The notes under the pieces were generated by a model that searched no databases, had not been told where the DNA came from, and saw only the letters and a list, made by a program, of their open reading frames with translations. The position numbers were made by a program, and so were the translations under genes. A stretch of 64,000 bases of DNA from Deefgea rivuli DSM 18356 (GTDB lineage: Bacteria > Pseudomonadota > Gammaproteobacteria > Burkholderiales > Chitinibacteraceae), in NCBI RefSeq assembly GCF_000620145.1, contig NZ_JHVM01000009.1:1-64000 (forward strand). The letters run 5' to 3'. Positions 1 through 64,000 of the stretch are shown in pieces. Position 1 is the first letter of the stretch; each line of letters opens with the position of its first letter.

Positions 1-53
1 AATAAATAGCAATCGAGTTTGGATTTAGCCACATCAATACCGAGGTAAAACAT
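1..53 (-). CDS. IS110-family transposase, N-terminal 17 residues
   Basis: The reading frame starts with ATG at 53-51, 7 bases after a strong ribosome-binding site (AAAGGAGA, complement of 61-69), and leaves the window at base 1. The translation begins MFYLGIDVAKSKLDCYL, the typical start of the RuvC-like DEDD domain of IS110 transposases. The Asp in GIDVAK is the first catalytic acidic residue of that fold. In this family the enzyme recombines element and target ends guided by a structured RNA from the adjoining non-coding end. Only the start is visible, so intactness cannot be judged. Confidence 0.85.
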   Translation of the reverse strand, partial: MFYLGIDVAKSKLDCYL

Positions 54-74
54 GATGAGAATCTCCTTTAAAAT

Positions 75-222
75 GCCCAATTCGCCCATTTGCCTTGTAC
101 ATGCAGGGTCAAAGCCCTTGGCTACCGTTCAGTGTCTTGACTGGCGAAAGGAGTAAGGTGAAGGGTTCAATCTACCTTGCAAGGTCTGTGCCTTAAAGTG
201 CCGCTCAAGCTCACTTCACCTC
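75..222 (-). ncRNA. Putative IS110 bridge RNA (seekRNA)
   Basis: Transcribed in the transposase direction, this region forms two internal-loop hairpins. Hairpin 1: stem AGGTGAAG/CTTCACCT (214-221 with 156-163) enclosing GCGGCAC (198-204), a small AAGG/CCTT stem-loop (191-194 with 181-184) and AAGGTAG (172-178). GCGGCAC is complementary to the flanking target GTGCCGC (263-269, and 721-727 in the empty copy). AAGGTAG pairs with the other target half (AAAGTAG at 714-720) with one G-T wobble. Hairpin 2: stem TTCGCC/GGCGAA (143-148 with 81-86), inner hairpin AGGG/CCCT (115-118 with 105-108), then TACAAG (94-99), complementary to the element's own terminus plus core (257-262). This order, target loop then donor loop, is that of the IS621 bridge RNA. 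Transcript ends are inferred. Confidence 0.8.
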
Positions 223-227
223 ATGTG

Positions 228-254
228 ATACTAGCTAAGCATCACATTGAACAA
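228..254 (-). promoter_or_regulatory. Possible promoter of the bridge RNA
   Basis: On the minus strand TTGTTC (254-249) and TAGTAT (233-228) are separated by 15 bases. Initiation about 7 bases downstream would fall near 221, exactly where the first stem of the predicted RNA begins. The spacing is short for sigma-70. In circular IS110 intermediates a better -35 may be supplied by the joined right end, which is not visible here. Confidence 0.35.
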
Positions 255-260
255 GATACA

Positions 261-496
261 AGGTGCCGCGCGGCATTAGCGCCGACCCCGCATTGAAAAA
301 TCTCAAAGTTTTAAATCCTAAAATCACCAAGTCGGATAACGTTTTTGGCGGGTTTGGTTTGCGCTGTTCATTTACATTTTGAGCAAAACGGTGCAATTCG
401 CGCAGATTTTGACACCCTACGTATGATGTATTTGCTTGCGGGCTTTTATTTGCAATGCCTAGCTGGCAATACATCAACTTTATTTCAAACCTTGTT
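261..496. repeat. Dispersed repeat, copy A (right part only)
   Basis: Bases 261-496 repeat at 719-950 with only scattered differences (shared: GTGCCGCGCGGCATTAGCGC, then the stretch through TTTTGGCGGGTTTGGTTTGC and the 51-bp palindrome). The left part of this copy is missing because the IS110 element is inserted at its start. Short open frames across the repeat have no credible start or family and are not annotated as genes. Confidence 0.8.
425..475. repeat. 51-bp palindromic repeat, copy 1
   Basis: Starts GATGTATTTGC and ends GCAATACATC, which are inverted repeats of each other, with AATGCCTAGCTGGC before the right arm. Three more copies of exactly the same length lie at 885-935, 1491-1541 and 21089-21139. 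It would form a stem-loop as DNA or RNA. Confidence 0.75.
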
Positions 497-687
497 GAGC
501 TGCGCGAGATCCCTTGTGTCAAGCCGAGCGAGGAACAAGCGGGGCGGGGTTTTTGCGATCAATGTTTGAGAGAGGCCGACGCTTTTGCACTTGAGGCCGA
601 ACGAGTTTTGAGCGCAACCGACCCGATTGTCCGCAGCGAGGGAATCCGACGAAGTCGGACGCAGATACTAGGGGCGCCTTTCTTTTG

Positions 688-721
688 CCTACTTTTCTTT
701 GGCGAAGCAAAGAAAAGTAGG
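688..721. repeat. Perfect 13-bp hairpin inside the dispersed repeat
   Basis: CCTACTTTTCTTT (688-700) and AAAGAAAAGTAGG (709-721) are perfect inverted repeats around an 8-base loop. The IS110 insertion point in copy A corresponds to the outer end of the right arm. No uridine tract follows, so it is not a standard terminator. Confidence 0.85.
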
Positions 722-884
722 TGCCGCGCGGCATTAGCGCCGACCCCATGTTGAAAAATCTCAAAGTTTTAAATCCTAAAATCATCAAGTCGGATAACGT
801 TTTTGGCGGGTTTGGTTTGCGCTGTTCATTTACATTTTGAGCAAAACGCTGTAATTCGCGCAGCTTTTGATACCCGATGATGTA

Positions 885-935
885 GATGTATTTGATTGCA
901 GCTCTTTATCTAAAATGCCTAGCTGGCAATACATC
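885..935. repeat. 51-bp palindromic repeat, copy 2
   Basis: Begins GATGTATTTGATTGC and ends GGCAATACATC. The right half is identical to copy 1 (AATGCCTAGCTGGCAATACA); the middle differs. Confidence 0.75.
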
Positions 936-1055
936 GACCTTATTCTTGAATACGCCGCTTTATTGCTAACGCTGTGCTGGAATAAACCCATAGCCCAATC
1001 GCCCACGATTGGATAAAATCGCGCGCTTAAAAGTCATTGAATCATCGAGAAATTT

Positions 1056-1427
1056 ATGCGCGCACTACGTTGGGTCATCGGTCGGGGTATCTTAGGTTTA
1101 AACGCGGTATTCGCGCCGAAAAAAGCACAACACTCGACTGAGCGCCAAGCTTGGTTGGATCAACAAACCCTATCTTTGGCGCTTTACGAATACGAGGCTT
1201 GCCCGTTTTGCGTCAAGGTTCGCCGTACGATGCGACGACAAGGCCTGAATATTAAAACCATCAATGCCAAACAAGCTGAGCATAAGACAGCCTTAGCCGA
1301 GCAGGGCGGCAAAGTCCAAGTGCCTTGCTTGCGGATCGAAGAAAACCAGCAAGTGCAGTGGTTGTACGAATCGAAAAGTATCATTCAATACTTGGAGCAA
1401 CGTTTTGCCGCTCCAGTAAATGCATAA
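1056..1427 (+). CDS. Glutaredoxin / GST N-terminal domain protein
   Basis: 123 residues with a thioredoxin fold of the glutaredoxin type. It has the redox motif C-P-F-C at residues 49-52, followed by a basic helix (VKVRRTMRR), the cis-proline signature V-P at about 89-90, and a GST-N-like ending ESKSIIQYLE. The first 40 residues precede the fold and begin with a basic, amphipathic stretch (MRALRWVIGRGILGL), which may associate with membrane; there is no clear cleavable signal. The likely role is glutathione-dependent thiol-disulfide exchange, substrate unknown. The gene stands alone between repeats, with only a weak GAGA ribosome-binding site before the ATG. Confidence 0.85.
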   Translation: MRALRWVIGRGILGLNAVFAPKKAQHSTERQAWLDQQTLSLALYEYEACPFCVKVRRTMRRQGLNIKTINAKQAEHKTALAEQGGKVQVPCLRIEENQQVQWLYESKSIIQYLEQRFAAPVNA

Positions 1428-1490
1428 GGCGCAAAGGTATTCATCAGGTCAGAAAGTATGCGCGGCCTAATATTGGAATCCGCCTTATAG

Positions 1491-1541
1491 GGTGTATTTG
1501 CTGGTAGGCCTTTACCTAAAAAGCCTAGAAGGCAATACATC
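1491..1541. repeat. 51-bp palindromic repeat, copy 3
   Basis: Begins GGTGTATTTGCTGG and ends AAGGCAATACATC, 51 bases like the others. It lies between the convergent glutaredoxin-like and YoaK-like genes. It is more diverged in the middle (GCCTTTACCTAAAAAGCCTA). Confidence 0.65.
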
Positions 1542-1611
1542 GAATTTATTTCAAGTTGAGTGATGCGAACCGCCTTGCATCCAACCCAGCGAATTCAAGT
1601 GAGGCGCAAGA

Positions 1612-2409
1612 CTAGGGCGAAGCTGATGCTTTAGTTTTATTTCGCCGCGTTTGTCTTTGCCAACGATGCCAAACAAAAACCACATCATCATGGGCGGGGA
1701 TGAGCGCCAAAGTGACTAAAGCCAAAGCCAGCGGCACTGTGGCGATATAGCCCAGATGTTTAAAACCTAAAGCCCCTATCACGCCGCCAGTAAAAAAACT
1801 GAGGGCTAAGCCACTGAGTAATTTGAGGCGTGCGCGATTGGCGATGACTTTGGGCTGCGCAGGGGAATGGCTGGCATTGATGTAGGCGAGTTTGCCCAGC
1901 TCAATGCCGATGTCGGTGATAATGCCGGTGATGTGGGTGGTGCGGATTTCGGCTTTGGAGAGTTTGGTGATTACCGCGTTTTGCAAACCCATAATGAAAC
2001 ACAGCAGCATCACGGTGACAGGAATAAATAAACCATCAATTTGCGCCAAGCTGGCGCCCAAAAAGCCAAAGCACAATAAGAGCAGCGCTTCGAGTAATAA
2101 AGGCAGCGCAAATTCGCTATATAGATGCCGCCGCCGCGCATAGTTGACCAAAACTGCAGAGCCAGCGGCTCCAGCCAGAAATGACAGCAGGGCACCTAAG
2201 CCACCGAGTACAAGATCATAAGCGCCAAAGACCCAATGGTCGGCCATCGCCGAAACGATGCCGGTCATGTGTGAGGTGTATTGCTGTACGGCCAAAAAGC
2301 CGCCCGCGTTGATGGTGCCAGCCACAAAGGCGAGGGTAAACCCGAGGTGGTAATTGCTGTTCGCGGAGCGTTTGCGACCCACTAAGTTTCTGGCATATTT
2401 GAATGGCAT
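1612..2409 (-). CDS. YoaK/DUF1275 family membrane protein
   Basis: 265 residues with about six hydrophobic segments. It starts with a basic cytoplasmic leader, then LAFVAGTINAGGFLAV followed by TSHMTGIVS, the usual signature of the DUF1275 (YoaK) family. A second conserved stretch, GLQNAVITKL then ITGIITDIGIELGK, lies near residues 140-175. Members are inner-membrane proteins of unknown function, sometimes compared with transporters. The tail is basic (RWQRQTRRNKTKA). The gene is convergent with the glutaredoxin-like gene, with a repeat between them, and no partner gene is adjacent. Confidence 0.85.
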   Translation of the reverse strand: MPFKYARNLVGRKRSANSNYHLGFTLAFVAGTINAGGFLAVQQYTSHMTGIVSAMADHWVFGAYDLVLGGLGALLSFLAGAAGSAVLVNYARRRHLYSEFALPLLLEALLLLCFGFLGASLAQIDGLFIPVTVMLLCFIMGLQNAVITKLSKAEIRTTHITGIITDIGIELGKLAYINASHSPAQPKVIANRARLKLLSGLALSFFTGGVIGALGFKHLGYIATVPLALALVTLALIPAHDDVVFVWHRWQRQTRRNKTKASASP

Positions 2410-2457
2410 GCGGCCTCGCGGTTTGCCGCAAGCTTAAAGATGAATCCGGCCCTTATT

Positions 2458-2497
2458 GCGCCACGCCATTCGCTCGCGGCGAGTGTATGGCATGGCG
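2458..2497. repeat. Imperfect inverted repeat
   Basis: GCCACGCCATTCGCTCG and CGAGTGTATGGCATGGC pair at 14 of 17 positions with almost no loop. It lies between the start of the DUF1275 gene and the stop of the next minus-strand gene. It could terminate the 2605-3027 transcript, but no T-run follows on either strand. Confidence 0.5.
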
Positions 2498-2604
2498 CTG
2501 GCTTCAATTTACAATACAACTTTATGGGCGGTATTGATTTTTAGCATTGATGATTGAATTAAACATCTGCATCTTTGATTGCGATTCGCGTATCGCGTTA
2601 AACC

Positions 2605-3027
2605 TTATGGCTGTTTAAAGTAAAACGAATGAACCGTTTTTTGTCCTGATGCAATTTTAAATTTAAATCGCTGGGTTTGATTTTCATCACTTACATTGGC
2701 AATGTAAGTGCCATTCGGAAGATTGACATATAAAAATGGCCCCGGCACTAGCGTATCAAGCACCGTTTTATTTTCTGTATTAACGATGTTCACTTTAATA
2801 TCGGCAAGATAAGCACCAGAGCCTTGTTCGGCAAAAGTAAATTGAGTATTAAATTGTGGTTTGAGCTGTGCAAATTGCTGGCTCTGCTCTTCACTGACGC
2901 CACCCGCGATATAAGTCACACCGGATGGGGCGGTTTGTTTCGCGACTAAATGATTGTCTGCGGCAAATGAAGCGCTAGAAATTAAAATTAATAGCGCAAT
3001 TTTACTGAGAGTGAGTTTTTTATTCAT
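2605..3027 (-). CDS. Small secreted protein of unknown function
   Basis: 140 residues. A Sec signal peptide is clear (MNKKLTLSKIALLILISSASFA, cleavage expected after SFA). The mature part has the pattern of an all-beta domain: an AYLADIKVNIVN strand, a TLVPGPFLYVNLPNGTYIA turn typical of small beta-sandwich folds of the carboxypeptidase-regulatory type, and a final strand HSFYFKQP. No catalytic motif or cysteine is present. AAGGAATT lies in front of the ATG. Export to the periplasm is well supported; the function is not known. Confidence 0.75.
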   Translation of the reverse strand: MNKKLTLSKIALLILISSASFAADNHLVAKQTAPSGVTYIAGGVSEEQSQQFAQLKPQFNTQFTFAEQGSGAYLADIKVNIVNTENKTVLDTLVPGPFLYVNLPNGTYIANVSDENQTQRFKFKIASGQKTVHSFYFKQP

Positions 3028-3337
3028 TTTGAATTCCTTGTGGGCGAGTAGAAGTTAATTCATAAAAGATGTGGCTTATTTTAATTGAGTTGCTTTATTT
3101 GCTCTGTCTGTTATCGCACAGAAAAAAATTTAGAAAACACTCAATTTCAGAAAAATTGTGAATTTTATGCCATTAAGGTCATTCGCTTGTGCCGTGTGTA
3201 AGCGCTGATTGCCCTCAAAAGCTAGACCTCATACAGACAAAACGCCATCTAATACCGACCACCGGATACGGCTGGCACTTAAGAAATTGATGGCTATGCT
3301 AAAGCCAAATCCTGCCCCAAACCCAAGGAGAATTCTG

Positions 3338-4096
3338 ATGTGTAATCCCAAATTGATGCTGATTTTAGCTAGCCTTTTCATTGTTAGCACCGCTCAAGCT
3401 AGCGATCTAAAAACAGAAAGCGCGCAAATTAATGCCAATTACAAAAGCGATTTGAAAGTCTGTATGGAGTTTGAGAAGAGCGAGCAGGCCGATTGCAAAA
3501 AAGATGCTGCCACGCAGCGCCAAGCTGGTTTTCAGGCGTTATGGAATAAGCGCCAAGGCAATGAAGCGCTGCCCGTGTATCAAGGCGATTTGGCCAGCCA
3601 GAAAAAACAAATCGAAGCGGATTACCAGCTAATGTTATCGATGTGTAAAGAGCTGGATAAAGCGACTCAGCCTACGTGCAAAACCGAAGCCACTAATCGG
3701 AAAAAAGCCTCGCTCAAAACCGCGATGAATGCGCCTGCAAGCAGCGATAAAAAAGCGATTTGTGCAACGTGCGGCGTGGTGACTCAGGTGCTCGAAGTTG
3801 AGAAGCCCGGCGAGGGAACTTGGATGGGGAAAATTGGCGGTGCGGCAGTGGGCGTGGGTTTGGGGAGCTTGATCGGCAAGGGCAAAGGTAAGACTGCCGC
3901 GATGGTGGTGGGCGGATTGGGTGGCGCGTATGCGGGCAATAAAGTGGAGGGCGCAATGAATGATAAAAAATATTATGAAGTCAGCGTGAAGCTCGACGAT
4001 GGCAGTACGCAAACGGTGACGTTTGATAATCCCAATCATGGCTACAAACAAGGTGATAAGGTGAAATTAGAGAATAAACAGCTCGTAAAACGCTAG
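3338..4096 (+). CDS. Glycine-zipper 2TM domain protein with duplicated Cys-pair repeat
   Basis: The start at 3338 is chosen because AAGGAG lies 7 bases upstream and the product then opens with a signal peptide (MLILASLFIVSTAQAS); the frame stays open to 3209. The protein has 252 residues. Residues 29-70 and 91-130 are two copies of a helical repeat, each with a C-x10-C pair (C42/C53, C103/C114). C-x2-C follows at 142-145. A glycine zipper (residues 164-203, GKIGGAAVGVGLGS and VGGLGGAYAGNK) resembles SlyB/Rick-17kDa-type 2TM domains that insert in the outer membrane. The C-terminal 45 residues look like a small beta domain binding the zipper region. Probably an envelope protein; function unknown. 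Confidence 0.8.
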   Translation: MCNPKLMLILASLFIVSTAQASDLKTESAQINANYKSDLKVCMEFEKSEQADCKKDAATQRQAGFQALWNKRQGNEALPVYQGDLASQKKQIEADYQLMLSMCKELDKATQPTCKTEATNRKKASLKTAMNAPASSDKKAICATCGVVTQVLEVEKPGEGTWMGKIGGAAVGVGLGSLIGKGKGKTAAMVVGGLGGAYAGNKVEGAMNDKKYYEVSVKLDDGSTQTVTFDNPNHGYKQGDKVKLENKQLVKR

Positions 4097-4118
4097 GTTT
4101 TGTTAGGCATTTTGAAAT

Positions 4119-4151
4119 AAAGCCCTTCCTTGTCATCAGAAAGGGCTTTTC
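4119..4151. terminator. Rho-independent terminator
   Basis: AAAGCCCTT (4119-4127) pairs with AAGGGCTTT (4141-4149) and a T-rich run follows. It lies between the convergent glycine-zipper gene and the next minus-strand gene, and can serve both strands. Confidence 0.85.
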
Positions 4152-4154
4152 GTT

Positions 4155-5363
4155 TTAAAACACTAAACCCAATAATTTTCGGACTAATTCTTCGAGTGGC
4201 ATCATCGTTAGCGCCAGTGGAATAAGTGGTGCAACGGTGGCGATGGCGAGAAAAAGAATGGCGTCTTTTTTGATCGGCACGGTATTCATCGCTTGCACGA
4301 CATCAAAACTCGCGCCCAAATCGACCAGTGACGACATATCGGGATTGCCCAAGGGTGATTCTTTGGGTTTGCCAGAGCGAAACCATTTTTGATCAAACTC
4401 TCGATTGTGCTGCATTACCAGCAAGCCATATTCGCGCAGTGCATCGCGTTTGGCTTGCGCCAATTGCGGGCGAAAGACCAGTAGCGGCGCCAAAATAAGC
4501 AATTGCACCCAGATGATCATCAGCACAATTTCAATTTTGAAATCGGTGAGCACCGCGCCTTGATAGAAAATACGATTGGCTAGCATCGCCGCCAGCATGG
4601 TGCCGTGCGCGAAGGCGAGCGGGGCGAAAGCATGAAAAGTGCCGCTTAAAAAAGCCAAGCCGCCTAAGCGATCACTGTGGCTGGGCAGCAATTGCAGTTT
4701 GATGCGGGAAACCTGCCATAAAAATCGCGCCCAAATCCAGAGCCGGTAATACCAGCGCGCGACGAGAAATTGAAAAATCGGCAGACTGACGCCAGCATAC
4801 CAATAGCCCGCCAGCGTGAGGCTCAAACCCTCAGCGCCTTGGTGGGCGTACCATGTATTGGTATCGAGCACCATGACGTTGCGCCACAGAAAAATCCCCG
4901 CGCTGTAAACGAGCGCAATCAAAATCAGCTCGGCTTTGATGGAATTTCTAAGCTCAAACGCAGAATGCAGCGCAGTTTCAAATTGTTGCATGGCCTCATT
5001 AGGAATCAGTTGGCGCTGTAAAAACTGCTGCACGACTTTACGCATGCGCCGATGCACCAATAATTCGGCAGCAATCATGATGGGAATGGCGAGCAAAAAG
5101 CGCACATGGACTTCTAAATCATATAAAAACGGAATGGTTGCGCCTTGATACCAACTGCCGCTGAGCAGCGTAATTAGGCAGAGCGGCAGCCAAGCGAGCA
5201 GTGAAATCACGATGATGCGTCGCCACAACAGACCTTCAGCATCGTCAGTCAGATGGGCGCGGCGTAAGAGCTGAAAAAGCGGGCCGCCCAGCACCAATGA
5301 AAAATTGCTTTGTTCTGCTAACAGCTGTTCGCTGAAATACGCGGAAGATGTGGCTTTGGCCAT
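4155..5363 (-). CDS. Multi-pass membrane protein of unknown function
   Basis: 402 residues with about seven hydrophobic segments. The first follows a 50-residue cytoplasmic head (IIVISLLAWLPLCLITLLSG); two lie around 135-200, two around 240-300 and one at the C terminus (AILFLAIATVAPLIPLALTM). Conserved-looking loops include LEVHVRFLLAIP, a PSHSDRLGGLAFL segment and a soluble stretch HNREFDQKWFR. There is no transporter or enzyme motif I recognise. It ends immediately after the shared terminator and has no obvious operon partner; the YdjM-like gene upstream on the same strand is 60 bases away and may be cotranscribed. Confidence 0.7.
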   Translation of the reverse strand: MAKATSSAYFSEQLLAEQSNFSLVLGGPLFQLLRRAHLTDDAEGLLWRRIIVISLLAWLPLCLITLLSGSWYQGATIPFLYDLEVHVRFLLAIPIMIAAELLVHRRMRKVVQQFLQRQLIPNEAMQQFETALHSAFELRNSIKAELILIALVYSAGIFLWRNVMVLDTNTWYAHQGAEGLSLTLAGYWYAGVSLPIFQFLVARWYYRLWIWARFLWQVSRIKLQLLPSHSDRLGGLAFLSGTFHAFAPLAFAHGTMLAAMLANRIFYQGAVLTDFKIEIVLMIIWVQLLILAPLLVFRPQLAQAKRDALREYGLLVMQHNREFDQKWFRSGKPKESPLGNPDMSSLVDLGASFDVVQAMNTVPIKKDAILFLAIATVAPLIPLALTMMPLEELVRKLLGLVF

Positions 5364-5423
5364 GATTTTGCCCCAAGGGTTGCTGTTTTTACCTTAGCAG
5401 AGCAGAACTGGAGCGATAGCCGC

Positions 5424-6011
5424 TTAAGCCATAATCCTGACCCATTGCACGATCATCACGGCGCTGTGTTCCAGCGCCAGCCAACACCAGCGTTGCAGCG
5501 CCATTTGCGCTGGTTGTATCCACGCGTGGCCGGGGCGCTGTAGCGCGACCCACAGAAAATAGCCCACACCAATCCAGCAGCCGCGATAAATCAGTTGCTC
5601 GACCCAACCATCGGCCTTAAATAAATTCAGCGAAAATTTTTGTCGAATCGGCCACAGCAGCGGCACACCCGATGGCGTCAGTAGATCGCCAATAATGTGT
5701 GAAAAATAGCCAATGACTAAGGGCAAAATCGGGATGTTTTGCTGTTCGCGGTGCGTGAGCAGCAGCCAAATAATCACCGCGACCATTAACAGCGAATGCG
5801 TAAAGCCGCGATGACCAAACACCTTGGCAATCGGAATCGAAATATAGGGCACGATGCGGCCAAAGGTCGATTTGGGGTGATCCAAATCGGGCAAGAGGCC
5901 AGCTGCGCCAGCGAGGGCGACTTCATGCACTTGCGGCATACGCTGCAAAATGCCAACACTGCATGCCACCATCATTAAGGCGGCAAAAGCAATGTGGGTG
6001 CGGGCCATCAT
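5424..6011 (-). CDS. YdjM-type membrane-bound metal-dependent hydrolase
   Basis: 195 residues, four to five hydrophobic segments. The metal-binding pattern of the YdjM/DUF457 family is complete: His in MARTHIAF near the start, GLLPDLDHPKS (about 39-49), GHRGFTHS (about 66-73) and a GYFSHIIGDLLTPSGVPLLWP-like stretch after residue 100. Relatives are inner-membrane proteins, some LexA-controlled, with no established substrate. Two adjacent ATG codons make the start uncertain by one residue. It reads in the same direction as the following membrane gene. Confidence 0.85.
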   Translation of the reverse strand: MMARTHIAFAALMMVACSVGILQRMPQVHEVALAGAAGLLPDLDHPKSTFGRIVPYISIPIAKVFGHRGFTHSLLMVAVIIWLLLTHREQQNIPILPLVIGYFSHIIGDLLTPSGVPLLWPIRQKFSLNLFKADGWVEQLIYRGCWIGVGYFLWVALQRPGHAWIQPAQMALQRWCWLALEHSAVMIVQWVRIMA

Positions 6012-6371
6012 GGGAGTACCTGCTCACAATGAATGGGTGCCATACGTGTGGTATACGCATAGAACCCTTGAAAACTAAGGGGGCTGTGAAGATACCAGAA
6101 AATTACATCGTCGGTGTAAGTATGTGAGTGTGATTTTGGCGACAAGTTCGGCTTGAGCGCAGAAAATCGCTAAAAAATGCCTTTTCCTCAGCAAAATAGC
6201 CGTGCGTAGCGGGGGCGACGTGCGTGAATTCTCGCTTTATCGCGCACTGTATTCGGCGTCACGACACACATTTTGTGTCTATTCTTCCGAATTTTGATCG
6301 AGGTTTTTGCTGCTTTAAGTGTGTTGAAGGCTGTATTTCTTACGTTAAAATTAAGAATAAAGTTTGGTTGA
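6012..6371. other. Intergenic region, little recognisable content
   Basis: 360 bases upstream of two divergent gene groups. The only structures seen are two weak hairpins: GACACA/TGTGTC at 6263-6279, and TTCTTA/TAAGAA near 6337-6357. No T-run follows either. The region presumably carries the promoter of the YdjM-like gene and of the small genes to the right. I see no convincing coding frame. Confidence 0.5.
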
Positions 6372-6500
6372 ATGCCGCTCAATACCTTAAATCGACGCTT
6401 TAATCTGGCTATGAGCGCTTTATCGCAAGTGCCAACAGCGCAAAAAGCAATCGCCTACAGTAGCGAGATCAAATTGATTCGTGACTTATTCACTGACTAA
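6372..6500 (+). CDS. Possible 42-residue small protein
   Basis: ATG at 6372 (an in-frame TGA lies directly before it) to TAA at 6498-6500, twelve bases before the next gene. The product MPLNTLNRRFNLAMSALSQV... is basic at the start, then an amphipathic helix ending in EIKLIRDLFTD. The closeness to the LiaI-like gene, whose ribosome-binding site overlaps this stop region, suggests a shared transcript. No good ribosome-binding site precedes the ATG and I recognise no family, so it may be chance. Confidence 0.35.
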   Translation: MPLNTLNRRFNLAMSALSQVPTAQKAIAYSSEIKLIRDLFTD

Positions 6501-6512
6501 GGAATTTTTACC

Positions 6513-6716
6513 ATGAAGCATAAATTGTTTACTCCGCTGTTATTGATTGTTTTGGGCCTGATGTTTTTGGCGCATAACCTTGGCTTTTGGCCGAACTTGG
6601 GTGAGTTGTGGGCGACGTGGTGGCCGTTGATTTTGATTGCTGTCGGGCTTAATCATTTTTCTCGTCCACGGCTTTGCGCGAGTGGTCGAGATAAAAATGA
6701 GCAATCCAATGATTAA
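6513..6716 (+). CDS. LiaI/LiaF-like small membrane protein
   Basis: 67 residues: two transmembrane helices (LFTPLLLIVLGLMFLAHNLG and a WATWWPLILIAVGLNH segment) joined by a short turn, then a short charged tail. The G-L-x-F-L-x-x-N-L-G ... W-P-L-I-L-I-x-x-G pattern is that of the LiaI-LiaF-like transmembrane region (DUF5668 type). AAGGA stands 11 bases before the ATG. In Firmicutes such proteins belong to envelope-stress LiaFSR systems; here a LytS-type kinase gene follows about 210 bases later, so an envelope-sensing link is possible but unproven. Confidence 0.75.
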   Translation: MKHKLFTPLLLIVLGLMFLAHNLGFWPNLGELWATWWPLILIAVGLNHFSRPRLCASGRDKNEQSND

Positions 6717-6928
6717 GTTGGGCGCAATCCTATTAATATCAGCATGGCGGCCGCCAACAGCGGCAGATGTTCCCACGGTACACAGTATTTTCTAGTGATT
6801 AAATTTCTTCCGTGATTGGTAAAGAGTAAATCCAAGTCTTCAAGCATAAAGAGTACAGAGTTCTACTCTCTATGGTTCAAGGTTTAGGTTTTAAACGGCA
6901 AGCTGAAATACTTTTTGTGAGAATTTTT

Positions 6929-7984
6929 ATGGCAACCTTGATTCGCCAACATGCTGGATTTTTTTGCAACTGGCGTACTGATTTACCGTTATTACTTGGT
7001 GTGAATGCGGTGATTGCGCTGCTGTTGACCTTGATCGACGAGCGCACGACGCTGATTGATAATCTGATTATTTCCAATTGCATCGGCTTTTGCATTTGGG
7101 GCAGTAATACGCTGCTGTCTTGGTGGCTGGGTGATAAATTGTCTTGGCCGTGGCGGATGGCGATCGCTGCTCCGCCGAGTTTATTGGCTGGGTTTAAACT
7201 AGGCTCACTGTTTGGTGCGTCGGATGTATTGGCTATTTTGCTGCATACGCCTGAGCAAGCTTGGCGCTGGGTGGCGATTGCCGTGTTGGTTTCAAGTTGC
7301 GCCAGTGCCTTTTTTATTGTGCTGTTTCATGCGCAAAAATATCGTGCCGAGCTAGAAGCCGAGCGCCGCGTGCTGGCTGAAGTGCAGCAAGCCGAAACCG
7401 CAGCGCAATTGGCAATGCTGCAAGCGCAGATCGAGCCGCATTTTTTGTTTAATACCTTAGCGAATTTGCAAAGCCTGATTGGCAGCGATCCAGCAATGGC
7501 GCAAACCATGCTCAATCATTTGAATGATTACCTGCACGCCAGCCTAAAACGTACTCGCCAAACGACAACAACTTTGGCTGAAGAAATTGATTTGGTGAGT
7601 GCTTTGTTGGCGATTCAGTCTGTTCGTTTGGGCGATCGACTGCAATATTCCTTGAACGTACCAGAAGCTTTACGTCTTGCCACGTTGCCGCCGCTGCTGC
7701 TGCAACCACTGGTTGAAAATGCGCTTGAGCACGGTATCGAGCCGGCGATTATCGGTGGCCGAATCGATATCGACGTGGAGCAAGACGGCGAGCAATTGCG
7801 GATTTGCGTGAGCGACACGGGTTTGGGTTTGGACGTAAGCAGTGTTACTGAGTCGGGCATCGGCTTAGCCAATGTCCGCGCCCGTTTAGATAAACTCTAC
7901 GGCAGCCAAGCCCAGCTGGTGTTGCGCCCCAATACACCCAGCGGCGTCATTGCTGAGCTGATTTTCCCGTTGGAAATGAAATAA
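6929..7984 (+). CDS. LytS/AlgZ-type sensor histidine kinase
   Basis: The start at 6929 (MATLIRQH) is preferred because GAG lies just upstream; an in-frame ATG at 6872 would add 19 residues with no better signal. Four hydrophobic segments (roughly residues 17-35, 48-66, 80-105 and 114-135) are followed by a short coiled coil (ELEAERRVLAEVQQAE). Next comes a His_kinase domain with the phosphoacceptor in QIEPHFLFNTLANLQ (H171), and a HATPase with LVENALEHG and DTGLGLD, ending LIFPLEMK. Such kinases phosphorylate LytTR regulators; the regulator gene follows at 8217. No periplasmic sensor domain is present, so sensing is likely within the membrane. Confidence 0.9.
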   Translation: MATLIRQHAGFFCNWRTDLPLLLGVNAVIALLLTLIDERTTLIDNLIISNCIGFCIWGSNTLLSWWLGDKLSWPWRMAIAAPPSLLAGFKLGSLFGASDVLAILLHTPEQAWRWVAIAVLVSSCASAFFIVLFHAQKYRAELEAERRVLAEVQQAETAAQLAMLQAQIEPHFLFNTLANLQSLIGSDPAMAQTMLNHLNDYLHASLKRTRQTTTTLAEEIDLVSALLAIQSVRLGDRLQYSLNVPEALRLATLPPLLLQPLVENALEHGIEPAIIGGRIDIDVEQDGEQLRICVSDTGLGLDVSSVTESGIGLANVRARLDKLYGSQAQLVLRPNTPSGVIAELIFPLEMK

Positions 7985-8008
7985 CTAACATTACAAAGTC
8001 AAAAGCAG

Positions 8009-8181
8009 GGAACACGAAAGGCACGAAAAGAAGAGCGAAAAACACATGAATAAGGCCGTGATTTCCTAGGGTGGCTTAGGCCCTTATTGAATGTCTTTTT
8101 GGCGATGCGGCAACATGGCCGTAGCCCATCATTGTTTTGTTCGTGTTTTTTTTGTTCTTCTTTTCGTGCCTTTCGTGTTCC
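8009..8181. repeat. CACGAAA-type inverted repeat element, copy 1
   Basis: A 25-base arm (8009-8033, beginning GGAACACGAAAGGCACG) has its exact reverse complement at 8157-8181. The element fills the gap between kinase and regulator genes and would form a long hairpin in their transcript. Related elements lie at 23443-23565 and 29960-30047. Confidence 0.85.
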
Positions 8182-8216
8182 AATTTTTTTTGCTGTTAAT
8201 TTTTAGGGAATCTCAA

Positions 8217-8957
8217 ATGCCGACTGCCGTCATTGCTGATGATGAACCGCTACTCATTGCGGCGTTTACTGAGCGCATCCGCACGCTGTGGCCGGATTTA
8301 GAAATTGTCGGCATTGCAAAAAATGGCATTGAAGCGCTGGCGCAGATTAGCCAATTGCAGCCGGACTTTGCATTTTTGGATATTCGAATGCCAGGTTTGA
8401 CGGGTTTGCAGGTGGCGGAAAATATTCGTGATACACGGGTGATTTTTGTGACTGCGTTTGATGAATATGCGGTGGCGGCATTTGAAACTTGTGCGGTCGA
8501 TTACTTGCTGAAACCCGTTAGCGATGTGCGTTTGGCGCAGTGTATGGCACGTTTGCAGCGCGATATTCGCCTCCCTGATTTGAAGGGAAATTTGGCGCGG
8601 CTGAGTCGAGAGCTAGCAGCGCCGCCGCTGGCGTATTTGCAATGGTTGACCGTCAGTTTGGCCGATACGACGCGGCTGATTGCCATTGATGAGGTACGTT
8701 ATTTTCAAGCGACCGAGAAATACACTGAAGTCGTCACCGCGAATGGGCGATTTTTGATTCGTACTTCTTTAAAAGAATTGCTGCCGCAGCTTAATCCGCA
8801 ACGATTCTCACAAATACATCGTAGCTATATTGTTTGCCTGCCTGCGATTGCCAAAATCGAAAAGGACATTTTGGGGCGGCACACGATTTATCTGAAAGAC
8901 AGCGACACCACATTGCCGCTGAGCCGCAGCCATGCGGCGCAGTTTAAGCAGATGTAA
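8217..8957 (+). CDS. LytTR-family response regulator (AlgR/LytT-like)
   Basis: 246 residues. The start at 8217 follows AGGGA; the frame is open to 8091, but that extension is translation of an inverted repeat. The receiver domain opens PTAVIADDEPLL with acidic pocket D8/D9, phosphoacceptor D55 in FAFLDIRMPG, and FVTAFDEYA and LLKPV at the end. A LytTR DNA-binding domain covers about 150-246 (IDEVRYFQATEKYTEV, RTSLKELLPQL, FSQIHRSYIV). It is the partner of the upstream kinase. Regulators of this class in gammaproteobacteria control alginate, pili or envelope genes; targets here are unknown. Confidence 0.9.
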   Translation: MPTAVIADDEPLLIAAFTERIRTLWPDLEIVGIAKNGIEALAQISQLQPDFAFLDIRMPGLTGLQVAENIRDTRVIFVTAFDEYAVAAFETCAVDYLLKPVSDVRLAQCMARLQRDIRLPDLKGNLARLSRELAAPPLAYLQWLTVSLADTTRLIAIDEVRYFQATEKYTEVVTANGRFLIRTSLKELLPQLNPQRFSQIHRSYIVCLPAIAKIEKDILGRHTIYLKDSDTTLPLSRSHAAQFKQM

Positions 8958-8965
8958 TCAGGTGA

Positions 8966-9571
8966 TTAATGTTCAACAATATGTTGAATCGTTTGTCTAA
9001 GCACGGTGAGCACTTCATCGCGCTCTAGGCGCTGGCTCACCAAGCTGCGCAGACCAAATCCCTGAAACAGCGCAATGATGGCTTCGGCGCGCGCATTCAT
9101 CATGGCGACGGGCAGTGGCTTGAGAGAGCCACGCGCTTTGAGCATGAGCTGATAGCTCAGCACGCAAAGCTCACGATCTGATTCTTGCAAAATTGCTGCG
9201 ATATTTGGATTGCGTGTCGCTTCGGTGAGAATTTCCAATTGTAGCGAGATATTTTTCGCATCCATACTTTCATCCAAACCGCTGGCCGCATGATCGAGCA
9301 TCGCTTGGATCGTGTTGTCGGCATCAATCAGCGATTGCAAAATAAGGCGGTTTTTGTCTTGTTCGAAAGTGACAAACGCGCCAATGATTGCTTCTTTGTT
9401 TTCAAAGTAATGATAAATATGCCCGACACTCATGCCTGCTGCGCGGGCGATATTGGCCATGCTGGCGCCATGAAAACCGGATTGGCGAAAGCACTGTGCC
9501 GCCGCGCATAAAACTTGATTGCGGCGCACTTCGGTTTTACAGGGCGGGTTAGCTTGAGTGTTGTTTGTCAT
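8966..9571 (-). CDS. TetR-family repressor, probable regulator of the divergent efflux operon
   Basis: The ATG at 9571 (MTNNTQ) is chosen; a GTG at 9583 would add four residues, and neither has a good ribosome-binding site. The product is about 201 residues. The N-terminal TetR helix-turn-helix is clear (RRNQVLCAAAQCFRQSGFHG, then NIARAAGMSVGHIYHYFENKEAII). The C-terminal half is a ligand-binding helical domain of variable sequence. The gene is divergent from an RND efflux operon, and a perfect 18-bp palindrome lies between them (9655-9672). By analogy with AcrR and TtgR it should repress the pump and be released by pump substrates. Confidence 0.9.
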   Translation of the reverse strand: MTNNTQANPPCKTEVRRNQVLCAAAQCFRQSGFHGASMANIARAAGMSVGHIYHYFENKEAIIGAFVTFEQDKNRLILQSLIDADNTIQAMLDHAASGLDESMDAKNISLQLEILTEATRNPNIAAILQESDRELCVLSYQLMLKARGSLKPLPVAMMNARAEAIIALFQGFGLRSLVSQRLERDEVLTVLRQTIQHIVEH

Positions 9572-9654
9572 GGCTTTGTACACAGAATTGATGAAGATGC
9601 AATTGCGATATTTTCCGCATTGTACCCGCTTGTTTCATTGTCACAAAGTATTAT

Positions 9655-9672
9655 AGAATGAACGTTCATTCT
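9655..9672. promoter_or_regulatory. Probable TetR-family operator
   Basis: AGAATGAACGTTCATTCT is a perfect 18-bp palindrome in the 160-base divergent gap between the repressor and the efflux operon. Its core AATGAACGTTCATT is a form common among TetR-family operators. Its position would allow control of both directions. Confidence 0.8.
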
Positions 9673-9745
9673 AATTTAATGGGCGGCTGTTCGCGTCGCT
9701 CAAGATGGGCTCAGGGTTAATAGACCCTAACTAGTGAGAAAAAAT

Positions 9746-10939
9746 ATGAAAACCAAGCTTAGAGCTTTACCGCAAGCGCTGACTTTAGTGGCGCTCGGTG
9801 TGATATTGGCAGGGTGCAGTGGCGGCGACAAATCCGGAGCGGGCGGGCAGGGCGGCGCGCCAGAAGTGAGTATCGTGACGATTCAGCCGACGGCGCAACA
9901 AATCGAACGCGAATTACCCGGTCGTACCAGCCCTTACCGTGTGGCAGAAATTCGCCCGCAAGTGGGCGGCATCGTGCAAAAGCGCTTGTTTACCGAAGGT
10001 GGCAATGTCAAAGCTGGTGAATTGCTCTATCAAATCAATCCCGAGGTGTATCAAGCGGCGTTTGATAGCGCAAAAGCAACTTTGGATCGGGCTGAAGCCA
10101 GTTTGGTAACCCTGAAACTTAAAGCAGAACGCTATAAAGACCTCGTTGCGATCAATGGTGTGAGCAAGCAAGAATTTGACGATGCCCAAGCGGCGAAGCA
10201 GCAGGCGCAAGCCGATGTCGCCGCCGCGCGAGCGGCTGTGGATGGCGCGAAAATCAATTTAACGTATAGCCGAGTTACCTCACCGATTAGTGGCGTGATT
10301 GGCAAATCATCGGTGACCGAGGGGGCTCTATTGAGCGTGGGTCAGGTCGCGCCTTTGGCGACAGTGCAGCAACTCGATCCGATGTATGTCGATATTAGCC
10401 AGTCGAGTGCCGAGTTATTGCGTTTGAAGCGCGAATTCGGGCATTTGGTCGGCAAATCGGGGATCCCGGTGAGTATTATTTTGGAAGATGGTAGCTTGCA
10501 CAAAGAAGCAGGCAAATTGGAATTCACTGATGTGACAGTGGATGCGGGGACGGGGTCGGTGAGCTTGCGCGTGTTGGTGCCGAATCCTCAGCATGATTTA
10601 TTACCGGGCATGTTTGTTCGCGCGCGTTTGCAGCAGGCCGAAGTGAAAGATGCGCTTTTGGTGCCGCAGCAAGCGTTGAGCCGCACGCCGACGGGTGAAG
10701 CTCGAGTGATGTTGGTGGGGGCTGGCGATAAAGTAGAGGCGCGCACCGTGACGGCCAATCGCACGATAGGCAATAGCTGGTTGGTCAGCCAAGGTTTGAA
10801 AGCCGGTGATCGCGTTATTGTTGAAGGTTTGCAAAAAATTCAACCCGGTATTGCCGTGAAGACTATAGCAGCCAAGCTTGATAAAGCAATACCCAATGGT
10901 GCCAGTGCAGTCGCTTCAGCGCCAGCTGTAGCACATTAA
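9746..10939 (+). CDS. RND efflux periplasmic adaptor lipoprotein (AcrA/MexA-like)
   Basis: 397 residues from ATG 9746; an in-frame GTG twelve bases earlier is the alternative. The lipoprotein signal peptide ends in a lipobox (LAGC, Cys at about 24), so the protein is tethered to the inner membrane facing the periplasm. Next come the membrane-fusion domains: [20 protein letters not shown] (lipoyl half 1), a long alpha-hairpin from about 95 to 165, [13 protein letters not shown] (lipoyl half 2), a beta-barrel, and the membrane-proximal domain ending in [15 protein letters not shown]. It joins the pump encoded 11 bases downstream to the outer-membrane channel. Confidence 0.95.
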
Positions 10940-10950
10940 GGAGTTTTTTC

Positions 10951-13900
10951 ATGGCACGTTTTTTTATTGATCGCCCCATTTTTGCATGGGTGATTGCGCT
11001 GATTATTATGCTGGCTGGATTGTTGTCGATCCGTAGTCTGCCCGTTGAGCAATATCCTGCGGTGGCGCCACCAGCAGTAACGATTTCTGCGATGTTCCCA
11101 GGTGCTTCGGCGCAAACAGTGGAAGATTCGGTCACGCAAGTGATTGAGCAGAAAATGCAGGGGATTGACCGCCTCCGCTATATCAAATCAAGTAGCGATC
11201 AAAACGGCAGTGTGAATATCACGCTGAGTTTTGAAGCCGGTACCGATCCTGATATTGCCCAAGTTCAGGTGCAAAACAAATTGCAATTGGCGATGCCAAG
11301 ATTGCCGCAAGAAGTGCAATCGCAAGGAATTAGCGTTTCAAAATCATCATCCAGCTTTTTGATGGTACTGGGTTTTGTGTCGAGCGATGGCAGTTTAAGC
11401 CGCACTGACTTGGCCGATTATGTGGCGGCCAACTTGCAAGATCAGTTGAGCCGTGTGAATGGTGTTGGTGATGTGCAATTGTTTGGTGCGCAATATGCAA
11501 TGCGAATCTGGCTGGATCCGATCAAACTGAGCCAGTATCAGCTCACGACGATGGATGTGGTTAGCGCGGTTAAAGCGCAAAACGCGCAGATTTCTGGCGG
11601 CCAGTTAGGCGGTGCGCCTTCGGTTGTCGGGCAGCGCTTGAATGCCGCGATTATCGCGCAAACGCGTTTGCAATCGCCGGAAGAGTTTGGCCGCATCTTG
11701 CTCAGAAGTAATGCCAATGGCGGACAGGTTCGCCTATCGGACGTGGCGTTTATTGAGCTGGGTGCCGAAGATTATTCGATCGATAGCCGCTTTAACGGTA
11801 AACCGGCCACTGGTCTGGCGGTGAAGCTGGCAACGGGGGCGAATGCGCTGGCGACTGCCAATGCAGTGCGTGCCAAAGTTGCGGAAATGCAGCCCTATTT
11901 CCCTACGTCAATGCAAGTGGTTTTCCCGTATGACACGACGCCATTCGTGAAGATTTCGATCGAAGAAGTAGTGAAAACACTGCTAGAAGCGATGGTGTTG
12001 GTGTTTTTGGTGATGTATTTATTCCTGCAAAATTTCCGTGCGACCTTGATTCCAACGATTGCAGTGCCGGTGGTTTTGCTCGGTACGTTTGGTGTGATGG
12101 CGGCGCTGGGCTTTTCGATCAATACGCTAACGATGTTCGGGATGGTGTTGGCGATTGGTTTGCTGGTGGATGATGCGATTGTCGTCGTCGAAAACGTTGA
12201 GCGCGTGATGAGCGAAGAGGGCTTGTCGCCCAAAGAAGCCACGCGCAAATCGATGGATCAGATTACTGGCGCGCTGGTCGGCATTGCGCTGGTGCTGTCG
12301 GCGGTGTTCGTGCCGATGGCGTTCTTTGGTGGCTCGACCGGCGTGATTTATCGCCAGTTTTCGGTGACTGTCGTCGCGGCGATGTTGCTGTCGGTGCTGG
12401 TGGCGATGACATTGTCGCCAGCGCTGTGCGCGACGCTGCTCAAGCCAATTGAAAAAGGTCACACTTACGGCGAAACCGGTTTCTTTGGTTGGTTTAACCG
12501 CATGTTTGATCGCAACAATCTGCGTTATCAGAATGTGGTGCGGCGCTGGTTGAAGCACACGGGTCGCTATATGGTCATTTATTTGGTGATTGTGGCGGTG
12601 ATGGGCGTGCTCTTTGTGCGGATGCCCACATCGTTTCTACCCGAAGAAGATCAAGGGATTTTGTTCTCGATGGTGACGTTGCCACCAGGCAGTACACAAG
12701 AGCAAACCGTGGCAGTGCTGAAAAAAGTAGAAGATCACTTTTTGAAAGATGAAGCCAATAATGTCGCATCAATCTTTACGGTTGCTGGCTTTAGCTTTGG
12801 TGGTAGTGGGCAAAATGCCGGTTTAGGCTTTGTGCAGCTTAAAGATTGGTCTGAGCGGCGCGGCGCGGAGCAGGGTGTTGGCGCAATTGCGGGCCGTGCG
12901 ATGGGCGCGTTTAGCCAGATCAAAGAAGCGATGGTGTTTGCATTTGCACCGCCAGCGATTGTTGAGTTGGGTAATGCCAGCGGTTTTGAATTGCAATTGC
13001 AAGATCGCGGCGGTGTGGGTCATGCCAAATTGATGGAAGCGCGCAATATGCTGCTGGGCATGGCCGCGAAAGATCCAAATGTCGTCGCGGTGCGCCCGAA
13101 TGGGCAGGATGATTCACCGCAATTGCGTTTGAATATCGATCAAAGCAAAGCCACGGCACAGGGTTTGAGTATTTCTGATATCAATCAAACCTTGTCGACC
13201 GCTTGGGGCTCGGCGTATGTGAATGACTTTATTGATCGCGGCCGCGTGAAAAAAGTGTATTTGCAAGCCGATGCACCGTTCCGTATGCAGCCAGAAAACT
13301 TAAATGACTGGCAGGTTCGTAATGCCAATGGCCAGATGGTGCCGTTCTCGGCGTTTGCTTCGACGAGCTGGGAATACGGCCCGCCATTGCTGAACCGCTA
13401 TAACAGCGTGCCAACGATCAATATCCAAGGCGCTGCGGCTCTGGGCAAAAGCTCAGGGGATGCAATGCTGGCGATGGAAGCGATGATTGCTAAATTGCCG
13501 CCGGGAATTGGTTACGAGTGGACGGGCTTGTCACTAGAAGAGCGTGAATCGGGCGATCAAGCTCCCGCTTTGTATGCGCTGTCTTTGTTGATTGTTTTCT
13601 TATGTTTGGCGGCCTTGTATGAAAGCTGGTCAATTCCGTTTGCGGTGATGTTGGTCGTACCTTTGGGCGTGATTGGTGCTTTATTGGCGGCAACGGGGCG
13701 CGGTTTATCGAATGACGTGTATTTCCAAGTGGGCTTGCTGACAACGATTGGATTGGCGACGAAGAACGCGATTTTGATTGTTGAATTTGCTAAAGATCTG
13801 CATGAACAAGGGCAAGATCTAATCAGCGCCACGCTGGATGCGATTCGGATGCGTTTGCGGCCGATTTTGATGACTTCATTGGCGTTTGCTTTCGGTGTAT

Positions 13901-14082
13901 TGCCACTGGTGATCAGTAATGGCGCGGGTTCAGGCAGTCAAAATGCGATTGGTACTGGCGTATTGGGCGGCATGATTAGCGCCACGGTACTGGGGATTTT
14001 CTTTGTGCCGGTGTTCTTTGTTTGGGTACGCAGTCGCTTTAGCGGCCGCAAAATTCAAGCTAAGTCCAGCGAGCAGGAGTAA
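10951..14082 (+). CDS. RND multidrug efflux permease (AcrB/MexB-like, HAE1)
   Basis: 1043 residues, the normal length for AcrB. It begins [20 protein letters not shown], as in hydrophobe/amphiphile RND pumps. The proton-relay aspartate pair is visible in TM4 ([17 protein letters not shown]), and the [20 protein letters not shown] segment is conserved. Two large periplasmic loops follow TM1 and TM7, and [17 protein letters not shown] and [13 protein letters not shown] mark the C-terminal bundle. It is the proton-driven drug antiporter of the inner membrane, in an operon with adaptor (upstream) and channel (3-base gap downstream). The class exports dyes, detergents and antibiotics; the actual substrates are unknown. 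Confidence 0.97.
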
Positions 14083-14085
14083 GAC

Positions 14086-15516
14086 ATGCAGCTAAAAATG
14101 AAATATGGCGTAATGGCCACGGTAATGCTCACGCTGTTGGGAGGTTGCGCCAATTTGGCACCGGATTACCAGCAGCCGATGGCGCCTGTTCCGGCTGGTT
14201 TTGTAAATGCCGATGGGTATATTAATAAAGGCTCTGATAAAGAAGCTCTTCATGCCAATACCCATGATGTTAATCAATGGAAGCAGGTGTTTGTTGATCC
14301 GCAATTGCAAGCAGCGATTGTGCAGTCACTAGAAAATAATCGTGACTGGCGAATTGCGATGCTCAATGTGAGTAAAGCTCGGGCGCAATATCAGTTGAGC
14401 GATGCTGAGCGTTGGCCTAGCGTGGATGCCAAAGGTAGCGGCACGAATCAACGGATTCCAACGACATCTTCAGGCGCAGCGGATTCCTATATCGCTCGCT
14501 CTTACGGTGCGAATGTGGGTATTACGAGTTTTGAGCTGGACTTTTTTGGTCGAGTGAAAAATCTAAATGAAGCCGCTTTAAGCCAATATATGGCAACGAC
14601 AGAAGCGCAGCGCAGCGCGCGTTTGAGCTTGATTGCGAATGTGGCGAATGGCTGGTATAGCTTGGCTGCCGAGCAAGAACGCTTGAAGGTCGCCGAAGCC
14701 ACTTTAGAGAGTCGGCAAGCATCTTTCACGCTGATTGAGCGGCGCTTTGCGGTGGGCGTCATCGGCGAGCTAGATTTGCGCGAAGCCCAAACGCTGAAGG
14801 AAAGTGCTGCGGTGGATGTGGCACGTTTTAAAAGCCAAATGCAGCAAGCGCGTAATGCCTTGCAACTCTTAGTTGGCGCGCCGGTTGAGGTCGCCAGTTT
14901 GCCTGCGGGTTGGCAAGAGCAGTCTGTACCTGGCGTGCCGAGCATTCCTGCTAATTTGGCATCCAGTGTATTGTTGCAACGCCCTGATGTATTGCAAGCC
15001 GAGCAACAATTGCGCGCGGCTAATGCCAATATCGGCGCAGCGCGTGCCGCGTTTTTCCCTAGCATTACGTTGACAGCGAATGCAGGAACGGCGAGTGCTG
15101 AGTTGGGTAATTTGTTTAAGGCGGGCAGTGGTGCGTGGCTATTTATGCCGCAAATCAATTTGCCGATTTTTGACGGTGGCCGCAATCAAGCGAATTTGGA
15201 CGTAGCCAAAGTCGAGCGTGATTTGGCGCTGGCGAATTATGAAAAAGCGATTCAAAGTGGTTTTCGTGAAGTGGCGGATGGTTTAGTACAAATCGACGGC
15301 GACAGCGCACAATTGCAAGCGCAAGCGCGGGTACTGAAATCCAGTCAGCAAGCGCTAACTATCGCTGAGGCGCGTTTCCAAAAAGGCGTATCGGGCTTTC
15401 TGGAAGTGCTGATCGCCAAACGCAGCTACTATGCCGCGCAATTGGTGATGATTAATTTGCAGCAACAACAGGCGGCCAATCAGATTGGTTTGTATAAGGC
15501 GCTGGCGCTGTATTGA
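14086..15516 (+). CDS. Outer-membrane efflux channel lipoprotein (OprM/NodT family)
   Basis: 476 residues with a lipoprotein signal and lipobox (LLGGC). The mature start NLAPDYQQP is typical of OprM/CmeC relatives. Two TolC-like repeats follow, each with paired coiled-coil helices: DAERWPSVDAKGSG and ELDFFGRVKNLNEA in the first, ARAAFFPSITLTANAG and NLPIFDGGRNQANLDVAKVE in the second. AGGAG precedes the ATG, close to the permease stop, showing translational linkage. It forms the trimeric exit duct of the pump. A strong terminator ends the operon 26 bases downstream. Confidence 0.96.
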   Translation: MQLKMKYGVMATVMLTLLGGCANLAPDYQQPMAPVPAGFVNADGYINKGSDKEALHANTHDVNQWKQVFVDPQLQAAIVQSLENNRDWRIAMLNVSKARAQYQLSDAERWPSVDAKGSGTNQRIPTTSSGAADSYIARSYGANVGITSFELDFFGRVKNLNEAALSQYMATTEAQRSARLSLIANVANGWYSLAAEQERLKVAEATLESRQASFTLIERRFAVGVIGELDLREAQTLKESAAVDVARFKSQMQQARNALQLLVGAPVEVASLPAGWQEQSVPGVPSIPANLASSVLLQRPDVLQAEQQLRAANANIGAARAAFFPSITLTANAGTASAELGNLFKAGSGAWLFMPQINLPIFDGGRNQANLDVAKVERDLALANYEKAIQSGFREVADGLVQIDGDSAQLQAQARVLKSSQQALTIAEARFQKGVSGFLEVLIAKRSYYAAQLVMINLQQQQAANQIGLYKALALY

Positions 15517-15541
15517 TCGTGTTGAAGTTGTAGCGAAAAAT

Positions 15542-15568
15542 AAAAACCCCGCATTCTGCGGGGTTTTT
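15542..15568 (+). terminator. Rho-independent terminator of the efflux operon
   Basis: AAAAACCCCGC and GCGGGGTTTTT pair perfectly around ATTCT. It follows the OprM-like stop by 25 bases. Confidence 0.92.
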
Positions 15569-15649
15569 ATTTGCTTTATATGAATCTCAATATTGATGGG
15601 TATTGCGATGTAGCAATTATTCAATAAAGGCTACAAGCAAATACCCTAC

Positions 15650-16993
15650 TTATAAGAAGCGCGATAGCAAACGATCTGCGCGGATTCGGGAAAGTCGAGT
15701 CAGAAGTTTTTTTACTTTCTCGGGATAGGCGATCAGTGTTTCCAGCTCACGATAGTGTGTGATGCGCTGCGTATGTTGCCGAATCTGGTTTTGCTCGATT
15801 TTCGCGCTGGCAGCGAGTTCGTGCTGTGGATCGTGAATGAGTAGCGCATTTTCTAAATCGAGGCTAAACGCGCGCGGGTTCAGATTGTTGCCGGTGAGCA
15901 ATTGATAATCGTCGTCGATCCAAATGCCTTTTAAGTGGTAGCTATTGCCCACATCATTCCACAGCAAAATATTTAGCTGCCCGCTTTGGATGGCGCTTTG
16001 CTGGGCTTTGGCAAAACGGCGCAAGTTCATTTCATACAAATACGGCAGCGCGCCAATGGTTTTGAATGGCTCGCTCGGCGGAATGTAAAAATCGTTGGCG
16101 GTTTTGTCGCCGATGATAATGTCGACGGTGATGCCTTTTTTAAGCTGCTGTTTAATCGCTTTGGTGACGCTGCGCGGCAAATTAAAGTAGGGCGTGCAAA
16201 TAGTGATGTGCTGCTCGGCAGCGCTGATGAGTTTGACGATCAGCCGATTGAGCGGGTTGCGTTGCCCCACGCCGACCAGCGGCGTAATGGCCAATTGCTG
16301 CTGTTGCTGGCTACTACCGCTGAGGTTGTAGCGCGCGGCTTTTAAATGCTGGCGAAAGTGGCGGATGGTACTGCGAATATCTTTGGTGCTCGGAATCGGG
16401 GCGCGATCAAGTCGGTGAACCGCAGTTTGGCTCAGTAGCGCGTCTTGAATAAATTGCACCATCGCATTGGCCAGCAAAGAATTGCGTAGCAAATGGTAGC
16501 GGTCGGCACGGTAGCGATCACCAACGTGCAGGTACACATTATTCAAACTCGCACCGCTATAAATCACCGTGTCGTCGATGATAAAACCTTTTAAATGCAG
16601 CACGCCGAGCAGTTCACGCGTTTGCACCGGTATGCCATAAATCGGTACTTCGATATTGTGCTGTTGGGCTTCTTGTTGATACCAGCCCGCATTGCCCGAC
16701 TGCGCCGCAGCGCCAATCAAGCCACGCTGCGCACGATGCCAATCAACCAGCACTGCGATATCGAGCTTGGGCTGACGCGCTTTGGCGGCATACAGCGCGG
16801 CCAGAATCTCGGCACCGGCTTCGTCCTGTTGCAAATACAAGGCGGCAATATAAATGCGCTGTTCCGCTTGGGCGATTTGTTCGAGTAGGCGAGTGCGAAA
16901 TTGTGCCGTCGATGACAAAATTTCAACATCGACAGCGGCTTGTGGAAAGCTGGGCAGGGCACGTAAAAATGAGCGGGGAGATTCAAATAGCAT
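15650..16993 (-). CDS. pssA: CDP-diacylglycerol-serine O-phosphatidyltransferase (PssA, PLD type)
   Basis: 447 residues, a phospholipase-D superfamily protein with two HKD half-sites: HLKGFIIDDTVIYSGASLNN (first, about residue 135) and HLKGIWIDDDYQLLTGNN (second, about 350). Each has the H-x-K-x4-D catalytic pattern. Spacing and overall length match E. coli-type (subclass I) phosphatidylserine synthase, which makes phosphatidylserine from CDP-diacylglycerol and serine, the first step to phosphatidylethanolamine. The protein is peripheral, with no membrane segments. Head-to-head genes are absent on both sides. Cardiolipin synthases share the fold but have N-terminal membrane helices that are missing here. 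Confidence 0.88.
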   Translation of the reverse strand: MLFESPRSFLRALPSFPQAAVDVEILSSTAQFRTRLLEQIAQAEQRIYIAALYLQQDEAGAEILAALYAAKARQPKLDIAVLVDWHRAQRGLIGAAAQSGNAGWYQQEAQQHNIEVPIYGIPVQTRELLGVLHLKGFIIDDTVIYSGASLNNVYLHVGDRYRADRYHLLRNSLLANAMVQFIQDALLSQTAVHRLDRAPIPSTKDIRSTIRHFRQHLKAARYNLSGSSQQQQQLAITPLVGVGQRNPLNRLIVKLISAAEQHITICTPYFNLPRSVTKAIKQQLKKGITVDIIIGDKTANDFYIPPSEPFKTIGALPYLYEMNLRRFAKAQQSAIQSGQLNILLWNDVGNSYHLKGIWIDDDYQLLTGNNLNPRAFSLDLENALLIHDPQHELAASAKIEQNQIRQHTQRITHYRELETLIAYPEKVKKLLTRLSRIRADRLLSRFL

Positions 16994-17103
16994 GCGGACC
17001 TACGAGAGGATCGATATCGGTGACATATTGGGGCGGTGGGCTTAATTTCAAGCGCAGCCCCACCTGCAAGGGGGCGTTAAAAAAAGCAGGCTTTTGATGA
17101 TCT

Positions 17104-17397
17104 TTAAGTCTTTTTGCTGAGTCGATCCCTCGCTGATTCTGCTAAAGCCTTAACGGCATAGACCAACCCACCCATAGGACTTGATAGATTGTATTCCTGA
17201 AGCGGATAAGTCATGCCGCTATTGAAAAGCCTTACTGCTTCTTGCTCGGTTTCGGCATAGATCACATCGCCGATGACTTCAAAACCACGACTGAGGAGTT
17301 GTTCTTTTTGCACTAAAAAAGAGTCTTCTGCCATCGCTAGCCAGCGATAATTGTCACCTTTTGCTTGTTCCAGTTTGAAAAATTGATATTTAGGCAT
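17104..17397 (-). CDS. Hypothetical protein, 97 residues
   Basis: A convincing AAGGA ribosome-binding site lies 9 bases before the ATG. The protein is soluble, with alternating beta and alpha segments: KYQFFKLEQ, RWLAMAEDSFLVQKEQLLSRGFEVIGDVIYAETEQEAVRLF, then a helical basic tail ALAESARDRLSKK. I recognise no family, catalytic motif or export signal. Its first codons overlap the end of a smaller frame on the same strand, and both lie downstream of xseA in the same direction, so cotranscription is plausible. Confidence 0.6.
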   Translation of the reverse strand: MPKYQFFKLEQAKGDNYRWLAMAEDSFLVQKEQLLSRGFEVIGDVIYAETEQEAVRLFNSGMTYPLQEYNLSSPMGGLVYAVKALAESARDRLSKKT

Positions 17398-17533
17398 CTT
17401 TGGACTTCCTTAGCTTAAGGTTTCTACAAGCTTTCAATTTTACTGGGTTTTCAAGAGAAGACCATTCGATAATATTTGCAGCATCTTTCGAAAAAACCTG
17501 ATGCTCTGTCTGAATCTGTATCTGCTTTGGCAT
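17390..17533 (-). CDS. Possible 47-residue protein between xseA and the next gene
   Basis: ATG at 17533, 32 bases after the xseA stop, to TAA overlapping the start of the 97-residue gene by 8 bases. The product begins MPKQIQIQTEHQVFSKDA and ends in a strongly basic tail (KLKACRNLKLRKSKDA). There is no clear ribosome-binding site and no family is recognised. The overlap with the well-supported downstream start is the main argument for translation. Confidence 0.35.
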   Translation of the reverse strand: MPKQIQIQTEHQVFSKDAANIIEWSSLENPVKLKACRNLKLRKSKDA

Positions 17534-17564
17534 GAATAAAATCACAGATTTGCTTTGCCGTAGA

Positions 17565-18926
17565 TTAAATCGGCAATTCATGTTGCTGCTGCACGCCTTG
17601 GCTCACATTCACCGTGATGCTGCCATCGGCAAATTGCACTGCCAAAGCTTCACCGGCGCGGACTGTTGTGGCGTGGCGCACCAAGCTGCCGTCGGTTCGG
17701 CTGAGCAAAGCGTAGCCGCGCGCTAAGACCGCTTGTGGATTCCAAGGTTCGAGTTTGAGCGTGGCTTGCGCAATTTGCTGTTGTTTGATTTCGATCTGTC
17801 GCTGCATCGCACGTTGCAAGCGCTGGCTGAGTTGCTCTAGTTGCGAGCGGCTGCGTTGCAAGTTTGGCCGTTGATGCGCCAAGCTCATTCGCAGGCGCAG
17901 TAGTTTTTGGCTGCGTTGCTGCATTTGTTGTTGCAGGCTGTGCTGCAAGCGCTGGCGCAAATATTGCAGCTGTTCACTTTGCCGTGCCAATTTTTGTCCC
18001 GGATGCTGCAAGCGGCGACCCAGTTGATCCAGCTGCAGCATCTTATTGTGCAAATCCCGTTCGAAAGCACGCACCAAGCGTTGTTGCTGATGATGCAAAA
18101 GATTGAGTAATTCTTGCCGATTCGGGCTCACCAATTCTGCAGCGGCGGTCGGCGTTGGCGCGCGCAGATCGGCGGCAAAGTCCGAAATCGTAAAATCAGT
18201 TTCATGGCCTACGCCGCTGACCACGGGCATATTGCAAGCGGCAATCGCGCGGGCGACGATTTCTTCGTTAAACGACCACAAGTCTTCCAAACTGCCGCCA
18301 CCACGACACACAATCAGTACATCGACTTCATCACGCTCGCTGGCGGTGCGGATGGCTTTGGCGATTTGCGGTGCGGCATCCAAGCCCTGCACGGGGGTTG
18401 GGTACAAAATAATCGGCGTATTGGGCGTGCGGCGTGCCAGCGTGGCCAGTACATCACGCAGGGCGGCGGCGGCGGGGGAGGTGACGATGCCAATCGCTTT
18501 GGGATATTTGGGTAGCGGGCGCTTATTGTCTTGATCGAACAGCCCCTCGAGAGCGAGCTGTTTTTTCAGCGCTTCAAAGCGCTCAAACAGCGCGCCAAGC
18601 CCTGCAGGGCGCATGGCTTCGACGGTGAGCTGAAAGTCGCCACGCGCTTCATATAAAGTCACGACGACACGCGCCTCGACTTGCAGCCCTTCGCGCGGCT
18701 GAAAATCGAGTAGCCCCGCACGATTGCGAAACATCACACAGCGCACTTGCGCGCCAGCGTCTTTCAAGCTGAAGTAGCAATGCCCCGAATCGTAACGCTT
18801 GAAATTGGAAATTTCACCGGCCACCCACAGTTGCGGTAAACCCGTTTCTAGCAGTGTACGTACTCTTTTATTCAGTTGTGTGACAGAAACTACATTGCTT
18901 TGGGCTATTGACAAATCAGTATTCAC
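17565..18926 (-). CDS. xseA: Exodeoxyribonuclease VII large subunit
   Basis: 453 residues from a GTG start at 18926. An N-terminal OB-fold ([40 protein letters not shown]) binds single-stranded DNA. The central nuclease domain contains [31 protein letters not shown] and [30 protein letters not shown] long Gln/Arg-rich coiled coil (about 265-390) is followed by the C-terminal beta stretch [16 protein letters not shown]. With XseB (not in this window) it degrades single-stranded DNA from both ends. In related genomes xseA also lies next to exbB/exbD and the lpxK cluster. Confidence 0.96.
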
Positions 18927-19391
18927 GCGATTCTAACCTTGAATAATCCACAAAATCCTTGTTCTAAGCCACTTGGCATTAAGATTGAAAGTTGTAGTTA
19001 ATGAATTGTGTTTAAGTTGTTGATTTTATTGAACTAATATGTTTTGTATAAAAAACGTGCAGCGCGTGTAAAAGTGGCAAAAATGGCGGTTTTAGTGCGC
19101 TTTTTGAAACTTCCCCACAAAGTTATCCACAGTAATAGTGGGTAAATATAAAAATCTGAATAATATCTGCGACTTAGCGGATCATTAGCGGCAGATTTTG
19201 TGCGATCTGTTGATCAGCAAACTTTTTCTTGCATCCTTGTATCACCTTGCTGCACTTAAAGTACTGACAGCGACTTCTGCGCCTTGCCACAAAACTTTTA
19301 GCTGTGTACTTAGCACTTCCCCTGCAACGGGATTCGGGCTAAAGTTACGCGGTTTTTAGCTGTCGCCCATCTTTACCACAAGGTTTTTACT
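18927..19391. other. Intergenic region between divergent xseA and exbB
   Basis: 465 bases carrying the two divergent promoters. It holds one perfect DnaA-box sequence, TTATCCACA (19123-19131), and a near match, TAATCCACA (18944-18952). It is AT-rich around 19000-19180. No coding frame, convincing Fur box or terminator is visible. Confidence 0.5.
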
Positions 19392-20000
19392 ATGCTCGCT
19401 ATTATCGAGGCCGCAGGCTGGCCAATCTGGCTCATTATCGCCGCTTCTATTGCGACTGTGACCATTATTATTGAACGTTTACTCACGCTGCGTAAATCGC
19501 TGGTGTTGCCGCACGGTACGCTGGTGAAAGTGGTGCAAGAGTACCGTAGCCAAGGTGTTACGGCAGAATCACTGACTAAATTATCTGCTTCTAGCCCGCT
19601 GGGTCGCGTATTGGCCGCAGGCTTGAAGAACGTGAAAAGCTCACGTGAAATCATGAAAGAATCGATTGAAGAAACCGGCAGCGCCGTTGCGCATGAACTC
19701 AATCGCTATTTATCGACGCTCGGTACATTGGCGGCTGTGACGCCATTGCTGGGTTTGTTTGGTACCGTAATCGGTATGATTGAGATTTTCGGCTCGCAAG
19801 CGCCAAGCGGCGGCGGCAATCCAGCTGCGCTAGCACACGGTATTTCGATTGCGCTATACAACACCGCCTTCGGTATTATGGTTGCAGTGCCTGCGTTGAT
19901 GTTTTACCGCTACTTTGCCAGCAAGGTCGATGACTTTATCGTTGAGATGGAACAGCAAGCGATCAAACTGGTAGAAATCGTCCACGGCGAACGCCACTAA
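19392..20000 (+). CDS. exbB: ExbB/TolQ-type proton channel subunit
   Basis: 202 residues with three transmembrane helices in the ExbB/TolQ arrangement: an N-terminal helix (AGWPIWLIIAASIATVTIII), a long cytoplasmic stretch, then two C-terminal helices around LGTLAAVTPLLGLFGTVIGM and ISIALYNTAFGIMVAVPALMFY. The signature TPLLGLFGTVIGMIEIF is clear. With ExbD it forms the proton-driven motor that energises TonB-dependent or related envelope processes. No tonB gene lies next to it; gene order with lpxK/kdsB is that of the beta/gammaproteobacterial ExbB2-like locus. Confidence 0.92.
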   Translation: MLAIIEAAGWPIWLIIAASIATVTIIIERLLTLRKSLVLPHGTLVKVVQEYRSQGVTAESLTKLSASSPLGRVLAAGLKNVKSSREIMKESIEETGSAVAHELNRYLSTLGTLAAVTPLLGLFGTVIGMIEIFGSQAPSGGGNPAALAHGISIALYNTAFGIMVAVPALMFYRYFASKVDDFIVEMEQQAIKLVEIVHGERH

Positions 20001-20002
20001 TC

Positions 20003-20125
20003 CAAACGGGCTGCGAAGCCCAAATACTGCGTTAAAAAGCGGCTCAAAATCCTCATTTACAGATGTAAACTCTGGTTTTTCGCCGCTTTTTGCCTTGTCT
20101 TTGGACTTCTCGCTCCGTTTTGAGC
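20003..20125. repeat. Inverted-repeat element between exbB and exbD
   Basis: AAAAAGCGGC (20034-20043) pairs with GCCGCTTTTT (20082-20091), with an inner hairpin TTTAC-AGAT-GTAAA. The flanks CAAACGGGCTGCGAAG and CTTCTCGCTCCGTTTTG are also roughly inverted. It sits inside the exbB-exbD transcript. Confidence 0.7.
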
Positions 20126-20146
20126 TTTGCTAAGGTAATAAAAACT

Positions 20147-20572
20147 ATGAAATTCAATAAAGGCCGTCGTGGCCGCCTTGATCCGGAAATTAACTTTATT
20201 CCGCTGATCGACGTGTTATTGGTGATTTTGATTTTCTTGATGGCAACTACGACGTATTCGAAGTTTGCCGAGCTGAAAATCAATCTGCCGACAGCCGATG
20301 CCGAAAAACAAGTTGAGCAGCCACAAGCGATTCAAGTCGGTGTATCCGGTAGTGGTCAATTTATGATCAACGGCGAACCAGCACAATTCTCCAGCCCCGA
20401 CGACTTCGCCGTCCAACTCCGCCGCGCCGCAGGCAGCAACGCCGACCCAATGATCGTCATCAACGCCGACGCCCAAACCAGCCACCAAAACGTCGTGAAC
20501 GTCATGGAAGCGGCAAGGGTAGCGGGGTATGGCAAGCTGACGTTTGCGACTCAGACGACTGGGCAAAAGTAA
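20147..20572 (+). CDS. exbD: ExbD/TolR-type motor subunit
   Basis: 141 residues from ATG 20147, preceded by TAAGGT; the frame continues upstream to 20090, but only through the intergenic repeat. A short basic cytoplasmic start (MKFNKGRRGRLDPE) is followed by a single transmembrane helix with the essential aspartate (NFIPLIDVLLVILIFLM) and a periplasmic domain ending GYGKLTFATQT. It couples proton flow with ExbB to a periplasmic partner. About 146 bases of repeat separate it from exbB, unusual for this tightly linked pair. Confidence 0.92.
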   Translation: MKFNKGRRGRLDPEINFIPLIDVLLVILIFLMATTTYSKFAELKINLPTADAEKQVEQPQAIQVGVSGSGQFMINGEPAQFSSPDDFAVQLRRAAGSNADPMIVINADAQTSHQNVVNVMEAARVAGYGKLTFATQTTGQK

Positions 20573-20588
20573 TTAGATGGGTTTGAAA

Positions 20589-20614
20589 AAAAACGGCGCT
20601 GAGGCGCCGTTTTT
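20589..20614 (+). terminator. Rho-independent terminator after exbD
   Basis: AAAAACGGCGC and GCGCCGTTTTT pair around TGAG, 17 bases after the exbD stop. This argues that lpxK is no longer transcribed mainly from the exbBD promoter. Confidence 0.9.
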
Positions 20615-20679
20615 ATTGCCAAATGTCGCGTTGTAGCAGTGATTTTTATTTAATTGTAAATAGTGATAGGATGAATTTT

Positions 20680-20964
20680 ATGAATGCTAGAATTAAAAGA
20701 ATATCTATTTTATCGACTAGTTTAGTTTCTTTTTTATGTGGTTTATTTATTTTTGTTCCATTATTGGCTGTTATGGCGATTTTAAATTCATTCAACTCTG
20801 GCTATGAAATGGAACATCCATTTTTCTTTGTTTTTATGCTGTTTATATGCTCTTTAACATTTGCACTTTGCTGCACCTTGGGAGTAGTTGCATATAACTT
20901 AATAAGCAGATTGGGGATACGATTTAATTTAATGATTGAAGTTGATGAGATTGAGGAAACATAA
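20680..20964 (+). CDS. Small membrane protein of unknown function
   Basis: 94 residues from ATG 20680, chosen because AGGA lies 8 bases upstream; ATGs at 20671 and 20623 are alternatives. There are two transmembrane helices (SLVSFLCGLFIFVPLLAVMA and a long FFFVFMLFICSLTFALCCTLGVVAY stretch) and a short acidic tail (MIEVDEIEET). The gene is visibly more AT-rich than its neighbours and lies among repeats between exbD and lpxK, which suggests acquisition or relaxed constraint. I recognise no family. Confidence 0.6.
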   Translation: MNARIKRISILSTSLVSFLCGLFIFVPLLAVMAILNSFNSGYEMEHPFFFVFMLFICSLTFALCCTLGVVAYNLISRLGIRFNLMIEVDEIEET

Positions 20965-20993
20965 GATTTAATCTCATGGGAACTGTTTAGCTC

Positions 20994-21082
20994 GTAGGAT
21001 GGGTGGAGCCGTTTTTTTTTTGGCGATACTCATCAATAGGCGTATGAATTTGATGGGTATCGCTTCGCTCCACCCATCCTAC
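20994..21082. repeat. Large cruciform-type palindrome
   Basis: Outer arms GTAGGATGGGTGGAGC (20994-21009) and GCTCCACCCATCCTAC (21067-21082) are perfect 16-bp inverted repeats. Inner arms GCGATACTCATCAA and TTGATGGGTATCGC pair at 13 of 14 positions. A TAGGATGGGTGGAGC-type intergenic repeat is, from general knowledge, widespread in beta- and gammaproteobacteria. It may also terminate the upstream small gene. Confidence 0.85.
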
Positions 21083-21088
21083 AGTGTG

Positions 21089-21139
21089 AATGTATATGAT
21101 TGCAGGCTTTTATTTTCAATGTTTCGCTGGCAATACATC
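21089..21139. repeat. 51-bp palindromic repeat, copy 4
   Basis: Aligns over its full length with the copies near the left edge: AATGTATATGATTGC at the start, CTGGCAATACATC at the end. As at the left edge, it is followed after about 30 bases by the left part of the long dispersed repeat. Confidence 0.7.
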
Positions 21140-21171
21140 TAATTTATTACTTAATCGTCGGTCTGGTGTTT

Positions 21172-21376
21172 GAGATCCCTTGTATCAAGCCGAGCGAGGA
21201 ACAAGCGGCAAGGGGGTTTCGGCGGTTTCTGTTTTGTTAAAACCCGCCGCCTTGCCGATTGTCCGCAGCGAGGGAATCCGACGAAGTCGGACGCAGATAC
21301 TAGGGCGGCCTTCTTTTGCTTACTTTTCTTGGCCGTTCAAGAAAAGTCAGTGCCGCGCGGCATGAGCGCGACCATG
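21172..21376. repeat. Dispersed repeat, copy C
   Basis: Matches 506-740: GAGATCCCTTGTATCAAGCC, CCGCAGCGAGGGAATCCGAC, then the hairpin ACTTTTCTT/AAGAAAAGT (21322-21330 with 21339-21347) and GTGCCGCGCGGCAT. Where copy B has AG (719-720) this copy has CA (21348-21349). The AT-richer right part seen in copies A and B is absent. Confidence 0.8.
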
Positions 21377-21410
21377 TTAATTAGAAAGCTAGAGCTTTAA
21401 GGTAAACATT

Positions 21411-21439
21411 GCATTCGCTGGCAAGCCAGCTCCCACGAT
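21411..21439. repeat. REP-like sequence upstream of lpxK
   Basis: CTGGCAAGCCAGCTCCCAC is an inverted form of the GTGGGAGC...GGCTTGCC REP type, also seen at 24449-24471 and 38731-38750. It ends about 10 bases before the lpxK start and takes the place where a ribosome-binding site would be expected. Confidence 0.6.
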
Positions 21440-21448
21440 GATCCATCT

Positions 21449-22471
21449 ATGAATATTGAATCTTTCCTTAACCGCATTTGGTACAACCGCCTTTCAATTT
21501 GGGCGATCTTGCTGTGGCCGCTCTCAATGCTATTTGCGCTGCTAGCAAGCCTCAACAAATTGCTCTACCGCTGCAAAATCAAATCGACCATCAGACTCCC
21601 TGTTCCAGTGATTGTCGTCGGCAACATCACTGTTGGTGGCACAGGTAAAACACCATTAACGGTTTATTTGGCACAAGAGTTAACGAAGCTCGGCTGGAAT
21701 GTCGGCATCATTTCGAGAGGGTATGCACGTGCAGGCATTGATGCGAATGCGCCACTGGCAGTTACCCCGCAAAGCGATCCTGCTGAGGTTGGTGATGAGC
21801 CTTTGCTATTAGCACGCGCAACAGGCGTACCCGTGTTTGTCGCCAGACAACGGGCAATGGCGGGACTGGCTTTATTGGCCGCGCATCCGACTGTAAATGT
21901 GCTGTTGTGTGACGATGGTTTGCAACATCATGCACTGGCACGGGATATTGAGCTGTGTGTGATTGACGGCGCGCGCGGCTTGGGGAATGGTTTGCGCCTG
22001 CCTGCGGGGCCGCTGCGCGAAGCGCCGCGCCGTTTGCGTAGTGTTTCGGCGCTGGTCGTCAATGGCGGCAATGCGGCTTTAACTCTGCCGCATTCAACGC
22101 CACAATTTACGATGCGCTTGCAAGCGCAGACCTGCTACCAATTAACGTACTCTGAAGTGCGGCGCACAGCGAGCGATTTTGCCGATGACACGCTGACCGC
22201 AATGCCCGGTATCGGCAATCCTGCGCGTTTTTTTGCGACTTTACGGGATTTAAATTACCGCTTTGCTGAGCAGGCGATGCCCGATCATCATGCGTTTTCA
22301 GTGCAGGATTTGCCCCAGAATGGGGCGGTTATCGTGACTGAAAAAGACGCCGTAAAACTCGCAGCCTTAAATTTGGGCGCAGACGGTGATAGAATCTGGG
22401 TTTTGCCAGTGGCCGCACAGATTGAACCGAATCTGGCCGACTGGCTCGACGCACAATTAAGGAATCTCTAA
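21449..22471 (+). CDS. lpxK: Tetraacyldisaccharide 4'-kinase
   Basis: 340 residues. The N-terminal membrane-associated helix (WAILLWPLSMLFALLASLN) is followed by the P-loop VVGNITVGGTGKTPLTVYLA (about 50-69), then IISRGYAR, GDEPLLLARATGVPVFV, LLCDDGLQHHALARDIELCV and GPLREAPRRLRSVSALVVNGG, all characteristic of LpxK. It phosphorylates the 4' position of the lipid A disaccharide at the inner membrane. The stop abuts the next start (TAA then ATG), giving a tight lpxK/Trm112/kdsB unit. The ATG has no visible ribosome-binding site; a REP sequence lies directly upstream. Confidence 0.96.
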   Translation: MNIESFLNRIWYNRLSIWAILLWPLSMLFALLASLNKLLYRCKIKSTIRLPVPVIVVGNITVGGTGKTPLTVYLAQELTKLGWNVGIISRGYARAGIDANAPLAVTPQSDPAEVGDEPLLLARATGVPVFVARQRAMAGLALLAAHPTVNVLLCDDGLQHHALARDIELCVIDGARGLGNGLRLPAGPLREAPRRLRSVSALVVNGGNAALTLPHSTPQFTMRLQAQTCYQLTYSEVRRTASDFADDTLTAMPGIGNPARFFATLRDLNYRFAEQAMPDHHAFSVQDLPQNGAVIVTEKDAVKLAALNLGADGDRIWVLPVAAQIEPNLADWLDAQLRNL

Positions 22472-22648
22472 ATGGACGCCAAGCTACTGGAAATTCTGGT
22501 CAGCCCTGTTTCAAAAGGCCCGTTGACGTACGATAAGGCGAAACAGGAGTTGATCTCTAAAGCGGATCGTTTGGCTTTTCCGATTAAGGACGGTATTCCG
22601 GTGATGCTAGTGAGCGAAGCGCGCGAGCTTGGCCCGGACGAGGTTTAA
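22472..22648 (+). CDS. Trm112/YcaR-family small protein
   Basis: 58 residues: [20 protein letters not shown] then [22 protein letters not shown]. This is the YcaR/Trm112 family, with LLEILVCP-x-x-KGPL and AFPIRDGIPVML motifs. The usual first-pair Cys in VCPxC is replaced here (SPVSK), so zinc binding is unlikely. The gene lies between lpxK and kdsB exactly as ycaR does in E. coli, with zero bases to lpxK and two to kdsB. AAGGAA in the end of lpxK serves as its ribosome-binding site. The function is unknown; Trm112 proteins activate methyltransferases in eukaryotes. Confidence 0.9.
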
Positions 22649-22650
22649 AT

Positions 22651-23427
22651 ATGTCATTCGTCGCCATCATTCCCGCCCGCATGCAGTCCACACGTTTACC
22701 GAATAAACCGCTGGCCGATATTGCTGGCAAGCCGATGGTGGTGCGGGTGCTTGAGCAAGCGCTGCAATCGGATGCCGAAATGGTGGTCGTGGCCTGCGAT
22801 GATATGGCGATTCAAGATGCGGTCACCGTTGCGGGTTACGTCTGCATGTTGACGCGCTCTGACCATCCATCGGGTACGGATCGACTGGCTGAAATGGTCG
22901 ATAGGCTGGAGTTGCCAGACGACGCGATTGTGGTGAATGTGCAAGGCGACGAGCCGCTGATTGATCCTGAGCTGATTAACGCCGTTGCGGCGCATTTGGC
23001 GTCAGACGCCAGCCTCTCGATGGCGACGGCGAGCCACACCATTGATAACGCCGATGATTTTTTCAATCCAAACGTGGTGAAAGTCGTCTGCAATGCGGCC
23101 AGCCAAGCGCTGTATTTCAGCCGCGCGCCGATCCCGTGGGATAGAGATAGTTTCGCCGATGACAATAGTGATGAAGACTGGGTATTGCCAGCTGAGCTAG
23201 ATGCACAAAGGCATATCGGCATATACGCCTATAGGGCCGGTTTTTTGCGCACGTATCAATCGCTAGCGCCATCGGCCTTGGAAAATATCGAAAAGCTCGA
23301 ACAACTGCGCGTGCTGTGGCACGGCTACAAAATCGGCGTTTACCGCACCGCACAAGCCCCCGCAGCGGGCGTGGATACGCAAGAAGACCTAGACCGCGTG
23401 CGTAGCGTGTTTGCAGCGAAGCTTTAA
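22651..23427 (+). CDS. kdsB: 3-deoxy-manno-octulosonate cytidylyltransferase
   Basis: 258 residues. Nucleotidyltransferase fold with [22 protein letters not shown] at the N terminus (CTP binding), then [39 protein letters not shown] and [11 protein letters not shown], and [12 protein letters not shown] near residue 190. It activates KDO as CMP-KDO for lipopolysaccharide inner-core synthesis, in the cytoplasm. It is the last gene of the lpxK/Trm112/kdsB unit; an inverted repeat follows before adk. Confidence 0.97.
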
Positions 23428-23442
23428 AAAATAATAAAAATA

Positions 23443-23565
23443 GGATCACGAAAGGCACGAACACAATTCAAAAAACACGAAAGTAAGATCAATATTTTTG
23501 GATTTTAAATGAATTTAAAAGTTGTTTTCGTGTGTTTCGTTCTTTGTTCGTGTTGTTCGTGATCC
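23443..23565. repeat. CACGAAA-type inverted repeat element, copy 2
   Basis: GGATCACGAAAGGCACGAAC at the left and GTTCGTGTTGTTCGTGATCC at the right pair at 17 of 20 positions, with further CACGAAA and TTTCGTG motifs inside. It separates kdsB from adk. Confidence 0.75.
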
Positions 23566-23578
23566 CCTTAGTCTTTGA

Positions 23579-24280
<702 letters not shown>

Positions 24281-24302
24281 TTTGTATTAGGTGTTTCAAT
24301 GA

Positions 24303-24334
24303 AAAAAGCCACTTTGAGAAAAGTGGCTTTTTTT
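24303..24334 (+). terminator. Rho-independent terminator of adk
   Basis: AAAAAGCCACTTT pairs with AAAGTGGCTTTTT around GAGA, with extra T residues after it. Confidence 0.93.
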
Positions 24335-24448
24335 TTACGTCTATTTGGGCTGTTTCGTGACCTTTGGGCGATTTTAGCGGCTGTTTCTATTGGCGAGCGC
24401 GCAATTCACAATTAAATTTTAATTACTCACGAATCATGAACTGGAAGC

Positions 24449-24471
24449 TGTGGGAGCGGGCTCGCCCGCGA
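24449..24471. repeat. REP-like sequence
   Basis: TGTGGGAGCGGGCTCGCCCG followed by CGA, a palindromic REP-type sequence (GCGGGC-TC-GCCCGC). It lies in the 330-base gap between adk and the phosphofructokinase gene, where I otherwise see only the adk terminator and presumed promoter. Confidence 0.7.
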
Positions 24472-24614
24472 CGCGGTGCATTCGCAGGTAAGCTATTTCT
24501 ATGAGGCGATCCCCGTTCAGGAAAATCCCTATCGCGTAATTTGTTGCAGCGCGCAAAATGAGGCCTCACTTTGATCCATCCCTTTCAGGGAATTTTTGTC
24601 TGCCGGAGTTCATC

Positions 24615-25859
24615 ATGCCCATGAATGCCCTATATGCTCAGTCTGGTGGTGTAACGCCAGTGATAAATGCCTCGGCTGCCGGTGTGATTTCCGCCGCAAG
24701 GCAGCATCCTAGCCATATTGGGCGTATTTTTGCTGCCAAAAATGGCATTTTAGGCGTGCTGCACGAAGAACTGATTGATACCGCGTGTTTGACTACGGCA
24801 GATTTAGCGCAACTCAAAGCCACCCCTGGCGGCGCATTTGGTTCGTGTCGACACAAAATTAAAACTGAAGCCGAATTGGCGCGACTGTTGGCAGTGCTTA
24901 AAGCGTGGGATATTGGCTATTTCTTTTATAACGGCGGCGGAGATTCAGCTGATACCTGCTTAAAAGTGGCCGAATTAGCGCAAGCTGCCGGATATCCCTT
25001 GCTGGCGATTCATGTACCCAAAACCATCGATAACGATCTACCGCATACCGATAATTCGCCAGGCTTTGGTTCTGTAGCTAAATACGTCGCCACATCAGTG
25101 CGTGAAGCGGGTTTAGACGTGGCGTCGATGGCCGCCAGCTCGACTAAGGTATTTATTTTAGAAGTAATGGGGCGGCATACAGGCTGGATTGCAGCGGCGA
25201 GTGGTTTGGCGGCGCGAACTGAAGGCGAGCCGCCGCATCTCATTTTATTGCCTGAAGTGGCGGTGAATGAAGAGCGGCTGTTGGCTGCGGTGGAAAATAC
25301 CGTAGCGAGGTATGGCTATTGCGTCATTGTTGCCGCTGAAGGCGCGAAAGATACCCAAGGCAATTTTTTGGCTGAAGCCGGTGGGACGGACGCATTTGGT
25401 CATGTGCAATTGGGTGGTACAGCGCCATATTTGGCCGCACTGATTAAAGCGCGCTGTGGTTTTAAGTGTCATTGGTCGGTTGCCGATTATCTGCAACGCG
25501 CCGCGCGGCATATCGCCTCAGCCACTGATTTGGCGCAAGCGATTGCCGTTGGCGAAGCTGCGGTGAAATTGGCCGTTGCAGGGCAGGGCGGCATGATGAC
25601 GACGATCGAGCGATTGAGCGATGCGCCGTACACTTGGGATATCGGCGCAGTGCCGCTGGGCGTCGTCGCCAATTGCGAAAAACCGCTACCCCCTGAATTT
25701 ATCACCGCCGATGGTTTTGGTATCACCGCTGAAGCAAGGCGCTATTTCGCACCACTGATCGCCGGGGAAGCGCCGCCACCGTATGTGGATGGCCTGCCCG
25801 ATTATGGCTCGTGGGTCTGGTCAATTGAGCCGCCGTGCTTGCCGGGATTTAAGCCGTAG
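24615..25859 (+). CDS. pfp: Phosphofructokinase, pyrophosphate-dependent type
   Basis: 414 residues from ATG 24615 (CGGAG upstream); the frame also opens at 24558. Start MPMNALYAQSGGVTPVINAS, then FFYNGGGDSADTCLKVAEL (phosphoryl-donor region), HVPKTIDNDLPHTDNSPGFG and EVMGRHTGWIAAASGLA. The lysine in PKTIDND stands where ATP-dependent enzymes have glycine (PGTIDND), and GGGDS replaces GGDGS. Together these mark PPi-dependent enzymes, which phosphorylate fructose 6-phosphate reversibly. It is monocistronic, with a terminator directly after. Donor specificity is inferred from these residues only. Confidence 0.9.
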   Translation: MPMNALYAQSGGVTPVINASAAGVISAARQHPSHIGRIFAAKNGILGVLHEELIDTACLTTADLAQLKATPGGAFGSCRHKIKTEAELARLLAVLKAWDIGYFFYNGGGDSADTCLKVAELAQAAGYPLLAIHVPKTIDNDLPHTDNSPGFGSVAKYVATSVREAGLDVASMAASSTKVFILEVMGRHTGWIAAASGLAARTEGEPPHLILLPEVAVNEERLLAAVENTVARYGYCVIVAAEGAKDTQGNFLAEAGGTDAFGHVQLGGTAPYLAALIKARCGFKCHWSVADYLQRAARHIASATDLAQAIAVGEAAVKLAVAGQGGMMTTIERLSDAPYTWDIGAVPLGVVANCEKPLPPEFITADGFGITAEARRYFAPLIAGEAPPPYVDGLPDYGSWVWSIEPPCLPGFKP

Positions 25860-25900
25860 CTTGTAGTTAAAGTACTTATTTATAAAATAAAATTAAGGCG

Positions 25901-25932
25901 AAAAAAATGGCACTTTAAAGTGCCATTTTTTT
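25901..25932. terminator. Bidirectional terminator between convergent genes
   Basis: AAAAAATGGCACTTT (902-916 of this kilobase) is followed directly by its reverse complement. A-runs and T-runs flank it on both sides, serving the phosphofructokinase and the convergent PEP-CTERM gene. Confidence 0.92.
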
Positions 25933-25958
25933 ATTCAAACTATCTTTTTTCAGATCAA

Positions 25959-26477
25959 TTATTTTGCTTTGCGACGACGTGCAGCCAATAAGCCGAGCAA
26001 GCCCATACCCATCAAAGCATAAGTTTCTGGTTCTGGAACGGGAGCTACAGATGTCGTAAATGTTACAGATTGCCCAGCAGTAAATGGTAGGCCATTCCAG
26101 TTAACGTAAAGATTGTTCGCGTCATGGGAAAGGTTGGCGTTTGATAAACCAGCTACGCCTGTATTTGTAAGAATAGAGAACGAGGTGAAATCGCTTAATT
26201 GATTATTTACATCTGAAATGCGGAAGCCGTTAAAAGCGGTCTGAGTCCAGGTTGAACCATAGGTGAAAGTTGTTGTTATGTTACTACCAGCAAGGTCAAT
26301 CTTAAAGTACGGTGTAAAATTGGCTTGAGTGCCTTCTGTTACCGAAATAGGACTGCTGTAGTTAGAGTTGACATTAGGAAATAAATATTGGAATTCAACG
26401 GTTTTCCCATCAAATACGGCAGCATTGGCAAGCATTGAGGCTGATGCAAAAGCAATTGCAAGTAAAGTGTGTTTCAT
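25959..26477 (-). CDS. PEP-CTERM sorting-domain protein
   Basis: 172 residues. A Sec signal peptide (MKHTLLAIAFASASMLANA) leads a Ser/Thr/Asn-rich beta-type body without cysteines. The C terminus is a textbook PEP-CTERM tail: VPEPETYALMGMGLLGLLAA followed by RRRKAK. Such tails are recognised by exosortase (EpsH/XrtA) in bacteria making exopolysaccharide. No exosortase gene is in the window. The protein is probably cell-surface or matrix associated; the particular role is unknown. Confidence 0.9.
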   Translation of the reverse strand: MKHTLLAIAFASASMLANAAVFDGKTVEFQYLFPNVNSNYSSPISVTEGTQANFTPYFKIDLAGSNITTTFTYGSTWTQTAFNGFRISDVNNQLSDFTSFSILTNTGVAGLSNANLSHDANNLYVNWNGLPFTAGQSVTFTTSVAPVPEPETYALMGMGLLGLLAARRRKAK

Positions 26478-26616
26478 TTGTAAACCCTGTTTAAGTTATG
26501 CGTTGAGAGTAGGTATTATCAGGGGAAATCCCTACTTGCACAATTTATTTTGGGTGTTGAATTATTTTTTAGGTGTTGGTGTGATGTTTGATCGCGATTG
26601 ATATCTTGCTTCGACC

Positions 26617-26794
26617 TAGAGTCTGTTGACGTTTGGTTCATGATCGCGCTGGAGCGCTTTGGGTTTGGCGGCTCTTGGCCTGATGCTGCGTTACAAAGGA
26701 CTAACTTAGAATGACTACGTGGCGCGCTTCGTGCCTTGCCTCAGGCCAAAATCCGCGCAAACGCGGCTGGCAAACCAAGCGTCAACAGACTCTA
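26617..26794. repeat. 178-bp element with 22-bp terminal inverted repeats
   Basis: TAGAGTCTGTTGACGTTTGG followed by TT (26617-26638) is matched in inverse at 26773-26794, with one mismatch in 22. Inner parts are also loosely palindromic (TTGGCCTGATGC and CCTCAGGCCAA). It codes for nothing and resembles a miniature inverted-repeat element. It lies between the miaA stop and the PEP-CTERM promoter region, and fills most of that 350-base gap. Confidence 0.8.
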
Positions 26795-26834
26795 AGTTAA
26801 TTCTCACTGCATACAGCATTGATTGTCACTTAGC

Positions 26835-27782
26835 TTAATGTTGTAACCAGGAATTTACGCCTATTTTTATTTTTTCTGGCAAATTTTCTTGTAGGCAATC
26901 TACCTCAAGCAAATCATCCATCCCACGCAACCAAGTCAATTGTCGCTTGGCGAGTTGCCGTGTTGCGGCGAGGCCTTTTTCTGTACAGGTTTTTAGATCA
27001 ACCTGTCCATCCAAATATTCCCATGCTTGGCGGTAGCCGACGCAGCGCATTGATGGTAAATCCAAACTTAGCGGATATTTAGCTCTCAGCATGCGGACTT
27101 CATCAAATAAACCACCTGCCAGCATTTGCTCGAAGCGTAACGCGATGCGTTGATGCAGCACGGCTCTGTCGCTAGGAACTAATGCAATTTTTAACAGCTT
27201 ATAGGGGAGTATTTCTCTAGCTGGCTCTGCTAATAAGGTCGACATGGCAATACCCGACAGTGTGCAAACTTCTAGTGCACGCTCGATTCGCTGCGTGTCA
27301 TTTGGGTCTAGCCGTGCTGCGGTGATCGGATCGAGTGCCGCGAGGCGTTGATGCATTGCTAGCCAACCCAATTCAGCGGCATCGCGATGAATTTGCTCGC
27401 GTAGCTCGGCGTTGGCCGTTGGTAGATCGTGTATGCCTTGTTGCAAGGTATTGAAATACAGCATCGTGCCGCCGACCAGCACCGGCACTTTGCCACGCGC
27501 GGTGATGTCCGCCATCAACGCCAAGGCATCAAGGCGAAATTGCGCGGCAGAATAGACTTCGGTTGGGTCAATAATGTCGATCAAATGATGCGGTGCGCGC
27601 GCGAGTTCCGCTTTGGTCGGCTTAGCGCTGCCGATGTCCATATCTTTGAACACCAAGGCTGAATCGACTGAAATCAATTCAACCGGCATGCCCGATTCCA
27701 GCAAATGCATCGCCGCCGCTGTTTTGCCGCTGGCGGTCGGGCCCATGATGAAGATGGCGGGAGGGAGGTTTGATTTCGTCAT
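26835..27782 (-). CDS. miaA: tRNA dimethylallyltransferase
   Basis: 315 residues from ATG 27782, one base after the mutL stop; a longer frame would start inside mutL. P-loop [18 protein letters not shown] near the start, then [57 protein letters not shown] and the C-terminal [16 protein letters not shown] and [14 protein letters not shown]. It adds an isopentenyl group to A37 of tRNAs reading U-starting codons. The order mutL-miaA is conserved with E. coli; hfq does not follow here. Confidence 0.97.
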
Positions 27783-27783
27783 T

Positions 27784-29838
27784 TTATTGCCCCCGCATAA
27801 ACATTTTATCGAGATCATTCATCGTCAGGCGGAACCAAGTTGGGCGGCCGTGATTGCATTGGCCGCTTCGTTCAGTCACTTCCATTTCGCGCAGTAGTGC
27901 GTTCATTTCGGGAATGGTCAATGCGCGGTTGGCGCGCACTGAGCCGTGGCAGGCCATTGTGGCGAGTAGCTCGTTGCGGCGGCCAGACAACACTTGCGAG
28001 ACGCCGACTTGGCGAATATCTCTGAGCATCGCTTGCGCCAATTCAACGGGGTTGCTGCCTTGCAACAGCATCGGCACAGCGCGTACCGAGAGCTGCGTTG
28101 GCGAGGTTACTGAAATCTCGAGACCTAAATCGGCGAGTTGTTCACCAAAGTCTTCGACGGTGGCGACATCGAATTTATCGGCGCTAAACACGTGCGGAAT
28201 CAAGAGCGGTTGCATCGGCATTTCAGCCAGATCTAGCGCTGTTTTAAGCTTTTCGTAGACCACGCGTTCGTGCGCCGCATGCATATCGACGACGATCAGG
28301 CCTTCAGGAGCTTGGCTTAAGATGTAAACACCGTGCAATTGCCCGAGCGCGAAGCCGAGTGGTGGAATGCCATTTTCGTCGCTTGCGGGCAATGTGGTTT
28401 TAGTCGTGGCCACATTGCTCGCCAGCCACGGTGCGTGGGCTGGGTCGCGTTGGGATTGGCTAGGAGTAGCAGTAAAAGCGCCTGCGCCGCCGATGGGGGC
28501 GGGGCTGGTCTCGTTGACGACGCGGTTGCTTGGCGTGCCAAATGAGTAACGCATTTCACTGGCCGTCGCGTGCTCTGCCGTGCTGTCTGAGGCGTGATGT
28601 GCGCCTGCTTCGCGGTACATATCAAGTGTACTTGCTTCGCGGCGTAGGTCGCCGAACATGGTTTCAAAAACTTTCATTCCTTCGCCAGCGGCAGGCGCGA
28701 GCGGGATGTGTTGTTGCCGCGCAGCCATTTGGGCGTAGTCTTGTGGTTTGAGATTTGATGCAGGAGGTATTAACTTGGCGGCTATGATTTCACCTGTTTC
28801 CGTGTCAATACTATCTGTATTTTCTGGCAGGGCACCAGCTTTAGTTTTTGCTAGGGCTTTCGATAAGCTGGTAATCAAAAAGCGATAAATTGCTTGGCTT
28901 TCGCGGAAACGCACTTCGATTTTGGTCGGGTGCACATTGACGTCAACGCCTTCGGGATCCATTTCCAAAAATAGGCAAAACGACGCATGCAGATTATGGT
29001 GCAACACATCGCGATACGCTTCGCGCAGCGCGTGCATGACGACTTTATCGCGTACGAAACGGCCATTCACAAAGAAATATTGCGCTTCGCGGCTGGTTTT
29101 TCCCAAGGTCGGCGAGCCGGTAATGCCATGCAATCTTAGCGTACCAAAACCTTCATCGACCGCAATGCCCGAGCGTACAAAATCGTCGCCAATAATCGCG
29201 CCCGCGCGCTGCGCCATATCGCCGGCGAGCCAGCGCTGCTGCGCCTTGCCGTTGTGGATCACCGTAAACTGAACTTGCGGATTAGCCAGCGCGAGCCGTT
29301 CGATCATTGCGGCGCAGTGCGCGTATTCGGTGCTATCGGACTTCAGAAATTTTTTGCGCGCGGGAACCTGATGATAGAGATCATGCACTTCAATTGTCGT
29401 TCCGGCGGCGAGCGCGGCCGGTTCTGGATCGAGCATCTTGCCGTGATCGGCCTCAACGCGCCATGCGTGCGGCGACAATTGGCCGTTGTCTGCAAAGCGG
29501 CTCGTTAAACTGAGCCGCGACACCGACGCAATCGACGCTAAACCTTCACCGCGAAAACCGAGCGTTGCCACTTGCGCTAGATCGTCCATGCTGGCGATTT
29601 TGCTGGTCGCGTGGCGATGCAGCGCCAGTTCTAAATCGTCTTTGGCAATGCCGCAGCCGTCGTCAATCACTTTGATGAGCTTGGTGCCGCCCGCTTGCAA
29701 TTCAATTTGCAGCTGCGTACTGCCTGCATCGATGCTGTTTTCGAGCAGCTCTTTGAGCGCAGACGCAGGGCGTTCAACCACTTCGCCAGCGGCGATTTGA
29801 TTGACCAAATGATCGGAAAGTCTTTGAATACGTGGCAT
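27784..29838 (-). CDS. mutL: DNA mismatch repair protein MutL
   Basis: 684 residues. The N-terminal GHKL ATPase has all motifs ([78 protein letters not shown]). A Pro/Ala-rich linker spans about 340-490. The C-terminal dimerisation domain carries [12 protein letters not shown] at 518-529, matching the metal-binding endonuclease motif DQHAxxExxxxE apart from Met for Gln. It also has ACHGSVRA and [10 protein letters not shown]. It is therefore probably a nicking MutL, as in bacteria lacking MutH. It couples MutS to downstream repair and lies in the tsaE-amiC-mutL-miaA order. Confidence 0.97.
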
Positions 29839-29959
29839 AAGGGCTGAGCTAGGTACGATTACAATGAGGCAGAAGTATAACAGCGCTTAGCTTGAATCGT
29901 GATTGAATTGGGGCTGGTAGATTGGGACGCGTGCTAAGTAAAATCAAAAGCTAGAATGG

Positions 29960-30047
29960 TCCACGAAACGCACGAAAGTTAAATTTTAGTTTGATTTTTT
30001 TTTGCCTGTTTTGACTTTTATTCGTGATTTTCGTGTCTTTTGTGGAT
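29960..30047. repeat. CACGAAA-type inverted repeat element, copy 3
   Basis: TCCACGAAACGCACGAAAG at the left and TTCGTGATTTTCGTGTC then TTTTGTGGA at the right are imperfect inverted repeats. It lies between mutL and amiC, where E. coli has almost no gap. Confidence 0.65.
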
Positions 30048-30065
30048 AAGGTGTTTGACCTAGGT

Positions 30066-31439
30066 TTAGCTTTGCGCGATGCGTGTTTTGGCCAGTGGTG
30101 GATTTTTGGCGAAATAGCGCTTGATGCCTTTGTGCAAAGCTTGCGCCATTTTTTGTTGGTACTCTTCCGAAATCAGTTTTTGTTCTTCTGCGGGATTAGA
30201 AATAAACGCGGTTTCGACCAGAATCGACGGAATATCCGGCGCTTTGAGCACCGCGAAGCTGGCTTGCTCGACATTCGGTTTATGCAGGCGATTGATACTG
30301 CCCAATTCGCCGAGCATCGCTTTGCCCAGTTTCATGCTGTCGTTTATCGTCGCCGTAGTAGTTAAATCCATTAGCGTTTTGGCCAGATAGGGATCTTCGC
30401 CTTTGATTTTGATGCCGCCAATTAAATCGGCATTATTTTGCGTTTGCGCCAACCAACGCGCTTGTGCGCTGGTCGCGCCGCCCTCAGACAGCGCAAACAC
30501 CGACGAGCCATTTGCATCGGCGCGTACAAAGGCATCGGCATGAATCGATACAAATAAATCGGCATTCACCGCACGAGCTTTTTTGACGCGTACACCCAGC
30601 GGTACAAAATAATCGCCATCGCGGGTGAGCACCACGCGCACGTTCGTCTCGTTATCAAGTAGTGCTTTGAGCTTTTTGGCGATTGCAAGCACAACAGTTT
30701 TTTCATATGTTCCAGAGGGGCCCACTGCGCCCGGATCTTCGCCGCCATGACCCGGGTCGAGCACAACGGTAATCAAACGGTCGACTTTCAGTTTGCTGCG
30801 ATCGACTGTCGCTTCGGCTGATTTTGGCTCAGAGGCTTTGTTTTCTTTGCTATCAGGTGTTTTGGCTTCGGCGGTTTTACTTTCGGATGCTTTATTTTCA
30901 GGCGTTTTGGCGATATTGCTGCTGACGGTGGGTTTGGCAGCGTCGTTCAGTAGCGCCAATAGTGGATCGTTTTGCACCGTAGGGTACAAATCAATGACCA
31001 AGCGATGCTTGTATTCGCCAAACGGCGTTAGCGTAAAAACTTGTGGACTAACTTGGGTTTTTAGATCCAGCACCAAGCGCACGGTGCCTGGCTTATTGCG
31101 CCCAGCACGCAGCAATTTGATATAAGGATCATCATCGCCGACTTTGCTGGCCAAACTTTGCAGTTCGCTATTAAGATCAATGCCGTTTAAATCGACGACT
31201 AAACGTTCAGGATCTTTGACTAAAAATTGATTAAAAGTCAGCGGTTCAGATGATTCAATCGTCACGCGGGTATAGGCCGCAGCAGGCCAGACGCGCACGG
31301 CGACAATGCTGGCCGCCGCAGCCAAGCTAACGGGGCTAACCGATAAAATCAGCGTGGCAGCCGCAGCGCGCAGCACGTCGCGGCGCTTCAGTGGAAACGT
31401 CGGGTTTATTTCGCTGCTAAGGTCAAAGCGTTCTGGCAT
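30066..31439 (-). CDS. amiC: N-acetylmuramoyl-L-alanine amidase (AmiC/AmiB-like)
   Basis: 457 residues. A twin-arginine type signal (PLKRRDVLRAAAATLILSVS) precedes an AMIN domain (about 50-150, VRVWPAAAYTRVTIESSEP) that targets the division site. A Glu/Lys/Ala/Ser-rich linker follows (about 170-225), then the zinc amidase domain: VVLDPGHGGEDPGAVGPSG (His), EKTVVLAIAKKL (Glu), FVSIHADAF (His) and SILVETAFISNPAEEQKL (catalytic Glu). It splits septal peptidoglycan during daughter-cell separation. Its start lies inside tsaE (34-base overlap), so the two are coupled. Confidence 0.95.
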   Translation of the reverse strand: MPERFDLSSEINPTFPLKRRDVLRAAAATLILSVSPVSLAAAASIVAVRVWPAAAYTRVTIESSEPLTFNQFLVKDPERLVVDLNGIDLNSELQSLASKVGDDDPYIKLLRAGRNKPGTVRLVLDLKTQVSPQVFTLTPFGEYKHRLVIDLYPTVQNDPLLALLNDAAKPTVSSNIAKTPENKASESKTAEAKTPDSKENKASEPKSAEATVDRSKLKVDRLITVVLDPGHGGEDPGAVGPSGTYEKTVVLAIAKKLKALLDNETNVRVVLTRDGDYFVPLGVRVKKARAVNADLFVSIHADAFVRADANGSSVFALSEGGATSAQARWLAQTQNNADLIGGIKIKGEDPYLAKTLMDLTTTATINDSMKLGKAMLGELGSINRLHKPNVEQASFAVLKAPDIPSILVETAFISNPAEEQKLISEEYQQKMAQALHKGIKRYFAKNPPLAKTRIAQS

Positions 31440-31921
31440 GTTTGGCCTAACTCACTGGTGGCGCATAGTAAAAGTTGTCGGCCTTCGCCTTCCGGCCGCA
31501 ATTGGATAATCCAGTCGGGCGCGGGAAGTTGGCCGCTGGCTTGATCGGCCCATTCGATCAGGCAGATCGATTCGGCATTAAAATACTCTCTGAATCCGGC
31601 ATCTTCCCATTCGCTGGGGTCATTAAATCGATATAAATCAAAGTGATAAAAGTATAAGTTAGAATCCGGTTTAAGTCCAAGCAAAGAGTAAGGCTCAACC
31701 AAGGTATAAGTTGGGCTTTTAACGCGGCCTTCAAAACCAAATCCACGCAAAATGCCGCGCGTCAACGTGGTTTTTCCTGCGCCTAAATTACCCTCTAAAA
31801 ACACCACCATGCCGGGGGCGAGCACTTGCGCCAGTTGGCGGCCGAAGGCCAGTGTGGCGTCTTCGTCACTTAAAAACGCACTGAACGCGGTATCATCTGC
31901 GATATGACTGAATTTATACAT
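31406..31921 (-). CDS. tsaE: tRNA threonylcarbamoyladenosine synthesis ATPase TsaE
   Basis: 171 residues. P-loop FLEGNLGAGKTTLTRGILRG (about 43-62), SPTYTLVEPY (switch region), FYHFDLYRFNDPSEWEDAGF, and SICLIEWADQASGQLP, the standard TsaE set. It is the ATPase of the TsaBDE complex making t6A37 in ANN-decoding tRNAs. The only plausible ATG is at 31921, so it overlaps the divergent queG start by 18 bases and amiC by 34 bases. It belongs to the conserved tsaE-amiC-mutL-miaA group. Confidence 0.95.
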   Translation of the reverse strand: MYKFSHIADDTAFSAFLSDEDATLAFGRQLAQVLAPGMVVFLEGNLGAGKTTLTRGILRGFGFEGRVKSPTYTLVEPYSLLGLKPDSNLYFYHFDLYRFNDPSEWEDAGFREYFNAESICLIEWADQASGQLPAPDWIIQLRPEGEGRQLLLCATSELGQTCQNALTLAAK

Positions 31922-32986
31922 CCATCACCCGGTAGTTTGAATTATGCGGATTTAGCGCAATCGATTAAAGATTGGGCGCTGGAACTCGGCTTTGCGCGTG
32001 CCGCGATTGCCAATATTGATTTAAGCCACGCGGAAGCGGGTTTAGAGCAATGGTTGGCGGCTGGATTTCACGGCGAAATGGATTATATGGCAAGGCACGG
32101 TTTAAAACGCGCCCGACCGGCAGAATTAGTCCCTGGCACGGTGGCCGCGATTACTGTGTTCATGCCGTATCTGACTGGCGGCGTTGATCCATCTACCGTT
32201 CTGGCCGATACCAGCAAGGCGTATATTTCACGTTATGCGCTGGGGCGTGATTATCACAAAGTTTTGCGTTCGCGTCTGCAACAGCTTGCCGATAAAATTA
32301 CCGCTGCAGTGGGGCCGTATGGGCATCGGGTTTTTGTCGATTCAGCGCCGATTCTCGAAGTCGAGCTGGCTAAGCAGGGCGGTAATGGTTGGCGCGGTAA
32401 ACATAGCCTGCTGATTAACCGCGAATATGGCTCGTTTTTCTTTCTGGGCGAGCTCTTGGTGGATATCCCTTTGCCGGTCGATCCGCCGATGGAAAAAGAG
32501 CATTGCGGCAAATGCACCGCCTGTATCGATATTTGCCCGACGCAGGCGATTGTGGCGCCGTACACCGTTGATGCGCGGCGCTGTGTTTCGTATTTGACGA
32601 TAGAGCTGAAAGGCGCGATTCCTGTTGAATTTCGCAGCATGATCGGCAATCGCGTGTACGGTTGTGATGATTGCCAACTGGTTTGCCCGTGGAATCGTTT
32701 TGCCGCCCCTAGCCCTGAAACTGATTTTGCGATTCGACATGGTTTGGACGACGTGAGTTTAGTTGAGCTATTTGCTTGGACTGAAGTTCAGTTCACACAA
32801 AAAATGGCCGGCAGCCCGATTTACCGGATTGGCTATGCCGCATGGCTGCGCAATTTGGCGGTGGGTTTGGGGAATGCCACGACTTCAGATGAAGTGATCG
32901 CTGCATTAATGGCACGGCGTGAGATTGAAGATGACATGGTGCGTGAGCATATTCTCTGGGCTTTAGTGCAACATGGGGTATATTGA
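31904..32986 (+). CDS. queG: Epoxyqueuosine reductase
   Basis: 360 residues. The N-terminal cobalamin-binding region contains GFHGEMDYMARH and YALGRDYHKVLRSRLQQLA, then FVDSAPILEVELAKQGG. Two 4Fe-4S clusters follow: CGKCTACIDICPTQAI and CDDCQLVCPWNRF, with RRCVSYLTIELKG between them. It reduces epoxyqueuosine to queuosine at tRNA position 34. It is divergent from tsaE, as queG is from the tsaE group in E. coli. The ATG has no strong ribosome-binding site and lies within the first codons of tsaE on the other strand; a TTG 11 codons in is an alternative start. Confidence 0.96.
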   Translation: MTEFIHPSPGSLNYADLAQSIKDWALELGFARAAIANIDLSHAEAGLEQWLAAGFHGEMDYMARHGLKRARPAELVPGTVAAITVFMPYLTGGVDPSTVLADTSKAYISRYALGRDYHKVLRSRLQQLADKITAAVGPYGHRVFVDSAPILEVELAKQGGNGWRGKHSLLINREYGSFFFLGELLVDIPLPVDPPMEKEHCGKCTACIDICPTQAIVAPYTVDARRCVSYLTIELKGAIPVEFRSMIGNRVYGCDDCQLVCPWNRFAAPSPETDFAIRHGLDDVSLVELFAWTEVQFTQKMAGSPIYRIGYAAWLRNLAVGLGNATTSDEVIAALMARREIEDDMVREHILWALVQHGVY

Positions 32987-33021
32987 TGTATGCCTTGTTT
33001 ATTAAGATCTACAAATGAATA

Positions 33022-34902
33022 CTAAGGTAGTGTATTGCCAAGCAGTTTATCAATGATCGGTAGCGTGACCTTGATGTCGAATGGCTTGGTGATGTAGGCA
33101 TCAAATCCAAGTGTGAGTGCGCTTTGAATGTCTTCTTCAAGGGCGTCACCCGATAGTGCAATGACCGGAATCGCACGTGTGCGGTCGCTGAGTTTGAGTT
33201 GCTCTAAAATAGCGACGCCGCTGGCATCGGGCAGATGTTGATCCAGTAAAATTAAATCGGGTTGCGGTATTTGCCGTGCGAGTGCCAAACCGTCGGCACC
33301 ATTGCCCGCAATCGTGACGGTGTAATTGGGGCGCTGCTTGCTAAAAATCGTCGTGACTAATTTTTGCGAGAGCAGATCGTCCTCGATATATAAAATATGC
33401 CGCTTCCCTTCGCCGCATTGAATCGCAGTGCTGTGTGGACTTGCTTGCGTAATGCCTTGCGCACAAGGTAGATCAATCCAAAAGCGGCTACCCACATTGA
33501 GCGTGCTGCTAAATCCGACTTCGCCGTGCATCAATCCGGCGAGTTTTTGCGTGAAAGCCAAGCCAATTCCAGTCCCTTCGATATTGTCGGTTTGATTGCC
33601 TACACGGCTAAACGGCTGAAATAATTTACTTTGATCGTCTGTGCTAATCCCGCGCCCAGTGTCGCTCACCATGAGCCGCCAAGTATCCGCTTTAGCATGG
33701 GTAACGGTCATTTCCACTGTGCCTTGCTGGCGATTGTATTTGATTGCATTGCTGACAAAATTAAGCAGAATCTGTTTAATCCGCCGAGCATCGCCTTGTA
33801 CAATAAATCGTGCGGCAGGCATCTGGGTTTGCAAGAGTGTGACGTTTTTGTCTATCGCCAGTGTTTGCGTCAATTCAAGGCAGTCTTGAATAATGAGCGC
33901 CAAATCAACGGGTTCATCGCGCAGCACCAATTTCCCTGCTTCAATACTGGCTAAATCCAGCACTTCATTGATTAAATCCAGCAAGTGTCGACCCGCTTTG
34001 CCGATGTAGTTGCCCAATTCACGCTGATTATTTTCTGAGTCTGCACTGATAATTTGTGCGAAGCCCAAAATCGCATTCAATGGTGTGCGTAACTCATGGC
34101 TCATGTGCGACAGGAAGTCTGATTTGGCTTTGCTGGCGGCTTGCGCGGCATTGTGTGCGACGCGTAGTGCGTTTTCGCTGTGTTTGATGATGCTGATATC
34201 ATGCATGCCCAAAATTCGTCCGATAGGTGTTTCGCCCAGTCGTTGTGGTCGGCTGCTGATATCGAAAAAACGGCCATCGCGTAGCGCGCAGCTGTGCTGC
34301 GATTCCAGATAAGGATCGTTGTATAGCTCATCCAGCCAATCTCGAAATTGCGCGGGGTCGAATAACTGGCTCTCGATGTGTTGAAACAGCGATTCAGCGG
34401 CAAGCCCTGTTTCAATCGGCCATTGCCAGATTTGTGGGACTTGATGGTTAAAGTTGCGAATCTGAGCGTTTAAATCGGTCACCAAAATCCCATCGGCAGT
34501 GGATTCCAGTGTGGCAGCCAGTAGCGAAGCACTCAGGGCGGTTTCTGCTTCGAGTCGTTTTGCATGGCTAATGTCATTGACCGAAATCACGCACAAGAGT
34601 TGGCCAGCCCATTCGATGCTGCGGATGGTTTTACGCACCTGCAGAAAATGGCCATTTTCATGGCGATATTCGCCTTCTACATTGCTGACGGTATGGCTAC
34701 CGCCTTCGCGGAGTTCTTCCCAGAAAAACAAATCCTGTAAACCGACTTCGATATCGGTAATGGCGCGCCCTTGCAAATTGTCTGGCGAGTAGCCGAGCAA
34801 TTCTTCGCAGGCGGTATTGGCTGCAATAATAATGCCATCGTGCGGCGTAACAGCTAGCACGGCGGTAGCGCAGGCATCCAGTAAGAGGGCAGGGAGCGTC
34901 AT
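33022..34902 (-). CDS. Hybrid sensor histidine kinase/response regulator with two PAS domains
   Basis: 626 residues, soluble, no membrane segment. PAS 1 covers about 8-118 (IIAANTACEELLGYSPDNLQ), PAS 2 about 130-245 (ESTADGILVTDLNAQI). A HisKA domain with SHMSHELRTPLNAILGFAQ lies at about 262-280. The HATPase has NFVSNAIKYN, SDTGRGIS and EGTGIGLAFTQKLAGLM. A C-terminal receiver (about 505-622, HILYIEDDLLSQK) carries the phosphoacceptor in LILLDQHLPDASG and ends YITKPFD. It overlaps the upstream HD-GYP gene by four bases (ATGA). It likely senses a cytoplasmic ligand or redox cue and tunes the partner phosphodiesterase; no DNA-binding output is present. Confidence 0.93.
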   Translation of the reverse strand: MTLPALLLDACATAVLAVTPHDGIIIAANTACEELLGYSPDNLQGRAITDIEVGLQDLFFWEELREGGSHTVSNVEGEYRHENGHFLQVRKTIRSIEWAGQLLCVISVNDISHAKRLEAETALSASLLAATLESTADGILVTDLNAQIRNFNHQVPQIWQWPIETGLAAESLFQHIESQLFDPAQFRDWLDELYNDPYLESQHSCALRDGRFFDISSRPQRLGETPIGRILGMHDISIIKHSENALRVAHNAAQAASKAKSDFLSHMSHELRTPLNAILGFAQIISADSENNQRELGNYIGKAGRHLLDLINEVLDLASIEAGKLVLRDEPVDLALIIQDCLELTQTLAIDKNVTLLQTQMPAARFIVQGDARRIKQILLNFVSNAIKYNRQQGTVEMTVTHAKADTWRLMVSDTGRGISTDDQSKLFQPFSRVGNQTDNIEGTGIGLAFTQKLAGLMHGEVGFSSTLNVGSRFWIDLPCAQGITQASPHSTAIQCGEGKRHILYIEDDLLSQKLVTTIFSKQRPNYTVTIAGNGADGLALARQIPQPDLILLDQHLPDASGVAILEQLKLSDRTRAIPVIALSGDALEEDIQSALTLGFDAYITKPFDIKVTLPIIDKLLGNTLP

Positions 34903-36179
34903 ACTGGTTCACTCGGGCTAAAGAAATACGTCATGCGTTTTTTTGGCGCTAAATAAAGCGCCACATCTCGTGGCAATTGAGCAATTTTGAGCGATTTACT
35001 GATGTTTAATCCTTTTTCAAACTCAAGATCGAGTACCACGGCTTCGCTTTTTCCGTTGTCATTGTCATACACCAGTACTTGCGGTTTGAGTGGTCGCGAT
35101 GCATTGACCGACACCACCAAGCCATAGCATTCGTTCGATAGCATCACCAAGGTGCCGGGCGGATAAACGCCGAGACATTTGATAAAGTGATTGAGCGGTA
35201 CGGGATCAAATTTAGCTTTTTGATGGGCAAACATCAGCGCCAAACCTTCGTGTGGCGTGAGCGATTGGGCGGGATTGGTTTTATTGCAGTAGTTGTCGTA
35301 GGTATTGACCAGCGACACAATGCGCGCCAGTGGATCGATTTTATCGATTGACAGCCGATGCGGATAACCGCTGCCGTCGCATAGTTCGTGATGCTGTGCG
35401 ATCACTTTCAATACCGTCACATCTAGCCCTGCGCGATGCCCAGCTTCAACACCCCATTGGCAATGCTGCTCGATAATCGCTTGCTCGGCGCGGTTGAGTC
35501 CGTCGGTTTTGAGTAAAATCCGATCGGGTACTTCGCTTTTGCCAATGTCATGAAATAATGTGGCTAAGCCGAGTGTATGTATTTGCTCACGCGAGAGTTT
35601 CATTTCGCGGGCTAGCATCAGCGCCAGCACCGATACATTCAGTGAATGGAAGTAATTATCATCACCGGCAACTTTGCCGTTCATTAAATGGATGGCAATG
35701 TCGCTGTCTGACAATAAAGAATCGAGCATTTTCCCGACCAGTTGATCTGCCGCCGCAACGGTTTCTTTGGGCTGAGTATGAATTTGCGAGCTAATGTTGC
35801 GAACGACTTTGGCGGCATAACCAAATTCTTTTTCACACGCCGCCAGTTGCGTTTGACGGCGCTCATGCTGCTCTAACCGTTGGCGTTTGGCAGCCAGTAG
35901 TGCCAACAAGGCCGGATCGGCGACGATTTCTGGCTCGGCTACGGTGATGTCTGCGATTGTGGCGATAGGTACGGCAAGGGGTTGTGCATCGCTTTTAGTG
36001 GGGGAATAACGAATTTGACTGAGGCCCAGCTTTTTTAGCGTATCGATTTGATCGATGGATTTGATTTTAAAGCTGCCAAACGTGAACGGATGCTCCATCC
36101 AATGTAAATCCAGATGAATAAACAAGCCGATTTGCAATTGATCGGGATGAATGAAATGAGCCGTTTCGTCGAGGGTCAT
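34899..36179 (-). CDS. HD-GYP cyclic-di-GMP phosphodiesterase with DUF3391
   Basis: 426 residues from ATG 36179 (MTLDETAHFIHPDQL); the frame is open to 36350 but that part looks non-coding. The N-terminal DUF3391 region (about 8-130) is followed by an HD-GYP domain with intact motifs: HSLNVSVLALMLA, LATLFHDIGKSEVPDRIL, HCQWGVEAGH, and HHELCDGSGYPHRLSIDKID. All metal ligands and the GYP signature are present, so c-di-GMP hydrolysis is expected. The C-terminal stretch PPGTLVMLSNECYGLVV is usual in this subfamily. It is coupled to the hybrid kinase gene by a 4-base overlap. Confidence 0.93.
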   Translation of the reverse strand: MTLDETAHFIHPDQLQIGLFIHLDLHWMEHPFTFGSFKIKSIDQIDTLKKLGLSQIRYSPTKSDAQPLAVPIATIADITVAEPEIVADPALLALLAAKRQRLEQHERRQTQLAACEKEFGYAAKVVRNISSQIHTQPKETVAAADQLVGKMLDSLLSDSDIAIHLMNGKVAGDDNYFHSLNVSVLALMLAREMKLSREQIHTLGLATLFHDIGKSEVPDRILLKTDGLNRAEQAIIEQHCQWGVEAGHRAGLDVTVLKVIAQHHELCDGSGYPHRLSIDKIDPLARIVSLVNTYDNYCNKTNPAQSLTPHEGLALMFAHQKAKFDPVPLNHFIKCLGVYPPGTLVMLSNECYGLVVSVNASRPLKPQVLVYDNDNGKSEAVVLDLEFEKGLNISKSLKIAQLPRDVALYLAPKKRMTYFFSPSEPV

Positions 36180-36501
36180 AAGTTTTAAGTCGTGAATTAA
36201 TCTTATGATTATGGCTAATTTATTGAAAAAATCTGCAGACAGAGTGCATTCATTGGAATAAATACAACTTACCCCTAGTGCGGGGCGGCGCTGGTTCTGT
36301 AAGGTGTGCGCGCCAGCAAGCGTGCCTGCTGGTGCGATGCACAAAACCACCGAAATTTAGTCGCTCATTACACGGTGATTTTGTGCTGACTAATGGCGGG
36401 CAGGGTAATGCCGCGCTGGCAATCAGTTACAATTTGTCAGGTCGAGCAAGCCGTGTTCGCTTTACGCGAACAGCATGGTTGAGAAAAATCCAAAGGATAG
36501 T
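36180..36501. other. Divergent intergenic region with two hairpins
   Basis: Between the HD-GYP gene and pxpA. Two hairpins are visible: GCCAGCA...TGCTGGT near 36312-36332, and TGTTCGC-TTTAC-GCGAACA (36454-36472) about 30 bases before the pxpA start. Neither is followed by a T-run. No small gene is convincing. Confidence 0.5.
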
Positions 36502-37203
36502 ATGTTCATTGATTTAAATGCAGATTTGGGTGAAGGGGGCGATTTTGATTCGCAGTTAATGCCCTTAATTACATCCGCTAATATTGCTTGCGGTGGGCAT
36601 GCGGGAAATGTGGACTCAATGCGTGCTGCAGTGCATTTAGCGCATCAGCATGGCGTGCGAATTGGCGCTCATCCTAGCTACCCGGATCGAGCGCATTTTG
36701 GACGCCGCTCGATGGTGATTGAACCTTCGAAACTGGTATTTAGCCTGACCGCGCAACTGTGGGCTTTAAAAGCGGTGTGTATTGAAGATGGCATTTCAGT
36801 CGCCTATGTGAAGCCGCAGGGCGCTTTGTATCACGATGCGATGGTTAATCCGGTGTTGGCGGATCAGATTGCACAGCTGATTTATGAAATTGACCCTGAT
36901 TTGGCGGTGATGGCTTTGGCAGGAAGTTGCCTGATTGAAGCCGCTCAAGCGCGTGGCCTCGCAACGATTAGTGAAGGCTTTGCCGACCGCGCTTATTTGC
37001 CCGATGGTACGCTGATGCCGCTCGCTGAGCCGAAGGCCGTATTGAGTGACTTGGCCGAAATTCAAATTCAAGCCTTAAGCTTAGTCGGTCAAGTGCAGTC
37101 ACTTTGCATACACGGAGATCAGCGCAATGGATTGCAGCAAACATTTGCGATTCGTCAGTATTTACAGGAAAACGGCGTGAATTTTGCTGTAAACCCGAGT
37201 TAA
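36502..37203 (+). CDS. pxpA: 5-oxoprolinase subunit A (LamB/YcsF family)
   Basis: 233 residues from ATG 36502, after AAAGGA. Signature blocks: FIDLNADLGEGGDFD at the start, ITSANIACGGHAGN, GVRIGAHPSYPDR, YVKPQGALYHDAM and SEGFADRAYLPDGTLMPL. PxpA works with PxpB and PxpC in ATP-dependent hydrolysis of 5-oxoproline to glutamate. Here pxpB and pxpC are not adjacent; instead a POT peptide transporter follows on the same strand after 67 bases. The activity assignment assumes partners elsewhere. Confidence 0.92.
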   Translation: MFIDLNADLGEGGDFDSQLMPLITSANIACGGHAGNVDSMRAAVHLAHQHGVRIGAHPSYPDRAHFGRRSMVIEPSKLVFSLTAQLWALKAVCIEDGISVAYVKPQGALYHDAMVNPVLADQIAQLIYEIDPDLAVMALAGSCLIEAAQARGLATISEGFADRAYLPDGTLMPLAEPKAVLSDLAEIQIQALSLVGQVQSLCIHGDQRNGLQQTFAIRQYLQENGVNFAVNPS

Positions 37204-37270
37204 GCGCTAGTCAAATGCGGGTTTGATGCGTTAAGGTAAATGCATAATTACATTTCAATAGCCTATCCCT

Positions 37271-38647
37271 ATGTCAGTTAAGCAAGCCCATCCCAGCGGC
37301 CTTTACCTTCTCTTTGCGACTGAAATGTGGGAGCGATTTTCCTACTATGGCAATCGGGCCTTATTGGCCTTATTTATGATTTCGGCGCTGTCATTTGATA
37401 AACAATTCACCTCCGCTTTATATGGAAAATACACTGGGCTGGTGTATTTAACGCCACTGATTGGCGGCTATATTGCGGATCGCTACTGGGGCAATTGCCG
37501 CTCTATTTTAGTGGGTGGTGCGCTCATGGCGGCGGGGCAATTTACGCTGTTTGCCGCAGGATCGTACTACACCCATTTACCGCTTGCTTTGCCGCTGCTT
37601 TATTCCGGGCTGGCGCTGATTTGTTTGGGAAATGGTTTCTTTAAACCGAATATTTCGACGATGGTGGGGCAGTTATATACACCGAACGATCATCGTAAAG
37701 ATTCCGCATATACGATTTTCTATATGGGGATTAATTTAGGCTCGTTTGCCGCGCCGCTGATTTGCGGTAGCTTGGGCGATACGGGAAATCCGGCGGATTT
37801 TCGCTGGGGCTTTTTGGCCGCAGGGGTCGGAATGCTGATGTCTTTGCTGGTGTTTCAGATTTTCAAAGCCAAGCATTTAATTTCACCTACTGGCGCGCCG
37901 CTGGGTTTGCCACCTAAGCGCCTCACTGCCGCCGAAAAAAACCAAGTCGATGTGTCTTTGTCCACGATTGATATTCAGCGCATGGCCGTGATTGGCGTGT
38001 TGTCATTTTTCGTGATTTTCTTTTGGTCGGCTTTTGAGCAAGCCGGCGTGTCGTTGACCTTCTTTGCTCGCGAATCGACAGAACGCGTGATTTTCGGTTT
38101 TGAAGTGCCAGCATCATGGTTTCAATCGCTCAATCCCGTGTTTGTGCTGATTTTTGCGCCGATTATGGCGCGCCTGTGGATGAGCTTGTCTGCGAGCGGC
38201 AAAGAGCCTTCGTCACCCACCAAAATGGCGTGGGGTCTGATTTTCTTAGGGTTGGGTTATATGGTCATTGCTTTTGGCGTGAAAGGCATTGATGACGGGA
38301 TGAAAGTTTCGATGCTGTGGCTGGTGACCATGTATTGGCTGCATACGATGGGTGAGCTGTGTTTGTCGCCGATTGGTCTTTCCTTAGTCAATAAACTCGC
38401 GCCAGCGCGCTTTGCTTCTTTGCTGATGGCGGTGTGGTTCTTGGCTAACGCCGCCGCGAACTGGTTTGCGGGCGTATTGGCTGGTTTTTATCCCGAAGTC
38501 GGCCGACCTTTCCCTACATTCCTTGGCTTCACGATTAGCAATTTGCATGAATTCTTTATGCTGTTTGTCGCGATGTCATTATTGGCGGGTGGATTGCTAT
38601 TACTCGCCAGCAAGCCATTACAGAAAATGATGCATGGTGTTAGGTAA
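37271..38647 (+). CDS. POT-family proton-coupled oligopeptide transporter
   Basis: 458 residues with 12 or more hydrophobic helices. Hallmarks: EMWERFSYYGNRALLALFMI (ExxERFxYYG, TM1), GGYIADRYWGNCRSILVGG, GNGFFKPNISTMVG, FYMGINLGSFAAPLICG (PTR2 signature), and the TM10-like MGELCLSPIGLSLVNKLAPARF. It imports di- and tripeptides with protons at the inner membrane. It follows pxpA, which may help use peptide-derived pyroglutamate. No terminator is evident downstream; a REP and a duplicated gene end follow. Confidence 0.95.
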   Translation: MSVKQAHPSGLYLLFATEMWERFSYYGNRALLALFMISALSFDKQFTSALYGKYTGLVYLTPLIGGYIADRYWGNCRSILVGGALMAAGQFTLFAAGSYYTHLPLALPLLYSGLALICLGNGFFKPNISTMVGQLYTPNDHRKDSAYTIFYMGINLGSFAAPLICGSLGDTGNPADFRWGFLAAGVGMLMSLLVFQIFKAKHLISPTGAPLGLPPKRLTAAEKNQVDVSLSTIDIQRMAVIGVLSFFVIFFWSAFEQAGVSLTFFARESTERVIFGFEVPASWFQSLNPVFVLIFAPIMARLWMSLSASGKEPSSPTKMAWGLIFLGLGYMVIAFGVKGIDDGMKVSMLWLVTMYWLHTMGELCLSPIGLSLVNKLAPARFASLLMAVWFLANAAANWFAGVLAGFYPEVGRPFPTFLGFTISNLHEFFMLFVAMSLLAGGLLLLASKPLQKMMHGVR

Positions 38648-38730
38648 TGATTGCTAGCCATTGTTAATCAATGGCTGCAGGTCAATACAGTCATATTAAG
38701 TTTGATGGCGTAGTTAGTTCAGAATGTATT

Positions 38731-38750
38731 TGTGGGAGCAGGCTTGCCCA
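38731..38750. repeat. REP-like sequence abutting a tandem duplication
   Basis: TGTGGGAGCAGGCTTGCCCA, the same REP type as at 24449-24471. Its last base is the first base of the 203-bp duplicated unit. Confidence 0.65.
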
Positions 38751-39155
38751 TGAAAGCAAACCATCACATGGTGCACTAGTTCTAGCCGCGCCCTTCAACG
38801 TGCCGATTCGCTGGCTCTAATCCGTCGGGATTGCGCAGTGCGCGCTCGATTCGGCGAGCGAGCGCGGGCATATCGACGCTATGCGTAGCGGCGATCTGCT
38901 GGGCGCGTTGCATAATCGGGCGGATCGGTGGTGGGAAGTTGCGACTATTAATATGAAAGCAAACCATCACATGGTGCACTAGTTCTAGCCGCGCCCTTCA
39001 ACGTGCCGATTCGCTGGCTCTAATCCGTCGGGATTGCGCAGTGCGCGCTCGATTCGGCGAGCGAGCGCGGGCATATCGACGCTATGCGTAGCGGCGATCT
39101 GCTGGGCGCGTTGCATAATCGGGCGGATCGGTGGTGGGAAGTTGCGACTATTAAT
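38750..39155. repeat. Perfect 203-bp tandem duplication
   Basis: 38750-38952 and 38953-39155 are identical base for base as read here. The right copy contains the true 3' end of the spermidine-synthase-like gene; the left copy repeats that 3' end plus about 30 downstream bases. No shared bases are seen at the breakpoints. The identity implies a very recent event, or an assembly error. Confidence 0.92.
38782..38952 (-). pseudogene. Duplicated 3' fragment of the spermidine-synthase-like gene
   Basis: Encodes the last 56 residues of the neighbouring protein (INSRNFPPPIRPIMQRAQQI...) with the same stop codon. It has no start of its own; an open frame reaches into the junction as MHHVMVCFH, which is an accident of the duplication. 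It would be transcribed by readthrough only and is not expected to make a functional product. Confidence 0.85.
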
Positions 39156-39839
39156 CGCCAGCACCAAACGATTCGCACAACCATCGGCGCCAATCGCCAG
39201 TGCCGAGCCATCAAATACAGTGCGGATGCGCTGATAATAACTATCAAAGCGTGCGTCACTACCCCATAGATTAACGACCAGCACGCCGTTGGGCGCGAGC
39301 GCGGCGCGGCAATCGTCGAAAAATTGTGCGGTGGCTAAACTTTCCGGCATGCCGTCTTTGCCATACGCGTCGACCAGTAAAGCATCCATTGGCTGTCGAT
39401 GTTGTTTTAGCCAGACTGCGCCGTCGATGCATTCAATTTTCAGGCGAGCATCATTTTCTGGTATCGCAAAACGATCGCGCAGCGCAATGACACCTGGATT
39501 GATTTCGGCGACTTTGATGTGGCTTTGTGGCAAATAGTGATGGCAATATTTTGCCAGTGAGCCACCGCCCAAACCTATCATGCCGATATGCTGGGTATTG
39601 GCTTGTAGCAAATGAAAGGCAAGCATTGAGCGTGTATACCCAAGCACAAGATCTTGCGGTGCACTGCGTTTCATCCGGCTTTGTACGGTCGTTAGATCAA
39701 ACATCAGCGAAACCTCTTCGCCTTCTTCATAAACAAAAGGCTTGCCGCTCAAGGTTTCAGCGAATAAATCAGCAAAAGAGGGGGAATCAGTAGAAGTCAC
39801 GCAAAGTCGCACGGCAGGATTGAGCAAGGGCGACATCAT
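38985..39839 (-). CDS. Spermidine synthase-like methyltransferase-fold protein
   Basis: 284 residues of the spermidine-synthase-like Rossmann fold: EGEEVSLMFDLTTVQSRM, the glycine-rich nucleotide loop IGMIGLGGGSLAKYC, VAEINPGVIALRDRF, ECIDGAVWLKQH and ALLVDAYGKDGMPESL. The D-x-Y-G in place of the polyamine synthase gate-keeping motif is common in orphan members. It may be an aminopropyltransferase or an unrelated SAM enzyme; no speD or speE partner is adjacent. The C-terminal 56 residues are duplicated downstream, but this copy remains intact. Confidence 0.8.
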   Translation of the reverse strand: MMSPLLNPAVRLCVTSTDSPSFADLFAETLSGKPFVYEEGEEVSLMFDLTTVQSRMKRSAPQDLVLGYTRSMLAFHLLQANTQHIGMIGLGGGSLAKYCHHYLPQSHIKVAEINPGVIALRDRFAIPENDARLKIECIDGAVWLKQHRQPMDALLVDAYGKDGMPESLATAQFFDDCRAALAPNGVLVVNLWGSDARFDSYYQRIRTVFDGSALAIGADGCANRLVLAINSRNFPPPIRPIMQRAQQIAATHSVDMPALARRIERALRNPDGLEPANRHVEGRG

Positions 39840-39999
39840 CGCATGTTAAGAAAATAAAGTAAGTAAGGGTTGCTGCAAAACTGTTCTGGCATCGTCGCTG
39901 CGCTGTATGGCGAAGTGCTTTGCTGTGATCTAAGGCAGAAAAGTTTGCTCAAGCTCACCTAAACTGAATTTATCCATTTCACATTAGGCAGAACGAACT

Positions 40000-41652
40000 G
40001 TGATTGCCCTTTTAGCCGCGAAAAAGGCGGGTTTACTCGCTAAAGAGCATTGGCTGCCCAATATAGTTTCAGGCCTAATTGTCGGTGTCGTTGCTTTGCC
40101 TTTGGGGATGGCGTTTGCGATTGCATCGGGCGTAAAGCCCGAGCAGGGCATTTATACCGCAATTATTGCAGGCATTTTGGTGTCGATTTTTGGTGGTAGC
40201 CGCTTGCAGATTGCGGGGCCAACCGGCGCGTTTATTGTCATTTTGTCGGGCATTACCGCGCAATACGGCGTGGCTGGTTTGCAAATTGCGACGATGATGG
40301 CGGGTGTGATTCTGTTGCTGCTTGGTTTAGCCAAGTTGGGCGGCGTCATCAAATTTATCCCTGCGCCGGTCATTGTGGGTTTTACCGCAGGGATAGGCGT
40401 GATTATCTGGATTGGGCAGTGGGGCGCATTTTTGGGGCTGCCGAAAGTGACAGGCGAGCATTTTCATGAAAAATTCTGGCACACGCTGCAAGTGCTGCCT
40501 GAACTTCATCTCGCGACAACAGGTATTGCTGCATTGAGTTTATTACTCTTGCTGGCGACGCCGAAAATCCATCATCTTAAAAAAATCCCTGGTCCTTTAT
40601 TGGCGATGGTCGTCGCGACGAGCTTGCAAGCGTTGTTTCATTTTGACGGTGTAGCGACGATAGGTTCGGCTTTTGGCGGTATTCCGCAAGGTCTGCCTGA
40701 GTTTGCCGTGCCGCAGTTTAGCGCCAGCCAGCTCATTAGCTTAATCGGCCCCGCATTTACGATTGCGATGTTAGGGGCGATTGAATCGCTGTTGTCTGCG
40801 GTCGTCGCCGATGGCATGGCCGGCACGCGGCACGATTCCAATCAAGAGTTGGTCGGGCAGGGTATTGCGAACATCATTACGCCGCTGTTCGGCGGTTTTG
40901 CTGCCACGGGCGCGATTGCGCGCACCGCGACCAATATTCGCAACGGTGGCACCAGCCCGCTGGCAGGGATTTTTCATGCGATCACTTTACTGCTAATTAT
41001 TTTGTTTTTAGCGCCGTTAGCCGCGTCGATTCCACTGGCGGCACTGGCTGCGATTTTGTTTATGGTGGCGTGGAATATGAGCGAGGTGAAGCATTTTCTA
41101 CGCATGCTGACGCACGCGCCGCGTGCCGATGTGGCGATTTTGCTGATTACCTTTGTACTCACGGTGTTTGCTGATTTAGTGGTGGCGGTAAATATCGGCG
41201 TGATTTTGGCGACGCTGCATTTCTTGCGCCGAATGTCGATGTCAGTTGAAGTTCTGGCGCAAGATGAGCGGCAAATCGGCGTTGAATTGATTCAACAAGG
41301 ATTGATGAAATTACCCGAAGGCGTGTTGGTATATGCGATTGAAGGACCATTTTTCTTTGGTGCGGTGGAGAATTTCGAACGCGCGCTGGCGCAAACACAT
41401 ACCGATCCTAAAATCGTGCTGATCCGTTTGTTGCGCGTGCCTTTTGTTGATATGACGGGCTTGCAGGCATTGGATGAGGCCATTAGTGAGTTACAAAGGC
41501 GCGGCGTCAAAGTGCTGCTGTGTGAGGCCAATCCTCTGGTGATGGGCAAACTACAGCGCGCTGGCGTGCTGAGTACTTTGGGTGCTGAGAATTATTGCGT
41601 GGATTTGGCGAGTGCCGTAGTTCGTTCGGATGTGATGAGTGAGGGTGTTTAA
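40000..41652 (+). CDS. SulP/SLC26-family anion transporter with STAS domain (first copy)
   Basis: 550 residues, GTG start at 40000 with a poor ribosome-binding site. About 12 to 14 membrane helices contain the SulP signatures NIVSGLIVGVVALPLGMAFA, QIAGPTGAFIVILSG, IKFIPAPVIVGFTAGIGVII and ESLLSAVVADGMAGTRHDSNQELVGQGIAN. A cytoplasmic STAS domain covers about 430-545 (GVLVYAIEGPFFFGAVENFE, RVPFVDMTGLQALDEAI). Substrates in this family include sulfate, bicarbonate and dicarboxylates and cannot be told from sequence. The gene is monocistronic between a divergent gene and murI. Confidence 0.92.
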   Translation: MIALLAAKKAGLLAKEHWLPNIVSGLIVGVVALPLGMAFAIASGVKPEQGIYTAIIAGILVSIFGGSRLQIAGPTGAFIVILSGITAQYGVAGLQIATMMAGVILLLLGLAKLGGVIKFIPAPVIVGFTAGIGVIIWIGQWGAFLGLPKVTGEHFHEKFWHTLQVLPELHLATTGIAALSLLLLLATPKIHHLKKIPGPLLAMVVATSLQALFHFDGVATIGSAFGGIPQGLPEFAVPQFSASQLISLIGPAFTIAMLGAIESLLSAVVADGMAGTRHDSNQELVGQGIANIITPLFGGFAATGAIARTATNIRNGGTSPLAGIFHAITLLLIILFLAPLAASIPLAALAAILFMVAWNMSEVKHFLRMLTHAPRADVAILLITFVLTVFADLVVAVNIGVILATLHFLRRMSMSVEVLAQDERQIGVELIQQGLMKLPEGVLVYAIEGPFFFGAVENFERALAQTHTDPKIVLIRLLRVPFVDMTGLQALDEAISELQRRGVKVLLCEANPLVMGKLQRAGVLSTLGAENYCVDLASAVVRSDVMSEGV

Positions 41653-41952
41653 TTGTGAGCCATGCTAAATAAGGGCTATATTTAAATACCTGCTCCTACA
41701 TTGAGTATGCTGATCGCTAAATGAAAACAGGATCGCAGTAGGTTCAAATATTCATTTTTTAATTGATTTAAATTTCAGGCTTTGTGTTGGCGTTACAGTT
41801 TGTTTCTTCATTTTTGATGGTTCATTGATGGTGATTGGGATGGATGATTCGAGCTTCTCTGTTATTGCTTAAGTTTCGGCAAATTTTCGCCGCGACGTCA
41901 TTTAACTCAGAGTAGAATTCCGTCCTTCTGGCACGACTTCACTCAGGCACGT
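41653..41952. other. Intergenic region upstream of murI
   Basis: 300 bases. No clear terminator follows the SulP gene, although CCTGCTCCTAC and GTAGG sequences near 41690-41735 could pair weakly. No small gene is convincing. It presumably contains the murI promoter. Confidence 0.45.
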
Positions 41953-42759
41953 ATGAATTCCCTTCCTTCGCATCCCATTGGCGTTTTTGATTCTGGTGTT
42001 GGCGGTCTGACCGTCGTGCGGGCGCTGATGGATAGATTGCCGTTTGAAAATATCATCTATTTTGGCGACACCGCACGCGTGCCTTATGGTGTGAAGTCGG
42101 TGGCGACGATTGAGCATTACACCCAGCAAATTGCCGATTTTTTGCAGCAACAAGAAGTCAAAATGCTGATTATTGCCTGCAATACGATGGCGGCGGTGGC
42201 GGCGGATAAAGTACGCGCTAGTGCCAAAGTTCCGGTGCTTGATGTCATTGAAGCGGGCGCGAAAAATGCTGTTGCACATACTAAAACGGGCGGTATTGGC
42301 GTCATCGGTACGCCAACGACGATTAATTCCAACGCTTACGCGCGCGCGATTCATCAGCTCAATCCGGCGTTCCGTGTGTATTCACAGGCTTGCCCATTGT
42401 TTGTGCCGCTGGTCGAAGAAGGTTGGCTCGATCATGCGGTGACGCGTTTAACTGCGCAGGAATATCTCAAACCCGTTTTCGTCGAATCCATCGACACGCT
42501 GGTGCTGGGCTGCACGCATTACCCGCTGATTAAGCCGTTATTAATGGATATTTGTGGCGATCGGATGCAGTTGGTCGATTCGGCGCTCTCAATTGCCGAC
42601 CAAACGGCGGAGATTTTGCAATCACGTGGTTTGGCTAATCCCGCGCATACGATTCCAGAATATCGCTTTGTCGTGACTGATTTGCCAGTGAAATTCCAAA
42701 CGATAGGCGAGCGATTTTTGGGGCGCAGCTTGGGCAAGATCGAATTGGCGCAGCTTTAA
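41953..42759 (+). CDS. murI: Glutamate racemase
   Basis: 268 residues. PIGVFDSGVGGLTVVRAL at the start, YFGDTARVPYGVKS, then the two catalytic cysteines in IIACNTMAAVAAD (C76) and LVLGCTHYPLIKP (C187), with the flanking Asp and Ser in place. It supplies D-glutamate for peptidoglycan. It is a single gene, convergent with phoD, and both share the strong terminator 15 bases downstream. Confidence 0.97.
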   Translation: MNSLPSHPIGVFDSGVGGLTVVRALMDRLPFENIIYFGDTARVPYGVKSVATIEHYTQQIADFLQQQEVKMLIIACNTMAAVAADKVRASAKVPVLDVIEAGAKNAVAHTKTGGIGVIGTPTTINSNAYARAIHQLNPAFRVYSQACPLFVPLVEEGWLDHAVTRLTAQEYLKPVFVESIDTLVLGCTHYPLIKPLLMDICGDRMQLVDSALSIADQTAEILQSRGLANPAHTIPEYRFVVTDLPVKFQTIGERFLGRSLGKIELAQL

Positions 42760-42774
42760 GTCGTATTTACTTAT

Positions 42775-42806
42775 AAAAAAACCAGAGCATCAGCTCTGGT
42801 TTTTTT
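42775..42806. terminator. Bidirectional terminator between murI and phoD
   Basis: AAAAAAACCAGAGC pairs perfectly with GCTCTGGTTTTTTT around ATCA. Confidence 0.93.
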
Positions 42807-42831
42807 ACGCCTGAACATTGAAATTCATCGA

Positions 42832-45111
42832 CTAGCTGATTTTTACATCCACAATTCCCGCTTGCACGGTTAGCTTAGTGTCTTTACCGATAATGCTGCT
42901 CGGTAATTGACCTTGGTTGAGCGGATTGATTTTGCGGAAAGTGCATTGCAAATCAGTTGGTGTGAGCGTGACGACCGCATAGCCTTGCGCATCAGTATCG
43001 GCGTATTTGATCCACGGATTATTGACGGGCGCGGCGCCAGTGCTTGGATTAGCAAACGGATTTAAAAATGGCGTCACTTGGTTGGCCGGAATTTGCGCCG
43101 CGCTGATTCCTCCGCCCAATTGCGCGGCGATTTTTTGCGCGATAAAACCATACAGCGTTTGCGCCGCGACTGATTTTTTCGTCGCCGCTAGCGTGGTAAT
43201 CAAGGTCGCAATCGTTTTGCCCAATTCGCCGCCGAGTAAATCATTAAACGTATTGATCTCGGTGTTGCTTAATCCTGTAGTCGCTTTAAACGCCGCCGCC
43301 GGAACCCAATTTGCTTGAATTGCCGCAGCAACAGCAGCTTGCACTTGGGCGCTATTGCTTGGGTCGGGCACATTGGCTTGCATTGCGATGCCGACGCTGA
43401 GCATCTGAATCGCGATTTGTTCAGCACTGGCTTCGTTACTAAAAACCAAAGCTTGCGCGCTAGCGAGCGATGGATCGCGCACCGCTTCCGCAAAGTAGTG
43501 ATAGAAAGAATCGCTACTGATGCCCGCAGTCACCAAATCAATCAAAGCAGGTGTATTTGGTGGCGTGGCGTTGTAATCGGCATGAGCGACGCCCGCATAA
43601 AAACTATGGATATCGCCAGTAATCGCGACGACATTATTGATTTTGTTTTGGCGGATGAAATTGAGCAAATCGCTGCGCTCGGCGTTGTAGCCATCCCATT
43701 GATCGGCATTCAGCACAAAGTCTTGCTGTAACGCTGTTGGTACACCAGCGAGCTTTCTGGCATCCAAGCGCATTTTCAGTAAAGACACTTCATTGCCCCA
43801 GACTTTCCACTGCGCTGGCGAAGTTTGTAGCGTTTTTTTCCACCATTCACGCTGGGTCTTGCCCAAAATGGAGACCAGTGCTAGCTCATCACCTTGTGCT
43901 TTGCCAATCGCCATTTTTTGCGCTTCAGCGGCAGCCAGAATATTGCTCGGCGCTAGATAACGGCTACCGTTGGCGCTGCCGACGGCGGCTTCGGGCAAGA
44001 TATGATCGGCGCGGTAAAGGCGTTGATCGGTCATGACCAAGTGCATTAATTTGCCAAACTGGAAATCTCGGTAAAGCTGAACGGTTTGAAAACCTGTTGC
44101 TTTATTATCAAAGCGAATATCAGCGGGCATAAATTCATACCACGCTTGATTGGCGGAGCGGCGGCGGGCAGTTTCGTGTTTATTGTCGCCGCCTTTGCTT
44201 GGATCGTAGCTGCCATTATCGTAGGTCGTGGCATCGCCCCAGCAATCATCCGAAAACTCGTGATCGTCCCAAACGGCAATCATTGCAAAGCGTGCGTGGA
44301 CTTGTTGTAGGCGTGGGTCGCTGCGGTATTGCTTATATAGCGAGCGGTAATCGGCCAAAGAATTGGCGTAGCGTGCGCCGGATTTACCATTTTTAAATGG
44401 CCCGTCGGGTAGTTTGAGCGCGGTGTGGCTGGCTTCGACTTGGCCGGTTTGAAACCCTTCGCCGATAGTTTCGTAAATATAATCGCCTAAATGCACGATA
44501 AAATCGAGGTCTTCTTTGACCAATTGGCTAAAGCCGCCCCAGTGATTGATGCTCCAATCTTGGCAGGATAAAAATGCAAATTTGAGTTGCGACACATCCG
44601 CAGTCGCAGCTGGCGCAGTTTTAAAGCGACCAATCATTGAGCGGCTGCCATTCACAATAAACTGATACCCATAGTAGGTATTGCTCTGCAAGCCAGTTAA
44701 TTTGTGGCGTACGCTGTGATCCCACTCACTGCTGGCTGCAAGTGTGACATTCGCCACGGGCTTACCAGTCAATGTTGCTGTACCTCCCGTTAAATTGCCT
44801 GGATCACCTTCAAATACCATGAGCTGAATTTGACTATTCATCGCCGCTGCTTGGCTCAGGATGGGGTCGGCATCGCTAGGCAAGACGCGAGTCCATAACA
44901 CAATGCTGTCTGCACGCGGATCGCCTGAGGCAATGCCTTGTGGGAACTGATATTTGAGTGGTGATGGGCTTGGTGATGTACTTGGGCTTGGGCTGCTGCT
45001 GGGTATACCGACTGGACTTTCCGAGCTACCGCCACAAGCAGTAATGAGCAGTGGGCTGGCTGCGCTGACGGTCATAAAACCGGCAAGGCGAATAAATTGG
45101 CGGCGATCCAT
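42832..45111 (-). CDS. phoD: PhoD-family alkaline phosphatase, large variant
   Basis: 759 residues. Twin-arginine signal MDRRQFIRLAGFMTVSAAS combined with a lipobox-like LLITAC, then a Ser/Pro linker (SSSPSPSTSPSPSP). An N-terminal fibronectin-like domain (about 55-165) includes GIASGDPRADSIVLWTRV. The metallophosphatase core has FAFLSCQDWSINHWGGF, FIVHLGDYIYE, AVWDDHEFSDD and VVAITGDIHSFYAG (metal ligands C, D, H). After about residue 545 an Ala/Gln-rich helical segment of roughly 130 residues interrupts the C-terminal beta part; most PhoD proteins are much shorter. It should hydrolyse phosphodiesters and monoesters outside the cytoplasm with Ca/Fe. It is divergent from the DUF1800/DUF1501 pair. 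Confidence 0.93.
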   Translation of the reverse strand: MDRRQFIRLAGFMTVSAASPLLITACGGSSESPVGIPSSSPSPSTSPSPSPLKYQFPQGIASGDPRADSIVLWTRVLPSDADPILSQAAAMNSQIQLMVFEGDPGNLTGGTATLTGKPVANVTLAASSEWDHSVRHKLTGLQSNTYYGYQFIVNGSRSMIGRFKTAPAATADVSQLKFAFLSCQDWSINHWGGFSQLVKEDLDFIVHLGDYIYETIGEGFQTGQVEASHTALKLPDGPFKNGKSGARYANSLADYRSLYKQYRSDPRLQQVHARFAMIAVWDDHEFSDDCWGDATTYDNGSYDPSKGGDNKHETARRRSANQAWYEFMPADIRFDNKATGFQTVQLYRDFQFGKLMHLVMTDQRLYRADHILPEAAVGSANGSRYLAPSNILAAAEAQKMAIGKAQGDELALVSILGKTQREWWKKTLQTSPAQWKVWGNEVSLLKMRLDARKLAGVPTALQQDFVLNADQWDGYNAERSDLLNFIRQNKINNVVAITGDIHSFYAGVAHADYNATPPNTPALIDLVTAGISSDSFYHYFAEAVRDPSLASAQALVFSNEASAEQIAIQMLSVGIAMQANVPDPSNSAQVQAAVAAAIQANWVPAAAFKATTGLSNTEINTFNDLLGGELGKTIATLITTLAATKKSVAAQTLYGFIAQKIAAQLGGGISAAQIPANQVTPFLNPFANPSTGAAPVNNPWIKYADTDAQGYAVVTLTPTDLQCTFRKINPLNQGQLPSSIIGKDTKLTVQAGIVDVKIS

Positions 45112-45301
45112 AAAGCTCTCCTTGAAAGCGCGCCATCATGCTTGAACTTTGTTACAGGAATTTAAACGAGCGTTTTATTTCTAAAGGGTTAGTTTTTTGA
45201 CTGTTTCTTTTATGCTGTATTAATAAAGTCTAATATTGTTTTTATATTCGACTAGATTTAATCACATGTATTATTTACCGCTGATGTTTTTGGGGTGTGA
45301 A

Positions 45302-47167
45302 GTGAATCAGTTAAAGAGTGAAGTTTTAAGTGATGCAAGTGATGAAATCATATCGCCTTTGCTCGGCACTGCGTTGGCATCAGCGACTTTGCTGCTTGCC
45401 GCCTGTGGGGGCGGAGGTGGTGGTGGAGCTGGTGCTGGTGCTGGTGGAGCTACGAATTCGAGTGGTGGTGTGCCAAACGTAGTTGGAGGGACTGATCCTA
45501 CTGTTGTTGGAGGGGGCGGTACTAATTCTACTGCGACGACTCCGCCATCATCATTACCTTTCGCACCGATTAAGCCCAGTAGTGAAGCTGAAGCTGCACG
45601 ATTTTTAGCGCAGGCGGGGTTTGGTGGTGATGCAAAAGCTCGGCAAAGCTTAATGCAAAATGGTTTTGAGTCTTGGCTGAAGGCGCAGTTTGCAATGCCG
45701 CAAGGTGTGGCGCGTTGGGATGAAATCTCAGCGTTGAAAATTGCTGACCCAGCTGCTTATTCGGTCACTAACCAGCAAATCGACAATATGCTGTGGAAGC
45801 GGATTGTTAGCTATCCCGATGTGTTGCGTCAAAGAATGACGTTGGCACTCTCTGAATTGTTTGTTGTGAATTCAGGGGGCGTCGATGTGCCCGCCAAAGC
45901 GCATGCAATGTGCGCGTATATGGATCTATTGGAAAAAAATGCTTTTGGTAATTTTCGGCAATTACTTGAGGCGGTGACTTTGCATCCCGCGATGGGGCGG
46001 ATGCTGGGTACGCTAGGTAATCGCAAAGAAGACGCTAAAACTGGGCGGCGGCCCGATGAAAATTATGCCCGTGAAGTGATGCAATTATTTACGATAGGCT
46101 TGTATGAATTGAACCCAGATGGTTCAAATCGACTAGTTAATGGCAAAGAAGCTGAGACATATAACCAAGATATGGTCAGTAATCTGGCGCGCGTCTTTAC
46201 GGGCTGGAGCACGACCTTGGATTGGGTTTCGGGCAATCCTGATGCTAATTTGATGCGCCAGCCTATGGTGCTGAATGCGACGAGTCATTCCTTGCTTGAG
46301 AAAAAATTTCTTGGCGTCACGATTCCTGCAGGAACCAATGGTACAGAGTCATTAAAAACGGCACTCGATACCTTGTTTAACCATCCCAATGTTGGGCCAT
46401 TTATTGGTAAACAACTGATTCAACGCTTTGTGACAAGCAACCCAAGCCCTGCTTATATTTCGCGTATTGCTGCGGTATTTGCCAATAATGGACAAGGGCA
46501 ACGTGGTGACTTGAAGGCCGTTTTGCAGGCGATTTTGCTCGATACAGAAGCGCGTCAATCTTCAAGTAGTGCGTTTGCAGGTAAATGGATCGAACCTATG
46601 ATTCGCGTAGGTATCGTGATTCGTTCATTGGGATTTACCAGCCCTGACGGACAATGGCGTCTAACTCAGGCCAATGTCTTTGGTCAACAACCACTCAATG
46701 CGCCGAGTGTATTTAATTTTTTCCGTCCTGCTTATGTACCGCCCAATTCATCTTTAGTCGGCCAAAGTAAATCAGCGCCAGAGTTGCAGATTGTTTCTGA
46801 GCAAAGCGTGTTAATTCAAGCCAATAGCTATGCATCACTACTGGATGATCCGCAGTCATTTACCCGGCGCAATTATTACGATGCCGCAAAAAAGTATATC
46901 CAAGATGATAAAGCCACAGGCTTGAGTTTGGATTTGGCCGTAGAAATTGCTTTGGCAAGCCAAGCGGATGCCTTAGTTGCACACTTGAATTTATTACTTG
47001 GTGCAGGCCAGCTCTCTAGCACAACTCAGCAATTTATTATTATCAGCGTGAGCAAAATGCCTGCGACGGATACTGATCCCGCTAAATTAAAAACAAAACT
47101 AATAAATCGAGTTAAAGCAGCGATTTTGATGGTGCTGGTTGCACCAGATTCTCAATTGCTGAAATAA
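45302..47167 (+). CDS. DUF1800 family lipoprotein-like protein
   Basis: The start is uncertain: GTG 45302 (after GGGGTG) gives 621 residues with a signal peptide and lipobox LLLAAC; ATGs at 45236, 45266 and 45284 are alternatives. A Gly-rich linker follows the Cys (GGGGGGGAGAGAGG). The DUF1800 domain starts at about 90 (EAARFLAQAGFGGDAKARQS) and includes MTLALSELFVV, RPDENYAREVMQLFTIGLYELNPDG, ARVFTGWS and LIQRFVTSNPSPAYISRIA. The function is unknown. It is always interesting beside DUF1501: the pair is 11 bases apart here and co-occurs in many phyla. The protein is exported and probably outer-membrane anchored. Confidence 0.88.
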   Translation: MNQLKSEVLSDASDEIISPLLGTALASATLLLAACGGGGGGGAGAGAGGATNSSGGVPNVVGGTDPTVVGGGGTNSTATTPPSSLPFAPIKPSSEAEAARFLAQAGFGGDAKARQSLMQNGFESWLKAQFAMPQGVARWDEISALKIADPAAYSVTNQQIDNMLWKRIVSYPDVLRQRMTLALSELFVVNSGGVDVPAKAHAMCAYMDLLEKNAFGNFRQLLEAVTLHPAMGRMLGTLGNRKEDAKTGRRPDENYAREVMQLFTIGLYELNPDGSNRLVNGKEAETYNQDMVSNLARVFTGWSTTLDWVSGNPDANLMRQPMVLNATSHSLLEKKFLGVTIPAGTNGTESLKTALDTLFNHPNVGPFIGKQLIQRFVTSNPSPAYISRIAAVFANNGQGQRGDLKAVLQAILLDTEARQSSSSAFAGKWIEPMIRVGIVIRSLGFTSPDGQWRLTQANVFGQQPLNAPSVFNFFRPAYVPPNSSLVGQSKSAPELQIVSEQSVLIQANSYASLLDDPQSFTRRNYYDAAKKYIQDDKATGLSLDLAVEIALASQADALVAHLNLLLGAGQLSSTTQQFIIISVSKMPATDTDPAKLKTKLINRVKAAILMVLVAPDSQLLK

Positions 47168-47178
47168 GGGATATAAAA

Positions 47179-48546
47179 ATGGATCACGACCTTTCTCGCC
47201 GCGAGTTTTTGCGCCGTGCTAGCGCGCTAGGTATTGCAGGTGTTGCGATGCCGATGGCGCTTAATTTATCTATTTTGGGCGAGGCGGTAGCAGCGGCATC
47301 TCCTACGGATTATAAGGCCTTGGTTTGTGTGTTTTTGGCAGGTGGAAATGATTGCCACAACACGCTAATTCCTTACGACCTTGCGAGTTATGCTTCGTAT
47401 GCGACTGTTCGGCAAACATTGGCTGTGCCGCGTACAAATTTGGTAGCAACGGCATTGGGTGTTGCTGATAGCACTGGCAAGCAAATGGCGCTGGCTCCTG
47501 AGTGGGCTGGGCTGAAAGGTTTGTACGATCAAGGCGTGTTGGGGGTTATTAGCAATATTGGCCCGTTACTTGTGCCAACCACGAAGGATCAATACAAAAA
47601 TAACAAAGTACCATTGCCGCCTAAATTGCTGTCGCACAACGATCAAACCAGTGTGTGGTTGTCAGGCGCAGCAGAAGGGGCTGGACAAGGTTGGGGCGGG
47701 CGGATTGGCGATTTGTATATGGGTAACAATACGACTTCATCCTTAAGTTGCGTGATGGTTGGCGGGTCGCGGGTCTTTTTAAGTGGTAATCAAGCTGCCG
47801 CGTTTAGTATGGGCACTGGTGCTTCGACTCAGCTATTGGGTGGTAGCAGTAATCGTTGGGGCAACTCAACGCTACGCAATGATCTGATGACCTTAATGAC
47901 ACAAGGTCAGAGCAATGAATTGGCTAAAGCGTATTGCGATATTAGCAAGCGCGGTATTGCTACCACAGATACGCTGGCCACTGCCTACGTTGGCTTGCCT
48001 GATCCTACGGGTTTTCCTGTGAATAATAATTTGGGCGATCAACTTAAATCCATCGCAAAAATGATTTCAGCGCGCACAGCTTTGGGTAATAAACGCCAAG
48101 TATTTATGGTGCAGATTGGTGGCTTTGATTTGCACGACGATTTGATGAGTAAACATCCCGCTTTGTTGACATCGATTAATGACGCTTTACTCGCTTTTCA
48201 AGCTTCTTTGGTCACGATGGGCGTACAAAATCAAGTGACGACTTTTACCGCCTCAGAGTTTGGGAGAACCTTATCGTCTAACGGCGATGGTTCAGACCAT
48301 GGTTGGGGCTCGCACCATATTGTGATGGGAGGGGCGGTCAAAGGCGGGCAAATCTGGGGCAGAAAACTGGATGCGGTGATAGATGGCCCAGATGATATTG
48401 GGCAAGGCCGGATGATTCCTGATTTTGCGACCGATCAATTGGCATGGAATCTCGCGAAGTGGTTTGGCGCGGCAGATTCAGATCGTGATTTGATCCTCCC
48501 ATCGATGAAAAATTTTGATGCGAATGCGCTCAAGATTTTTGCTTGA
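47179..48546 (+). CDS. DUF1501 family Tat-exported protein
   Basis: 455 residues, with AGGGA before the ATG. The twin-arginine signal is LSRREFLRRASALGIAGVAM. The mature part begins YKALVCVFLAGGNDCHNTLIPYD, then WLSGAAEGAGQGWGGRIGDL, MVQIGGFDLHDD, VTTFTASEFGRTLSSNGDGSDHGWGSHHIVMGGAVKGG and the closing ATDQLAWNLAKWFG. DUF1501 belongs to the alkaline phosphatase/sulfatase-like superfamily; the Asp/His-rich SDHGWGSHH block suggests metal binding. It is partnered with DUF1800 in one transcript, and a Tat-exported PhoD is encoded divergently, so all three act outside the cytoplasm. Confidence 0.9.
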   Translation: MDHDLSRREFLRRASALGIAGVAMPMALNLSILGEAVAAASPTDYKALVCVFLAGGNDCHNTLIPYDLASYASYATVRQTLAVPRTNLVATALGVADSTGKQMALAPEWAGLKGLYDQGVLGVISNIGPLLVPTTKDQYKNNKVPLPPKLLSHNDQTSVWLSGAAEGAGQGWGGRIGDLYMGNNTTSSLSCVMVGGSRVFLSGNQAAAFSMGTGASTQLLGGSSNRWGNSTLRNDLMTLMTQGQSNELAKAYCDISKRGIATTDTLATAYVGLPDPTGFPVNNNLGDQLKSIAKMISARTALGNKRQVFMVQIGGFDLHDDLMSKHPALLTSINDALLAFQASLVTMGVQNQVTTFTASEFGRTLSSNGDGSDHGWGSHHIVMGGAVKGGQIWGRKLDAVIDGPDDIGQGRMIPDFATDQLAWNLAKWFGAADSDRDLILPSMKNFDANALKIFA

Positions 48547-48579
48547 TGATGAGCGTGCTTTTTAAAAGTTGAACAAGCT

Positions 48580-48604
48580 ATTCAAACCGGTGGGCGGTTT
48601 GAAT
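48580..48604. terminator. Hairpin between convergent DUF1501 and DedA genes
   Basis: ATTCAAACC and GGTTTGAAT pair perfectly around GGTGGGC. There is no T-run on either side, so the terminator role is only inferred from position between convergent stops. Confidence 0.45.
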
Positions 48605-48631
48605 GATGCATGTGATGGCGGTCTCCCGATG

Positions 48632-49369
48632 TTACGTGATATTGATGACTTGCCATAAACGCTCACCATAATTATCTGTATGCGGGTGAGACAGCAGTAG
48701 ATAAACTGCCGCTGCGCTGGCAAGGCTGCTGATGGGCGCGCCAAACAAAAAAAAGCGTGAGCCCATTCTGAGTTTGATGCTGCGTAATATCATCCAGATT
48801 GCCGTAATACACAGTGCAATGGATATTACGAGTAGAGTCGGAAAATGAAAGGCGTTGGTTTCACCAAGGCCATAGGCTGCGCCGGCCAAAATGCCGGGTA
48901 AGAAATACATCGGTGACCAGAGTGCACATGCCAGTATGCACGCCGGCATGAAGCGTTTCGGGCTCATTGAGAGCATACCTGCCACCATCGGCAATACAGG
49001 GCGCGTTGGTCCTAAGAAACGCCCGACGAAAATTCCTGTTGGGCCGTGATTGCGCAGCACGTTTCGTGCTTGCAGCAAAAGGTGGCGATGGCGACGAACG
49101 AGTTTTAGCCGATGTAGTTGGCGACGGTAGCGGTGACCTAGCCAATATGAAAATACATCTCCAAGTAGCGCGGCCACAAATCCAATACTGCACGCCAGCC
49201 AGAAGTCCATTTTTCCTGCGCCGATCAAGCTGCCCATCGTAATCATCAGTACCGTGCCGGGTACAATTAGGCCGACGAGGGCGGTTGATTCAGCCAGTAC
49301 AAGCAAGAAAAGCACCAGTAAGGCGACTTCGGTTGAGTGGGTGAGTGCAGTGTATAGCAGGTCTTCCAT
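48632..49369 (-). CDS. DedA-family membrane protein
   Basis: 245 residues, about six hydrophobic segments. DedA signatures: EVALLVLFLLVLAESTALVG with LIVPGTVLMITMGSLIG, GFVAALLGDVFSYWLGHRYR, and the conserved VGRFLGPTRPVLPMVAGMLSM with the essential arginine, then ALWSPMYFLPGILAGAA. DedA/VTT proteins act as lipid (undecaprenyl phosphate or phospholipid) scramblases or transporters in the inner membrane. The C-terminal helix (SSLASAAAVYLLLSH) is an extension beyond the core. It is convergent with DUF1501. Confidence 0.92.
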   Translation of the reverse strand: MEDLLYTALTHSTEVALLVLFLLVLAESTALVGLIVPGTVLMITMGSLIGAGKMDFWLACSIGFVAALLGDVFSYWLGHRYRRQLHRLKLVRRHRHLLLQARNVLRNHGPTGIFVGRFLGPTRPVLPMVAGMLSMSPKRFMPACILACALWSPMYFLPGILAGAAYGLGETNAFHFPTLLVISIALCITAIWMILRSIKLRMGSRFFLFGAPISSLASAAAVYLLLSHPHTDNYGERLWQVINIT

Positions 49370-49448
49370 GAGGCCAGTCCGGTGTCATAACACTGGCTTA
49401 GTGATGGCCTCGTCGATATAGTTCCCAGCCAGCAGAAATGGCCGAGAT

Positions 49449-50690
49449 TTAAAACCAAGCGCCAAAGTTGAATTTATAGCTTTGTACATTTTCGCCTTTG
49501 GTGAAACTAAAGCCCGCGCGTAAGTCGGATTCTTTGCTGTGTGCTGGACGCCGTGTTCCCAGTGTGAAACCCACTTCATCTTGGTAATTGCTAAATAAGT
49601 CTGTGCCGGTAAAGCGTGTATCGACCAGAAAAACTTCCCAAGATAAAGGGTCGCCAGTGAGCTGCCACTGGCTATCGAGCGAATACAGTAGTCCATTTCT
49701 AAACACGGTATTGGCAATGTCTGGATTGATCGACGTATTGTCGATTTTGACGCGCAGTGCCGAGTAATAACCGATCATATTGCCCAAAGTTAAACCCCAA
49801 GTTTCACCGCTCCAAACATAACTAGATGCAATCGCGCCCGAAGCCATCATCGAGCCGCCAGCAAGATCGGAAGATCCCGTTGCGCGTCCTGAGCCGGTAA
49901 AGCTGACAACCCAATTTTTTAAAATAGGGCGGCGATAGAAAACGCTAAAGCTACCATCATAGGTCTTTGCGCCTTCGGTATCGGTGTAGCCCAGTGGCAT
50001 ATTGATAATGAGTTCGTGATTCGCTTCTTCAAATTGATGTGAGTAGCTTAATGGCAGTGTAAATGCATCGCTTTCCATTTCTTTGGCGTTGCCAGTGGCT
50101 TCTGAAACCATGCGAGCATAGTTGATACCAATCCCAAAGCGATTTGAGGATGTACCCTCTGCTGGCTGCTCAGTTTGGCGGCCAAAACTTGAATTAGAAC
50201 CGTACCACATCATTTGTGCATCGCTTTGCACTGAGCGACTCATCAGGCTATTTGGATTACCAGCGATGGGATCGACAGGTGATACTTTGACGAGTTTTTT
50301 ACTGAGTTGATTGAGTAAATCAGCGTTGTTTTTCAAGAAGTCTTTTAAGAGCGCTTGGCTTTCATCTCGCGTAGCACCTTGAAAACTTTGATTAATGCCC
50401 AGTTCTGGAACATTAAACGTCAGCTGCGTGCCGCCATTGACGGGAAATGCAATATTCATCGGTAAGCCGCGAAAATTCAGCGTGCTATTAACGATCTCAG
50501 TGCCGCTGTAGCCATTAAAAATGCTATTGAGCTTGGCTTGCTCAAAAATATCGATGCCTTCTTCTGCGGTGGTAAAGCTGGTTTGTTCGGTTTGACCGTT
50601 CATTGTCGCGGTAAGATCGAACACGCCAGCGTAGCTGTAAGTGCTAAATGCCAATGCGATTAGTGGAAGGAATAATTTGAGGTTAGGCAT
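49449..50690 (-). CDS. Probable outer-membrane beta-barrel protein, unknown function
   Basis: 413 residues. A Sec signal (KLFLPLIALAFSTYSYAG) precedes an N-terminal globular part (about 20-150) and, from about 170, repeated amphipathic strands (GIGINYARMVSEA, LPLSYSHQFEEANHELIINM, GSFSVFYRRPILKNWVVSFTG, GETWGLTLGNMIGYY), ending in KFNFGAWF with a terminal aromatic residue, as outer-membrane barrels do. GGAG precedes the ATG. I recognise no family. It reads in the same direction as parA but about 100 bases apart; a functional link is not evident. Confidence 0.7.
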   Translation of the reverse strand: MPNLKLFLPLIALAFSTYSYAGVFDLTATMNGQTEQTSFTTAEEGIDIFEQAKLNSIFNGYSGTEIVNSTLNFRGLPMNIAFPVNGGTQLTFNVPELGINQSFQGATRDESQALLKDFLKNNADLLNQLSKKLVKVSPVDPIAGNPNSLMSRSVQSDAQMMWYGSNSSFGRQTEQPAEGTSSNRFGIGINYARMVSEATGNAKEMESDAFTLPLSYSHQFEEANHELIINMPLGYTDTEGAKTYDGSFSVFYRRPILKNWVVSFTGSGRATGSSDLAGGSMMASGAIASSYVWSGETWGLTLGNMIGYYSALRVKIDNTSINPDIANTVFRNGLLYSLDSQWQLTGDPLSWEVFLVDTRFTGTDLFSNYQDEVGFTLGTRRPAHSKESDLRAGFSFTKGENVQSYKFNFGAWF

Positions 50691-50789
50691 TTTGCGCTCC
50701 GCAGCAGTGATACATCTGTTTTTAGATGTTGCGATGCGGAAAGCAAGTGAAAAGACTATTTTGAATTCGGGTGTTGCAAAGATGTTTTT

Positions 50790-51581
50790 TTAATCTGAAC
50801 CAAAGGGTAAATCACGAGATAAAGACAGTAACTGGCTTTCAATTAGCTCATCCAGCAAGAACGTAAAATCGGCAGCTGCATTGGAAGTCGGCGCAAAATC
50901 AAAAATATTGCTGCCGCAACCCACCGCTGCCGCTAAAGCCTCTTGCTCACGAATTCGGGTTTTAAGCACTTCGCCAGGAAAGTAGCGCATTAATTGGCCA
51001 GCAACCGTTTCGGCTGTGATTTGATTCGGAATGTAGCGATTCACCAAATAGCGGCGAGGTTTGCGTGCTTGGAATTTTTCGAGGCCAAATAGAGTTTGCG
51101 ATAATTGCATTGCGCCATTGAGCGCCAAATATTCGGCAGCGACCGGAACTAAAATAATATCAGCAGCAAACAGCGCCGAAAATGCGACAACACCCAGCAT
51201 CGGCGTGCAATCAATAATAATCGGCAAGCCGCTGCCTGCAAGCATTTCGGCATTCAGGCCGAGTTTTAAGCGCCAAATATTATCGCGATGCCGCGTGACT
51301 TGTGCATCGACTTTGCCCAGCTCTAAATGCGAAGGCACAAAATGAATACCGCTATCGAGTGGCACAATCAAATCTGAGAGTGGGCTTAGGCCTTGATAGA
51401 AGCGGTAAACGCTTTTGCTGCCGGTGGTTTTGATGCCATACATTGAGGTCAAATGCGCTTGCGGATCAAGATCAATCAGGAGTGGCTCAACGCCATTTTT
51501 GGCGATCGCCGCCGCTAAGTTGGCTGCCACCGTGGTTTTACCCACGCCACCTTTCATATTAAACACGGCGATGACGGTCAT
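50790..51581 (-). CDS. Orphan ParA-type ATPase
   Basis: 263 residues from ATG 51581 (GAAGAGA upstream); the open frame extends to 51704 without family resemblance. The deviant Walker A is intact (VFNMKGGVGKTTVAANLAAA). Walker A' follows as LLIDLDPQAHLTSMYG, and Walker B as PIIIDCTPMLGVVAFSAL. The middle and C terminus (RRYLVNRYIPNQITAETVA, LDELIESQLLSL) follow the Soj/ParA pattern. There is no parB, parS-like repeat or plasmid gene nearby, so it probably positions some cellular cargo rather than DNA of a plasmid. The gene is transcribed alone. Confidence 0.88.
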   Translation of the reverse strand: MTVIAVFNMKGGVGKTTVAANLAAAIAKNGVEPLLIDLDPQAHLTSMYGIKTTGSKSVYRFYQGLSPLSDLIVPLDSGIHFVPSHLELGKVDAQVTRHRDNIWRLKLGLNAEMLAGSGLPIIIDCTPMLGVVAFSALFAADIILVPVAAEYLALNGAMQLSQTLFGLEKFQARKPRRYLVNRYIPNQITAETVAGQLMRYFPGEVLKTRIREQEALAAAVGCGSNIFDFAPTSNAAADFTFLLDELIESQLLSLSRDLPFGSD

Positions 51582-51881
51582 TGATCTCTTCCCATGGTGT
51601 TGAATAAGCAATCGTGCAAAGGTTTTGAGCAAGCTATCTTGCAATGCCCATCCTTGTAAGTAGAGCGTGCAAGGCGGCGATTCAAGACAAATTTGCTGAA
51701 GCACTTACCGACGAGCTGACATTGTGCAGATGGCTGGCTGTCATCAATACGGTCTTTTGATGAATTGTATTCTACCTGAAGCCACTTTAAGCGCTGCGAT
51801 AGTTTATGTGCGGTGTGCATGGCCACTCTGCACTTGCTTTACAATGGTGTTCTCGAATGTTTGCTGGTGTAAGTAAAGCTT

Positions 51882-54200
51882 ATGAAATCGATTTTCCAAC
51901 GTCTTGCTATTGAACTTGCTTGTCGTGAACCACAAGTCGTCGCCGCAGTCGCTTTGCTGGATGAAGGCGCGACCGTACCGTTTATTTCGCGCTATCGCAA
52001 AGAAGCCACGGGCGGCTTGGACGACACGCAAATGCGCTTGCTGGAAGAACGTTTGCGTTATTTGCGCGAGTTGGAAGATCGCCGTTCTGCCATTATTGAT
52101 ACGATTCGCGAGCAAGGCAAACTCACTTCAGAACTTGAAGGGGTATTGCTCGCTGCGGATAATAAACAAAGGCTTGAGGACTTATACCTGCCCTATAAGC
52201 AAAAACGCCGCACCAAAGCACACATCGCGCGTGAAGCGGGTTTAGCGCCGTTGGCGGATTTGCTACTCAACGATCCACAACAAAATCCAGAGCAAGCCGC
52301 CGCTGAATTTATTAATGTCGAGCAAGGCGTGGCGGATGTGAAAGCGGCGCTGGATGGCGCGCGAGCGATTTTGCTCGAAACATGGAGCGAAGATGCGGCC
52401 TTGATCGGCGCTTTACGTGCGCATTTACAGCGCGAAGGCCAACTGAAAACGACGGTGATTGCGGGGCAAGAAGCTGCTGGCGCGAAATTTAGCGATTATT
52501 TTGATTTTGCCGAGAGCCTGACTGCGATGCCATCGCATCGCGTATTGGCGGTGCTGCGTGGTCGTAATGAAGGATTTTTGGCGCTTAATTTATGGTTGCC
52601 AGAAGAAATCGAAGCCAATGGCCGGATGAGTACGCCGAATCGCTGCGAGCTGATGATCGCCAAACACGTGGGTATCAATCAGCAAAATCGGCCAGCCGAT
52701 AAATGGTTGAGCGACACGGTGCGCTTGGCGTGGCGCGCCAAAATTGCGCTTTCTCTGGAAAGTGAATTGCTGACCGCCGCGCGTGAACGCGCTGATTTGG
52801 AAGCGATTCGCGTGTTTGCGCTGAACTTAAAAGATTTATTGCTCGCTGCGCCGGCTGGGCCGCGTGCGACTTTGGGCTTAGATCCCGGCCTACGCACGGG
52901 CGTCAAAGTCGCGGTGGTGGATGCGACAGGCAAGTTTGTCGCGCATGACACGATTTACCCGCACGAGCCGCGCCGCGATTGGGATCAGTCTTTGGCGGTA
53001 CTGGCGCGTCTGTGTAAAACGCATAACGTCGAGTTGATCGCCATTGGTAATGGCACGGCGAGCCGTGAAACCGATAAATTGGCCGCTGAGTTGATCGAGC
53101 AGTTGGTTAAAGCTGGCGCAAAAAAACCAGCCAAAATCGTCGTGTCCGAAGCGGGCGCTTCGGTGTATTCGGCGTCTGAATTGGCGGCGAAAGAGTTTCC
53201 GGATTTGGATGTGTCGATTCGCGGCGCGGTGTCGATTGCACGGCGCTTGCAAGATCCGCTGGCTGAATTGGTTAAGATTGACCCGAAAGCGATTGGTGTT
53301 GGTCAATATCAGCACGATGTGAATCAAAGCGAATTAGCGCGGATGCTCGATGCGGTGGTTGAGGATTGCGTGAATGCGGTTGGCGTGGATGTGAATATCG
53401 CCTCTGCGGCATTGCTAGCGAGGGTATCGGGTTTAAGCTCAACGATGGCAATGAATCTAGTCACATACCGTGATGAGCATGGTGCATTTAAAAATCGTAA
53501 AGCTTTACTGAAAGTACCGCGTTTGGGTGATAAAGCGTTTGAACTGTCGGCTGGATTTTTGCGCATTAGCGGTGGTGATAATCCACTCGATGCGTCCGCG
53601 GTGCATCCAGAAGCTTACCCATTGGTCGAGAAAATCATTAGCCAAGTAAAGCAAAATATCCGCAGCATCATTGGTGATAAAGCGGTATTGCAGCAGATTA
53701 ATCCGGCGGCGCTGGTGGATGAGCGCTTTGGTTTGCCAACCGTGAAAGACGTTTTGGCCGAATTAGAAAAACCCGGGCGGGATCCACGGCCTGAATTTAA
53801 AACGGCGACCTTTGCCGATGGTGTTGAAGACATCAAGGATTTACGCGTGGATATGGTGCTGGAAGGCGTGGTCAGCAATGTGACTAACTTTGGCGCGTTT
53901 GTCGATGTTGGCGTACATCAAGATGGTTTGGTGCATATTTCTTGCTTAGCGGAAAAATTCGTCAAAGACCCCCGCGAAGTGGTTAAAGCTGGAGATGTGG
54001 TGAAAGTCAAAGTCACCGAAATCGACGTGCCGCGCAAACGGATTGCGCTGACAATGCGTTTGAATGAAGTGACGCGGGAAAAGGCCAGCAGTGTGAGTGC
54101 GCAGCCGATGACGAGCAAGGAGAGAAAAATAGTCGCAACGCCAGCGCCGCAGATGGGCGCAATGGCCGATCAATTAGCGGCATTGAAATTAAAGCGTTAA
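51882..54200 (+). CDS. tex: RNA-binding transcriptional accessory protein Tex
   Basis: 772 residues. The N-terminal Tex helical region contains [20 protein letters not shown] and [21 protein letters not shown] YqgF-like RNase H fold follows at about 325-450 ([50 protein letters not shown]). Helix-hairpin-helix motifs lie at about 490-560 ([18 protein letters not shown]). A C-terminal S1 domain (about 655-725) has [26 protein letters not shown]. Tex binds RNA and RNA polymerase and affects expression and stress tolerance. It has its own terminator just after the stop. Confidence 0.97.
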
Positions 54201-54202
54201 TC

Positions 54203-54232
54203 AAAAAAGCCAATCTGAGGATTGGCTTTTTT
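54203..54232 (+). terminator. Rho-independent terminator of tex
   Basis: AAAAAAGCCAATC pairs with GATTGGCTTTTTT around TGAG, three bases after the tex stop. Confidence 0.93.
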
Positions 54233-54575
54233 GTGCTGCAAATTAATTTAATTATTTATTATGTTTAAATGAAAAACCAGTATTGAGAATATGTTTTTGA
54301 TGTAGTCCGCACAATGCTGCTACCAACCCTAGCCCTGATTTCTCAGTATTTTTTTGATTGGTGGCGCTGTTCGCTGGTTTGGCGATTGAATGAGTTTGTG
54401 CGTTAGTTGCGTAGCTTGGCATGGTCAGCAAATCTATTGAATTGTTTCCTTTTTTATCGGTTAATGACTTAAATTCTTTAATGTGAAATGCATAAATGCT
54501 TGAAATTCATGCTTTAATCATGATCTAGCTGCGCGCTTCAATCGTGGCTGCAGCTTGGATTTACCGCGATTGACC
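54233..54575. other. AT-rich intergenic region after tex
   Basis: About 340 bases between the tex terminator and the convergent GDPD stop. No gene, repeat copy or second terminator is convincing. A 30-codon frame from the ATG near 54312 lacks a ribosome-binding site. Confidence 0.45.
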
Positions 54576-55250
54576 TTATTGAATCGCAGGTGCATTGGCA
54601 AGCCCCACCATACTGGGATGGTCGGTAATGATCCCGTCGATACCAAATTCGCGACACCATTGGTGCTCGTTTTCATTGGCGGCACCGTACACATAATGGG
54701 CAAATCCCAGATGGCTGGCTTCGAGTAAAAAATCAGGGTCAAGAATGTCGTAATTCCAGACCAGTGTACGCAAACGTGGATTATGAATTGCACCTTCTAT
54801 TAGGGTATTAACCGATAGGGGTCGATGGGAAAGGAGTAGGGCGCAATACACATCCAGGGTATTTGCTGCCTCATGGATTAAATGATGGCAGAATGAAGAC
54901 AGTAAAATCGGCGTTTTGTGCTGAACATTCCGAATCGTATTAATTGCGCTACTCATGCATGCGGGAGTTTTTAGCTCAATATTCCAAAATGCATTGGGAA
55001 ATGCATCCAAAGCTTCATTTAAGGTGGGTACGATAAAGCCCGCTTGATGCGATAATTCAGTCCGAGTTAAGCCAGCAACCGCTTGCCCCTGTGGGCTGAG
55101 CCGGTCGTGATACAAAATCGCTTCGCTATCGGCTGAAAGCCGGACATCTGTTTCAAGTCCATCAAATCCCACCGCTAGAGCGGCGGCAAAAGCAGCCAGC
55201 GTGTTTTCTGATTGATGGCTGGATAAACCACGGTGTGAGAGCAAGCGCAT
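54576..55250 (-). CDS. ugpQ: Glycerophosphodiester phosphodiesterase
   Basis: 224 residues from ATG 55250; a TTG 9 bases upstream is the alternative. The cytoplasmic GDPD fold has the full active site: LLSHRGLSSHQSENTLAAFA (catalytic His, Glu), FDGLETDVRLSADSEAILYHD (metal Glu/Asp and second His) and NIELKTP. It splits glycerophosphodiesters into glycerol 3-phosphate and an alcohol. There is no signal peptide, so it is of UgpQ rather than GlpQ type. It is divergent from the patatin gene, with only about 50 bases between. Confidence 0.92.
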   Translation of the reverse strand: MRLLSHRGLSSHQSENTLAAFAAALAVGFDGLETDVRLSADSEAILYHDRLSPQGQAVAGLTRTELSHQAGFIVPTLNEALDAFPNAFWNIELKTPACMSSAINTIRNVQHKTPILLSSFCHHLIHEAANTLDVYCALLLSHRPLSVNTLIEGAIHNPRLRTLVWNYDILDPDFLLEASHLGFAHYVYGAANENEHQWCREFGIDGIITDHPSMVGLANAPAIQ

Positions 55251-55298
55251 ATAACTCAACCTTAAAAATTAAACAAATTTAATTGTAGGATGAAAACA

Positions 55299-57488
55299 AT
55301 GATCAAACCCAAACGAATCAGTGTACTCAAGCAAGTCTTGCTGGCTTTGCCATTGTTCGTTTTATCCGTGCAGGCTTTGGCCGAGCGACCGCGAATTGGT
55401 TTGGTACTGGGCGGTGGTGGTGCGCGCGGCTTTGCCCATGTGGGCGTACTAAAAATTATGGAAGAAAATCACATTCCAGTTGATTGCGTGATCGGCACCA
55501 GTATTGGTTCATTGGTGGGCGCGGCCTATGCGACAGGGCGAACGCCGAGCGAGATGGAGGAGCGGATTCAGCAGGCCAATTGGAGCGAATTACTGAGTAT
55601 TTCTTTGCCGCGCCAAGTTAGTACATTTCGTCAAAAGCAAGACGACCCTTATTCTTTGTTGGTCGAATTAGGTTTAAGCGATAGCGGCAATATTAAATTG
55701 CCGACCGCCGCAATTAGCACACAGAAAATTGGCTTTTTTCTACGTGAGCTGACGTTTGCCGGAACGGTGAACAATTTTGACGAGCTGGGTATTCCCTATC
55801 GTGCGATTGCGACTGATTTTGAAACGGGCGAAATGGTGGTGCAAAAAGACGGTGATTTGGTGACCGCCATGCGCGCCAGTATGTCGGTACCTGGTGTATT
55901 TCCGGTGGTGTACTCGCAAGGCCGCACTTTAGTGGATGGCGGGCTGGTGCGCAATTTGCCGGTGGATGTGGCGAGAGAAACCTGCGCGGACGTCGTGATT
56001 GCCGTGGATGTGGGTTCTGCGCCTTTAAGAGCTTATGAAATTAATAATATTTTTTCAGTCGCGGATCAATATACTCGCTTGATGATGGTTCAGAACGTTA
56101 GACCACAATTGGAAAGTCTGGGGTCACAAGATTTGCTGATTAGTCCTGAATTTGGCGAGCTGTCATCCGGTGATTTTGGTAAAGGCGAAGTATTGATTGA
56201 AGTGGGACGCAAAGCCGCTTTGAGCGTTTTGCCGCAATTACAAAAATTTGCCGTTTCGCCAGAACAATACGATCAATGGCAGCAGCGCCGTGCCGATATG
56301 CGCTTAAAACCGAAATTGGTCAAAGAAGTGACCGTTGAAGCCGGTAAAGTCGTTAATCCCGAAGTGTTGAGAAAAGTATTGGATATTGATCTGAATGAAC
56401 CACTGCATTCAACGGAATTTCACGATAATTTAATGCAGGTCTATGCACGCGGTGATCATAGCCAGATTAATTACGATTTAGGTCAGGGTAAAGATGGCGA
56501 TACGGTCGCGATTTTGCCGATAGAGAAAAGTTGGGGACCTAATTATTTGCGCTTTGGCTTGAGTTTTGCGACTGATTTTACTAATTCACAGCCGTGGAAT
56601 ATTAGCGCGCAATATCGCCGAACTTGGTTGAATGATTTGGGTGCAGAATGGAAAACAATGTTGCAAGTGGGAAGTTCCACTTTGGTGCAAACCGAGTTTT
56701 ATCAACCGATAAAACTGGATGAGTCACTGTTTATTTCTACCTATTATAAATACTTTAGAGGACCTTTATCAATTTGGCTCGATGACGAAGATATTGCGCA
56801 ATATAACTACAATAAATCATCGATTGGTTTTGATTTTGGTTCTATTTTATCTAATCACAGCGAACTGCGTGTTGGCCCTGTCTATAATAATTACAGCGGT
56901 AATCGAACCATCGGCCAGATTCAGTTGCCAGATTCGTCAAACCATGATTATGGCGTTCGGTTTAATGTTTTCTATGATGATTTAGATAATTATTTCTTTC
57001 CGAAGAACGGTCAATTCTTTAATGCTTATGGCTATTACTCCGTCGGTGTTGGCAAGCAGCATGATGATTACGGAATTTATGGTTTTGTGTATCGAACCGC
57101 GATTCCTGTCGGCTCGGATGCCTTGCAATTTAAATTAAAAGGGCAGAATGTTTACAATTCAGCACCTTTGTTTGCTGATGTAAAATGGCTGGGTGGATTC
57201 CTGAATTTATCGAGTTATAACTATCAACAATTAGTTGGTGATAAGTTTGTTTATGGCTCGGCTCAGTATCTGCATTCAATTGGGTTTTTATCGGGTAGTT
57301 ATCTAGGGACGGCAGTGGAAGTGGGCCGTGTGTTTGATAATTTTAATCCGGATGTCGATGAAAAGTGGCATTACTCAGGCTCAGTCTATTTAGCGTATGA
57401 CAGTTATCTCGGGCCCTTGTATTTAGGGGCCGCGTATGGCGGCAACCGTCAAGCTCGTTTTTATATGATGCTGGGTAAGCAATTCTAA
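55299..57488 (+). CDS. Patatin-like phospholipase fused to a BamA-type barrel (PlpD, type Vd secretion)
   Basis: 729 residues from ATG 55299, chosen because AGGA lies 8 bases upstream (ATG 55290 is too close to it). After a signal peptide (VLLALPLFVLSVQALA) comes a patatin domain: IGLVLGGGGARGFAHVGVLK (oxyanion loop), CVIGTSIGSLVGAAYATG (GxSxG nucleophile) and VDGGLVRNLPVDVA (Asp-Gly dyad). A POTRA-like domain (about 330-400) leads to a 16-stranded-type barrel with alternating aromatic strands, ending MMLGKQF with terminal Phe. This is the PlpD/type Vd design: a phospholipase A1 displayed or released by its own barrel. It is followed after 16 bases by a SulP gene. Confidence 0.93.
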   Translation: MIKPKRISVLKQVLLALPLFVLSVQALAERPRIGLVLGGGGARGFAHVGVLKIMEENHIPVDCVIGTSIGSLVGAAYATGRTPSEMEERIQQANWSELLSISLPRQVSTFRQKQDDPYSLLVELGLSDSGNIKLPTAAISTQKIGFFLRELTFAGTVNNFDELGIPYRAIATDFETGEMVVQKDGDLVTAMRASMSVPGVFPVVYSQGRTLVDGGLVRNLPVDVARETCADVVIAVDVGSAPLRAYEINNIFSVADQYTRLMMVQNVRPQLESLGSQDLLISPEFGELSSGDFGKGEVLIEVGRKAALSVLPQLQKFAVSPEQYDQWQQRRADMRLKPKLVKEVTVEAGKVVNPEVLRKVLDIDLNEPLHSTEFHDNLMQVYARGDHSQINYDLGQGKDGDTVAILPIEKSWGPNYLRFGLSFATDFTNSQPWNISAQYRRTWLNDLGAEWKTMLQVGSSTLVQTEFYQPIKLDESLFISTYYKYFRGPLSIWLDDEDIAQYNYNKSSIGFDFGSILSNHSELRVGPVYNNYSGNRTIGQIQLPDSSNHDYGVRFNVFYDDLDNYFFPKNGQFFNAYGYYSVGVGKQHDDYGIYGFVYRTAIPVGSDALQFKLKGQNVYNSAPLFADVKWLGGFLNLSSYNYQQLVGDKFVYGSAQYLHSIGFLSGSYLGTAVEVGRVFDNFNPDVDEKWHYSGSVYLAYDSYLGPLYLGAAYGGNRQARFYMMLGKQF

Positions 57489-57504
57489 GCGGAGTCTGAT
57501 ATTC

Positions 57505-59220
57505 ATGCTCACAACTTGCTGGCGCAAGCTGCGCAGCAACAGCTGGCAGGCGAGTATCCGAGCGGATTTGCTGGCTGCGCTGTCGGTGGCCGTGCTGTCT
57601 GTGCCTGCGGTGATTGCATACGCTGAGCTCATTGGTTTACCTGCTCATGCCGGATTGCTGGCGGCCATTGCAGGGATGCTGGCTTATGGCCTGATGGGGG
57701 CATCCAAGCAAGTGATTGTTGGGCCTGACGCTGCGATTGCGCTCTTGATTGCGGGTGGTATTGCGCCACTTTCAGGGGGTAATGTCTTAGAGGCTTTGGC
57801 TCTTGCTGCTTTGCTGGCAATACTGGTTGGTTTTGTGATGATGGCCGCAGCCTGGGCACGGCTGGGCGTACTGGCTGAATTTCTATCCAAACCCGTATTG
57901 ATTGGTTTTTTGCAGGGTGCGTCGGTCATTTTGATTGGCACGCAAATCGGCAAATTATTTGGAATCTCACTGAGCGAGCCAAGCTTTTTACCGCGAATGG
58001 CGCAATTATTGTCTCAGCTTAGTCATACACATTGGCTCACTTTGGCGCTGGGGCTGATTTTTTTAGTTTTGTATGCCTTATTAAATCGTTTGCGGCCCCG
58101 ATGGCCAGTGACGGTGATTTTGTTTGCTGCGGTGATTCTGGCTGACGTTCTCTTCGATTTTCAACGGTTTGGTATCAGCATGGTGGGGGCGCCTAGCTCT
58201 GAGGCTTTGGTGCCGCACTGGCCTGCATTTAGCTTTACTGCTTTAGCGGCTTTATTGCCGACGGCAGTGGGGATTACGATGTTGGCCATGCCGGAAGGGA
58301 TTTTATTGGCACGCGCTTTTGCACAGCGGCATGGCGATCAAGTCGATGCCAATCGGGAAATTATGGCGCTGGGTGTGGCCAATATTGCGGCAGGATTTGC
58401 GGGTGGTTTTGCGATTGGGGCGAGCCAGTCCAGAACGACGATCAATGATGCTTCCGGCGCACAAAGCGCCGCTGCGGGGCTGTTTGCTGGCATTATTTTA
58501 TTATTTTTTCTGTTTGTATTATCTGATTTGCTTGATCATTTGCCGGTGGTGATTGTGGCGGCTTTATTGATCCGAGCCGGATCACAATTGATCGATTTGC
58601 CGGCATTTAGGGAATTGTGGCGGCTGGATGCTCTAGCGGCTGGTTTGGCGATTGCGACGGCGTGTGGTGTGGTGGTGGTCGGCGTTTTACCCGGAATTTT
58701 ATTGGGCATTTTATTGTCGCTATTACATTTAATTCGGATGTTTTCCAATCCGGCGGATGCAATTTTACGGCAAACAAAAGATGGGTATCATGATGTAGGT
58801 ACTGATCAAAAAGGGCTGGATGACTATACCCATGATGGTGTGTTGGTTTATCGGTTTTATGCGCCATTAATTTTTGTGAATGCGAGTTTTTTTGTTATGC
58901 GAATTAGGGGTTTACTGCAGGATTGCCCTAATTTGAAATGCATTATTATTGATGCACAGGCGATCGTGAAGCTTGACGTGAGTGCTGCAGAGCAATTGCA
59001 AGCATTGATTGGCGAGTTGGAGTTGCAAAATATCAGGATGAAATGGGCGCGTTGTAATCGCCCATTACGTGATGATTTGACGCGTTTTGGTATTACTGCT
59101 GTTTTAGGGGACGGTGCAATTTATGCGCATTTAGATGATGCGGTCGCGGCGTTTCATTGGCAGAGTGTGGCTCATTTGGCCACCGAGATCCCCCCTTACA
59201 CCTTGAAAAAAAACGTTTGA
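57505..59220 (+). CDS. SulP/SLC26-family anion transporter with STAS domain (second copy)
   Basis: 571 residues; GCGGAG precedes the ATG, and the gap to the patatin stop is 16 bases, so the two share a transcript. SulP signatures: ADLLAALSVAVLSVPAVIAYAEL, KQVIVGPDAAIALLIAGGIA, FLSKPVLIGFLQGASVILIG and GVANIAAGFAGGFAIGASQSRTTINDASGAQSAAAGL. The STAS domain covers about 440-550 (GVLVYRFYAPLIFVNASFF, IIIDAQAIVKLDVSAAEQLQ), with Asp-Val-Ser-Ala at the usual phosphorylatable helix. It is only distantly like the first SulP protein at 40000, so it is not a recent duplicate. Substrate unknown. Confidence 0.92.
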   Translation: MLTTCWRKLRSNSWQASIRADLLAALSVAVLSVPAVIAYAELIGLPAHAGLLAAIAGMLAYGLMGASKQVIVGPDAAIALLIAGGIAPLSGGNVLEALALAALLAILVGFVMMAAAWARLGVLAEFLSKPVLIGFLQGASVILIGTQIGKLFGISLSEPSFLPRMAQLLSQLSHTHWLTLALGLIFLVLYALLNRLRPRWPVTVILFAAVILADVLFDFQRFGISMVGAPSSEALVPHWPAFSFTALAALLPTAVGITMLAMPEGILLARAFAQRHGDQVDANREIMALGVANIAAGFAGGFAIGASQSRTTINDASGAQSAAAGLFAGIILLFFLFVLSDLLDHLPVVIVAALLIRAGSQLIDLPAFRELWRLDALAAGLAIATACGVVVVGVLPGILLGILLSLLHLIRMFSNPADAILRQTKDGYHDVGTDQKGLDDYTHDGVLVYRFYAPLIFVNASFFVMRIRGLLQDCPNLKCIIIDAQAIVKLDVSAAEQLQALIGELELQNIRMKWARCNRPLRDDLTRFGITAVLGDGAIYAHLDDAVAAFHWQSVAHLATEIPPYTLKKNV

Positions 59221-59342
59221 GCCTCACTTCATCATGACTTTGTCTTAATACAAAGCTGAATCTGAAAATCGAAAAAATTATGAAATTTATTGATCGTTTG
59301 CTCGGCCGTGCAACTGCCGCGTCTAGCCAAGGAAATCCCGCC

Positions 59343-60449
59343 ATGAATGATCCCCAGCTCGACACCCAACTCGAACTACTCCGCCAAACCCTTGCCACAT
59401 TGATCGACCCAGATACGGGCAAAGACTATATCGCCGCCAAGTGCGTGAAAAACCTGCAATGGCAGGACGGCGCGGTGAGTTTAGATTTAGTGTTGGGCTA
59501 TCCGGCGCAAAGCCAGTTTGCGGCGCGTCAAGCGCAAGTGGCGAGCGCTTTATCAAAACTGGAAGGCGTGAATTCAGTCGTAGTGAATGTGAGCAGTCAA
59601 ATCACCGCACATGCCGTCGCGCGTGGTTTGCCACTGCAAAGTGGTATTAAAAATATTATCGCAGTGGCATCGGGCAAGGGCGGCGTCGGCAAATCGACGA
59701 CATCGGTCAATTTGGCGCTGGCCTTGGCCGCAGAAGGCGCGCGCGTGGGTTTGCTGGATGCCGATATTTACGGACCGAGTTTGCCAACGATGATGGGCGT
59801 GGCTGATCAGCACCCTGAAACGACTGAGAATAAATTCATCAAACCGATTGAGCATTACGGCGTGCAAGTGATGTCGATTGGTTTTTTGATCGACCCCGAA
59901 CAGCCTATGGTGTGGCGTGGTCCGATGGTGACGCAAGCGTTGACGCAATTGTTGAATGATACGCAGTGGGATAATTTGGATTATCTGGTCATTGATTTGC
60001 CGCCAGGCACGGGTGATATTCAGCTGACTTTGTCGCAAAAAGTACCGGTAACGGGCGCAGTGATTGTGACGACACCGCAAGATATTGCGCTGCTCGATGC
60101 GCGTAAAGGCTTAAAAATGTTTGAAAAAGTCGGCGTGCCGATTTTTGGTATTGTCGAAAATATGAGTATGCATGTGTGTAGCAATTGCGGGCATATGGAG
60201 CCAATTTTTGGTGAAGGCGGTGGCGATAAAATGAGCCAAGAGTATGGCACTGAATTACTCGGTAAATTGCCGTTGGATTTATCGATTCGTCTGAATGCCG
60301 ATGCCGGTAAGCCAACGGTGGCTGCCGATAGTGATGGCGAAATTGCGGCGCTGTATAAAGCGATTGCACGCAAAGTGGCCGTCAAAATTGCTGCGAAATC
60401 ACAAGACTTTTCGAGCAAATTCCCGAAGATTGTGATTCAAAATACCTAA
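59343..60449 (+). CDS. apbC: Iron-sulfur cluster carrier ATPase (ApbC/Mrp)
   Basis: 368 residues from ATG 59343, after AAGGA; an in-frame ATG at 59280 would add 21 residues (MKFIDRLLGRATAASS). The N-terminal DUF59/MIP18 domain has LIDPDTGKDYIAAKCVKNL. The Mrp NTPase has IIAVASGKGGVGKSTTSVNL, LLDADIYGPSLPTMMG, PMVWRGPMVTQALTQLL and DYLVIDLPPGTGDIQLTL. The bridging cysteines are in HVCSNCGHMEPIFGEGGG. As a dimer it carries and transfers a 4Fe-4S cluster. It is a single gene with its own terminator. Confidence 0.95.
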   Translation: MNDPQLDTQLELLRQTLATLIDPDTGKDYIAAKCVKNLQWQDGAVSLDLVLGYPAQSQFAARQAQVASALSKLEGVNSVVVNVSSQITAHAVARGLPLQSGIKNIIAVASGKGGVGKSTTSVNLALALAAEGARVGLLDADIYGPSLPTMMGVADQHPETTENKFIKPIEHYGVQVMSIGFLIDPEQPMVWRGPMVTQALTQLLNDTQWDNLDYLVIDLPPGTGDIQLTLSQKVPVTGAVIVTTPQDIALLDARKGLKMFEKVGVPIFGIVENMSMHVCSNCGHMEPIFGEGGGDKMSQEYGTELLGKLPLDLSIRLNADAGKPTVAADSDGEIAALYKAIARKVAVKIAAKSQDFSSKFPKIVIQNT

Positions 60450-60470
60450 TTTGAAGTGCCAATTAAAGCC

Positions 60471-60498
60471 AAAAACCCAAGCTTGCTTGGGTTTTTTA
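60471..60498 (+). terminator. Rho-independent terminator of apbC
   Basis: AAAAACCCAAG pairs with CTTGGGTTTTT around CTTG. Confidence 0.93.
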
Positions 60499-60547
60499 TT
60501 GTCTAGGCTTTGTTGGCTTGCGGTTTTGCGTATAAATTTTTTTCTTT

Positions 60548-60561
60548 AACTGACGTCAGTT
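60548..60561. promoter_or_regulatory. Palindromic operator candidate
   Basis: AACTGACGTCAGTT, a perfect 14-bp palindrome 100 bases upstream of the acyltransferase/acyl-ligase gene and after the apbC terminator. It has the size and symmetry of a TetR- or FadR-like site. No regulator gene is nearby. Confidence 0.45.
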
Positions 60562-60662
60562 TTGCGGTTTGACGTGGTTTTCGTGGGCGAAATGCGCTGC
60601 ATGGCTTTGCATGTCATCGTGCTAGTGTCAGACTACGCCGACTGATTTTCAGAGAGGCTTAT

Positions 60663-62855
60663 ATGTTAAAAATAATGCTGCGTTTACTGATGCGGATTTT
60701 ATTTCGCGTCGAAGTACAAGGCGATCAAAGTGTGTTTGGCCCGCCAAAAACCTTGATTGTCGCCAATCATGAGTCATTTATTGATGGCTTATTGCTCGGT
60801 TTATTTTTGCCCGTGCGCGCAACGTTTGTGGTGCATACCCAAGTACTGCGTAGCCGTTGGGTGCGTTTGGCTTTATCGCAAGTACCGTATTTGGCGGTCG
60901 ATGCGTCCTGCCCTTTGGGCATGAAAGTGGTGATTCGCTTGCTGGAAGCGGGGGAGAACGTCGTTATTTTCCCCGAAGGGCGCTTAACTGATACCGGTTC
61001 TTTGATGAAGGTTTACGAAGGCGCGGCATTTGTCGCAGCCAAAACTGGCGCACGGATTATTCCGGTGCGGATTCAAGGCGCATCACGCAGCTATTTTGGT
61101 CGTTTGGCTGGCTTATTCCCGCGGCAGGTTTTCCCTAAAATTCAACTTTTCGTTCGCCCCGTCACTGAAATCGCGATGCCCGAAGGCGGCAGCGCCAAAG
61201 ATAGGCATCGCCGCGCAGCGGAGTCTATGCGCGGTATTTTGCTGGATATGTTGATTCATACTCGGCCACAAAGCACGCTGTGGCAGGCATTTAATGATGC
61301 CAGATCGAGTTTCGGCCGCAATTTTCGCTTGGCCGAAGACATTAATTTGGAAGAAGACACCTACGGCACGTTGACGCGCAAAACTGCGGCGTTAGCGCGA
61401 TTGACTGATCGCCATACGCAGCGCGGTGCGAATATCGGTGTATTGATGCCTAATGCGGTGGCGACGGTGGCTTTGATTCTGGCTTTGTCTGCGCGGCAAC
61501 GTGTGCCTGCACTGCTCAACTTTACGGCGGGACATGATGGTATTTTATCAGCGTGCGTCGCGGCGAAAGTCGGCACAATCATCACTTCGCGTGCATTTAT
61601 TGAAAAGGGTCAGCTGGAAGGTTTATTGCAAAACTTGCCCGAGATTCAAATCGTGTATTTAGAAGATTTAAAACATGAATTGAGTTTGATGGATAAATTG
61701 GCGGTGCTGTTTTTTAGTATCTTCCCACGTGCTTTGGGCTTGCCGCAATCGCCTTGGGATCCTGCCGTCGTGTTGTTTACGTCAGGCTCCGAAGGTAAAC
61801 CTAAAGGTGTGGTGCATAGCCACGATAGTTTGCTCGCCAATATCGCGCAAATTAAAGCCGTCGGTGATTTTACGCCGCACGATAAATTCATGGTCGCCCT
61901 GCCTTTATTCCATTCGTTTGGCTTGACTGCAGGCGCGCTATTTCCACTGATGACGGGTTGCAAAGTGTTTTTCTACCCGACGCCGCTGCATTATCGTTTG
62001 ATCCCAGAGCTGATTTACGATCGCAATTGCACGGTGTTATTCGGCACCAGCACCTTTTTGGATAATTACGGCAAGTACGCGCATCCTTATGATTTTGGCC
62101 GCTTGCGCTATGTGGTGGCGGGCGCGGAAAAGTTGTCTGAAGAAGTGCGAAAAACGTGGATTGATCGCTTTGGCGTGCGGATTTTAGAAGGCTATGGCGT
62201 GACCGAATGCGCGCCGGTCGTTGCGGTGAATGTGCCAATGGCATATCAATCGGGCACCGTCGGCAAGCTGGTTCCGGCGATGCAATACCGTTTGATTCCA
62301 GTGCCGGGCATTTCGCAGGGCGGCATTTTAGAGCTTCGTGGCCCGAATGTGATGCTGGGTTATTTGCGCTATGAAAATCCAGGTGTGTTGGAAGCGCCAA
62401 GCGCTGAGAGTGGCTTAGGTTGGTATTCGACTGGCGACGTGGTTGATGTTGATGCGGATGGTTTTTTGCGGATTATTGGTCGCGTGAAGCGTTTTGCCAA
62501 AATTGCGGGTGAAATGGTCTCGCTGGAAGTCGTTGAGAAAATTGCCGCCACCAGTAGTCCTGAACACAGCCATGCGGCAAGTAGTCGGCCTGATGTGAGT
62601 AAGGGCGAGGCGATCGTGTTATTTACCACCGATCCCGCGCTTAAACGCGATGCCTTATCGGAGGCGGCGCGCAGCTTGGGACAAATTGAGCTGGCTGTTG
62701 CGCGAGATATTCGTTATCTTGACGCGATTCCTTTGCTCGGTACGGGCAAAACTGATTATGTGACTTTGAAAAATATGGCTTCGCAAGCTGTCCAAACGGG
62801 TCAGGCGTCGCAAGCTGAGCCGATTGAGGTTGAAACTCAGTCTGACTCGCCTTAG
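60663..62855 (+). CDS. aas: Aas-like 1-acyl-glycerophospholipid acyltransferase / acyl-ACP synthetase
   Basis: 730 residues, two fused domains. Domain 1 (about 1-190) is PlsC: IVANHESFIDGLLLGLF (NHxxxxD) and NVVIFPEGRLTDTGSLMKVYEGAAFVA. Domain 2 (about 215-700) is AMP-forming ligase: VVLFTSGSEGKPKGVVHSHDSLLANI (P-loop), YVVAGAEKLSEEV, EGYGVTECAPVVAVN, YSTGDVVDVDADGFLRIIGRVKRFAKIAGEMVSLE and TGKTDYVTLK. In E. coli Aas re-acylates lysophosphatidylethanolamine with fatty acid and ATP via ACP. The MFS lysolipid flippase (lplT) usually fused or adjacent is absent. The pssA-like gene earlier in the window makes the same lipid class. Confidence 0.92.
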   Translation: MLKIMLRLLMRILFRVEVQGDQSVFGPPKTLIVANHESFIDGLLLGLFLPVRATFVVHTQVLRSRWVRLALSQVPYLAVDASCPLGMKVVIRLLEAGENVVIFPEGRLTDTGSLMKVYEGAAFVAAKTGARIIPVRIQGASRSYFGRLAGLFPRQVFPKIQLFVRPVTEIAMPEGGSAKDRHRRAAESMRGILLDMLIHTRPQSTLWQAFNDARSSFGRNFRLAEDINLEEDTYGTLTRKTAALARLTDRHTQRGANIGVLMPNAVATVALILALSARQRVPALLNFTAGHDGILSACVAAKVGTIITSRAFIEKGQLEGLLQNLPEIQIVYLEDLKHELSLMDKLAVLFFSIFPRALGLPQSPWDPAVVLFTSGSEGKPKGVVHSHDSLLANIAQIKAVGDFTPHDKFMVALPLFHSFGLTAGALFPLMTGCKVFFYPTPLHYRLIPELIYDRNCTVLFGTSTFLDNYGKYAHPYDFGRLRYVVAGAEKLSEEVRKTWIDRFGVRILEGYGVTECAPVVAVNVPMAYQSGTVGKLVPAMQYRLIPVPGISQGGILELRGPNVMLGYLRYENPGVLEAPSAESGLGWYSTGDVVDVDADGFLRIIGRVKRFAKIAGEMVSLEVVEKIAATSSPEHSHAASSRPDVSKGEAIVLFTTDPALKRDALSEAARSLGQIELAVARDIRYLDAIPLLGTGKTDYVTLKNMASQAVQTGQASQAEPIEVETQSDSP

Positions 62856-62986
62856 TCGAGTAGCTCGTTTTTCCTGTAATGCAGTGCTTTATACTCTGAT
62901 GGGGTAATTGAATGTAGTCATTCATGAATGATGCCTATGTTCATATACCCCATTGTTAATTGATTTTATTTTAAATAGAAATTGCG

Positions 62987-64000
62987 GTGCGTTTAACTCA
63001 TATCAAACTGGCGGGCTTTAAGTCTTTTGTTGACCCGACAACGATTCCCGTTCCTGGGCAATTGGTCGCTGTGTGCGGCCCGAACGGTTGCGGCAAATCG
63101 AATGTGATTGATGCCGTGCGCTGGGTGCTGGGTGAATCGTCGGCTAAACAGTTGCGCGGCGAATCGATGCAGGATGTGATTTTTAACGGCTCGACGACGC
63201 GCAAAGCCGTGAGTCGCACTGCGGTGGAGTTGGTATTCGATAATCACGCTGGTTTGGCAGCGGGGGCGTGGAGCGCTTATGCCGAAATCAGCATCAAGCG
63301 CGTGCTGACTCGGCAAGGCGATTCGTCCTACTTCATCAATAATCAAGCGGTGCGCCGCCGCGATATCACTGATTTATTCCTTGGTACTGGCGTCGGTAAA
63401 TCGGGCTACGCGATTATCGAACAAGGCATGATTAGCAGGATTATCGAGGCCAAACCGGAAGAGCTGCGGCATTTTTTGGAAGAAGCCGCTGGCGTTTCTA
63501 AATACAAAGAGCGCCGCCGTGAAACTGAACATCGCATTGCTGATACACGCGATAATTTATTGCGCGTTGCCGATATTCAGCTGGAATTGCAAAGGCAAAT
63601 CGATAAGCTCAGCAGCCAAGCGGGCGTCGCGCAGCAATATCAATCGCTACAAAATCAAATTACTGAAAAACAGCAATTATTGGCCTTGCAACGCAAAATA
63701 GATGCGGGCGCAGAAGCGGAACAAGCCAGCCTAGCACTGATGCAAGCGCAAACGAATTTAGATGCAGCTTTAGCTTGCGTGCGAGAGACAGAAGCGCAAT
63801 TAGAAATTTTGCGAGAAACGCATTTTATCGCCAGCGATGCGCTGCATGCGGCGCAAGGCGAGTTGTATACCGCCAATGCCGAAGTGGCGCGCATGGAGCA
63901 AACGCTGCTGCATATAAAGCAAAGCCGCGAGCGGATCAGCGCGCAAATCAGCCAGTGTGAGCAAGACGGCAATAAATTAAATGTGACGCAAGCCCAAATT
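62987..64000 (+). CDS. smc: Chromosome segregation protein SMC, N-terminal part (runs off right edge)
   Basis: A GTG start at 62987 gives 338 codons to the window end without a stop. The head domain is complete at this side: MRLTHIKLAGFKSFVDPTTI, Walker A VAVCGPNGCGKSNVIDAVRW, VLGESSAKQLRGESMQDVIF, then GTGVGKSGYAIIEQGMIS and the HFLEEAAGVSKYKERRRE stretch (R/Q-loop region). From about residue 170 a long coiled coil begins (QRQIDKLSSQAG, ESQQQ-like heptads, AQANLDAAL). SMC with ScpA/ScpB organises the chromosome. Bacterial SMC rather than MukB fits a betaproteobacterium. There is no strong ribosome-binding site before the GTG. Confidence 0.94.
   Translation, partial: MRLTHIKLAGFKSFVDPTTIPVPGQLVAVCGPNGCGKSNVIDAVRWVLGESSAKQLRGESMQDVIFNGSTTRKAVSRTAVELVFDNHAGLAAGAWSAYAEISIKRVLTRQGDSSYFINNQAVRRRDITDLFLGTGVGKSGYAIIEQGMISRIIEAKPEELRHFLEEAAGVSKYKERRRETEHRIADTRDNLLRVADIQLELQRQIDKLSSQAGVAQQYQSLQNQITEKQQLLALQRKIDAGAEAEQASLALMQAQTNLDAALACVRETEAQLEILRETHFIASDALHAAQGELYTANAEVARMEQTLLHIKQSRERISAQISQCEQDGNKLNVTQAQI

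What the first reader, a model, noticed from the sequence alone, without database searches (positions are those of the whole stretch)
75..270. IS110 non-coding end encodes a readable bridge RNA with target and donor guides
Seen directly: on the transposase strand two internal-loop hairpins occur in order. Loop 1 carries GCGGCAC (198-204), complementary to the flanking target GTGCCGC (263-269), and AAGGTAG (172-178), which pairs with the other half of the empty site (AAAGTAG, 714-720) with one G-T wobble. Loop 2 carries TACAAG (94-99), complementary to the element's own end with its core (257-262). Established: IS621 and other IS110-group elements use such a bispecific RNA with a CT core and the same loop order. 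Inference: this is a new, apparently functional example whose guides can be assigned from one locus. It predicts that the unseen right end resembles the segment before the AGGG hairpin (GACACTGAACGGTAGCCA).
Basis: partly seen in the sequence, partly recalled or inferred. Interest (0 to 1): 0.9.

Follow-up and report, generated by a model that had tools for sequence, protein, structure and literature searches.

The report
IS110 bridge RNA, likely mixed-core
The edge of this window is the end of a jumping gene that carries its own RNA address label, a known kind of system; comparison with relatives confirms the label, and in this bacterium the label appears to have been changed to aim at a new genomic repeat with an unusual two-letter crossover sequence.

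Summary
Window 260-54 (minus strand) is the left end of an IS110-group element of a Deefgea species, encoding a bridge RNA (75-247) upstream of a transposase cut by the contig end. A covariance model built from 15 relatives, this genome left out, finds it at 156.8 bits and also finds E. coli IS621's bridge RNA. Guides track insertion sites across 15-16 groups (permutation p<=1e-5); stems covary. The unseen right end, found on three other contigs, ends AGACGGTAT|CT and shares ACGGTA with the predicted left-donor guide. So it is an IS621-type bridge RNA: a known kind, not worth 0.9. The new part is the core. The left target guide reads GCGGCAC-TT; five of six left junctions carry TT, all three right junctions CT, although none of 30 empty sites of the matching subfamily has CT. 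Best reading: natural mixed-core insertion, target core TT, donor core CT, each core staying with its left half, as IS621's top-strand cut predicts. This rests on sequence alone; no RNA or recombination was measured.

The parts
1..53 (-). N-terminal codons of the IS110 transposase (MFYLGIDVAKSKLDCY...), cut by the contig end
   Evidence: Sequence; a slightly longer copy on C17 reads IMFYLGIDVAKSKLDCYLLLDETGSKGKAKVVPNSN, the I lying before the start; two intact 327-aa relatives exceed the cut-offs of PF01548 and PF02371
54..260 (-). Left non-coding end (LE) of the element, 207 nt
   Evidence: Six copies in this genome, the other five 100% identical over query bases 2-209 of 209; aligned with 15 relatives
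253..258 (-). TATCTT, -10-like box; with TTGACG in the right end it would make TTGACG-N17-TATCTT across the joined RE-CT-LE circle
   Evidence: Read from sequence; a promoter is inferred, not tested
75..247 (-). Bridge RNA gene
   Evidence: Covariance model R1 built from 15 relatives without this genome: 156.8 bits, E=5.8e-40, model positions 1-172 of 172; six copies in the genome with the same score
223..247 (-). 5' stem-loop of the bridge RNA
   Evidence: Column map of alignment A2; 5 of 10 pairs with two-sided changes, 74.7% of cells paired
155..222 (-). Target-binding loop: outer stem 205-222/155-169 and apical hairpin 180-195
   Evidence: 8 of 14 outer and 3 of 4 apical pairs with two-sided changes
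196..204 (-). Left target guide GCGGCAC plus core-pairing TT
   Evidence: 9/9 match to five of six left junctions, 8/9 to the window's own; on the best window of an unbiased scan
172..178 (-). Right target guide AAGGTAG (pairs with CTACCTT); followed by AT at 170-171, a possible handshake guide
   Evidence: 7/7 to right junctions on C14 and C11; on the best window of an unbiased scan
76..153 (-). Donor-binding loop: outer stem 143-153/76-86 and apical hairpin 105-118
   Evidence: 4 of 9 and 2 of 4 pairs with two-sided changes
122..128 (-). Left donor guide ACGGTAG, against right-end terminus ACGGTAT
   Evidence: 6/7; right ends seen
94..99 (-). Right donor guide TACAAG, pairs with CTTGTA (core plus LE start)
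   Evidence: 6/6
261..262 (-). Core at the left junction of this copy (CT; TT in the other five copies)
263..269 (-). Left target flank GCGGCAC, end of a dispersed palindromic repeat
712..727 (-). Unoccupied copy of the target repeat: GCGGCAC (721-727), core CT (719-720), ACTTTTC (712-718)

Best explanation
This is the left end of an IS110-group insertion sequence that works like IS621. When the element leaves the chromosome as a circle, its right and left ends join as RE-CT-LE and form a promoter (TTGACG-N17-TATCTT), which transcribes the bridge RNA from about 247 to 75. The RNA's first loop binds the target (left guide GCGGCAC plus core TT; right guide AAGGTAG); the second loop binds the joined ends (ACGGTA on the left, TACAAG on the right). 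The recombinase then inserts the circle at the end of a dispersed palindromic repeat, GCGGCAC-TT-ACYTTTC. Shown by comparison: the anatomy, guide-to-site tracking and stem covariation. Inferred: circle, promoter use, transcription and strand exchange. A further part, held less firmly (0.65): target core TT and donor core CT differ, and after insertion TT stays at the left junction and CT at the right because each top strand is cut 3' of its core; the core-pairing letters can hold both cores by wobble (right-guide G with T or C; left-guide U with A or G). The confidence below is for the bridge-RNA mechanism, not for the mixed core.
For: Recombinase: a 327-aa relative matches IS621 transposase at E=5.2e-63 over residues 2-324; IS621's D11, E60, D102, D105, S241 fall on D7, E60, D102, D105, S245 (my count on the alignment; native numbering from PMC11208158 passages; chain number = native + 2). 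RNA: model R1, this genome left out, hits the window at 156.8 bits and IS621's left end in two E. coli records at 24.9 bits, E=6.6e-5; two loci holding empty repeats but no element give no hit. Guides: an unbiased scan over the RNA alignment puts the best left-target window (excess 1.97 of 7, next 0.56) and right-target window (1.43, next 0.39) on the guides; permutation over 15 and 16 groups gives 5.62 vs 3.40 and 5.92 vs 4.10, p<=1e-5 each. Striking cases: G013b guide GATTGAG with site CTCAATC; Acinetobacter L063 TGAAAGAG with CTCTTTCA. Stems: 22 of 41 pairs with two-sided changes, 0 of 500 shuffles as high. Donor: right ends read ACGGTAT|CT, 3 of 3. Mixed core: left guide core TT in this genome; left junctions TT 5 of 6; right junctions CT 3 of 3 while empty sites of the same subfamily are CT 0 of 30; ACCTT on the right in 2 of 3 occupied against 1 of 43 empty, p=0.0086; and, if the left core is the target's, T second in 6 of 6 occupied against 21 of 43 empty, p=0.027.
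Against: No transcript, circle or recombination was measured. This genome's transposase is seen only as N-terminal and C-terminal pieces: the whole genome has no PF01548 match and two partial PF02371 matches. No left end could be tied to its own right end, because each copy breaks a contig, and the window copy's own right end is not seen. The single-sequence fold is no better than shuffles. Some pairs fit poorly: the right guide matches only 4/7, the permuted level, in G004a, G004c, G027f, G033, L064 and L088, and 5/7 in G004f, G027a, G027b, G027e and G001; the left guide with core matches 5/9 in G027f and 6/9 in G004d and L087, and the automatic columns are out of register in L089 and L065 (4/9). 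The mixed-core claim rests on six left and three right junctions, and the empty cores at those very loci are inferred from repeat subfamily and palindrome partner, not seen; DNA matches to the C14 locus in six other Deefgea genomes end before the repeat.
Confidence: 0.93

Rival explanations
1. The left-end RNA is a cis-acting or antisense regulator of the transposase (as two small RNAs of ISPpu9 are reported to be), not a guide; site preference comes from the protein.
For: ISPpu9, an element inserted in REP sequences, has two regulatory small RNAs (PMC8450116, seen only as the start of its abstract in the listing). The RNA lies directly upstream of the start codon.
Against: Sites follow the loop letters: own guides fit own sites better than foreign guides in 15 and 16 groups. 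Among eight close relatives the guide columns vary most (left guide 0.31, right-guide extension 0.48 mean pairwise difference) against 0.03-0.16 in the other non-core, non-guide regions.
Confidence: 0.03
2. Bridge RNA as in IS621, but no mixed core: the TT at left junctions is drift or the donor core of most copies, and the CT at right junctions is the target's. (A variant within the best explanation, so the two confidences overlap.)
For: Only nine junctions are seen; the window's own copy has CT at the left; IS621 prefers CT on both sides (PMC11208160, passages).
Against: The left guide itself reads TT in all six copies, which are identical over the RNA. The three right junctions have the repeat subfamily in which 0 of 30 empty sites carry CT, and their palindrome partner reads GTAAG, whereas the five CT sites all have GTAGG. 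The five TT left junctions lie in the subfamily with CT in 1 of 34.
Confidence: 0.25
3. The flank-guide match is a by-product: the element picked up flank sequence into its loop by gene conversion or aberrant excision and does not use it to aim.
For: Guides do turn over among near-identical copies (three guide sets among six copies in G004).
Against: Both guides match opposite flanks on opposite strands in fixed register across 15-16 groups; capture of one flank would not give this.
Confidence: 0.02

Closest known systems
IS621 of Escherichia coli (IS110 group; Durrant et al. 2024, PMC11208160; Hiraizumi et al. 2024, PMC11208158)
   Same: Recombinase homology nearly over the full length; bridge RNA in the left end with 5' stem-loop, target loop, donor loop; LE start CTTGTAT; donor terminus ACAGTAT|CT against ACGGTAT|CT; palindromic repeat as target.
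   Different: Target GCGGCAC-TT-ACYTTTC rather than ATCRGGC-CT-AC (IS621 target from PMC11208160 passages); left guide core TT while the donor core stays CT; right guide matching over 7 nt at two of three sites.
ISCro4 recombinase (PDB 9t56)
   Same: Transposase homolog, E=1.5e-58.
   Different: Only the sequence match was seen here; its RNA and target were not compared.
seekRNA of IS1111/IS110 elements (PMC11187229, passages and abstract start)
   Same: Same concept under another name: an RNA from the non-coding region selects the target; promoter formed by joining the ends.
   Different: IS1111 elements have subterminal inverted repeats and, per PMC11208160 section 12, carry the RNA in the right end; here it is in the left end.
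REP-targeting elements ISPpu9, ISPpu10, ISPa11 (Tobes and Pareja 2006, PMC1525189, abstract)
   Same: Insertion into dispersed palindromic repeats.
   Different: Different hosts and repeats; the abstract describes no guide.

Membership tests
IS110 family | DEDD RuvC-like plus Tnp domain with catalytic serine | tested here: met
   Relatives L015 and L016 exceed the cut-offs of PF01548 and PF02371; DEDD and S aligned to IS621 by eye. In this genome D7 is seen on the N-terminal piece and the RQSG serine on the C-terminal piece (start of L010, translated by hand); the middle is not seen and PF01548 has no match in the genome.
IS110 group (as against IS1111) | Long left end with the RNA upstream of the transposase, short right end | tested here: met
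   LE 207 nt; right end 15 nt between stop codon and core
IS621-type bridge RNA | 5' stem-loop, target loop, then donor loop | tested here: met
   the model also finds IS621
IS621-type bridge RNA | Left and right target guides that match the insertion site | tested here: met
   with the poor fits listed under evidence against
IS621-type bridge RNA | Donor guides that match the element's own ends | tested here: met
   ACGGTA 6/7 and TACAAG 6/6; L064 is changed on both sides (ATGGTAT with ATGGTAT; TATAAG with CTTATA), by eye. No donor permutation was run.
IS621-type bridge RNA | CT core shared by target and donor | tested here: not met
   Right-junction core CT 3 of 3; left-junction core TT 5 of 6, and TT in the guide. 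IS621 is reported to work with TT when target, donor and the guide positions are changed together (PMC11208160), so this limits 'identical to IS621', not the mechanism.
IS621-type bridge RNA | Promoter formed at the joined ends | tested here: inconclusive
   TTGACG-N17-TATCTT by sequence only; no transcript data
IS621-type bridge RNA | RNA is made and bound by the recombinase | not testable with these tools
   Needs small-RNA sequencing and a binding assay

The most novel reading that the evidence does not exclude
A natural mixed-core bridge recombination system: the target loop has evolved a TT core while donor and donor loop keep CT, with wobble pairing holding both cores during strand exchange. 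This let the element move onto an abundant repeat family that mostly lacks CT, and its junctions (TT left, CT right) record in a living genome that each core stays with its left half. Surveys that define the core as a sequence repeated at both ends could miss such insertions.
Probability: 0.65. Interest if true: 0.5.

Novelty: new variant of a known kind. Interest (0 to 1): 0.42.

Why it matters
As a bridge RNA it is one more member of a known family, though with clean natural data: guides and sites that change together between species and partly between copies. The mixed core, if confirmed, relaxes the rule that target and donor share a core, widens the sites a bridge recombinase could use, and gives an in vivo trace of which strand's core is kept, a step the structural paper left open (in the passages I read it says that mismatches may be excised and repaired in cells).

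Tried and rejected
Rfam search of window 1-1000 up to E=1: nothing. Single-sequence folding as evidence: not significant, so comparative evidence is used. An empty allele of the C14 site in other Deefgea: in six other genomes the DNA matches to the neighbouring gene end at query 965 or 902, before the repeat (from about 972); the fetched loci L133-L138 were not inspected further. Phage records: two distant hits. Plasmid records: 174 hits, all under 60% identity; not used further. The alternative in which the donor core goes left and the target core right was rejected on the subfamily counts. A handshake-guide reading (AT after the right guide; letters after the right donor guide against target positions 6-7) was looked at by eye; one case (L065) failed, and it is not used as evidence. 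The structure counted is not the bare consensus: I dropped 10 of its 45 pairs (one at the target loop edge, nine inside the donor loop) and took six more pairs of the 5' stem from the single-sequence fold. Rows not in the permutation: L058 (same insertion as G033), L059 and the loci (same elements as loci), L066-L069 (partial), L017 (fragment), L075, L090 and L091 (no left end), L092-L099 (six share one guide and target type by eye; L094 and L098 not tabulated), and five of the six left copies of this genome (same guide); L060 was dropped from the left test because its flank is 4 nt. L061 and L062 (both Massilia) and G013a and G013b were counted as separate groups. That mixed cores are not in print is not shown: I saw none in the titles and abstract starts listed by searches (18 of 19, 20 of 26, 20 of 80, 10 of 10 and 5 of 5 papers listed) or in the sections and passages named; subscription journals and preprints were not searchable.

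Full report
Identity. The window starts inside an insertion sequence. Six copies of its left end and three of its right end were found, all at contig ends of the same 3.71-Mb genome. The genus is Deefgea: genome G001 of the same genus has a contig of the same length (1,250,856) as Deefgea chitinilytica LMG 24817 NZ_WOFE01000001.1, found with the transposase. Intact relatives encode a 327-aa transposase, homologous over residues 2-324 to the solved IS621 recombinase, E=5.2e-63. In this genome itself PF01548 has no match and PF02371 two partial ones, as expected if every copy is broken by contig ends.

Anatomy. On the minus strand 261-262 is the core, 260-54 the left non-coding end, and the transposase starts at 53. 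The right end on contigs C1, C14 and C11 reads ...CTTGACGAACAAGACGGTAT|CT|ACYTTTCTTG, with 15 nt from stop codon to core. Joining right and left ends gives TTGACG-N17-TATCTT, a promoter-like pair split between the two ends; the -35-like box overlaps the stop codon. This is inference from sequence.

The RNA. Sixteen left ends (this one and 15 of relatives) were aligned. A structure with 5' stem-loop, target loop and donor loop, drawn from the consensus fold with changes told under Tried and rejected, was counted: 87.4% of cells paired, 22 of 41 pairs with two-sided changes against 8.7 in shuffles, 0 of 500 as high; sliding the partners by 1-3 columns gives 3 to 12. The structure was derived in part from the same alignment, which favours it in the slide control. 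The window's sequence alone folds no better than shuffles. A covariance model made from the 15 relatives without this genome was run on 16 sources: 13 matched at E<=1, 12 of them below 0.001, among them the window (75-247, 156.8 bits) and both copies of IS621's left end (24.9 bits, E=6.6e-5); the three without a match were L098, an IS110 relative, and L007 and L008, which hold empty repeats and no element. E-values of this model are rough.

Guides against sites. Twenty-five elements of relatives with both junctions were tabulated (L060 has only 4 nt of left flank) and one row for this genome was added, whose right flank comes from C14/C11. Scanning ungapped 7-column windows of the RNA alignment present in at least 18 of 26 rows, the window that best tells own from foreign left flanks starts at zero-based column 101, the left target guide (matched 5.64 of 7, mismatched 3.67, excess 1.97; next best 0.56), and for right flanks at 134, the right target guide (5.69 vs 4.26, excess 1.43; next 0.39). 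Permuting guides among groups 100,000 times: left, 15 groups, observed 5.62, permuted mean 3.40, maximum 5.17; right, 16 groups, 5.92, 4.10, 5.69. Poor fits are listed under evidence against. Among eight close relatives the left guide (0.31 mean pairwise difference) and the right-guide extension (0.48) vary several times more than the donor loop sides (0.04-0.05), while the right-guide letters next to and at the core do not vary. The six copies in G004 carry three guide sets although their transposases are 98-100% identical to one of them.

The target in this genome. All six left ends abut GCCGCGCGGCAC, the end of a dispersed palindromic repeat; a pattern for the empty site has 54 matches in the genome with up to two mismatches, against 1 for the reversed pattern. 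From 63 loci fetched, 43 distinct empty sites of the form GCGGCAC-NN-RCYTT were read: cores TG 19, TT 16, CT 5, TC 2, TA 1. Several relatives sit at other palindromic repeats (TTCCACC-CT in five of six G004 copies, GCCCAAC-CT in G001, GCCCACC-CT in the two Massilia), the six G027 sites are more varied, and IS621 in the two records fetched sits at REP ends.

The core. In 14 of the 15 aligned relatives the left guide's core letters read CT (the other, L089, is out of register); here they read TT. Five of six left junctions read GCGGCAC-TT-TGTATC and the window's own reads -CT-. All three right junctions read CT. Two records in the repeats suggest where each core came from. First, the three right junctions belong to the AACGGCC subfamily, in which 0 of 30 empty sites have CT; by arithmetic, 3 of 3 against 0 of 30 has a chance of 1 in 5456. 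Second, the palindrome partner of the core is GTAGG at CT sites (5 of 5) but GTAAG at these three. So the CT at the right is the donor's. Conversely the five TT left junctions lie in the TCGCGC subfamily (TT 14, TG 16, TC 2, CT 1, TA 1 of 34) and the window's CT junction in the CGGCGC subfamily (CT 4 of 7), as expected if the left core is the target's. In IS621 the top strands are cut just 3' of the core and exchanged (PMC11208158, passages), which puts the target core left and the donor core right on the top strand; that paper adds that mismatches may be repaired in cells. The junctions here agree with the top-strand outcome. On this reading occupied sites all have T second (6 of 6 against 21 of 43 empty, p=0.027), as the protein contact with that T in IS621 would predict (same passages), and they prefer ACCTT on the right (2 of 3 against 1 of 43, p=0.0086), which the 7-nt right guide matches exactly.

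What is known. Durrant et al. (PMC11208160; abstract, sections 6, 12, 19, 21 and passages read) established the mechanism, predict bridge RNAs in 85.7% of IS110s, and tested AT, GT and TT cores by changing target, donor and the guide positions together; these were generally less efficient, and a 7-bp right guide helped. Their boundary search identifies the core as a sequence repeated near the element's end and keeps hits whose core is concordant between query and target (section 19), and prefers CT boundaries (section 21); my inference is that mixed cores could have been set aside. In what I read no natural mixed core is described.

Verdict. Bridge RNA: secure, a known kind. Mixed core: likely (about 0.65), based on nine junctions, and testable. 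Interest 0.42.

Noticed in passing
window 261-302, 384-760, about 1493-1554 and about 21075-21378: Copies of a dispersed repeat family with a palindromic end; 57 matches to window 1-900 were listed in this genome (some are the element itself), and a query holding the repeat gave 10-26 matches in each of six other Deefgea genomes against 59 here. Origin unknown.
   Followed up: partly
L070, L076, L079, L081, L083, L085 (genome G004): Six near-identical element copies carry three guide sets, as if the two target guides turn over independently of the rest.
   Followed up: partly
L084 (genome G027), reverse complement, 1277-1306: A copy with a 15-nt duplication of its left end, CTTGTATCTTGTTCC twice; L086 has a one-base shift between target and core.
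   Followed up: no
L093 (genome G372), upstream of the transposase: GGTCAGACGGTAT-CT-CGTATC: what looks like a right end directly abutting a left end, as in a circle junction or tandem copy.
   Followed up: no
window 1056-1427, 1612-2409, 5424-6011: Neighbouring genes: a small glutaredoxin/GST-N-like protein, a DUF1275 protein and a YdjM-like membrane protein.
   Followed up: no
window 4155-5363: A 402-aa ORF without any Pfam match at E 0.001.
   Followed up: no
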